Assembly (NCBI GenBank): GCA_021157525.1
Contig: JAGGWK010000048.1
Span: 1 to 33,836, forward strand
DNA from: Candidatus Cloacimonadota bacterium
GTDB lineage: Bacteria; Cloacimonadota; Cloacimonadia; Cloacimonadales; TCS61
Reading direction: 5' to 3'
DNA: 33,836 nucleotides
Made by a program: the position numbers and the translations under genes. The notes beneath the pieces were generated by a model. The model was not told the DNA's origin. It worked only from the letters and a program-made list of their open reading frames with translations, and ran no database searches. Of the stretch, positions 1 through 33,836 are shown one piece after another. Positions within the stretch are counted from its first letter, which is position 1. The number at the start of each line of letters is the position of its first letter.

Positions 1-8
1 CGTTTCAT
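1..8 (-). CDS. Start of a leftward gene cut by the window edge
   Basis: Only the ATG (bases 8-6) and the next five bases, encoding Met-Lys and part of a third codon, are inside the window. The start is supported by a strong purine-rich Shine-Dalgarno stretch (GGGAGGAG, bases 18-11) just upstream and by a CTTGACC hexamer at 70-64, at the same distance from the start codon as other putative promoters in this window. The product cannot be judged. Confidence 0.5.
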
Positions 9-40
9 CACTCCTCCCATGTCTGCAAAAGACAAAGCCA

Positions 41-69
41 AGCGTTGATTTTACCGCTATGCAGGTCAA
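41..69 (-). promoter_or_regulatory. Putative promoter of the truncated leftward gene
   Basis: TTGACC at 69-64, preceded by C, matches the recurrent hexamer of this window. A 17-base spacer leads to AACGCT (46-41), a poor -10. The distance from hexamer to ATG is 55 bases. Confidence 0.35.
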
Positions 70-89
70 GACAATTGTTGTTCTGCATT

Positions 90-137
90 GTTCCACCTTG
101 CGGAGGTTTACCCGCCCGTTTATGGGAGGGGTGGAAC
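90..137. repeat. Inverted repeat between divergent/tandem transcripts
   Basis: GTTCCACC (90-97) and GGTGGAAC (130-137) are exact inverted arms enclosing 32 GC-rich bases. Upstream, ATGCAG (59-64) and CTGCAT (83-88) form a second small inverted pair. No RNA family or protein site is recognised. The rest of 1-172 shows no convincing gene. Confidence 0.4.
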
Positions 138-172
138 AGGTTCAGGTGTTCAGCAGTTCAACAGAAAGAAAG

Positions 173-202
173 ACCTCCGACGTTCACGAAAACGGCGGAG
201 GT
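173..202 (-). terminator. Rho-independent terminator of the YigZ gene
   Basis: On the minus strand a stem of ACCTCCG/CGGAGGT (7 bp), one mismatch, then CGTT/AACG (4 bp) closes a six-base loop and is followed by a pyrimidine run CTTTCTTTCT. It lies about 30 bases after the stop codon of the gene at 236-838. Confidence 0.8.
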
Positions 203-235
203 TAGAGATTTGATCAGCAAGATATATCAGCGCTA

Positions 236-838
236 TTACTCCAGCAGGGTGAGTTTACCGGCTCCGTCCATCTCCTGCAGGTAGTTTTCCAATTCATTTT
301 TGATATGGGTTTCTACCTTTATCTTCAGGCAAACGTCTGCGCCGTAGACAACATCTTCGATCTCTCCATGAAGTTTCTGCGTGGTATATTTTATGATCTC
401 GGCCATGTCGTATCCCAGGGAAATCTGATACCGGGTATAATGAACCAGCTTTTTCAGAGGAGCTGCATCCACGGCTGATTGCACACTTTCGCCATAGGCT
501 TCTATCAGTCCACGGACGCCCAATTTCACTCCACCAAAATAGCGGGTGACCACCGCCACGATGTTGGTCATATTATTTTTTTTCAGGACGTTGAGCATGG
601 GTTTTCCCGCTGTACCTCCGGGCTCGCCGGCATCCGAAGAATGAAACATCTCAGCAGCATCTCCCACGATATAGGCCCAGCAATTATGGTTGGCGGTTTT
701 GTGCTCAGCAGCTACAGTGGCAATCTCTGCCTTGGCTGCATCCAGGGTAGAGACCGCCGCCAGATGACAAATGAACCGTGAGCGTTTGATCTTGATTTCT
801 GTAACTCGTGGGGAATCAACCGAATAAAAATAGTCCAT
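236..838 (-). CDS. yigZ: YigZ/IMPACT family protein
   Basis: This 200-residue protein has the full conserved core of the UPF0029/IMPACT N-terminal domain: SRFICHLAAV (20-29), HNCWAYIVGD (51-60), SSDAGEPGGTAGKP (67-80) and VVTRYFGGVKLGVRG (96-110). The second half fits the DUF1949-like C-terminal domain, so the length is normal for bacterial YigZ. Eukaryotic IMPACT binds Gcn1 and affects translational control; the bacterial role is not settled. The gene starts one base after the TGA of the upstream helicase gene, with a GGAGT ribosome site inside the helicase's last codons, so the two are co-transcribed and probably translationally coupled. A hairpin terminator follows. Family assignment is firm, function is not. 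Confidence 0.9.
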   Translation of the reverse strand: MDYFYSVDSPRVTEIKIKRSRFICHLAAVSTLDAAKAEIATVAAEHKTANHNCWAYIVGDAAEMFHSSDAGEPGGTAGKPMLNVLKKNNMTNIVAVVTRYFGGVKLGVRGLIEAYGESVQSAVDAAPLKKLVHYTRYQISLGYDMAEIIKYTTQKLHGEIEDVVYGADVCLKIKVETHIKNELENYLQEMDGAGKLTLLE

Positions 839-839
839 A

Positions 840-3800
840 TCAATACTCCAATAAATTCCGCAAATCTGCTGCAGACATGCTTTTTACCACGCTTTGTCCG
901 TCTTCTATCAGGTTATCAAACATCGCGCGTTTGCTTTTCTGCAAAGCGAGGATTTTCTCCTCGATGGTGCCCTGGGTTATCACCTTATAAACCATCACTT
1001 TTTTAGTTTGGCCTATACGGTGGGCCCGGTCTATCGCCTGTGCTTCGCCCATGGGGTTCCACCAGGGATCGACGATGATCACTGTGTCGGCAGCGGTGAG
1101 ATTCAACCCAAAACCACCGGTTTTCAGGCTGATGAGAAAAGCACGTATTTTGCTGTTGTCATTGAAATTGCCAATAATTTTCTGCCGGTTTTTTGTTTGT
1201 CCATCCATATATTCATGGGGAATTCCCAGATCGGTCAGCACGGTTTTCAGAACCTTGAGCATTTGCACAAATTGACTGAATATCAGCATTTTTTTGCCAT
1301 TTTCCACCGCCTCGGCGATGATCTCCCTGAGAAGCTCAACTTTGCCGGAGAGCTCCACAGAGTCTTTCACTGTGGCATCTACCAATGCCGGATGGTTACA
1401 TATTTGCCGCAGACGGGTAAGGGCTGCCAGGATGTGCATGTAATTTTTGTTCTCATCAAAGTCTTGATGGGAAAGGGTTTGCCGAACGTTATCCAGCACC
1501 TGAAGATACATCTTTTCCTGGAAGGGGGTGAGGGTACTGTAAATAATCTGCTCTTGTTTATCTGGCAATTCGATAAGCACATCTTTTTTCCTGCGCCGCA
1601 AAATAAAGGGAGAGATCAGCATTTTCAGCCGCTGTTGAGCTTCCCGCTGTTTCTCTCCGGTGCCGGTGAATTTGCTCTTGAACTGCCGTCTGGAAGGAAG
1701 GTATCCCGGCATCAAAAAGTCAAAAATCGACCACAGCTCGGTTGGATTGTTTTCTATGGGAGTTCCCGACAGTACCATCCTGTGATGAGTCGGCAATTTT
1801 TTTACTGCTTTTGCCCGCATTGTGGAAGCATTCTTTATGTGTTGCGCTTCGTCCAATATCACATATTCGAAGTCAAATTTCTGCAATTCTTCGATATCAT
1901 TTTGTACAATTGTATAGGATGCAATTATCAGATTGACTTTGAGGTTTTCCAGCATCTTGATCCGCTCTTTCTGAATGCCTTCATAGAGAATAAATGAAAT
2001 ATTGTTGCTGAACTTTCTCACTTCCTCTGCCCAGTTAAACATCAGGGTTTTAGGGCAAATAACCATAGAGATAGTATCGGATGGTAACGCAGAAAGGACA
2101 GAGATCGCCTGGATGGTTTTTCCCAGTCCCATATCATCTGCCAGGATGCCAGAAAAACCGTAGCGCCGCAGCATCATCAACCAGTGAAATCCTGCTTTCT
2201 GGTAGCTGCGCATAATTGGCCTGAGGGAATTGGGCAGCGGCACTCCTGCAGTAAGGCGCCGATTCAGGATATCGCCATAGAGCTTTTCCAGGAAAGCATC
2301 TCCCTGTACCCGTAGTCCCTGACTTACCGATTGCAACTGATACACATAGGGCAGATTATAGATGGAGAGTTTATAGGCTTCGGAAGGGAGCTTTTTACTC
2401 TTTTTCAGAAGCTGTTCCATCTCTTCAAAAGAGTCCTGGTTTTCAAAAAACAGCAGTCGTCCATCTTCCAGTTTGAGGTACTTTTCTTTGGTCCTAAAGA
2501 ATTTTTTCAGCTCTTCATGAGTAAAGCTAATATCTTTGTAGTTGTATTCGATATCATATTCAAACCAGTCAATCCTGCCTCCCTGGCGAATCTGGATGGT
2601 AGGTTTGAGGGTGACTTTGTACACAAATTCCCGTTTCAATTCATCAGAAAGATCGATATTCCATTGGGGCTCTGCAAATTCAAAGATAGTTTTTTTCAGG
2701 GTTTCAATCTTCTCATTATCGGTATAAACCAGTTGTGATTTGGCATCCAATTCATCGCTATCGGGGTAGGGAAGCATCTTCACAAAGCGTATAATCTGGT
2801 ATTTTATCTGTGGCGGAATGTAGTACCAGGCAGAATCGTCCTCGGTATCAAACCGCACCAATTCTGCGGGAAAACGGATAAAGGACATGGGGATGCTGTT
2901 CCCCCCATCATAGTCCAGCACACCCTGCATCACCAGCTGTGCATCCTTGCGGAACAGGCGGAAGGTAATAACAGGCGTGGAGTGGTGCACCTCTTCCAAC
3001 TCGATATCTTCATCAAAATCCAGATAGCATTTTATCAATCCCAACTGACGGGCGACGATGGAAGAGAGGTAGACCAGATCGGCCTTTTTCAAGGGAAATC
3101 CCTCAGCCAGTACCTTGGCGGTCACGTCTGCGGTAAAGGGAAGTACAACCGGATAGACCACGTTACTCTTGAAAACATAGGTAGTTTCTCCCACGAAAAA
3201 TGCGGAGATTTGTTCAATAAGGGAGAGACGCAGGATAAAATCATCTTCACCCAGACGATTGATCTGAAAATTGGCCCGGAAATCTTCAGGGGAAAAACGA
3301 AGCAGATCACCGGTTTCCTTGATGAACACTTTACTGCTGAGGTTTTTCAGGGTTTCAAAGAGATGAATGAAGTCATGCTTGTAAAGGGTAAAGAATTGTC
3401 CTTTGCGACTGTAGGAACATTTATAGCGATGCATGAGTTTCAAGAGGTGCGTTTCTGCCTGAGAAAAGGCGGGGATCTGTCGTTGTGCCTGAGGTATCAG
3501 CGCATCATCCCCCTCTTTGATAGCGCCATCTGCCAGAAGGATTGAGATAAGGCGAATCTGCATCGGTGCGTAGGATGCAAAGAATATCCTGATTTTATTT
3601 GTCTTTTGGTTGTAAATGTCGGCAATTTCGATATGGCCGTTGAGGACGATACGCTGCCAATATTCATTTACCCGCAACAGCCGGGTCTGATAGGTCTGCA
3701 CGATGGGGACATCCAGTAGATCGGTGGAAAGATGATGATAGGCATAATGGAGTAATGTAAGGTAATGGCGACAGACATCCTGCTGACACTCCGAACAATG

Positions 3801-4022
3801 ATGAGCCAAGATGGTACGATCTTCTCGATTGTAGAGAATTTCCAGCTTCACGGGGAAGGGATTGGGAGCATTATCCGCAGCCCGAAATCGCAAAACAGCA
3901 TTGCCTTTTTCATCGAGAAATTGAGTAAACACCAGGCTGTCTTTGGGCAACGGTATGACTAAACTTCTAAAATGCCATGAATTGGAGTGTTCGTGATATT
4001 CCTTGCTAAAGAGACGCGCCAT
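840..4022 (-). CDS. SNF2-family DEAD-like helicase with SWIM-type zinc finger
   Basis: This 1060-residue protein is a large bacterial SNF2/RapA-like ATPase. An N-terminal cysteine/histidine cluster near residue 77 (CSECQQDVCRH) resembles a SWIM zinc finger with an extra spacer residue. A long middle region precedes the motor. The motor has Walker A DDMGLGKT near 630, Walker B DEAQ near 722, motif III LSGTPIENN, motif IV LIFSQF, motif V TGGFGLNLTAAD and motif VI QAIDRAHRIGQ near 995-1002. SWIM-containing SNF2 proteins are thought to remodel protein-nucleic acid complexes; the substrate here is unknown. The ATG at 4022 has GGAG five bases upstream. The gene is first in a two-gene leftward operon with the YigZ gene. 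Confidence 0.92.
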   Translation of the reverse strand: MARLFSKEYHEHSNSWHFRSLVIPLPKDSLVFTQFLDEKGNAVLRFRAADNAPNPFPVKLEILYNREDRTILAHHCSECQQDVCRHYLTLLHYAYHHLSTDLLDVPIVQTYQTRLLRVNEYWQRIVLNGHIEIADIYNQKTNKIRIFFASYAPMQIRLISILLADGAIKEGDDALIPQAQRQIPAFSQAETHLLKLMHRYKCSYSRKGQFFTLYKHDFIHLFETLKNLSSKVFIKETGDLLRFSPEDFRANFQINRLGEDDFILRLSLIEQISAFFVGETTYVFKSNVVYPVVLPFTADVTAKVLAEGFPLKKADLVYLSSIVARQLGLIKCYLDFDEDIELEEVHHSTPVITFRLFRKDAQLVMQGVLDYDGGNSIPMSFIRFPAELVRFDTEDDSAWYYIPPQIKYQIIRFVKMLPYPDSDELDAKSQLVYTDNEKIETLKKTIFEFAEPQWNIDLSDELKREFVYKVTLKPTIQIRQGGRIDWFEYDIEYNYKDISFTHEELKKFFRTKEKYLKLEDGRLLFFENQDSFEEMEQLLKKSKKLPSEAYKLSIYNLPYVYQLQSVSQGLRVQGDAFLEKLYGDILNRRLTAGVPLPNSLRPIMRSYQKAGFHWLMMLRRYGFSGILADDMGLGKTIQAISVLSALPSDTISMVICPKTLMFNWAEEVRKFSNNISFILYEGIQKERIKMLENLKVNLIIASYTIVQNDIEELQKFDFEYVILDEAQHIKNASTMRAKAVKKLPTHHRMVLSGTPIENNPTELWSIFDFLMPGYLPSRRQFKSKFTGTGEKQREAQQRLKMLISPFILRRRKKDVLIELPDKQEQIIYSTLTPFQEKMYLQVLDNVRQTLSHQDFDENKNYMHILAALTRLRQICNHPALVDATVKDSVELSGKVELLREIIAEAVENGKKMLIFSQFVQMLKVLKTVLTDLGIPHEYMDGQTKNRQKIIGNFNDNSKIRAFLISLKTGGFGLNLTAADTVIIVDPWWNPMGEAQAIDRAHRIGQTKKVMVYKVITQGTIEEKILALQKSKRAMFDNLIEDGQSVVKSMSAADLRNLLEY

Positions 4023-4054
4023 GATAACTCCTGCTTATTTCAAATCTTTATCAC

Positions 4055-4083
4055 AAAGGGTACAGCGGCGGTCTTTGCGTCAA
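4055..4083 (-). promoter_or_regulatory. Putative promoter of the SNF2-yigZ operon
   Basis: TTGACG (4083-4078), preceded by C, lies 55 bases before the ATG at 4022. The 17-base-spaced -10 position reads CCCTTT, which is poor. The call rests on the shared hexamer and spacing. Confidence 0.3.
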
Positions 4084-4114
4084 GCGATAATCAGCTTAGT
4101 AGATGAAAATGAAA

Positions 4115-4138
4115 GAGGCCTGCACGCCGGCAAGCCTC
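4115..4138 (-). terminator. Terminator of the small membrane-anchored protein gene
   Basis: GAGGC/GCCTC plus an inner TGC/GCA pair separated by one mismatch close a six-base loop; on the minus strand it is followed by TTTCATTTTC. It lies about 20 bases after the stop of the gene at 4161-4508. Confidence 0.7.
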
Positions 4139-4160
4139 GATAAACGGGGTGTTATGAGCT

Positions 4161-4508
4161 CTATTCCTCACTTTCATCTACACTTTCGGGAGCTGTTGCA
4201 TCCAAGTGTATGGTAATGTAATCCTGCTGGAATATGGGATAGAAATCCTGCAGATATTCACGGATGGTTGCCTCCAGATCCTTATGGGCAGCCAAAGCCT
4301 CGGCAGAAAATGTGAGAGTGATAGAGATGCGTTTCCAGTGCATATTGATGTCAACCTCAGGTTTCTCACCAACCAGATTCTTCAGATAGAGGGGCAGTGT
4401 TTTTCCTATTTCTACCGAAGTTTTAATCATGCGATAGAGACGATAGCCAAAGCGAGCTGCGAAATAAAGCCCGAACAACCAAAACAGTTTTTTAAAAAAT
4501 ACCTTCAT
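4161..4508 (-). CDS. Small membrane-anchored protein of unknown function
   Basis: A 115-residue protein I do not recognise. Residues about 4-22 are hydrophobic and aromatic (KKLFWLFGLYFAARFGYRLY), consistent with one N-terminal membrane helix or anchor. The rest is soluble, with alternating hydrophobic residues around HWKRISITLTFSAEA and a possible amphipathic helix, ending in an acidic tail ESVDESEE. The start at 4508 is supported by GGAGG five bases upstream. It has its own putative promoter (TTGACA at 4584-4579) and a hairpin terminator, so it is probably monocistronic. It diverges from rho. A real gene is likely because of these flanking signals; function is unknown. Confidence 0.75.
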   Translation of the reverse strand: MKVFFKKLFWLFGLYFAARFGYRLYRMIKTSVEIGKTLPLYLKNLVGEKPEVDINMHWKRISITLTFSAEALAAHKDLEATIREYLQDFYPIFQQDYITIHLDATAPESVDESEE

Positions 4509-4555
4509 GTGAACCTCCAGCGCTGCGTTTCAACATTTCATGGCGCAATCGTCTT

Positions 4556-4584
4556 TTTATTTTCACAGCGGGTTTCCCTGTCAA
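4556..4584 (-). promoter_or_regulatory. Putative promoter of the gene at 4161-4508
   Basis: Consensus TTGACA (4584-4579), preceded by C, 70 bases before the ATG at 4508. After 17 bases comes AATAAA (4561-4556), a partial -10. Confidence 0.45.
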
Positions 4585-4653
4585 GAGTTTCTTTTTTCCC
4601 ATCCCCAGCCATCGCAAGTGGCTCATCAGCATGCTACATAAGCCATTAAAAAC

Positions 4654-4682
4654 TTGACATGAAATTCGGTAAATAGAATATG
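4654..4682 (+). promoter_or_regulatory. Putative promoter of the rho operon
   Basis: Consensus TTGACA (4654-4659), preceded by C, then a 17-base spacer and AATATG (4677-4682). The 5' leader would be about 45-50 bases. AAGGAG at 4727-4732 lies five bases before the rho ATG. Confidence 0.45.
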
Positions 4683-4737
4683 TTCGCAGCAATAGAAAAG
4701 ATTCTTTTGCATGTTAACAATTTATTAAGGAGCAAAG

Positions 4738-6003
4738 ATGGAAGTCACCAATACCGAGGTTCTCTTTGAGACCAGTATGCCCGCATTACGCAAACTAGCC
4801 AACCAATATGATATCGATCATATTACCAGCCTGAAGAAAGTAGATTTAATACATAAAATAATGGAAATGATGGCCATGCAGGAAGGTCTCGCATTTATCA
4901 CCGGATGCTTGGAAATCGTGGATGATGGCTATGGTTTCCTGCGCTTTGGACGCAATAACTACACCCCCGGACGTAACGACATATATGTTTCCAGTTCACA
5001 AATCAAAAAATTCGGCCTGAAAAAAGGTCATATCATTTCCGGCCCTGCCCGGGCACCGAAAGAAGAGGAAAAATACTTTGCCCTCATCCGGGTGGATTCA
5101 GTTAATTTCATGCCTCCAACCAGTGCCAAAGATTACAAACCTTTCGACCGTCTCACCCCCTACTATCCCGAATCCCGTCTGCATCTGGAAACCAAACCCA
5201 ACAACATTTCTACCCGTGTGATAGACCTCTTTACCCCCATCGGGATGGGCCAGCGTGGCCTGATTGTGGCAGCCCCCCGTACCGGGAAAACCGTCTTGAT
5301 GCAAAACATCTCAAACGCAATTCTTACTAATCATCCGGATGTGTATGTAATCGTCCTGCTGGTGGATGAGCGGCCTGAGGAAGTGACGGAGATGCGCCGT
5401 ATTCTGCTGCCGGATAACTCCGAAGTGATAAGTTCAACCTTTGATGAAACTCCTCGTAATCACATTCAGGTGGCCGAGATGGCTCTGGAAAAAGCAAAAC
5501 GCATGGTGGAAATGGGCAAAGATGTCGTCATCATGCTGGATAGTATCACCCGCCTGGCACGGGCCTACAACATGGTTACACCCTCCAGTGGCAAAGTGCT
5601 TTCCGGAGGTCTGGATTCCAATTCATTACACCGTCCCAAAAAGTTCTTCGGTTCTGCCCGTAATACCTTGGAACAAGGCAGTTTAACCATCATTGCCACA
5701 GCCCTGGTAGATACCGGTAGCCGCATGGATCAGGTGATCTTTGAAGAATTTAAAGGTACCGGTAATATGGAGCTGGTTCTGGATCGCTCTATCAGCGACC
5801 TGCGCATGTATCCTGCTGTGGATCTGGTAAAATCCGGTACACGCCGGGAAGAATTGCTTTTGAGCACCGAAGAACTCAACCGCATGTTTGTCCTGCGCAA
5901 ATTCCTCAAAAACATGAGCCCTATTCAGGGTATCGAGCTCCTGCGTACCAAGATGGCGCAAAGCAAAAACAACCTGGAATTCCTGCGCACCATGAGCCGC
6001 TGA
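4738..6003 (+). CDS. rho: Transcription termination factor Rho
   Basis: Rho is the hexameric RNA-dependent ATPase that ends transcription of untranslated RNA. The 421-residue length is near that of E. coli Rho. The N-terminal helical domain (about 10-45) and an OB-fold RNA site with GYGFLR lead into the motor: Walker A APRTGKT (179-185), LVDERPEEV, Walker [17 protein letters not shown], the Q-loop segment [20 protein letters not shown] and a C-terminal R-loop/DTGSRMD...[11 protein letters not shown] region. There is no long N-terminal insertion. The ATG at 4738 has AAGGAG at ideal spacing. It heads a rightward operon: its TGA overlaps the next gene's ATG by one base. Identification is certain. 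Confidence 0.98.
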
Positions 6004-7199
6004 TGGAAGTACTAGCACCAGCCGGCAGCCTGCAAAAACTTCGCTACGCTGTTGCCTACGGTGCCGATGCCGTATATGCTGGCGGTAAACTATTTGGCCT
6101 GCGTGCCGGCAGTTCAAATCTGGATGAGAAGGATTTGCGTGAGGCTGTCAACTTTTGTCATCAGTCGGGATGCAAACTCTTCATCACCGTAAATATCATG
6201 GCACACAATCGGCATTACCAGGCTCTTCCATCCTATCTGCAATTTCTGCAGGAGATAGGCGTGGACGGAGTAATCGTTTCCGATCCCGGGGTCTTCGCCA
6301 CAGTGCAAGCTGTCGCTCCCGCCATCCCGATACACATAAGCACCCAGGCCAATGTCACCTCCGCCGCATCTGCGGCCTTCTGGCAAAAGATGGGAGCGAA
6401 ACGGGTGATCCTGGCCAGAGAACTGAGTATCGGTGAAATTCGGGAAATCCGTGCGGCATGCCCCGGTCTGGAGCTGGAGATGTTTGTTCACGGCGCCATG
6501 TGCATGGCCTATTCCGGTCGCTGCCTCCTCAGCTCATACCTCAACCATCGCAGCGCCAATCTGGGTGCCTGCACCCAACCCTGCCGCTGGGAATATTTCG
6601 TCACCGAAAAATCCCGCCCGGGACAGGAATTTTCCCTGGAAGAAGACGACCATGGCACCTACATTTTCAATTCAAAAGACCTCTGCCTGTATCACCGTTT
6701 AGCCGAAATTATGGCGGCAGGGGTGGACTCCATAAAGATCGAAGGCCGCATGAAAAGCCTCTACTATGTGGCCAATGTCACCCGGGTCTATCGCGCTGCC
6801 ATTCATGCTCTGGAAAATGGCAAGGAGCCGCCTCAATTTTTGCGGGATGAACTGGATAAAATCAGCCACCGGGTATATAGTGAAGCCTTTTTCGATGGCT
6901 TTGACAGCATTGACACCCAGTATCACGAAACCTCAAAATACATCAGAGATCATCAATTTATCGGTGAGGTCATCGCTGAGGGAAACCGTTCCGCCACCAT
7001 CGCCATCAGGGCAAAATTCTCCATTGGGGATACCATCGAGTTTATCTTCCCCGATCCTTCCCAGGATTTTACCTGGAAGGTGACGCGGATACAGGACGAC
7101 GCAGAAAATGACATCGACTTCACCAAGCCGAACACCACCTGCATCCTGCCCCTGAAAAAAAGCATACCTCTCAACGGCATTGTAAGGAAGAAGCTATGA
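6003..7199 (+). CDS. trhP: Peptidase U32 family protein, probable tRNA U34 hydroxylase (TrhP-like)
   Basis: A 398-residue U32-family protein. It opens with the typical PAGSLQKLRYAVAYGADAVY barrel motif and carries the signature region EMFVHGAMCMAYSGRCLLSS (159-178) followed by NLGACTQPCRWEY. Cys167, Cys174, Cys190 and Cys194 fit the four cysteines thought to hold an iron-sulphur cluster in TrhP/RlhA. A C-terminal beta domain (about 315-398) matches the U32 C-terminal module found in TrhP (YegQ), which makes 5-hydroxyuridine at tRNA position 34 from prephenate-derived substrate. The ATG overlaps the rho stop (TGATG), and its own TGA overlaps the next ATG (ATGA), implying translational coupling. 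Family certain; TrhP rather than another U32 paralogue is likely. Confidence 0.85.
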   Translation: MEVLAPAGSLQKLRYAVAYGADAVYAGGKLFGLRAGSSNLDEKDLREAVNFCHQSGCKLFITVNIMAHNRHYQALPSYLQFLQEIGVDGVIVSDPGVFATVQAVAPAIPIHISTQANVTSAASAAFWQKMGAKRVILARELSIGEIREIRAACPGLELEMFVHGAMCMAYSGRCLLSSYLNHRSANLGACTQPCRWEYFVTEKSRPGQEFSLEEDDHGTYIFNSKDLCLYHRLAEIMAAGVDSIKIEGRMKSLYYVANVTRVYRAAIHALENGKEPPQFLRDELDKISHRVYSEAFFDGFDSIDTQYHETSKYIRDHQFIGEVIAEGNRSATIAIRAKFSIGDTIEFIFPDPSQDFTWKVTRIQDDAENDIDFTKPNTTCILPLKKSIPLNGIVRKKL

Positions 7200-8128
7200 A
7201 GTTGAAATCCATGTTCCTCGCCGGGCTGATTGTAGCGAGCAGCGGACTGTGGAGTATTAGCCACGAAGCACTGAAGAGTACCTATGAAAAGGCAGCGGGG
7301 CAATTTCATCAAAGCAATTTTGTGCCGGCAATGCAGGCTATTGCCCGGCAGCATCCGGATAGCCAATATGGACAACTGGCGATGCTGGAATTGGCCAAGT
7401 TTCATCTTTTGAAGCGGGAATATTCAGACGCAAAAAAACTGCTCAAACAGACGCGGCAGAGCTACATCCCGGACAAAGAATATTGGCTGGCCAAAGTATA
7501 TTTGCAAAATCAGGAGTACCAGCTGGCCATCGTATCGGCGCAGAACTACATTTTTTCATCTCAGGATGCAGACAAAATCGAGCTGTCCTACTTCATTATT
7601 GCTCAGGGGTACATGGAACAAAAGCTCTATCACCGCAGTTTGGAGATGCTGGAAACTCTACGAAAATCCGCCAATATCATCAACAATATCCCACTGCTCC
7701 ACTACAAATTGGGACAGTGTTACGAAAAACTGGGAGCCTTCGATAAAGCGGCTGCATCCTACCAGAAACTCCGGCAGGATTTCCCTTACAGCCAATACGC
7801 TCAGCTGGCAGATGACCGCATCTATGCGCTGAAACTGGACACGAAAATGGAGCCACTCAAGCCCATTAAGCCCAAAGAAAACTCCAGAGCTCAGGGCAAA
7901 TACACCGTGTATCTGCAAGCCGGCGCCTTCAGTTCCACTGCCAATGCCAAAAAGCTGCAACAACGTATCGAAAAATTTAAAATTCCCACTATCAGCTTTA
8001 GTAAAAAATCCAACGGGAAAACGCTGCACGTGATTGCCGCTGGCCCTTTTGCCAACGACTCAGCCATGAAACAAGCAGCTTCAACTTTGAAAAAAAATAA
8101 TATCAATACATTTGTAATAAAAAGGTAA
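7196..8128 (+). CDS. Exported TPR-repeat protein with C-terminal SPOR domain
   Basis: A 310-residue protein with an N-terminal signal peptide (MKLKSMFLAGLIVASSGLWS). The middle (about 25-215) is built of tetratricopeptide-like helical repeats, for example in segments ending YGQLAMLELAKFHL and LLHYKLGQCYEKLGAFDKAA. The end (about 235-310) is a SPOR domain, beginning YTVYLQAGAFSSTANAKKL and ending with VIAAGPF and a final strand NTFVIKR. SPOR domains bind denuded peptidoglycan strands at division septa, so a periplasmic envelope role is expected. It overlaps the U32 gene by four bases and is followed three bases later by mutS. Its place between tRNA modification and mismatch repair genes says little about function. 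Confidence 0.85.
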   Translation: MKLKSMFLAGLIVASSGLWSISHEALKSTYEKAAGQFHQSNFVPAMQAIARQHPDSQYGQLAMLELAKFHLLKREYSDAKKLLKQTRQSYIPDKEYWLAKVYLQNQEYQLAIVSAQNYIFSSQDADKIELSYFIIAQGYMEQKLYHRSLEMLETLRKSANIINNIPLLHYKLGQCYEKLGAFDKAAASYQKLRQDFPYSQYAQLADDRIYALKLDTKMEPLKPIKPKENSRAQGKYTVYLQAGAFSSTANAKKLQQRIEKFKIPTISFSKKSNGKTLHVIAAGPFANDSAMKQAASTLKKNNINTFVIKR

Positions 8129-8131
8129 CCT

Positions 8132-10756
8132 GTGGCAGAAACAAAACTTACCCCCATGCTCAAACAGTTCCTGGAAATCAAGGATCAACACCCTGATAAA
8201 CTGCTCCTTTTCCGAATGGGTGATTTTTACGAAACTTTTTTTGACGACGCCAAACTGGCTGCCAAACTTCTGGGCATTACCCTTACGTCACGGAACAAAA
8301 ATGCTGACAACCCTATTCCTTTGGCTGGATTTCCCTATCATGCTCTGGATGTGTATCTGGATAAGCTGGTGAAAAATGGCCAGAAGGTGGTGATTTGTGA
8401 ACAAATCGAAGACCCCAAACAGGCTACCGGACTGGTAAAACGGGGCATCGTGGACATCATCACTCCCGGTTCCATCATCGATGGCAACCTCATCGATTCG
8501 GTGGAAAACAATTATCTGGCAGCATTGGTTTGCGCTAAAGACGGCCTCCAATGGGGCATTTCACTGCTGGATGCTTCTACCGGGGATTTTCTTTTTACCC
8601 AGCTGGATGCAGCCGATCTGCGCAATGAGCTCATGCGCATCAAGCCCTCGGAGTGCGTTATCGCATCGGCAGAAGAAAAACAGTTTATTATCGATCTTCA
8701 ACTGGAGATAGAACCGACTCTCACTATTTTTGAGAGCTGGTATTTCGACCCCGAAGAAGCGCAGCGATTTGTAATGAAGCACTTCAACGTTACCTCCATG
8801 GAGGGCTTCAGCGGCACCAACAAACCTCTGGGCATCACGGCATCCGGCGTTGCCCTGGCCTATCTTTCTTCACTGAAATCATCAGACCTCAAACACATAA
8901 ATACCATGCGCTACTACTCCTTGAGCTCCATCATGCAGGTAGATGACACTTCCCGCCGAAATCTCGAGCTTACCCACTCCATCCGCTACAACACCCGCAC
9001 CGGAAGCCTCATTTCTGTGCTGGATAAAACCAAAACCCCCATGGGCGCCCGACTTTTGCAACACTGGATGCTTAATCCCCTTCTGGATCTGGAAGCCATC
9101 GAAGCCCGCCTCTCAGCCGTGCAGGACATGAAAGATGCCTACGCCTTCACCGAAAATGTACGCACCCTGCTGGACTCCATCGGCGACCTCAGCCGCATTA
9201 TCAGCAAAGTGGCAACCCAGCGAGCCAATCCCCGCGAACTTATCGCTCTGAAGGAGTACCTCCTTACTGCGCCACAACTGACCGAAATCCTCGCTCAATT
9301 CGATAGCGAAATAATAAGAGCCATGGCAAAAGAGATCGACGATTATCAGATAATAACTTCGGCCATAGCCAAGGCAATCAAAGACGATCCTGCCCAGGTT
9401 ATCACCGATGGAAACATCATCCGCAAGGGCTACAATGACTATTTGGATGAACTTCATGAAATAAGCTCCTCGGGAAAAAGCTGGATCGCCAGACTGGAAG
9501 ATTACGAACGAAAAAAAACCGGCATCCCCAGCCTGAAAGTGAGCTATAACAGGGTCTTTGGCTACTACATAGACATCACGAAAGCCCATAAGGACAAGGT
9601 ACCGGATTATTACATCCGCAAGCAAACTCTTGTAAACTCCGAACGTTATATTTCGCCACAGCTCAAAGAATATGAGTCAAAGGTATTGGGCGCTGAAGAA
9701 CGGATCAAAAACCTGGAATATGACCTGTTTTGCAAATTACGGGAAAAGCTCAGCACTCACGTTCCCCTGATGCAGAGTTATGTGGAGATCATTGCCCGAC
9801 TGGATGTGCTGGCTAATCTGGCCCATATCGCCTATCATCACAATTACAGCCGCCCGCAATTTTCTGCCAGAGGCAAGATGGATATCACTTCCTGCCGTCA
9901 TCCGGTTATCGAGCAATTGCTGGATGGAGAAGAATTTATTCCCAACGATGTATATCTGGACAATTCGGAATTTAAGATCGCTCTGATCACCGGACCAAAC
10001 ATGGCGGGAAAATCAACCTATCTCCGACAAATCGGCCTCGTCAGCATCATGGCCCAGATGGGAAGTTTTGTCCCTGCCGAGAAAGCGACGCTACCGATTT
10101 TTGACAGAGTCTTTACCCGGGTCGGGGCTTCTGATAATCTGGCCATGGGCCAAAGTACTTTTTTAGTGGAGATGCTGGAAACCGCCAATATCCTCAATTC
10201 TGCCACGCCAAATTCCCTGGTTTTGCTGGATGAAATCGGGCGAGGCACCAGCACTTTTGATGGCCTCAGTCTTGCCTGGGCCATTGTGGAATATATTCAC
10301 AATAGCAAAAACCTGCGCTGCAAAACTCTCTTTGCCACCCATTATCACGAGCTCACCGAACTGGAAAACATCCTGCCGGGAGTGAAAAACTTCAACATCT
10401 CGGTCAAAGAATGGGGGGATAAAATCATCTTCATTCGCAAGATTGAGCGGGGATGTGCTGACCAAAGTTATGGCATCCAGGTGGCGCGCCTTGCCGGTGT
10501 GCCAGATCCGGTGATCCAGCGTGCCAAAGCCATCCTGGCAAACCTGGAAGAGCACGAGCTCAGTCCACAGGGTCTTACGGCAAGGGCCAAAAAACAACTG
10601 GCCAGAGACACGTCACAACTGGATATCTTCGATGCTATTTTTGAAAAAGAATCCCAAAAAGATCGCATCCTGCAAGAGATCAAGAACCTGGATGTGAACA
10701 ATCTCACGCCCCTGCAAGCCATCCAGAAACTGGCAGAACTTCAAGAAAAGTTATAG
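8132..10756 (+). CDS. mutS: DNA mismatch repair protein MutS
   Basis: MutS recognises base mismatches and small loops and recruits MutL. The 874 residues are typical of MutS1. The mismatch-binding Phe-X-Glu motif is present (GDFYETF, Phe32-Tyr33-Glu34). The ATPase has Walker A GPNMAGKS (621-628), the signature DEIGRGTSTFDG near 700 and ATHYHEL. Near the C-terminus TSQLDIFDAIF contains QLDIF, a good beta-clamp binding motif, before the final helix-turn-helix dimerisation region. The start is GTG at 8132, with AAAGG six bases upstream. It lies three bases after the SPOR gene in the rho operon; DUF523 follows. Confidence 0.97.
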   Translation: MAETKLTPMLKQFLEIKDQHPDKLLLFRMGDFYETFFDDAKLAAKLLGITLTSRNKNADNPIPLAGFPYHALDVYLDKLVKNGQKVVICEQIEDPKQATGLVKRGIVDIITPGSIIDGNLIDSVENNYLAALVCAKDGLQWGISLLDASTGDFLFTQLDAADLRNELMRIKPSECVIASAEEKQFIIDLQLEIEPTLTIFESWYFDPEEAQRFVMKHFNVTSMEGFSGTNKPLGITASGVALAYLSSLKSSDLKHINTMRYYSLSSIMQVDDTSRRNLELTHSIRYNTRTGSLISVLDKTKTPMGARLLQHWMLNPLLDLEAIEARLSAVQDMKDAYAFTENVRTLLDSIGDLSRIISKVATQRANPRELIALKEYLLTAPQLTEILAQFDSEIIRAMAKEIDDYQIITSAIAKAIKDDPAQVITDGNIIRKGYNDYLDELHEISSSGKSWIARLEDYERKKTGIPSLKVSYNRVFGYYIDITKAHKDKVPDYYIRKQTLVNSERYISPQLKEYESKVLGAEERIKNLEYDLFCKLREKLSTHVPLMQSYVEIIARLDVLANLAHIAYHHNYSRPQFSARGKMDITSCRHPVIEQLLDGEEFIPNDVYLDNSEFKIALITGPNMAGKSTYLRQIGLVSIMAQMGSFVPAEKATLPIFDRVFTRVGASDNLAMGQSTFLVEMLETANILNSATPNSLVLLDEIGRGTSTFDGLSLAWAIVEYIHNSKNLRCKTLFATHYHELTELENILPGVKNFNISVKEWGDKIIFIRKIERGCADQSYGIQVARLAGVPDPVIQRAKAILANLEEHELSPQGLTARAKKQLARDTSQLDIFDAIFEKESQKDRILQEIKNLDVNNLTPLQAIQKLAELQEKL

Positions 10757-10771
10757 AGGGAGAAGAATCAC

Positions 10772-11221
10772 TTGGACACTATTTTAAAGGCTCACTTACA
10801 CTCTAAGCCGATTTTGGTGAGTGCCTGTCTGCTGGGGGTGTGCTGCACCTATCGCGGTGACGGGAATCCAAATCCAGCTGTTATTTCTCTGCTGGACACC
10901 TGCACGCTGATCCCGATATGCCCCGAACAGATGGGTGGTTTGCCAACCCCGCGCACACCGGCAGAAATCCGTGGAAACGGTGTGTGGATGAAAGATGGCA
11001 CAGATGTGACGATAGAATTTCAGCGGGGTGCTGAAGAAGCGCTGAGAATTGCAACATTGTATGGATGTGACGTAGCAATTTTGAAACAGCGGTCTCCATC
11101 CTGCGGTAATGCACTTATCTATGACGGCACCCATAGCGGTGTGGTTATTGAAGGTGCGGGGATCACGGCTCAAAAGCTGAGAGCTGCGGGAATTCTTGTT
11201 TTTTCTGAGGATGACCTATAA
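10772..11221 (+). CDS. DUF523 family protein (YbbK-like)
   Basis: A 149-residue DUF523 protein. Diagnostic segments are LVSACLLGVCCTYRGDG (residues 15-31), the CPEQMGGLPTPRTPAEI block and the LKQRSPSCG motif, with several conserved cysteines that could bind metal or a cluster. The biochemical role of the family is not established. The likely start is TTG at 10772, with AGGGAG nine bases upstream; no ATG or GTG lies before the conserved core. It is the last gene of the rho operon, 15 bases after mutS, and a strong hairpin terminator follows immediately. Confidence 0.88.
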   Translation: MDTILKAHLHSKPILVSACLLGVCCTYRGDGNPNPAVISLLDTCTLIPICPEQMGGLPTPRTPAEIRGNGVWMKDGTDVTIEFQRGAEEALRIATLYGCDVAILKQRSPSCGNALIYDGTHSGVVIEGAGITAQKLRAAGILVFSEDDL

Positions 11222-11229
11222 ACAATAAA

Positions 11230-11249
11230 GGCGGGTGAAATCACCCGCC
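11230..11249. terminator. Bidirectional terminator between DUF523 and the bS22-like gene
   Basis: GGCGGGTGA and TCACCCGCC are perfect inverted arms around two bases. T-rich sequence follows on the plus strand (TTTATATTATTTTTT) and a TTTATTGTTT tract on the minus strand, so it can serve both convergent operons. Confidence 0.85.
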
Positions 11250-11256
11250 ATTTATA

Positions 11257-11349
11257 TTATTTTTTCTTTTTGTGACGATTTTTGCGAAGACGTTTCCTTC
11301 TCTTGTGTTTCGTAATTTTCGCACGTTTCCTTTTTTTACCGCAGGGCAT
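11257..11349 (-). CDS. Tiny basic ribosomal protein, AURKAIP1/COX24 domain (bS22-like)
   Basis: This short gene encodes 30 residues: it begins MPCGKKRKRAKITKHKR and continues RKRLRKNRHKKKK, more than half Lys or Arg. The pattern matches the AURKAIP1/COX24-domain proteins of Bacteroidetes and relatives, which are related to mitochondrial mS38 and actinobacterial bS22 and sit on the small ribosomal subunit near the decoding centre. The ATG at 11349 is preceded by GGAGG four bases upstream. It begins 11 bases after the HU stop, so both belong to one leftward transcript. Homology by eye is strong; incorporation into the ribosome is inferred from the family. Confidence 0.85.
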   Translation of the reverse strand: MPCGKKRKRAKITKHKRRKRLRKNRHKKKK

Positions 11350-11360
11350 AGGACCTCCAA

Positions 11361-11660
11361 TTATTTATCACTGTCGTCCTGATTAGCGTTATCAACATCT
11401 TCTTTAAATGCACGTGAGAATTTAAAGGTAGGAACAACGCGACCGGGAACCATTACTTTTTCTTCTGTTTTGGGATTGCGCCCAATCCGCTCTTTGCGTT
11501 TTTTCAGTTTAAATGTTCCAAATCCTCTGATCTCGATGTGTTTGCCATCTTGCAGGGAATCTTTGATTGCATCAAGAAATGCATCTACAGCCAGAGCTAC
11601 GTCTTTGCGGATAATACCCGTGTCAGCCGACACTTTTCTAACTAAATCAGCTTTTGTCAT
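11361..11660 (-). CDS. hup: HU/IHF-family DNA-binding protein
   Basis: HU-type histone-like protein that bends and compacts DNA as a dimer. The 99 residues contain the helical N-terminus (MTKADLVRKVSADTGI), the family signature GFGTFKLKKRKERIGRNPKT (47-66, length 20) with the intercalating proline Pro63, and the C-terminal helix FSRAFKEDVD. An acidic tail (about 88-99) is longer than in E. coli HU. The ATG at 11660 has an AGGAGA ribosome site. The gene has its own putative promoter (TTGACA at 11725-11720) and is followed at 11 bases by the bS22-like gene. HU is favoured over a sequence-specific IHF subunit, but that cannot be proved here. Confidence 0.93.
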   Translation of the reverse strand: MTKADLVRKVSADTGIIRKDVALAVDAFLDAIKDSLQDGKHIEIRGFGTFKLKKRKERIGRNPKTEEKVMVPGRVVPTFKFSRAFKEDVDNANQDDSDK

Positions 11661-11696
11661 AAATCTATCTCCTTTTACTTTATACCACTGAAGCTC

Positions 11697-11725
11697 TTAC
11701 TTTACGAGGGTGGTTTTTCTGTCAA
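11697..11725 (-). promoter_or_regulatory. Putative promoter of the HU operon
   Basis: Consensus TTGACA (11725-11720), preceded by C, 59 bases before the HU ATG. The 17-spaced -10 position reads AAGTAA; TAAAGT at a 15-base spacing is an alternative. Confidence 0.45.
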
Positions 11726-11908
11726 GCACTTTCTCCCGTAATTATATAGACGACAAGGTCTTAGGAAAAAGCTTCAGGATTCTCTGGGATTCAACCAATT
11801 CCACAGATGGTCTCATGATGGTAATTCCCAGCCTGATCCATTGAAGCTATCGCTCTATCTTCCATAAGGTTACCCCTGTTTTTCGCCAATACCGCATCCA
11901 TTATTCTA
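11726..11908. other. Divergent intergenic region without a gene
   Basis: Between the HU promoter and the promoter of the lipid operon I see no convincing reading frame, tRNA or hairpin. The whole gene-free stretch is 11661-11976 and holds the two outward-facing putative promoters. Confidence 0.6.
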
Positions 11909-11937
11909 TTGACAACAGATTCCCGACAATTTATTTG
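11909..11937 (+). promoter_or_regulatory. Putative promoter of the lipid/sugar operon
   Basis: Consensus TTGACA (11909-11914), then 17 bases and TATTTG (11932-11937), the best -10 of the set at three matches. It is 62 bases before the chosen ATG at 11977. Confidence 0.45.
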
Positions 11938-11976
11938 GAAACGTTTTCAAGTAACAGATTAGAGTTTAGAGGGTTT

Positions 11977-13008
11977 ATGAAAAAAATTTCCTTTGGAATT
12001 ATCGGATGTGGACGAATCTCGAAAAATCATTGTGAAGCAATCGCACGCATTGAAGGGGCAGAAATCATTGCCTGTTGCGACATCATAAAAGAACGTGCTG
12101 AAGAAGCAGCCAGGAATTATTCTATCGCAAATTACTATACCGATCATATGGATATGCTGAAAGCCGAAACCTTGGATGCAGTGATCATCTGCACCCCCAG
12201 CGGTATTCATCCGCGTATCGGCATAGATGTTGCAAATCACGGCATTCCGGTGGTTACCGAGAAGCCGATGGCTATTTCCCTGAAGGATGCAGACGCCCTT
12301 GTTCACGCCTGTGATATGAATAAGGTGCACCTTTTCGTGGTGAAACAAAACCGCCTTAATCCTGCAATCCAGCTTTTGAAAAAAGCTATCGACAAAGGCC
12401 GCTTCGGCCGCCTCTTCATGGCCAATGCAACTGTTCGCTGGACCCGCCCCCAGGCATACTATGATCTAGCAAAATGGCGTGGCACCTGGGAATTTGACGG
12501 CGGCGCCTTCATGAATCAGGCATCCCACTACTTCGATTTGATTCAGTGGCTCATGGGGCCGGTGGAATCGGTGATGGCTTATACAGGCACAATAAATCAC
12601 CGCATCGAAGCCGAAGACCAGGGAGCTGGCCTCATCCAGTTCCGTAACGGCGCCATCGGCGTGGTGGAAGTGACGATGAACACCTTCCCGAAAAATTACG
12701 AAGGCTCAATCACCATCATGGGTGAAAACGGCACTGTGAAAATCGGTGGCATGGCTGTGAACAAAGTTGAGCACTGGGAATTTAAAGACTACGATGACGA
12801 CGATAAACTGATAGAGCAGAGTGACACAAATCCCTCCAGCGTCTATGGCTATGGGCATCAGGGATTTTTACAAAATGTCGTGGACGTATTACAGGGCATC
12901 GCAGAACCCAATACCGATGGTCGGAGCGGGCGCAAATCTCTGGAAATCATCCTGGGAATGTACGAATCGGCCAAATGTGGGAAAAAAGTGGCATTACCAC
13001 TGAAATGA
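11977..13008 (+). CDS. Gfo/Idh/MocA oxidoreductase, possible UDP-sugar 3-dehydrogenase
   Basis: A 343-residue NAD(P)-dependent dehydrogenase. The N-terminal Rossmann domain starts MKKISFGIIGCGRISKNH, with the GxGxxxxxH-like pattern, and has the family's EKP motif (TEKPMAI) near residue 93. The C-terminal domain carries WRGTWEFDGGAFMNQASHYF, whose layout resembles WlbA/WbpB-type UDP-N-acetylglucosaminuronate 3-dehydrogenases; a sugar-nucleotide substrate is therefore plausible but unproven. The ATG at 11977 follows AGAGGG; an in-frame TTG at 11935 lies within the putative -10 and is unlikely. It heads the operon containing the ether-lipid genes, ending 19 bases before the GGPP synthase gene. 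It is not an archaeal-type glycerol-1-phosphate dehydrogenase. Confidence 0.85.
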   Translation: MKKISFGIIGCGRISKNHCEAIARIEGAEIIACCDIIKERAEEAARNYSIANYYTDHMDMLKAETLDAVIICTPSGIHPRIGIDVANHGIPVVTEKPMAISLKDADALVHACDMNKVHLFVVKQNRLNPAIQLLKKAIDKGRFGRLFMANATVRWTRPQAYYDLAKWRGTWEFDGGAFMNQASHYFDLIQWLMGPVESVMAYTGTINHRIEAEDQGAGLIQFRNGAIGVVEVTMNTFPKNYEGSITIMGENGTVKIGGMAVNKVEHWEFKDYDDDDKLIEQSDTNPSSVYGYGHQGFLQNVVDVLQGIAEPNTDGRSGRKSLEIILGMYESAKCGKKVALPLK

Positions 13009-13027
13009 TAAAAAAACGAGGTAACCG

Positions 13028-13915
13028 TTGTTAGTCCAAGAATATTTCAAAAGTCGTTCAGGAATCCTGGAGAAAGCGCTGGATGCATATCTTCAGCCTG
13101 TTTCAGATACGCCATCGAGGGTATTGGAAGCGATGCGCTACAGCGTATTCGCCGGTGGCAAGCGCATCCGTCCTATGCTGTTCTTCGCCACCTACGAAAT
13201 GCTTATCGGCAGAAAAAACCTACGCCGGCTGGAACGTCTTCTTCCGGTAGCCTGTGCCCTGGAATTTATCCATACAGCATCTCTCATCCATGATGATCTG
13301 CCGTCGGTTGATAATTCTGCAGAGCGCCGGGGAAAAGCAGCCTGCCATGTAAAGTTTGACGAGGCAACAGCCATCCTGGCTGGCGATGCTCTGATCACCC
13401 TCTCCATTGAATGTCTTACCTACATCAAAAAGAGTGCTTCTGCGGTGAAATGCATCGGCATCCTTACCCGGGCGATGTCCACACGAGGCATGATCGGCGG
13501 TCAGGCAGTGGACATTCTCTCTGCCAACAAAAAGATTAACATCACCACTCTTCGCTACATCCATATCAAAAAGACCGGTGCCCTGTTACAGGCAGCTGTA
13601 GAGCTGGCCTGCGCTCTCTATGATGCAGAGGAAAACCTCACCATCACCTTGAGCAACTTTGCACTGAACATCGGATTGGCATATCAGATTGTAGATGACA
13701 TCCTGGATGAAGTGGGTAGTTTTGAAGTTCTGGGCAAGGAGCCGGGAGAAGATTCTCGCAATCAAAAAGCAACCTATCCTTCGCTTCTGGGACTGGAGAA
13801 AGCCAAAAAGACGGCTGAGAAATTGCTTCGGGATTCCTATAATCTCATCAAGAACATACCTCAAAACGACATCATGATAGAATTTGTGAACATGGTGAAG
13901 GAACGTCTTCCCTAA
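13028..13915 (+). CDS. Short-chain polyprenyl diphosphate synthase, probably GGPP synthase
   Basis: Condenses isopentenyl diphosphate with allylic diphosphates. The 295-residue sequence has FAGGKRIRPML (41-51), the first Asp-rich motif DDLPSVD (89-95, four residues between the pair and the last Asp, bacterial type), RRGK, and the second Asp-rich motif DDILD (223-227). The residue five before the first motif is Ala84 with Ser85 next, as in the bacterial type II GGPP synthase CrtE; E. coli FPP synthase has Tyr there. A small residue leaves room for C20, so GGPP is the likely product. The start is TTG at 13028, with GAGG six bases upstream. Four bases separate it from the UbiA gene, whose enzyme would use GGPP. 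Confidence 0.9.
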   Translation: MLVQEYFKSRSGILEKALDAYLQPVSDTPSRVLEAMRYSVFAGGKRIRPMLFFATYEMLIGRKNLRRLERLLPVACALEFIHTASLIHDDLPSVDNSAERRGKAACHVKFDEATAILAGDALITLSIECLTYIKKSASAVKCIGILTRAMSTRGMIGGQAVDILSANKKINITTLRYIHIKKTGALLQAAVELACALYDAEENLTITLSNFALNIGLAYQIVDDILDEVGSFEVLGKEPGEDSRNQKATYPSLLGLEKAKKTAEKLLRDSYNLIKNIPQNDIMIEFVNMVKERLP

Positions 13916-13919
13916 AGCA

Positions 13920-14729
13920 ATGTCATACCTTACAATTTTGCGACCGGTAAACTGTTTGTTTACCTTGCTATGCGCATTTGCCGGAGCCTTTTACCATGCT
14001 TCGGCAATTGTCTTTTCTCCCGCTTTGGCAGCAGCCCTCTCAGCTGGATTCATCGCCGCGTCCGGCTATGTGATAAACGACGTCTTTGACGTGGATATAG
14101 ACCGCATAAACCGCCCGGGCAGACCTCTTCCGGCAGGACGCATCTCCCTGAATGCCGCCACCAGATACGCCCTTTTGCTGGCTGTGGCAGGCTTGATTTC
14201 TGCAGCTTTTACCAGGCAATGGTATTGCATGGCCATCGCTGTGTTCAATAGCCTTTTGCTCTACGCCTATGCCCGCTGGCTCAAAGCCGCACCCCTCATC
14301 GGCAACCTGGTGGTAGCCTATGCCGCAGCTTCGGTGTTTGTCTTTGGCGGACTGGCAAATCATAACCTCATTCCCAGCCTCGGTTTCAGCTATTTTGCTT
14401 TTTTTTATACCCTGGTGCGTGAGCTGGTGAAGGATGCTCAGGATATCGAAGGTGATACAGCCCTGCACGCCCGCACTCTAGCCATCCTGATAGGAGAAAA
14501 ACCCACTCTCATCCTGGCCATGCTCCCTGCCTTAGCAATCATCGCCGGACCATGGTTTGTCCCTCTGAAACCCACAGCCACTCTATTGATCATCGGCCTC
14601 ACAGGCATCCCGCCTGTATTGGCCCTGTTGCTCCTGCTACGGCACAACACAAAGAAAACCTTTGCCTTTATTTCTACCTTTCTCAAATTTGAGATGTTTT
14701 TAGTTTTAATATTAGTATGGATAGGATAA
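13920..14729 (+). CDS. UbiA-family prenyltransferase, probable digeranylgeranylglyceryl phosphate synthase
   Basis: DGGGP synthase adds a second geranylgeranyl chain to geranylgeranylglyceryl phosphate to give unsaturated archaetidic acid. The 269 residues form about eight or nine membrane helices. The first Asp-rich motif is NDVFDVDIDRINRPGRPLP (53-71); the second, VRELVKDAQDIEGD (166-179), has the REL-KD-DIEGD pattern typical of archaeal DGGGP synthases and their FCB homologues, rather than of MenA or UbiA proper. Assignment is strengthened by its position between GGPP synthase and GGGP synthase genes. The ATG at 13920 is four bases after the upstream stop and five bases lie before the next ATG. 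Chlorophyll or other lipid prenyltransferases are less likely alternatives. Confidence 0.85.
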   Translation: MSYLTILRPVNCLFTLLCAFAGAFYHASAIVFSPALAAALSAGFIAASGYVINDVFDVDIDRINRPGRPLPAGRISLNAATRYALLLAVAGLISAAFTRQWYCMAIAVFNSLLLYAYARWLKAAPLIGNLVVAYAAASVFVFGGLANHNLIPSLGFSYFAFFYTLVRELVKDAQDIEGDTALHARTLAILIGEKPTLILAMLPALAIIAGPWFVPLKPTATLLIIGLTGIPPVLALLLLLRHNTKKTFAFISTFLKFEMFLVLILVWIG

Positions 14730-14733
14730 CAAA

Positions 14734-15483
14734 ATGAAAGTGTATGAGCTTCTTGAGAAAAAACGCCGCAAACAGGCGAGCTATTTTTGTTTGCTAGACC
14801 CCGACAGGCTCACGGCCAAACAGGCGGTACAGAGAGCTGCCGCATGTGAAGAAAATGGCGCCGACGGGCTGCTGGTCGGCGGTAGTATCATGATCAATAA
14901 TTCCTTTGAGGAAAACCTGAGATTGATCAGTCAGGCGGTTTCCATTCCCGTCATCATCTTTCCCGGCATCTTCAATTTCGTCTCCCCATGGGCAGACGCC
15001 ATCCTGTTGCTCTCGGTAATCAGCAGCCGCAACCCACAGATGCTTATCGGTGAACAGGTGCGGGCTGCACCCCAGATAAAGCATCACAACCTCGAAGCTA
15101 TCGGCACCGGATACATGATCATCGAGGGGGGAAACAGCACTTCGGTGCTCTTCATGAGCGACAGTCAGCCGATACCCCGCACCAAAGATGACATCGCCGT
15201 TGCTCACGCTCTGGCTGGCCAGTACCTGGGTATGCGCTGCATCTACATGGATGCAGGTAGCGGAGCCGCACAGCCCATACCTGACTCCATGATCTCCAGC
15301 GTCCGCCAAAACATCTCTCTGCCACTGATTGTTGGCGGCGGGATCCGCACGCCAGAAGTCGCTCACCAAAAAGCCCTGGCCGGAGCTGATTTCATCGTTA
15401 CCGGTGACATCCTGGAAAGGAATTTTGATCCATCCCTGGTGCGCGCTTTCTCAGATGCTATTCATAGCGTTTCACGTTCATGA
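14734..15483 (+). CDS. Geranylgeranylglyceryl phosphate synthase (GGGPS/PcrB family)
   Basis: Joins sn-glycerol-1-phosphate to geranylgeranyl diphosphate, forming the first ether bond of archaeal-type lipids. The 249-residue TIM-barrel shows all family blocks: CLLDPD (19-24), LLVGGS (46-51), FPG (76-78), SSRNPQ (98-102), EAIGTGYMIIEGG (121-133), YMDAGSGA (171-178), VGGGIRTPE (200-208) and FIVTGD (220-225). Phosphate-binding glycine loops are intact. The overall form agrees with group II GGGPS, found in some euryarchaea and in Bacteroidetes-type bacteria. The next gene overlaps it by four bases (ATGA). A heptaprenyl-using PcrB as in Bacillus is possible but less likely with a GGPP synthase alongside. 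Confidence 0.93.
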   Translation: MKVYELLEKKRRKQASYFCLLDPDRLTAKQAVQRAAACEENGADGLLVGGSIMINNSFEENLRLISQAVSIPVIIFPGIFNFVSPWADAILLLSVISSRNPQMLIGEQVRAAPQIKHHNLEAIGTGYMIIEGGNSTSVLFMSDSQPIPRTKDDIAVAHALAGQYLGMRCIYMDAGSGAAQPIPDSMISSVRQNISLPLIVGGGIRTPEVAHQKALAGADFIVTGDILERNFDPSLVRAFSDAIHSVSRS

Positions 15484-16265
15484 TAGACATCCATACCCAC
15501 ATTATGCCAGCCGTAGATGATGGCTCGCCCGCTGAAGATATCTCTCTGAAGCACCTTGGGATAATGGCTGCCGCCGGAGTAACCGATGTCGTCCTCACAC
15601 CTCACTTCATCCGCGCCGGATACCGTCCACCCCACACAGATCGCCTGGCAAAGCAGGCGGCGCTTCAAAAGGGATGCCAGGCGGCCGGACTTTCCCTCAC
15701 CCTTCATCCGGGTGCCGAAGTATATCTGGATAGTAAAAGCCTGCAGGAAATCAATGAGCATAAGCTGAATATCAACCAAACTTCTTACGTGCTGGTAGAA
15801 ACCGCCATGAGCACCTTTCCTTCGGATCTGTACGAAATTCTGTATCAGCTGGTAAAAGCCGGATATCGCCCCATTCTCGCCCATCCCGAACGATATCAGA
15901 CGGTGATTTCCGATCCGGAACTGGCCCGGGATTTTATGCATCGAAATGTCTATCTACAAATCAATGCCGGCAGCCTTCTGGGACATTATGGCAAGCGCAG
16001 CCAGCAGGCCGCATGGTACCTGCTGGAACATGGATACGCCCACTTTCTGGCATCGGATAATCACTGCCACAGGGATGACTATCCTCTGGCCAAAGGCTGT
16101 GAGCTTATCACCCGACGGATCGACGACCACCTTCCCCGGATACTCACAGAGATCAATCCCCGGAAGATGCTCAACAACGAGCCGATTCCTTATTTTTATC
16201 TGGAACAGACATCTGGCGGTTCAGAAAACTTTTTTCAACGATTCTTCCGCCGAGGTAAATCATGA
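15480..16265 (+). CDS. PHP-domain phosphatase, CpsB/YwqE family
   Basis: A 261-residue metal-dependent phosphoesterase. MIDIHTHIMPAVDDGS gives the first metal ligands (His5, His7) and the acidic DD of the family; further motifs are LTPHF, HPGAEVYLD, LAHPERY, LQINAGSLLGHYG and LASDNH. These are hallmarks of the CpsB/YwqE group, known as protein tyrosine phosphatases of Gram-positive capsule systems; in Gram-negatives substrates are mostly unknown. No cognate BY-kinase lies nearby. It overlaps both neighbours by four bases, directly after the GGGPS gene, so it may act on a phosphorylated lipid or sugar intermediate instead; that is inference. Fold and motifs are clear. Confidence 0.88.
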   Translation: MIDIHTHIMPAVDDGSPAEDISLKHLGIMAAAGVTDVVLTPHFIRAGYRPPHTDRLAKQAALQKGCQAAGLSLTLHPGAEVYLDSKSLQEINEHKLNINQTSYVLVETAMSTFPSDLYEILYQLVKAGYRPILAHPERYQTVISDPELARDFMHRNVYLQINAGSLLGHYGKRSQQAAWYLLEHGYAHFLASDNHCHRDDYPLAKGCELITRRIDDHLPRILTEINPRKMLNNEPIPYFYLEQTSGGSENFFQRFFRRGKS

Positions 16266-17227
16266 GTAAATCGATTTTAATCACTGGCATCAGCGGCTTT
16301 ATCGGCCGAAATGTAGCAGCGGCGCTGCTGAAAAAAAACACCCTCACTGCGCTGATACGCCCGGGAACCGATCCTCGGCGCATCGCACAGTTCAAAGACT
16401 CTGTCACCTTCGTGCCCATAGACCTCACAGACATCCCTGCTCTCACCGCCTATTTACAGGATGCATCCTTTGATGCCATCGTACATATTGGTGCACTGCG
16501 AGGTGGAAGAAAATACCCCAGAAGTGCCTTTTTTGATGCCAACGTAAACGCTACCGAGCAGTTGGCAATTCATGCCAAAGAGACTGGCGCTCAACTTCTG
16601 TTTTGTTCATCTGTAGGGGTTTTGGGCGCCATTCCCAAAGAATTACCGGCATCCTCAAAATCTCCCAGGCAACAGGATAATTATTATCATTTCACCAAAA
16701 TCCAGGCGGAGAAAATCATCCAGAATTATGTACTCTACGGCCTCAATGCCGCCATTATCCGCCCGGCCATCACCTATGGCCCGGGAGACCGGGGCTTTCC
16801 CTACACCCTCACAAAATTGGTGGATAAGAAACTTCTGGTTCTGCCAAAAACCGATGTCATCATTCATCTCACCAATGTGGAGCTACTGGCCGAAGCCTTT
16901 GTGAAACTGGTGGACAACCCCAGCCCTCCCGGCTCGGAATTTATCATTGCAGACAACCACCCGGTTTCCCTTAAAAAACTGGCGGATTTCATCAATCAGG
17001 AACTGCGCGGCAAAGAATACCCTGCATCCAGAAACATAGCTGACAGCTGGTTTTCTCTGGGGGAAAAGATCGCTCGTCTGCTGAAAAATGAACTGTGGAT
17101 TTCCCGCTTTGAATTGATTTCAAAAAGCTGGTATTACGATTCTGATGAGAGTCTGAAGGAACTGAAACATTCGGAAACCATTCCCGGTTTCCGCTCCGTG
17201 ATTCAATGGTATAAAAACAACCGGTAA
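16262..17227 (+). CDS. NAD-dependent epimerase/dehydratase (extended SDR)
   Basis: A 321-residue extended short-chain dehydrogenase. The cofactor loop is GISGFIG (9-15), catalytic Ser is near 115-116 (LLFCSSVGVLG) and the Tyr-X3-Lys pair is Tyr141 to Lys145 in YYHFTK. IRPAITYGPGDRG is the family's substrate-binding segment. Relatives act on nucleotide sugars, on 3-beta-hydroxysteroids and on isoprenoid-derived substrates; the sequence does not decide between them. It overlaps the PHP gene by four bases and is followed seven bases later by a methyltransferase gene. Within the operon it may build or modify a polar head group or reduce an oxo intermediate. Confidence 0.87.
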   Translation: MSKSILITGISGFIGRNVAAALLKKNTLTALIRPGTDPRRIAQFKDSVTFVPIDLTDIPALTAYLQDASFDAIVHIGALRGGRKYPRSAFFDANVNATEQLAIHAKETGAQLLFCSSVGVLGAIPKELPASSKSPRQQDNYYHFTKIQAEKIIQNYVLYGLNAAIIRPAITYGPGDRGFPYTLTKLVDKKLLVLPKTDVIIHLTNVELLAEAFVKLVDNPSPPGSEFIIADNHPVSLKKLADFINQELRGKEYPASRNIADSWFSLGEKIARLLKNELWISRFELISKSWYYDSDESLKELKHSETIPGFRSVIQWYKNNR

Positions 17228-17234
17228 GGAACCT

Positions 17235-18077
17235 ATGGCAATCCCCATTTTACATACCTGGCCTCGTTATTTCGACGATCCTGACGAAGGTTTGGGCTCC
17301 AGTTACGAACGCATCATCATCAACGATTTGCTTGCAAAAATCTGTCGCAGTTTTCCTATCTCCACAGTGCTGGAAGCTCCCGCTTTTGGCTTCACCGGGC
17401 TCTCCGGCATAAACAGTCTGGCACTGGCTCAGGCAGGAAAATCTGTCACACTGCTGGATCATGATGCATCCCGTACGGAGAAAATCGCCGATCTCTGGCG
17501 CTCACTTTCCCTTAATCTGGATGCACAGACGGTGGCGTCCTACGATGTACTTCCCTTTGAAGATAATCAGTTTGACCTCAGCTGGAATTTCTCCGCTCTC
17601 TGGTTTACCGGGAATGTGGAAAAATTTCTTGCCCAACTCACTCGGATTACGCGACGGGTTATTCTGCTCTGCGTGCCGAATCGCAGCGGTTTAGGCTATG
17701 TTTCTCAGGCAATAATGGGCAGGGCGGAGCTGAAATCAGCGCTCAATGAAGAGCATATCAAGGCACAAACCTTTATCCCCATCATGAAAAAACAGGGATG
17801 GAAGTGCATCAAATGGGATTTCATCGATTGCCCTCCATGGCCAGACATCGGTATGCCAAAAGAGAAGTTTCTCTCGCTTTTTGGTTTGCAATGGCTTTTA
17901 CCCACCCGGAAGCCAACACCCATTTCCATCATGGATTATTATCGGGGTGAAGATCCCGAATTTCCCGATGCCATGCGCACTCGTGCCTGGTTAGAACGCA
18001 TGGCGCCGTCGCTTTTCAAACGGTTTTGGGCTCACCATCGTTACTATCTTTTCATCCCGGAGGATCCAGATGCATAA
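17235..18077 (+). CDS. SAM-dependent methyltransferase-like protein
   Basis: A 280-residue class I methyltransferase fold. The motif I region is VLEAPAFGFTGLSGINSLAL (45-64), followed by an acidic strand end LLDHD (73-77); the usual GxGxG loop is degenerate (EAPAFGFTG). LPFEDNQFDLSWNF corresponds to motif IV of Methyltransf_11 proteins. The C-terminal third is rich in Trp, Pro and aromatic residues (CPPWPDIGMP, FWAHHRYYLF) and could bind a hydrophobic substrate. The substrate is unknown. The degenerate motif I leaves open that it binds another ligand. It overlaps the next gene by eight bases, indicating coupling with the flippase-like protein. Confidence 0.75.
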   Translation: MAIPILHTWPRYFDDPDEGLGSSYERIIINDLLAKICRSFPISTVLEAPAFGFTGLSGINSLALAQAGKSVTLLDHDASRTEKIADLWRSLSLNLDAQTVASYDVLPFEDNQFDLSWNFSALWFTGNVEKFLAQLTRITRRVILLCVPNRSGLGYVSQAIMGRAELKSALNEEHIKAQTFIPIMKKQGWKCIKWDFIDCPPWPDIGMPKEKFLSLFGLQWLLPTRKPTPISIMDYYRGEDPEFPDAMRTRAWLERMAPSLFKRFWAHHRYYLFIPEDPDA

Positions 18078-19062
18078 GAGAACTATCAACTGGATTTTCA
18101 GCATCGCGCTGGGATGTTTTTTTCTTTTTCTTTGGTTCAGGATGGTTAATTGGACCGAGTTTATTCAGTATTTCCACCGCTTCAACCTCACGGCAGCCCT
18201 GCTGTTTTCCGGCTTTTATATCCTGGCTTATTTCTTCCGCAGCCTCCGCTGGCGATTGATCCTCAAGCCCATTTATCGGCTAGGTGTAGCTGAATCCTTT
18301 TTTATTTTCATGGCGGGAATGATCATCAATTATCTGGTGCCTATCCGGGCCGGAGAAGTGGCAAAATCGGTGATTTTGAAAAACAAGCATGACGTGCGGA
18401 TATCCCACAGTTTACCCAGCATTCTCATCGATAAGATTTCCGATCTCTTTCCCATCATCCTCATCATGATCCTCATTCCTCTGGTCTCGGTGTCCCTTAA
18501 CAAAACCCTGTTCATCATCATAGGCCTGCTCTTTTTCATCTTCCTTGGTTTTATCCTGTTCCTCTTTTTTGCCGTAAATCATGCCTCCCGGGCTATCGGC
18601 ATGTTGCACAAATTGCTTTTGATTTTCCCCGGAAAGTATCGCACCAAGTTGGGAGAATTTACGGAGAACTTTGTATATGGGATGGCCATAATGCGGGGGC
18701 GTACCGGTGAATACCTGCTGGTCTATCTTCTCACCATCCTTGCGGTGCTATCCGAAGCGGTCTATGTTTATGCCGTTTTCCTGGCCTTTGGCGCTGAGGT
18801 TTCTTACAGTAAAATACTCTTTGGCTATACCCTGATGAACCTTACCTACATCCTTCCTACGCCACCAGCACAAATCGGCTCCAACCAATTTATGTGGGTT
18901 CTTATTTTTTCCCTTGCCCTGGGGATAAACAAAGACCTTACCAGTGCAGCGGTTACCTTCTCACACCTGCTCACTACCCTGTGGATTTTCGCCACGGGAA
19001 GTATTTCTTTACTTGCCATTAAGATAAAGTTTCACAAGCTGGTTACGTTAATAAAAGAATAA
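18070..19062 (+). CDS. Flippase-like integral membrane protein (AglD/YbhN, LPG-synthase TM family)
   Basis: A 330-residue protein with about eight membrane helices. It has the hallmark segments of the UPF0104/lysylphosphatidylglycerol synthase membrane family: FFRSLRWRLILKP near 55, NYLVPIRAGEVAKSVIL near 88-105, and LPTPPAQIGSNQFMW near 265. In MprF the related domain flips a lipid, and archaeal AglD of the same superfamily works with dolichol-linked sugar, so transport or processing of a lipid intermediate is a fair guess. Its start lies inside the methyltransferase gene. The MoxR gene starts 15 bases later. Placement at the end of an ether-lipid gene set suggests it moves a product across the inner membrane. 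Confidence 0.85.
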   Translation: MHKRTINWIFSIALGCFFLFLWFRMVNWTEFIQYFHRFNLTAALLFSGFYILAYFFRSLRWRLILKPIYRLGVAESFFIFMAGMIINYLVPIRAGEVAKSVILKNKHDVRISHSLPSILIDKISDLFPIILIMILIPLVSVSLNKTLFIIIGLLFFIFLGFILFLFFAVNHASRAIGMLHKLLLIFPGKYRTKLGEFTENFVYGMAIMRGRTGEYLLVYLLTILAVLSEAVYVYAVFLAFGAEVSYSKILFGYTLMNLTYILPTPPAQIGSNQFMWVLIFSLALGINKDLTSAAVTFSHLLTTLWIFATGSISLLAIKIKFHKLVTLIKE

Positions 19063-19077
19063 AAGGCTGTAACAAAA

Positions 19078-20067
19078 ATGGACAAAGATACTATCGAAAT
19101 TCTGGAAAATTTAGCCACCATAAAAGATGCAATAACCGATGAAATCGGTAAGGTCATCGTCGGACAGGATGCAGTAATTGAACAGTTTCTCATAGCCCTC
19201 TTTGCCGGAGGTCACTGTTTGCTGGAAGGAGTTCCCGGACTGGCTAAAACCCTGCTCATCTCCACCATGTCAAAAGCCCTCTCCCTCAGCTTCAGTCGCA
19301 TACAGTTTACTCCGGATCTTATGCCCTCAGACATTACCGGTACAGACATCCTGGCAGAAAACAAAGCCACGGGAAAACGCTATTTCGAATTTATCAAAGG
19401 CCCCGTTTTTGCCAATATCATATTGGCAGATGAGATAAACAGAACCCCGCCAAAAACCCAATCTGCTCTACTGCAGGCGATGCAGGAATATCAGGTAACG
19501 GCAGGAAACCAGACCTTTGAGTTGGCCAAGCCCTTTCTGGTATTTGCCACACAAAATCCCATCGAGCAGGAGGGTACCTATCCACTTCCGGAAGCACAAC
19601 TGGACCGTTTTATGTTTAATATCACCATCGACTACCCCAGTTATGAAGAAGAAAAGCAGATAGTACAGCGCACCACCGGCGGATCTGCATCCAGTGTAAA
19701 ACCGGTGCTCTCTGTGGATAAAATACTGGCAGCACAACAAGCCATACGGCAGATTCCGGTGAGTGATCATGTGTTGGATTTTGCTGTTTCTCTAGCTCGG
19801 TCAACCAGACCCCATAGTCCCCAGACCCCCGAGCTGGTAAACAAATGGGTCAATTGGGGAGCCGGGCCGAGGGCATCGCAATATCTGGTGCTTGCCGCCA
19901 AAACCAGGGCAGCATTGCACAACCGCCTCACACCGTCGGAAGAAGATGTGATACAGGTAGCAACTATCGTCCTGCAGCATCGGGTATTGATCTCTTTTGC
20001 TGCAGAAGCTGAGGGATTACATGCGAAAGATGTTATTGACAAAATAATTGCCTCAAAGAATAAATAG
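19078..20067 (+). CDS. MoxR-family AAA+ ATPase
   Basis: A 329-residue MoxR ATPase, thought to act as a chaperone for assembly of protein complexes. Walker A is GVPGLAKT (51-58), Walker B ILADEINR (114-121) and TPPKTQSALLQAMQEYQ follows; sensor 1 is in FATQNPIEQEGTYPLPEAQ and the arginine finger region is LDRF. The C-terminal lid domain is complete. MoxR genes usually sit beside DUF58 and von Willebrand A-domain partners; none is present here. The ATG at 19078 has AAAGG 11 bases upstream and lies 15 bases after the flippase-like gene, so it is probably the last gene of that operon. No clear hairpin terminator follows. Confidence 0.92.
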   Translation: MDKDTIEILENLATIKDAITDEIGKVIVGQDAVIEQFLIALFAGGHCLLEGVPGLAKTLLISTMSKALSLSFSRIQFTPDLMPSDITGTDILAENKATGKRYFEFIKGPVFANIILADEINRTPPKTQSALLQAMQEYQVTAGNQTFELAKPFLVFATQNPIEQEGTYPLPEAQLDRFMFNITIDYPSYEEEKQIVQRTTGGSASSVKPVLSVDKILAAQQAIRQIPVSDHVLDFAVSLARSTRPHSPQTPELVNKWVNWGAGPRASQYLVLAAKTRAALHNRLTPSEEDVIQVATIVLQHRVLISFAAEAEGLHAKDVIDKIIASKNK

Positions 20068-20068
20068 T

Positions 20069-20097
20069 TTGCGTTTATATTGATTTGATCTAAGATA
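20069..20097 (+). promoter_or_regulatory. Weak putative promoter of the redox operon
   Basis: TTGCGT (20069-20074) lies 58 bases before the ATG at 20133, the usual distance in this window, but matches the hexamer only partly. AAGATA is at 20092-20097; TATTAT at 20096-20101 is a better -10 but has no fitting -35. Confidence 0.25.
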
Positions 20098-20132
20098 TTA
20101 TAAAGTTTTTAGTTCAAAGATTTGGGGTAATA

Positions 20133-20372
20133 ATGCAAAGTAAGAAAGTTATAGTGTTTAGCACACCAACGTGTGCATGGTGTAGAAAGGTAAAGGCATA
20201 TCTTCGCTCTCAAGGGGTAAGATATACCGAGGTGGATGTTTCGAAAAATGCTAAAGCTGCTCGGGATATGGTGCGAAAAACCGGACAGCAGGGTGTTCCA
20301 CAAATCTGGATAAATAATCATCCTGTGGTGGGGTTTGACCAAGCAAAAATCGATAGATTGTTACGCAAGTAA
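20133..20372 (+). CDS. Glutaredoxin-like protein (YruB/NrdH type)
   Basis: A 79-residue thioredoxin-fold protein with active site Cys14-Ala-Trp-Cys17 after a short strand, a cis-proline in QGVPQIWI, and the C-terminal GFD motif (VVGFDQAKIDRLL). The pattern fits the YruB family of small glutaredoxin-like proteins, likely reduced by thioredoxin reductase or glutathione-independent systems in anaerobes. It is first of four closely spaced genes (glutaredoxin, MarR, OsmC, thioredoxin), which suggests a thiol-stress role. The stop is 21 bases before the MarR ATG. Confidence 0.9.
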   Translation: MQSKKVIVFSTPTCAWCRKVKAYLRSQGVRYTEVDVSKNAKAARDMVRKTGQQGVPQIWINNHPVVGFDQAKIDRLLRK

Positions 20373-20393
20373 TTTAAATGAGAGGAGGGAAGT

Positions 20394-20882
20394 ATGACTA
20401 ATAGAAAACTGATTGAGAAGTATGCAGAGTTGAGTAAACCCCTGTACACCCTGTGTTCAAAAAAAGAGTTAATCCGACGTAAATGTACAAATCTCGGTCG
20501 CATGGAATGTGAGCTACTGAACTATCTCAAGATGGCCGGAAGAGCAGTTTGCATGAATGATCTTTCAGTAGAAATGAAGGTTTCTCATAGCCGCGTCACC
20601 CGGATAATTGATTCCCTGGTAAAAAAGAAATATGTCCGTCGCTTCCCATCAAAAAAAGATCGCCGCAGCTGGCTTGCGGAAATCACCGAAAAAGGAAAAG
20701 CGATAAATGAGGAAACGCTGAAGGATTATTATCAGATTCAATCCGATATCATCAGTAATCTTCCCGAAGACAGAGTAGAAGAGATCCATGAAGCGGTTTT
20801 CTATTTTTTGGCAGCATACCATCATGCACTTCTGGAAAAAGAATCCCGGGATCTGGTCAAGTTAAATGAGCCAAAAAAGTAA
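20394..20882 (+). CDS. MarR-family transcriptional regulator
   Basis: A 162-residue winged-helix repressor-type protein. ELLNYLKMAGRAVCMNDLSV leads into the recognition helix MKVSHSRVTRIIDSLVKKKY, then the wing VRRFPSKKDRRSWLAEITEKG with the typical DRR motif. Cysteines at 21, 31 and 54 or so could sense oxidants, as Cys15 does in OhrR, but the OhrR motif itself is not present. The gene has a strong GGAGGG ribosome site and overlaps the OsmC gene by 17 bases. MarR-OsmC adjacency is typical of organic hydroperoxide regulons, so it probably controls this operon. Confidence 0.9.
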   Translation: MTNRKLIEKYAELSKPLYTLCSKKELIRRKCTNLGRMECELLNYLKMAGRAVCMNDLSVEMKVSHSRVTRIIDSLVKKKYVRRFPSKKDRRSWLAEITEKGKAINEETLKDYYQIQSDIISNLPEDRVEEIHEAVFYFLAAYHHALLEKESRDLVKLNEPKK

Positions 20883-21300
20883 GCGCACCCAACTTACTTG
20901 GCAAGGAGGAATGGCCTTCACCGTAGAGCAGGATGGTCACTCATTCCTGATCGATGCGGCAGAAGACAATGACGGGAAAGACCAGGGCCCTCGCCCCAAA
21001 GCGCTCCTTTTATCCTCTTTAGCAGGATGCACCGGCATGGACGTCGTCTCCATCCTTAAAAAAATGAAAATAACGGGCTTTACCTTTTCTCTGCAAGTAG
21101 ATGCGGGGATGACAGAAAAGCACCCTAAAATATTCAAAGATGTGGTTCTGTGGTATCGCTTCGAGGGGAAAGACCTTCCTCTGGAAAGAATCCGCAGAGC
21201 CGTAGAACTATCAGAAAACACCTATTGTGGCGTGAGCGAAATGCTTCGTAAAGCAATGACGATTTCCACCAAAATAGTAGTAAATGGAGAAGAAATATGA
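20866..21300 (+). CDS. OsmC-family peroxiredoxin-like protein
   Basis: A 144-residue OsmC/Ohr-fold protein. The first cysteine is Cys55 in SSLAGCTGMDVVSILKKM and the second Cys121 in SENTYCGVSEML; the spacing fits the YhfA-like branch of OsmC, which reduces organic hydroperoxides through a Cys pair. It starts inside the MarR gene (17-base overlap) and its TGA overlaps the next ATG, so expression is coupled to regulator and thioredoxin. A reductant role for the neighbouring thioredoxin would need that protein to be in the same compartment, but it appears exported. Confidence 0.9.
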   Translation: MSQKSKRTQLTWQGGMAFTVEQDGHSFLIDAAEDNDGKDQGPRPKALLLSSLAGCTGMDVVSILKKMKITGFTFSLQVDAGMTEKHPKIFKDVVLWYRFEGKDLPLERIRRAVELSENTYCGVSEMLRKAMTISTKIVVNGEEI

Positions 21301-21773
21301 GAAAAGTAAGTATTACATTCATCCTTCTGGCGCTGTTTATCCTCCCTCTCCTTGCCGAGAAAGTAGAGCATGAAGGCCTCACTTGGTACACAACTATCGA
21401 AGAAGGTCAAGCCCAGATGACCGAAGGCAAAACCCTCTTCTTACTCTTTACCGGTACCGACTGGTGCCCCTGGTGCGTGAAACTGCAAGATGAAATTCTG
21501 TATCAAGAAGAATTTAAAGCGTATGCGGCTGAGAATCTGGTTTTCGTAAAATTGAATTTCCTCCGCAAAACCCAGCTGCCCAAAGCCGTTGTTGACTACA
21601 ACATGAAGCAGCTGAACGCGTATCATGTGAGGGGATTCCCCACAGTATTACTCTATAATGCTGATGGAGAAAAAGTGGGAACAACCGGATACATCCAAGG
21701 TGGCCCACAGAAATTTCTCAGACAACTGAACGAGCAGCTGCAGGATTATGAGCAAACACACCCTAAGAAATAA
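21297..21773 (+). CDS. Exported thioredoxin-fold protein with CPWC active site
   Basis: A 158-residue protein with an N-terminal signal peptide (about 1-20, RKVSITFILLALFILPLLAE) and a thioredoxin domain of the Thioredoxin_7 type. The active site is Cys57-Pro-Trp-Cys60 in TGTDWCPWCVKL, and the cis-proline is Pro115 in RGFPTVLLY. A periplasmic disulphide reductase or isomerase role is likely. It overlaps the OsmC gene by four bases (ATGA). A perfect hairpin terminator follows 17 bases after the stop, closing the operon. Confidence 0.9.
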   Translation: MRKVSITFILLALFILPLLAEKVEHEGLTWYTTIEEGQAQMTEGKTLFLLFTGTDWCPWCVKLQDEILYQEEFKAYAAENLVFVKLNFLRKTQLPKAVVDYNMKQLNAYHVRGFPTVLLYNADGEKVGTTGYIQGGPQKFLRQLNEQLQDYEQTHPKK

Positions 21774-21790
21774 CTAATCAAAAAAGACGA

Positions 21791-21816
21791 AACGCCTGCA
21801 GAAATGCAGGCGTTTC
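21791..21816 (+). terminator. Terminator of the redox operon
   Basis: Perfect 11-bp stem AAACGCCTGCA/TGCAGGCGTTT with a GAAA tetraloop, followed by CTTTG. Confidence 0.85.
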
Positions 21817-21839
21817 TTTGTAATCCTTCATCAAAAAAA

Positions 21840-21861
21840 CCGCCGGAGAAAACTCCGACGG
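21840..21861 (-). terminator. Terminator of the barrel-like protein gene
   Basis: On the minus strand CCGTCGGAG/CTCCGGCGG pairs over nine positions (one G-T) around a TTTT loop and is followed by six T. It lies about 30 bases after the stop of the gene at 21893-22834. Confidence 0.85.
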
Positions 21862-21892
21862 CGATCTGTTTTTCATCTAAACAAACGGGTTA

Positions 21893-22834
21893 TTACCGTC
21901 CCAAATGATACCGAACACCGACATTAAATGAAACATAATCATAAACGATTGAATGATTACCTGTCCCAACCACCTCATACACGTCGCCTGACTTTTTTCT
22001 TTTCTCATAATCCAGATATCCGCTGAAGCTGTGATAAGATACTCCTACAGTAAAGATGGATTTCACCACCGTTTCCAAGCCAAAACCAAAGCATACGCCA
22101 CCGCCCGACTGAGTAAAGCGAACTTTATAAGGCACTTCATCACTGTAGTCTGTGGGATACCCCAAAAACCCTTCGTTTATGGCGTTTATGCCATAACCCA
22201 TCTGCGCAAAGGCAGCAAATTGGAAATGAGGGATGGAGTGAAATTCATGGCGGGCATAGCCAAACACCGGCAGATAACTGAAGGCTTTGTTGGCTAATGC
22301 CTTAAATTCCCGCTCTGCCTGCCAGCTCACGCCTACTCCCAGCTCGGTTTTTCTCCCGGTGGTATAGCCCAGTTTTGCCGTAATATCATAGCTGTTTTTT
22401 ACCGCTTTATCTCCCAACCAGGTGATATGATCTTCTTCACTAAACGCCTGCCCCGATGTATTGTAGGCATTTTGCGCAGTGAAACCCCCATTCACCGAGA
22501 CCACAACATTGGACAGAAAGGAAGACGTTGTCGGATTCTTGCGTTTCATCTCTTGAGAAACATCCACCAAGGCAGCGTATTGAGAGACGTTCACAGGTTT
22601 TGATGACGATGGTGCCAGCAAGATATTCAGGTCAGCTTCGGTAGCATTGGATGTCTCCTTTACTAGCCGGTTATCTATTTTGTACACCCTGTTTTCTTCA
22701 ACCAGCACATAGTAATCACCCCGAAAACAGGAGATCAGTATACCTGTGATGGTAGTGTCATCGGTCAGGGTAATACTGATGGCCGACAACTGTATCAGCC
22801 ACATGCCCAAGGCCAGTAATATTATCCGTTTCAT
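21893..22834 (-). CDS. Predicted outer-membrane beta-barrel-like protein
   Basis: A 313-residue exported protein I cannot name. It has a signal peptide (about 1-18, MKRIILLALGMWLIQLSA), a short beta domain that looks like a small sheet (TLTDDTTITGILISCFRGDY), a linker, then from about residue 105 alternating strands rich in Gly and aromatics (VVVSVNGGFTAQ, DITAKLGYTTG, TELGVGVSWQ, FTVGVSYHSFSGYLDY). The last strand VSFNVGVRYHLGR resembles the terminal strand of outer-membrane barrels, though it does not end in Phe. The AGGAAGG ribosome site supports the start. It is monocistronic, with a promoter-like TTGACA and a terminator, and diverges from the HAD gene. Confidence 0.8.
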   Translation of the reverse strand: MKRIILLALGMWLIQLSAISITLTDDTTITGILISCFRGDYYVLVEENRVYKIDNRLVKETSNATEADLNILLAPSSSKPVNVSQYAALVDVSQEMKRKNPTTSSFLSNVVVSVNGGFTAQNAYNTSGQAFSEEDHITWLGDKAVKNSYDITAKLGYTTGRKTELGVGVSWQAEREFKALANKAFSYLPVFGYARHEFHSIPHFQFAAFAQMGYGINAINEGFLGYPTDYSDEVPYKVRFTQSGGGVCFGFGLETVVKSIFTVGVSYHSFSGYLDYEKRKKSGDVYEVVGTGNHSIVYDYVSFNVGVRYHLGR

Positions 22835-22868
22835 GCACGTATCCTTCCTTATATGAAATTATGCCGAA

Positions 22869-22897
22869 GGGTTTGCCGGAGAGCGATTTACTGTCAA
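22869..22897 (-). promoter_or_regulatory. Putative promoter of the barrel-like protein gene
   Basis: Consensus TTGACA (22897-22892), 57 bases before the ATG at 22834. The 17-spaced -10 position is AAACCC, poor. Confidence 0.35.
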
Positions 22898-22957
22898 CCG
22901 AATTGTGCAGAGTCGGGATATCAGCTGTCTTGCTTCCTGCTCCATGCAGCCTTTCTC

Positions 22958-22986
22958 TTGACAACAAAAAGCCAGCCCGGGATGTA
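22958..22986 (+). promoter_or_regulatory. Putative promoter of the HAD-comB operon
   Basis: Consensus TTGACA (22958-22963), preceded by C, 57 bases before the ATG at 23021. The -10 position GATGTA (22981-22986) is weak. Confidence 0.4.
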
Positions 22987-23020
22987 GAACAAAATTTGTG
23001 AATAAATAGGATTGATAATT

Positions 23021-23674
23021 ATGCAAGAACATACAATAAGAGCGGTTATTTTCGATATGGATGGGGTTTTGCTGGATAGTGAGCCTCTCTACTATGATAT
23101 ACAACAAGAGCTGTTTCGCTCGTTGGGCTTTGAGGTTTCAGAAGAAGAATACGGCCATTTTATCGGTCTTACCATGGAAAGCATGTGGCAAAAACTCAAA
23201 GAGACACATGGACTAAAACAGAGTGTTCCACAGCTGATAAAGCAAAACAACAAAGCCATTCTCAAAGCCTTTCGCCATAGGGATCACTTTATTCCCATCC
23301 CATTCCTGCTGGACTACATGCACCAGTTGCAGAGCGAGGGCAAAGTGCTGGCAGTTGCATCATCCACAGCTAAAGAAATCATTACCATCATCCTGGAAAA
23401 ATTGGGTCTGACCTTCTATTTTCAGGAAGTGGTAAGTGGCGAAGAAGTTCCCGCTGGTAAACCTGCACCGGATATCTTTTTGGAAACCGCCTGCCGTTTG
23501 GGACTGGAACCCGCAGAATGCCTGGTTATAGAAGACAGTGCCAACGGTGTATCCGCCGCCAAAGCAGCCGGGATGCAATGTCTGGGATTTGCCTATTCAC
23601 TTTTTGGTGACCAGGATCTTTCTGCAGCGGACAAAGTGGTTTCCGGGTACGACGAGTTGCTGGAAGAGCTGTGA
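23021..23674 (+). CDS. HAD-superfamily hydrolase, beta-phosphoglucomutase-like subfamily
   Basis: A 217-residue phosphatase or phosphomutase. HAD motif I is IFDMDGVLLDSE with the nucleophilic Asp, motif II VASST, motif III lysine in GKPAPDIF, and motif IV VIEDSANGVSAAKAAGM. The helical cap after motif I marks subfamily IA, which includes beta-phosphoglucomutase, phosphoglycolate phosphatase and sugar phosphatases; the exact substrate is not visible. The ATG at 23021 has AGGA nine bases upstream; a TTG nine bases earlier would place the ribosome site too close. It overlaps the ComB homologue by four bases (GTGA), so the two are coupled. Confidence 0.88.
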   Translation: MQEHTIRAVIFDMDGVLLDSEPLYYDIQQELFRSLGFEVSEEEYGHFIGLTMESMWQKLKETHGLKQSVPQLIKQNNKAILKAFRHRDHFIPIPFLLDYMHQLQSEGKVLAVASSTAKEIITIILEKLGLTFYFQEVVSGEEVPAGKPAPDIFLETACRLGLEPAECLVIEDSANGVSAAKAAGMQCLGFAYSLFGDQDLSAADKVVSGYDELLEEL

Positions 23675-24381
23675 ATATCGCCATTCTGCATCTCTTGGAT
23701 GGAGCAGCCCAAGCCCGTGGCCTCACCGTTATCATCGATGTGTTCCGCGCCTTTTCAACCGCCTGCTACCTCTATGCCAATAATGCGGAAAAGATAATCC
23801 CCGTGACCACGGTGGAAGAGGCTTTTGAGCTGAAAAAAACCTTGGGGAACACGGTGTTACTGGGAGAGGTAGGAGGTAAGGTCATCCCGGGGTTTGACTT
23901 TGACAATTCACCAGCCCATATAGAGAATGAAAATTTTACGGGCAAAACCGTGATTCATCGCTCCAGCAGTGGCACTCAGGGACTCATTGCCGCTCAGCAG
24001 GCCACGGAAGTAATTACCGGAAGTCTGGTAAATGCCGGGGCCATTGTGCGGTATATTCAGTTGCGGCAACCTGCCGAAGTAAGCCTGGTATGCATGGGAT
24101 GGTCGTGTCAATATGCCACCGAAGAAGACAACCTCTGCGCAGGCTATATCAAAGCCTGCCTGGAAGGTAGAGCATTTCCATTGGATGCATCCATCGCAGC
24201 CCTGAAAGAGACTGCTGGGAAACGTTTCTTTTTACCTGAAAATCAGCAATCCGAGCCGCAGCGTGATTTTTATCTGTGCACTCGGGTCAGTCCTTTTCCC
24301 TTTATCCTGAAACGGCGTTTTGAAGCCGCATCCGGCCATTATTACCTGGAATCTGTAGCTGTTGACATCCCTGCCTGCTAA
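23671..24381 (+). CDS. ComB family 2-phosphosulfolactate phosphatase homologue
   Basis: A 236-residue ComB-family protein. Characteristic segments are VIIDVFRAFSTACYLYANNA, GEVGGKVIPGFDFDNSP, TVIHRSSSGTQGL, GSLVNAG and EEDNLCAGYIK. ComB removes phosphate from 2-phosphosulfolactate in methanogen coenzyme M synthesis; many bacteria without coenzyme M carry homologues whose role is unknown, and no ComA or ComC gene is seen here. The start is GTG at 23671, overlapping the HAD stop by four bases. Co-transcription with a HAD phosphatase suggests linked handling of phosphorylated small molecules. The gene converges on a lipoprotein gene, with 21 bases between stops and no clear terminator. Confidence 0.87.
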   Translation: MNIAILHLLDGAAQARGLTVIIDVFRAFSTACYLYANNAEKIIPVTTVEEAFELKKTLGNTVLLGEVGGKVIPGFDFDNSPAHIENENFTGKTVIHRSSSGTQGLIAAQQATEVITGSLVNAGAIVRYIQLRQPAEVSLVCMGWSCQYATEEDNLCAGYIKACLEGRAFPLDASIAALKETAGKRFFLPENQQSEPQRDFYLCTRVSPFPFILKRRFEAASGHYYLESVAVDIPAC

Positions 24382-24402
24382 TCCTCGGCACTCCTGATAT
24401 TT

Positions 24403-24837
24403 TTATAACACCTCCAGGTTGGCGTGAGCAATCCATTTCCATCTATTTTCAGCATATTGAAACACGCTGAGCCGAGGTGCGGGATTTTTATTTAGCACTT
24501 CACCGTCGATGACTTCTTTCGCCTGAACAAAGTACGTTACAATGATGGTATTTTTGTTGTGTGTTTCAGTAAAGTTGGTGAGGGTAAATTCACCCATTTC
24601 CAGCTCTTTTGCCAAGGCAAGTTCCTCTGCTTTGTTCCGTGGCCCATCGGTATGTATCGATTGAAAGTCATCGGCTATAAACGAGGTAAGTGCGGTGATA
24701 TTGTTGGTTTTCAGCAGTTCGAAGGTATATCTTACTAATTCTTCGCCCTTCCCGTTCTGGTATTCCACCACATCAACCTTACAGCCAACAACCATCAACA
24801 TCAGCGCAGCGCAAAGCCACAGTAATTTTCTTTTCAT
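24403..24837 (-). CDS. Lipoprotein with NTF2/SnoaL-like (DUF4440-type) domain
   Basis: A 144-residue lipoprotein. MKRKLLWLCAALMLMVVGC is a lipoprotein signal with lipobox VVGC (Cys19), without Asp at +2. The mature part starts with a helix containing GEELVRYTFELLKTNNI, then FIADDFQSIH and beta strands (NTIIVTYFVQAKEVI, RLSVFQYAENRWKWIAHANL), the typical order of NTF2-like folds of the DUF4440 type. Function is unknown; such domains bind small ligands or are enzymes. The start at 24837 is fixed by GGGAGG five bases upstream; an in-frame ATG 72 bases further upstream precedes the promoter-like hexamer and is rejected. Confidence 0.82.
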   Translation of the reverse strand: MKRKLLWLCAALMLMVVGCKVDVVEYQNGKGEELVRYTFELLKTNNITALTSFIADDFQSIHTDGPRNKAEELALAKELEMGEFTLTNFTETHNKNTIIVTYFVQAKEVIDGEVLNKNPAPRLSVFQYAENRWKWIAHANLEVL

Positions 24838-24871
24838 CTCATCCTCCCAAAATCCTGTTTCCTTCTCATAC

Positions 24872-24900
24872 GAGATGTTTTTTGGCCAGTGGAATGTCAA
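24872..24900 (-). promoter_or_regulatory. Putative promoter of the lipoprotein gene
   Basis: Consensus TTGACA (24900-24895), preceded by C, 57 bases before the ATG at 24837. The 17-spaced position reads CATCTC; no good -10. Confidence 0.4.
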
Positions 24901-24992
24901 GTATTTCATAAACTTACATCATCCATTCGCCTTCAAGCATGCCATCCTTCGGAATTTCACCTTTTCTCAGCAATTGTCCTTCAGCTTTTCGT

Positions 24993-25021
24993 TTGACAGA
25001 AAATTTGCGAAAAAAAATTGT
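24993..25021 (+). promoter_or_regulatory. Putative promoter of gcvPA-gcvPB
   Basis: Consensus TTGACA (24993-24998), 54 bases before the gcvPA ATG. AATTGT at 25016-25021 is the 17-spaced -10. No glycine riboswitch is recognisable in the short leader. Confidence 0.4.
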
Positions 25022-25052
25022 GCGGTAAATAAAATATTAAAAGGAGTCAATT

Positions 25053-26390
25053 ATGCCGTTTATCTCCAATACAGAAGAACAGCAACAGGAAATGCTTACG
25101 GCTTGCGGTGTGAAAAGTTTTGACGAACTCATCTCGACGATTCCCAAAAAATTTATCCACCATGACCGCTGCTCCCTGGAAGACGCATACTCCGAACTGG
25201 AAATCACGCGTAAAATGAATGCTCTCGCTGCCAAAAACGCAGCGGATTTCAATTCCTTTCTGGGAGCAGGGATTTACGATCACTTCATTCCTGCTGCCGT
25301 TGATCACATGTTGTTACGTCCGGAATTTCTCACTGCCTACACCCCTTATCAGGCGGAAGTAAGCCAGGGAACCCTGCAATACATCTATGAATATCAATCG
25401 CTTATTTGCGAACTTACCGGGATGGAAATAGCAAATGCCGGAATGTATGATGGCGCTACCGCCTGCGCAGAAGCCATCCTGATGGCTGTACGAAAAACCA
25501 GAAAAACCAAGGCAATCGTTTGTGGCTCGGTAAACCCGCTGTACCTCAGAGTGATTCAGGTGTACACCGAAGGTCAGGGGGTGGAAATTGTGGTGATTCC
25601 ATCTAAAAACGGGGTCGTGGATACCGATGCCCTTGCTGCAGCAATAGATGACAAAACAGCCAGCGTACTGTTACAAACGCCGAACTTCTTCGGCAACATC
25701 GAAAACGCTTTTGCCGTGGAAAAACTGGTACATGCATCCAAAAAAGCACTTTTTATCGTGGCAGTCGACCCCATATCTCTGGCTGTGTTGAACGCTCCCG
25801 GCGAATACAATGCCGACATCGTTGTTGGCGAAGGTCAGAGCCTGGGGAACAGCATGAATTTCGGCGGGCCACTGTTTGGCTTCTTTGCCGCCAAAGCATC
25901 GCTGGTACGCAACATGCCGGGACGCATCGTAGGAGCTACCCTGGATGCCGATGGCAAAACATCCTACGTTCTCACTTTGCAGGCTCGTGAGCAACACATC
26001 CGCCGAGGAAAAGCCACTTCAAACATCTGTTCGTCAGATCAGCTATGCTCCCTGGCAGCCACAGTGTATATGTGTTTGATGGGACCTGCGGGACTGAAAG
26101 AAGTGGCTGAGCAATCCACCACAAAAGCTCACTATCTGGCAGGAAAAATCGCTGCTCTGGATGGCTATGCCATGGCTTCTGATCAGCCTTTCTTCAAGGA
26201 ATTCGCTATCACCACACCCCGTCCAGCAGCAGAAATAGTAGAGGTGCTCAAAGATAAAAAAATCTTTGCCGGGGTGGATCTGGCACCCTTTGGCAACCCA
26301 GACATGTTGCTTATCGCCGTTACCGAAAAAAAAACCAGAACCGATCTCGATGCCTTGGTTGCTGCCCTTCAGGAGGTGAATAATGGCTAA
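25053..26390 (+). CDS. gcvPA: Glycine dehydrogenase (decarboxylating) subunit 1
   Basis: The N-terminal half of split glycine decarboxylase (P-protein), which decarboxylates glycine and passes the aminomethyl group to lipoylated GcvH. The 445 residues start PFISNTEEQQQEMLTACGVK, and show family segments FLGAGIYDHFIPAAVDH, RPEFLTAYTPYQAEVSQGT, ICELTGMEIANAGMYDGAT and GEGQSLGNSMNFGGPLFGFF. AAGGAG lies upstream of the ATG. It overlaps gcvPB by eight bases. No gcvT, gcvH or lpd gene is nearby, so the rest of the system must be elsewhere. Glycine cleavage fits an amino-acid-fermenting or C1-using anaerobe. Confidence 0.96.
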   Translation: MPFISNTEEQQQEMLTACGVKSFDELISTIPKKFIHHDRCSLEDAYSELEITRKMNALAAKNAADFNSFLGAGIYDHFIPAAVDHMLLRPEFLTAYTPYQAEVSQGTLQYIYEYQSLICELTGMEIANAGMYDGATACAEAILMAVRKTRKTKAIVCGSVNPLYLRVIQVYTEGQGVEIVVIPSKNGVVDTDALAAAIDDKTASVLLQTPNFFGNIENAFAVEKLVHASKKALFIVAVDPISLAVLNAPGEYNADIVVGEGQSLGNSMNFGGPLFGFFAAKASLVRNMPGRIVGATLDADGKTSYVLTLQAREQHIRRGKATSNICSSDQLCSLAATVYMCLMGPAGLKEVAEQSTTKAHYLAGKIAALDGYAMASDQPFFKEFAITTPRPAAEIVEVLKDKKIFAGVDLAPFGNPDMLLIAVTEKKTRTDLDALVAALQEVNNG

Positions 26391-27831
26391 TCTGATATTT
26401 GAAATGCACGCTCCCGGACGCAAAGGATACACCCTTCCCAAAAACGACGTGCCCACACCCATAGCCACATGCATCCCACAAAATTACTCCCGCACCGCAC
26501 CCCTGCGTCTGCCGGAAGTAAGCGAACTGGATGTGATGCGTCACTTCATCGAACTGAGCCAACTCAACCACTTCATCGAGAAGGGATTTTATCCTCTGGG
26601 CTCCTGCACCATGAAGTACAATCCCAAAATAAATGAAACCCTGGTACGCAATCCCGGCTGGAATAACATCCATCCCCTGCAACCCCAAGACACGGTGCAG
26701 GGAGCATTGGAAGCGATGTATGACCTGCAGCGGGATCTGGCCGAAATCGCCGGCTTTGCTGTAGCTACTCTGCAACCGGTTGCCGGCGCTCAGGGAGAAT
26801 TCACCGGCCTCAAAGTTATCGCCGCCTATCACAAGCACAATGGCGACACCCACAAAACCAAAATCTTGCTGCCAGACTCTGCCCATGGCACAAACCCTGC
26901 CAGCGCATTCATGTCCGGATTTGAGATCGTGGAACTGCCATCCAACGATAAAGGAATGGTTGACCTGGAAGCTTTGAAAGCAGCAATCGATGAAAACGTT
27001 GCCGGCTTCATGCTCACCAATCCAAATACACTGGGCATCTTTGAATCTCAGATAGAAGAGATATCCAGGCTGGTTCACAGCGTAGGTGGCCTGATGTACA
27101 TGGATGGTGCAAATTTCAATGCTTTGATGGGCTTGGTAAAACCCGGTGAAATCGGCTTTGACGTGATGCACTATAATCTGCACAAATCCTTCGCTACTCC
27201 TCACGGAGGCGGCGGCCCCGGATCCGGCGCAGTTGGTGTGAGAGAAGATCTGGTAAAATTTCTCCCCTACCCCATGGTGACAAAAGAGGGAAGCCAATAC
27301 GTCCTCTGCAACAACGACCAAGAGACATCCATAGGGAAAGTGCACGCTTTCTATGGCAACTTCGGTGTGAATCTCCGTGCTTACATCTACATCAAAATGC
27401 AGGGAGCAGACGGCATCATGCGGGTTTCTCGCAATGCCATAATCAACGCAAATTACATCATGCGGAAACTGGAAAAATACTACCATGTACCCTTCAACGA
27501 CAACTGCATGCATGAATTTGTGGCCAGTGGTGAATGGCAGAAGGAAAAGTATGGCATCAAAACCCTGGATATTGCCAAGCGCATTCTGGACAAAGGGTAC
27601 CATGCTCCTACCATCTACTTCCCCCTTATCGTGCATGAGGCCATGATGATAGAGCCCACCGAAACCGAAAGCAAAGAGACTTTGGACGCATTTATCCAAG
27701 CCATGATCGACATCGCCAAAGAGTGCGAAGAGACCCCTGAACTGGTAAAAAACGCTCCTCAGAATACGCCTATCCGTCGGGTTGATGATACCCTGGCAGT
27801 GCGTCAGTTAAATCTTCATTACACGTGGTAA
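26383..27831 (+). CDS. gcvPB: Glycine dehydrogenase (decarboxylating) subunit 2
   Basis: The C-terminal, PLP-binding half of split glycine decarboxylase. The 482 residues include FYPLGSCTMKYNPKINE, LPDSAHGTNPASAFMSGFE and the PLP lysine Lys268 in HYNLHKSFATPHGGGGPGSG (262-281). It forms an alpha2-beta2 enzyme with GcvPA. The start at 26383 lies inside gcvPA and has a full AGGAGGTG ribosome site. A long hairpin terminator follows. The antisense strand carries a long open frame, which is a shadow of this gene. Confidence 0.97.
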   Translation: MANLIFEMHAPGRKGYTLPKNDVPTPIATCIPQNYSRTAPLRLPEVSELDVMRHFIELSQLNHFIEKGFYPLGSCTMKYNPKINETLVRNPGWNNIHPLQPQDTVQGALEAMYDLQRDLAEIAGFAVATLQPVAGAQGEFTGLKVIAAYHKHNGDTHKTKILLPDSAHGTNPASAFMSGFEIVELPSNDKGMVDLEALKAAIDENVAGFMLTNPNTLGIFESQIEEISRLVHSVGGLMYMDGANFNALMGLVKPGEIGFDVMHYNLHKSFATPHGGGGPGSGAVGVREDLVKFLPYPMVTKEGSQYVLCNNDQETSIGKVHAFYGNFGVNLRAYIYIKMQGADGIMRVSRNAIINANYIMRKLEKYYHVPFNDNCMHEFVASGEWQKEKYGIKTLDIAKRILDKGYHAPTIYFPLIVHEAMMIEPTETESKETLDAFIQAMIDIAKECEETPELVKNAPQNTPIRRVDDTLAVRQLNLHYTW

Positions 27832-27848
27832 CCCTGAGGGTATACCTA

Positions 27849-27894
27849 CCGATAAAAGCAGGTCTGCAAACTCAGACCTGCTTTGCTTTATCGG
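27849..27894 (+). terminator. Two-part hairpin terminator after gcvPB
   Basis: An inner perfect stem AGCAGGTCTG/CAGACCTGCT closes loop CAAACT; outer arms CCGATAAA (27849-27856) and TTTATCGG (27887-27894) extend it, with four unpaired bases on one side. AGTTTTCC follows. Confidence 0.8.
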
Positions 27895-27998
27895 AGTTTT
27901 CCATTATATTTTCATTTATGCAAAAGTGTGTAATATTTATGGACGTGAAATAATGATGGCAACAATTTGCCATCATGAAATTTATGAGGAGATATGAG

Positions 27999-30242
27999 AT
28001 GAGAAAATTAGTTTTGTTTCTGATCATCAGCAGCTTTTCACTGCTGTCTGCATCAGTGTTATTGTGGAATAACGAGAACGGATCCTGGCACTACCCCCAT
28101 CCTGAAACCGGCGTACCTTCTGCCGGATATCAAGGTATTGAAGAAGTGCTCAATGAACTGAATGTGACCTTTGAGATAGTGCAGGTTTTGCCTGCCGATC
28201 TGTCTGGCTACAGCGTCGTCTTTGCCTCTCTGGGCTCATGGTGCGAAACCTGATCGCTGATACCTCCTGGCACCGTGAGTGCCTCTGATCAACAGCGAAT
28301 ACTGGATTTTCTTTCCGCCGGCGGAGCTCTGTATGTAGAGGGAACCAATGTGGGAGAAGACCACAATGGCACCGCATTTTGGGATGCACTGGGCGCAAGT
28401 TACCTGGGCCAGGGGCCACTACATGGTGATATTTCCACCGTCGCAGGGGAGCAAAATTCCTTCCTGGCACCCAAAATATATGACTACATGAGCAATACCG
28501 ACGCCGACATTTACATCAACCGCTTTGCCCCCGGCACAGGGGAGGTACTCCTCTCTTCCCATAATCCCGACTATGCCCGGGTGATAACCCATGAAAATGG
28601 TCAATCCCGCACCATCGTTTCATCCCTTATCTTCGGCGCCCTGGCAGATGACATCGGCTTTACTACCAAGGTGAATCTGATGCAACTGTACCTCAATTTT
28701 TTGACAAATAAACAGGAGCCCACCATCCAGGCATCGGAAGAATCCATAGACCTTGGCCTTACCATGCCCAATGGTGCCATCTCAGACACCCTTTACATCC
28801 AAAATATCGGCGGCTCTCCCCTGGATGTCTCATCCATCACCTTGAGTGGCAATGCCTTCAGCATCTCTGCTCTGCCATCTGTAGAATTGGCGTTTGGGAT
28901 GGAAACCCCTATCATCGTCACATACCCCGCAGCAAATTCCGGGGATTTCACCGGCTCTGTCGATATCATCTCAAACGACCTCACAAACACCGTGCTCTCC
29001 ATACCCGTCTCAGCCAGCAGCTACCAGCCCCCTACGGTAAATGGCCCCACTTCCCTTACCGGAGAAGCGCAACCCGGAGAGACGGCTTCCGACACCTTTA
29101 CCCTGAGCAACAGCGGCGAGCTACCCCTGGATTATTGGCTGGATATCCGTCCCGATAACCCCAAAGCAGGCGGCCCTGACGGATTTGGCTACAGCTGGAC
29201 GGACAGCAACGACCCCGGCGGCCCGGAATATTCCTGGGAAGATATTTCCGCTACCGGCACTCTGCTGGAGCTCACCGGGTCAAACAGCTTCATCGAAGTC
29301 GATCTGCCCTTCGGATTCCCCTTTTATGGCAGCATCCACAACCAGATAAAGATCACCTCAAACGGGTATCTTACCTTCCATGAAGATGGTACCGATCGCA
29401 CAAACGATCCCATCCCAAATGTGGTCTACCCAAACGACTCACTTTTTCCCTTCTGGGACAACCTGTCCGCTGATTCTGGCTCGCTTTACTATTGGCAGGA
29501 TGCAGCCAACAACCGTGTAATCATCCAATATAGCGACTGGACACTGAGCAGCGGCTACGGCAACTACTCCTTCCAGATTCATCTCTACAACAATGGTGAC
29601 ATTTACTTTTATTATGAACACATGGAAGGCACCCTCACCTCGGCCACCATCGGCATAGAAAATCAAGATGGAACCGACGGATTGCAGATTGCCTATAACG
29701 AGCCCTACATGGAAGATCAGCTGGCGATCAAGATTTCCAGCGGCATTCCATGGCTATTTCTGGATGCCTACACCGGCACCATCCTGCCCGGTGATGCCGT
29801 GGAAGTTGCCATCACCTTCGATGCAACCACTCTTTCCGTGGGAGATTACACCGCGGCTTTGCACGTAAACAGCAATGACCCCATTCACCCGCAGGTAATC
29901 ATCCCCACTACTCTGCACGTAGCTCCGGTATCTGCTGATGCCCCCCTGACAAACACCACGATGACACTGCAGAATTTCCCAAATCCCTTCAATCCCAGCA
30001 CCACGATTTCCTTCTCGTTACCCCGGGATGCAGCCAGCTCCAGTGCCGAACTGCAGATTTTCAACAGCCGTGGCCAGTTGATACGCAGTGAATCTCTGCC
30101 TCTGGATGGCACTTCATCCACTCACTCGTTTGTGTGGGATGGCACCGATAAAAACCGCGCCACCATGGCCAGTGGACTCTATTTCTACCGTGTGAAAGCT
30201 GGCAAATTCACTGCATCCAAGAAGATGCTATTGATGAAGTAA
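27999..30242 (+). pseudogene. Secreted multidomain protein with C-terminal sorting domain, interrupted by an in-frame TGA
   Basis: Codons before and after TGA at 28251-28253 are in the same frame and form one protein of about 747 residues if the stop is read through. The chosen ATG (27999) has GAGGAGA seven bases upstream and begins a signal peptide (MRKLVLFLIISSFSLLSA). Then come a Rossmann/amidotransferase-like region (to about residue 225, LLDFLSAGG type), an Ig-like choice-of-anchor region (ESIDLGLTMPNG...SNDLTNT), a second anchor plus a beta region with LPFGFPFYGS and ITSNGYLTF, a BACON-like segment (HVNSNDPIHPQ), and a C-terminal FlgD-like sorting domain (FPNPFNPSTTISFSLP ... GLYFYRVKAGKFTASKKMLL). 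The first GTG after the stop lacks a ribosome site. Nonsense mutation, sequence error or recoding are all possible. Confidence 0.8.
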
Positions 30243-30261
30243 TATCACGTTAAACATAATA

Positions 30262-30299
30262 AAAAAAGCGGCTTCCGATTTCTGGGAAGCCGCTTTTTT
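30262..30299. terminator. Bidirectional terminator between the two secreted-protein genes
   Basis: GCGGCTTCC/GGAAGCCGC with flanking AAAAAA/TTTTTT gives 15 paired bases around loop GATTTCTG; T runs follow on both strands, serving both convergent genes. Confidence 0.9.
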
Positions 30300-30309
30300 G
30301 CGTTTCAAA

Positions 30310-32967
30310 CTATTTGAGTAACAGACATTTCCCTGTGGTCTTCTGCATGCCATCTACCGATAAACGATAGAAATAAATACCGGATCCCACGCTAACATCG
30401 TTGTCATCCTGGCCATTCCACACTACCGCATGGGTGCCGGCGGTAAAGAAATCGTTGACCAGGGTTTTCACCCGTTGGCCCCGGCAATTGAACACCGATA
30501 TTTCAGCCTTGGCATCTTGAGGAAGAGCAAAGGAGAAGGAGGTAGACGGGTTGAAAGGATTGGGATGCACCTGCATACTGAAGACATCCTGAGAAGGCGG
30601 AATCACCTGTGGATCGGTGCCAACCAAGGTAGTGATATCAATCTTTTGCACAAAGTGCTCCCGCTCAAATTCCCCTTCAAAGGGTTTATACCCGCAACTC
30701 AAGGCCAAATAGATGGCGTCATCGGTTACCACCATATCTTCGATGTGTTCCATGTCTGGGCGGCTCATCAGGGGTTCTGCAGATTCCGGTTGTTGCACAG
30801 TTCCATCGGGTGCCAGTATGGCATAGGTAAATTGAACATCACTGCTCTGACTGGCGAAGCATAACACAACCACATCATCGTTGCGCATCATACGTAGTTC
30901 ATAAATCTGGGAATTGAGGCTGGTGTACGTAAAGCTCTGGGAAGGAATAAGGTTTTGCTGTAAATCGTAGGTAGTTACATGTACCGCTACACCATACTCA
31001 TATCCTGCGATAGTAACGCCATCGGTAGTAGTGGAAATCTGTAGATTGTTATAGTTCACATAGTCGACACTCAGAGGTGTTTGCCACACTATCTGGCCTT
31101 CATGAAGATAGTAGATTTTGTATTCTTCATCCTCTTTGTATATGGCAAAAGCATCGGTTTCATCGCCTTGAAAAAGGGGATTTGGATAGGCATTGACTAA
31201 CAGGGGTTGCCCCAATGTTCCATCTTCCTGTATCGCGCAAATGCCTTTAGTCAGAGAATCCTGAGAATAAAAAAGCGTATTACTCTGAATGTACGGGGTA
31301 CAAGACCAGAGAGGCATAGGCTGGATAAGTGGCTGATTCCAAGCAGGGCCGGATGGCAAAATTTTGATCATGATCAGATCAGTGACTTCATCTCCGTATC
31401 CCATTCCGTAGAACACATATCCATCATAGAATGGGGAAACAGTAAATTCATCTAGGTAATTATAATCTAAAACATATTCATAGGCCTCTGGCCACAGGGG
31501 TGTACCTTCGGTATTGTATGCTTGGATAAAAAGAGTATCTGGGCCTGAAGGATTGTATTTTGAGCCATAGCTGAACAAAATGGTATCATCGGCATACCAC
31601 GAATCTACCACAGGCAGGATGGCTTTTCCGTTTGCCTGATACTGGGGTTGGCCACTTTCGTTATATTTCTGGGTCATCAGAGAATCCCGAGAATTGGACG
31701 ACCAGTACACCGAAAGTCCATCAGTTTCTTTTACCAGACGTGGTGTAAAAAGATCTTTTTCGTTTTGGCGCAAAATCTCAGTGTGGTTAACTGTACCATC
31801 GGCGCGTTCGGCAACCAGAGCCTCAGTGCCACTGCTCTCTGCTCCACACCACGTGTAACCGTTCTGGATAGCATGAACTCCTTCAAACAAGAAGTTGTTA
31901 AATTCTACAGTGTTTCCAAAACCATCCGCAGTAACAGGGAGAATGTAATTGAGATATTCACCGTTTTCTTCCTGGTATACCGCGATGAAATCGTCTTCCT
32001 GATCATAAGCTATCCACATATCGGATGAGCCATTTGGGTATATATAACTGGCCAGACTGTTTCCGCTGTAGTCAAACTTCTGGATAGCTAAGAAATCTTC
32101 GTCGTCGTCATTAACCCCATAGAAATAGCCGTTTCCAGCCATATACTGGGTATAAAACCCATGATCTAAAGTGCAAAGGGTTTGAGGTTCATCCCCGGTT
32201 AATGAAAACCCATTTTCGTCTAAACACCACATTTTTAACAGATCTTCTTCGGGGAAGAAGGTGTAGAATTTTCCATCCATGAATTTCGTTTCATGAATGG
32301 CAGAGGTAAAATATTGAGTTGAATGGGCAGTTTGATTTCCGGCACTGTCATACACATGCAGGGAGATATTTTGGTCTTTGAGCGACACAACTCGCAAAAA
32401 ATCGTCTATAACTACAACTGCTTCGACGGTACTTCCGCTGGAGATTCCCGGTAGCAGGATGTTATCCCAAATCACTGCCCCCTGAGCATTGTAATAGGAT
32501 GCATGAAGGTCATAGTAATCATGGAAAATGATAATACTACCGTCATCCAGCACCACCTGTTTTTTAAAATTACCGGGTAATTCGGTTTGCCATTGCACCA
32601 CACCATCAAAGTTGAGGCAGTACAGCATATAGCCATCAATTTCTTCATTGTATGATCGCAGGTAGATCGTGTTTTGGCCAGCCAGATAGATCCCCAGCAC
32701 ACCCATGTATGAGGAGCTTTCCACAAGAGTTTGGGGCTGTGTCCACAGCGGGTTACCGTTGTAATCGGTTTTTTGCAGTTTCAGTTTGCGAATGCCGTCT
32801 TCCTTCTCAGCCCAACACAGGTAGAGGTCATTATCTTGTGTAACGATGGATTTTGCGTTATATATAAAAGTTCCCTGGTACATCGTTGAGCCATTTCCCC
32901 AACAGACTTCTGCAAGAAGAGCAGATGTTACTACCATCAGCAGTAGAAAAAGTGTGATACGTTTCAT
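30310..32967 (-). CDS. Large secreted beta-propeller-like protein with C-terminal sorting domain
   Basis: An 885-residue exported protein. The signal peptide is MKRITLFLLLMVVTSALLAE. Most of the chain (about 25-790) is a series of beta-rich repeats with recurring motifs of the kind YNGNPLWTQP, FDGVVQWQTELPG, AQGAVIWDN, EGTPLWPEAY and EGQIVWQTPL, typical of PQQ-like or similar propellers. The end (about 795-885) is a FlgD Ig-like sorting domain: VHPNPFNPSTSFSFALP, an ISVFNCRGQRVKTLV strand, VVWNGQDDND and GIYFYRLSVDGMQKTTGKCL. This fits type IX-style export or surface anchoring in FCB bacteria. GGAGG lies five bases before the ATG at 32967. Ligand unknown. Confidence 0.87.
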   Translation of the reverse strand: MKRITLFLLLMVVTSALLAEVCWGNGSTMYQGTFIYNAKSIVTQDNDLYLCWAEKEDGIRKLKLQKTDYNGNPLWTQPQTLVESSSYMGVLGIYLAGQNTIYLRSYNEEIDGYMLYCLNFDGVVQWQTELPGNFKKQVVLDDGSIIIFHDYYDLHASYYNAQGAVIWDNILLPGISSGSTVEAVVVIDDFLRVVSLKDQNISLHVYDSAGNQTAHSTQYFTSAIHETKFMDGKFYTFFPEEDLLKMWCLDENGFSLTGDEPQTLCTLDHGFYTQYMAGNGYFYGVNDDDEDFLAIQKFDYSGNSLASYIYPNGSSDMWIAYDQEDDFIAVYQEENGEYLNYILPVTADGFGNTVEFNNFLFEGVHAIQNGYTWCGAESSGTEALVAERADGTVNHTEILRQNEKDLFTPRLVKETDGLSVYWSSNSRDSLMTQKYNESGQPQYQANGKAILPVVDSWYADDTILFSYGSKYNPSGPDTLFIQAYNTEGTPLWPEAYEYVLDYNYLDEFTVSPFYDGYVFYGMGYGDEVTDLIMIKILPSGPAWNQPLIQPMPLWSCTPYIQSNTLFYSQDSLTKGICAIQEDGTLGQPLLVNAYPNPLFQGDETDAFAIYKEDEEYKIYYLHEGQIVWQTPLSVDYVNYNNLQISTTTDGVTIAGYEYGVAVHVTTYDLQQNLIPSQSFTYTSLNSQIYELRMMRNDDVVVLCFASQSSDVQFTYAILAPDGTVQQPESAEPLMSRPDMEHIEDMVVTDDAIYLALSCGYKPFEGEFEREHFVQKIDITTLVGTDPQVIPPSQDVFSMQVHPNPFNPSTSFSFALPQDAKAEISVFNCRGQRVKTLVNDFFTAGTHAVVWNGQDDNDVSVGSGIYFYRLSVDGMQKTTGKCLLLK

Positions 32968-33222
32968 ACGTCCTCCGTATTCAGTTCATGTCATCATCGC
33001 TCTCGTAATGTGCGGGAGCACCAGTTTCCGAATTTCCTATCAGCAATGATTATCCCCCTCATTCTGTGGCTGGACATCTATGCAAAGACCGTCATCGGAT
33101 AATCTCGTGATATTTTCTCTCCAGCAGATTGCAGATTGTTATGTTCTCTTTTCGTGTCAAATCAATTTTTTGCTGTATTTCTCGTAAGTACTCTTCACAT
33201 CATTTTCAATCGAGTTATGTTC
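32968..33222. other. Gene-free region upstream of the broken membrane-protein gene
   Basis: No reading frame with start signals, tRNA or strong hairpin is seen. The full gap runs from 32968 to 33272 and presumably holds the promoters of the two divergent genes; no TTGACA-like hexamer is seen for the leftward one. Confidence 0.55.
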
Positions 33223-33251
33223 TTGACTCATGTTTGGCCATGGCGTTATTT
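33223..33251 (+). promoter_or_regulatory. Putative promoter of the frameshifted membrane-protein gene
   Basis: TTGACT (33223-33228), preceded by C, then 17 bases and TTATTT (33246-33251). The distance to the ATG at 33273 is 44 bases. TACAAT at 33255-33260 is an alternative -10. Confidence 0.35.
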
Positions 33252-33272
33252 AGATACAATAAAGGAGCGCTT

Positions 33273-33673
33273 ATGAGTTTGTATGATGAGCAAAAAAATG
33301 GAAAAATTTCGCTTCAATGCTGGCGCATGCATCCTTACCCCTGTGTGGTGCGTGTTTCATGGCAAACCTGTTCAGGCAGCATTGCTGGCAATATTGTGGA
33401 TATTCCACAGGTTTCCTCCCTGGAAGTTTGCTATCCATTATTCTCAAGGTTTTCTTGGCTGCTTTCTCCCTGTATTATGGTTCCATAGGCAATGCCATTG
33501 CCATGGAGTCTGGTATATACCTGGATGAACCCGAAAGACTCTTTGTGCAGCGCAGATGGGCTACATGGGGTTTGATAATCCTGATTCTTTACTTCGCTTT
33601 TGCCCATGTGTTTCACGTCATTTTTGCCGGTTTTCATATTCTCAATTTTGGAATTGAAGTCATCAGCCAGTAG
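33273..33673 (+). pseudogene. Small membrane protein gene with two apparent frameshifts (DUF2628-like)
   Basis: No single frame covers the gene, but three frames in succession give one coherent protein of about 133 residues. AAAGGAG (33261-33267) precedes ATG 33273 (MSLYDEQKNGK); after GGAAAAA at about 33300-33307 the next frame continues FRFNAGACILTPVWCVFHGK and QAALLAILWIF; near 33405 a second +1 shift leads to GFLPGSLLSIILKVFLAAFS, then YYGSIGNAIAMES and ERLFVQRRWATWGLIILILY. The FNAGACILTPVW start, the GxxGN segment and the QRRWATWG segment resemble DUF2628-like membrane proteins with about three helices. It ends at TAG 33671-33673. Either a decayed gene or two one-base insertion errors. 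Confidence 0.65.
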
Positions 33674-33799
33674 CACTTATCTTCATTTGTTTTTTTTCTG
33701 GATGCAGGGAGCATGTTTTGACCAGAAGCGAGACCTATTCAGGATGGTTCCGATAATCTTACTTCTCAGACGGGTATGTGTCGTCATCCATAAACGCAC

Positions 33800-33822
33800 A
33801 AAAGCTCCCGTTGGGAGCTTTT
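33800..33822. terminator. Hairpin terminator near the right edge
   Basis: AAAAGCTCCC/GGGAGCTTTT, ten paired bases around a GTT loop, with T-rich and A-rich ends so that it can act in either direction. It may close the gene at 33273 or a leftward gene beyond the window. Nothing else is seen in 33674-33799. Confidence 0.75.
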
Positions 33823-33836
33823 AAAATAGAAAGAGA

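Follow-up and report, generated by a model that had tools for sequence, protein, structure and literature searches.

The window, i.e., the whole 33,836-nucleotide stretch of DNA analyzed here, lies on a contig of a 2.23-Mb genome (98.5% complete, 1.35% contaminated) assigned to Candidatus Cloacimonadota, in accordance with the diderm, FCB-type host that the original prediction had derived from the letters of the DNA alone. It carries three adjacent, co-directional ether-lipid genes coding for a GGPP synthase (GGPPS), a DGGGP synthase (DGGGPS) of the UbiA superfamily and a GGGP synthase (GGGPS) (Table 1). The two intergenic gaps are exactly 4 bases each, and the GGGPS gene overlaps the gene that follows by 4 bases. 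The core observation of the original prediction, namely these three genes with four-base gaps, was thereby confirmed with the ORFs exactly where it had placed them, and domain, family and solved-structure searches bore out its three enzyme assignments. The Pfam matches of the three proteins each covered almost the full length, and the family and structure matches were far beyond chance. Searches of the whole window for RNA families, tRNAs and tandem repeats found none, and promoter-like sites were not more frequent in the window than in shuffled sequences.

Table 1. Features of the ether-lipid locus and its flanks (positions in the window).
Feature	Position	Strand	Evidence and remarks
Gfo/Idh/MocA oxidoreductase	11935..13008	+	3q2k 2e-117; upstream neighbor in part of the phylum
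Short-chain polyprenyl diphosphate synthase, predicted type-II GGPP synthase	13028..13915	+	PF00348 2e-55; FARM DDLPSVD, SARM DDILD
UbiA-superfamily prenyltransferase, DGGGP synthase	13920..14729	+	PF01040 2.4e-36; 6m31 1e-42
GGGP synthase, archaeal/Bacteroidetes type	14734..15483	+	PF01884 2.8e-43; TIGR01769 over cut-off
CpsB/CapC-type PHP-domain phosphatase	15480..16265	+	PF19567 6e-49; kept where GGGPS is absent
NAD-dependent epimerase/SDR (HpnA-like)	16262..17227	+	PF01370; kept without the pair
Class I SAM methyltransferase	17235..18077	+	PF08241; 105/125 genomes, pair-less ones included
Flippase-like membrane protein (LPG_synthase_TM / TIGR00374)	18070..19062	+	PF03706 4e-37; TIGR00374 over cut-off; kept without the pair
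MoxR-type AAA ATPase, end of conserved gene order	19078..20067	+	PF07726 1e-62; synteny

The possibility that the downstream CpsB, SDR, methyltransferase and flippase genes serve specifically in head-group formation or transport of the ether lipid was considered and rejected, because the whole run persists in genomes without the DGGGPS/GGGPS pair and the methyltransferase occurs in 105 of the 125 genomes of the phylum; the tie of these genes, and of the MoxR gene, to ether lipids is positional only. The Gfo/Idh/MocA gene is found just upstream of GGPPS in the family of the window and in some others. Among solved structures its product is by far closest to 3q2k, taken here as WlbA, a sugar-nucleotide dehydrogenase, and many pair-bearing loci lack the gene, so that it is unlikely to be the missing G1P dehydrogenase; the match suggests a role in surface polysaccharide synthesis.

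Relation to the Known Cloacimonetes Gene Cluster

An archaeal-type ether-lipid core is already known in kind for this phylum, since the NIOZ-UU3 contig (L118) in our genome collection, which also includes a contig of NIOZ-UU2 (L149), has the same cluster in the order GGPPS-DGGGPS-GGGPS-CpsB. Villanueva et al. (2020; PMC7852524) describe GGGPS and DGGGPS genes co-localized in four Black Sea MAGs of Ca. Cloacimonetes, NIOZ-UU3 among them, and report that the recombinant enzymes formed GGGP in vitro and, in E. coli, unsaturated PG-archaeol, the GGGPS expression construct having been corrected against NIOZ-UU3. With the co-localized pair and its biochemistry already published, the novelty is much lower than the original prediction had implied. 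They also report geranylgeranyl reductases and a lack of CarS and egsA/araM (PMC7852524). The genome studied here shares with the Black Sea MAGs the phylum, the absence of egsA/araM and CarS and the presence of a geranylgeranyl reductase and of bacterial lipid genes, and with the NIOZ-UU3 contig the gene order, with GGPPS in front of the pair and CpsB behind it. However, it belongs to another genus, and its proteins are 53% (GGPPS), 41% (DGGGPS) and 59% (GGGPS) identical to those of NIOZ-UU3.

Identity of the Three Enzymes

Type-II GGPPS are marked by small residues at positions -4 and -5 and by a two-residue, Pro-containing insertion in the first Asp-rich motif (PMC9385802, PMC7261888). Both marks were found in the synthase of the window, which has Ala at -5 and Ser at -4, followed by a Pro-containing first Asp motif of 7 residues. 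Read from these two residues and one motif, the protein is predicted to be a GGPPS and not an FPP synthase, while its NCBIfam label would be farnesyl diphosphate synthase (NF045485, 298 bits vs. a cut-off of 275). The genome encodes two short-chain synthases, the second of which has Tyr at -5, the FPP pattern (PMC7261888, which refers to Ohnuma 1996). The simplest reading is a division of labor, in which the window enzyme is of the GGPP type and the other of the FPP type.

The UbiA protein carries the motifs NDVFDVDID and RELVKDAQDIEGD, that is, both Asp-rich motifs by which a DGGGPS is recognized (NDxxDxxxD and RExxKDxxDxxGD), and its residues N53, D54, D57, D61, R167, E168, K171, D175 and D179 were invariant in 21 sequences. 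The best solved structure was the M. jannaschii DGGGPS (6m31, E-value in Table 1), as compared to 1e-9 for chlorophyll synthase. The scores for DGGGPS-type equivalogs (PRK12882, 193 vs. 296 bits; PRK12884, 185 vs. 269 bits) fell short of cut-offs that are naming thresholds and not biochemical features. A possible grouping with the MenA/UbiA quinone enzymes, which the original prediction had named as speaking against it, was checked in a tree that took in M. jannaschii DGGGPS, E. coli UbiA, MenA, CyoE, Poribacteria sequences and UbiA paralogues from within the phylum. The window protein was instead placed among the Cloacimonadota DGGGPS, in one group with that of NIOZ-UU3 (support 82/94), in a tree in which several outgroup branches are long and which does not fix the deep order or the position of the M. 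jannaschii protein.

The third protein passes the curated cut-offs for GGGPS (TIGR01769, 212 vs. 161.6 bits; NF003198, 278 vs. 247 bits), and its structure matches (4mm1, 3e-52; 4jej, 5e-52; PcrB, 1e-9) identify it as the archaeal/Bacteroidetes type and not the PcrB type; by sequence it is a GGGPS with the corresponding predicted activity. Activity with G1P was shown for a Black Sea Cloacimonetes homologue only (PMC7852524), the NIOZ-UU3 copy being 59% identical to the window GGGPS. The window proteins resemble 6m31 (M. jannaschii), 4mm1 (M. thermautotrophicus) and 4jej (F. johnsoniae) in family, catalytic motifs and near full-length alignment, whereas the host here is a bacterium that has genes for fatty-acyl lipids too. 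Unlike 4mm1 and 4jej, the window GGGPS has Asp for Glu in the [E/D]AGSGA stretch, as does that of NIOZ-UU3. Like the PcrB/AraM system of B. subtilis, the locus gives a bacterium a step that forms a prenyl ether of glycerol phosphate, but PcrB is a distant match to the window GGGPS and AraM is absent from the genome. To our knowledge, the PcrB pathway of B. subtilis has no DGGGPS step.

Distribution of the Gene Pair in the Phylum

Among 125 genomes of the phylum, 67 have GGGPS, 66 have DGGGPS and 66 have both; DGGGPS without GGGPS was found in none. The DGGGPS count leaves out weak matches to other UbiA proteins. In 60 of the 66 pairs both genes are on the same contig and strand, DGGGPS first, with 2-262 bp between the matched stretches. 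Among the others, the pair is on different contigs in G055, G059 and G060, well inside at least one of the contigs, while G073, G095 and G119 include contig-edge cases, and in G073 GGGPS starts 4 bases behind DGGGPS. GGPPS directly precedes DGGGPS in nearly all loci examined, and the catalytic residues of the pair's enzymes are invariant across the phylum.

About 50 genomes of family f2, many of them more than 95% complete, have neither DGGGPS nor GGGPS. In eight f2 loci the order GGPPS-CpsB-SDR-methyltransferase-flippase-MoxR is kept with nothing between GGPPS and CpsB, only a few bases being present in the place of the pair (in L193 the gap between the matched stretches is 6 bases). The GGPPS homologues of pair-less loci had lost Asp residues in both Asp-rich motifs in 8/8 complete sequences (L193:6432-7313 of genome G001, L194, L195, L196, L200, L202, L203, L204) vs. 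0/40 pair-bearing genomes, a comparison set of 46 rows with some duplicates, all of which keep these residues. In each of the eight, Met or Lys takes the place of the third Asp of the first motif, and the second motif has a residue other than Asp at its fifth position; a ninth, partial sequence, from family f4, shows Asn at one or both of the Asp positions that open the second motif. Genome G001 has an intact FPP synthase with Tyr at -5 elsewhere (L247:18659-19558), and in the 1.8 Mb read of its 2.25 Mb neither a geranylgeranyl reductase nor the Gfo/Idh/MocA gene was found.

A different UbiA-family protein, with the motifs NDYFDVESD and EEIAADxxDMxGD, was seen in a few genomes of the pair-less family (L220, L221, L222), G048 having two tandem copies, one of them apparently truncated.

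Discussion

Taken as a group, the three genes very probably form a dedicated unit for the synthesis of an archaeal-type isoprenoid ether-lipid core in a Cloacimonadota bacterium. The first enzyme would form GGPP from IPP and an allylic substrate, either FPP or a shorter one; GGGPS would couple one GGPP to glycerol phosphate, and the UbiA enzyme would attach the second chain, giving DGGGP (unsaturated archaetidic acid). For the product named in the original prediction, the word unsaturated is not required, because the genome encodes a geranylgeranyl reductase: the genome-wide search that had been proposed for this enzyme returned a single gene clearly over the cut-off (TIGR02032, 221.8 vs. 158.8 bits), whereas the one proposed for CDP-archaeol synthase, CarS, gave no PF01864 match in the genome. 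The bacterial lipid genes expected alongside were indeed present, in the form of CdsA and two matched PlsY homologues. Following this, we propose that the single geranylgeranyl reductase, encoded elsewhere, may saturate the chains and that the bacterial CdsA may stand in for the missing CarS, feeding ordinary head-group enzymes, and that the product would sit in a mixed membrane together with fatty-acyl lipids. What the sequences show directly is the identity of the genes, their catalytic motifs and adjacency, their kinship with those of NIOZ-UU3 and the pattern of joint absence and decay in the phylum; activity in the host organism, saturation of the product and its head group are what we infer, and archaeol-type lipids beside ordinary lipids in the host are plausible. 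We found no published account of the lipids of a cultured Cloacimonadota bacterium.

Archaeal-type enzymes in a bacterium always warrant a contamination check, but the idea that the contig is archaeal DNA misplaced in a bacterial bin, or was transferred recently, can practically be dismissed: it is refuted by the phylum-wide synteny, the same genes in the same flanking order being found in many independent genomes; GC content shows no break across the genes (0.45-0.53), the neighboring genes are bacterial and the closest relatives found are all from Cloacimonadota. It is also very unlikely that the UbiA enzyme serves a quinone or another acceptor while the product of GGGPS is a minor, PcrB-like lipid. 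Such a role could be argued from the fact that it is the sole UbiA-family gene found in the genome, so that any quinone pathway present must use it, and from the curated DGGGPS equivalog scores that fall short. Against it, DGGGPS leads the structure matches by more than 30 orders of magnitude, the protein groups apart from E. coli UbiA, MenA and CyoE, DGGGPS in the phylum always occurs with GGGPS and mostly next to it, and homologues yielded PG-archaeol in E. coli (as described in PMC7852524).

The glycerol backbone is a different matter, in which the alternative is a variant of the dedicated ether-lipid unit and does not exclude it. No G1P dehydrogenase (EgsA/AraM) over the model cut-off was found in the 125 genomes of the phylum. 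Of two matches to the model in the genome studied here, one reads as an iron alcohol dehydrogenase and the other as AroB; G1P-dehydrogenase-like matches in G061, G039 and G040 were rejected as candidates, all three genomes being without GGGPS and those of G061 and G039 looking like GldA-type glycerol dehydrogenases. The strongest matches to the model in the phylum look like glycerol dehydrogenases and come from genomes without GGGPS; those in L205 and L206 are full-length but weak and GldA-like. As far as can be recognized from sequence, the genome thus has no G1P source, a result that the original prediction had itself named as speaking against it. Villanueva et al. describe the same lack of egsA/araM and argue that it is not fatal, their GGGPS also taking G3P (PMC7852524). 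The unit might therefore build an archaeal-type ether lipid on bacterial G3P, which GGGPS would use because no G1P source exists, leaving the membrane mixed in chain chemistry but homochiral. We regard this as a real possibility, though somewhat less probable than its opposite: G1P is the strongly preferred substrate of archaeal-type enzymes, and E. coli with archaeal genes and without araM still made G1P lipids (PMC7852524, PMC13400652), so that a hidden G1P source in bacteria is likely.

What the present analysis adds is evidence, from comparison across the phylum, that the three genes function together and were lost in part of it; in the main-text passages of PMC7852524 considered here, neither relatives that cleanly lack the pair nor a decay of the adjacent GGPPS is described. 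Asp loss in GGPPS where the pair is absent would be expected if the job of this enzyme is to feed the pair. The gene order shared with and without the pair, together with Asp residues kept only with it, supports one functional unit and argues against a recent transfer into a single species, and the pair-less relatives with the shared order indicate that the trait is dispensable. The trio occupies the same position in several families of the same order and in the more distant families f12 and f13, so that loss in f2 would be more parsimonious than repeated gain; the decay was seen mainly in one family and may be a single event. We lean slightly towards a phylum in which some lineages have archaeal-type ether lipids and others do not, f2 having lost the pair cleanly and its GGPPS having subsequently turned into a catalytically crippled relic or acquired another role. 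If this is true, mixed membranes could be studied in this phylum by a natural comparison of lineages with and without them, and the carriers would have either an unrecognized G1P source or archaeal-type lipids based on G3P. Bacteria able to make archaeal-type lipids bear on the origin of the lipid divide.

Outside Cloacimonadota, GGGPS followed by a CpsB-type PHP phosphatase gene, with no DGGGPS nearby, was observed in contigs of KSB1, Calditrichota and Latescibacterota (the GGGPS-CpsB contigs outside the phylum being L128, L131, L138, L142, L144, L145, L162, L163, L174, L179, L184 and L186).

Bacterial co-localization of DGGGPS and GGGPS seemed restricted to Cloacimonetes in 2020, according to Villanueva et al. 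(PMC7852524). In a looser sense the proximity of the two genes is no longer confined to that phylum, Poribacteria being the second: in 15 Poribacteria contigs (L126:6790-9714, L124, L125, L129, L134-L137, L139-L141, L148, L160, L165 and L169) DGGGPS precedes GGGPS by about 1.4-1.7 kb, both genes being on one strand, and in L126 the gene between them reads as a SpoU-type RNA methyltransferase.
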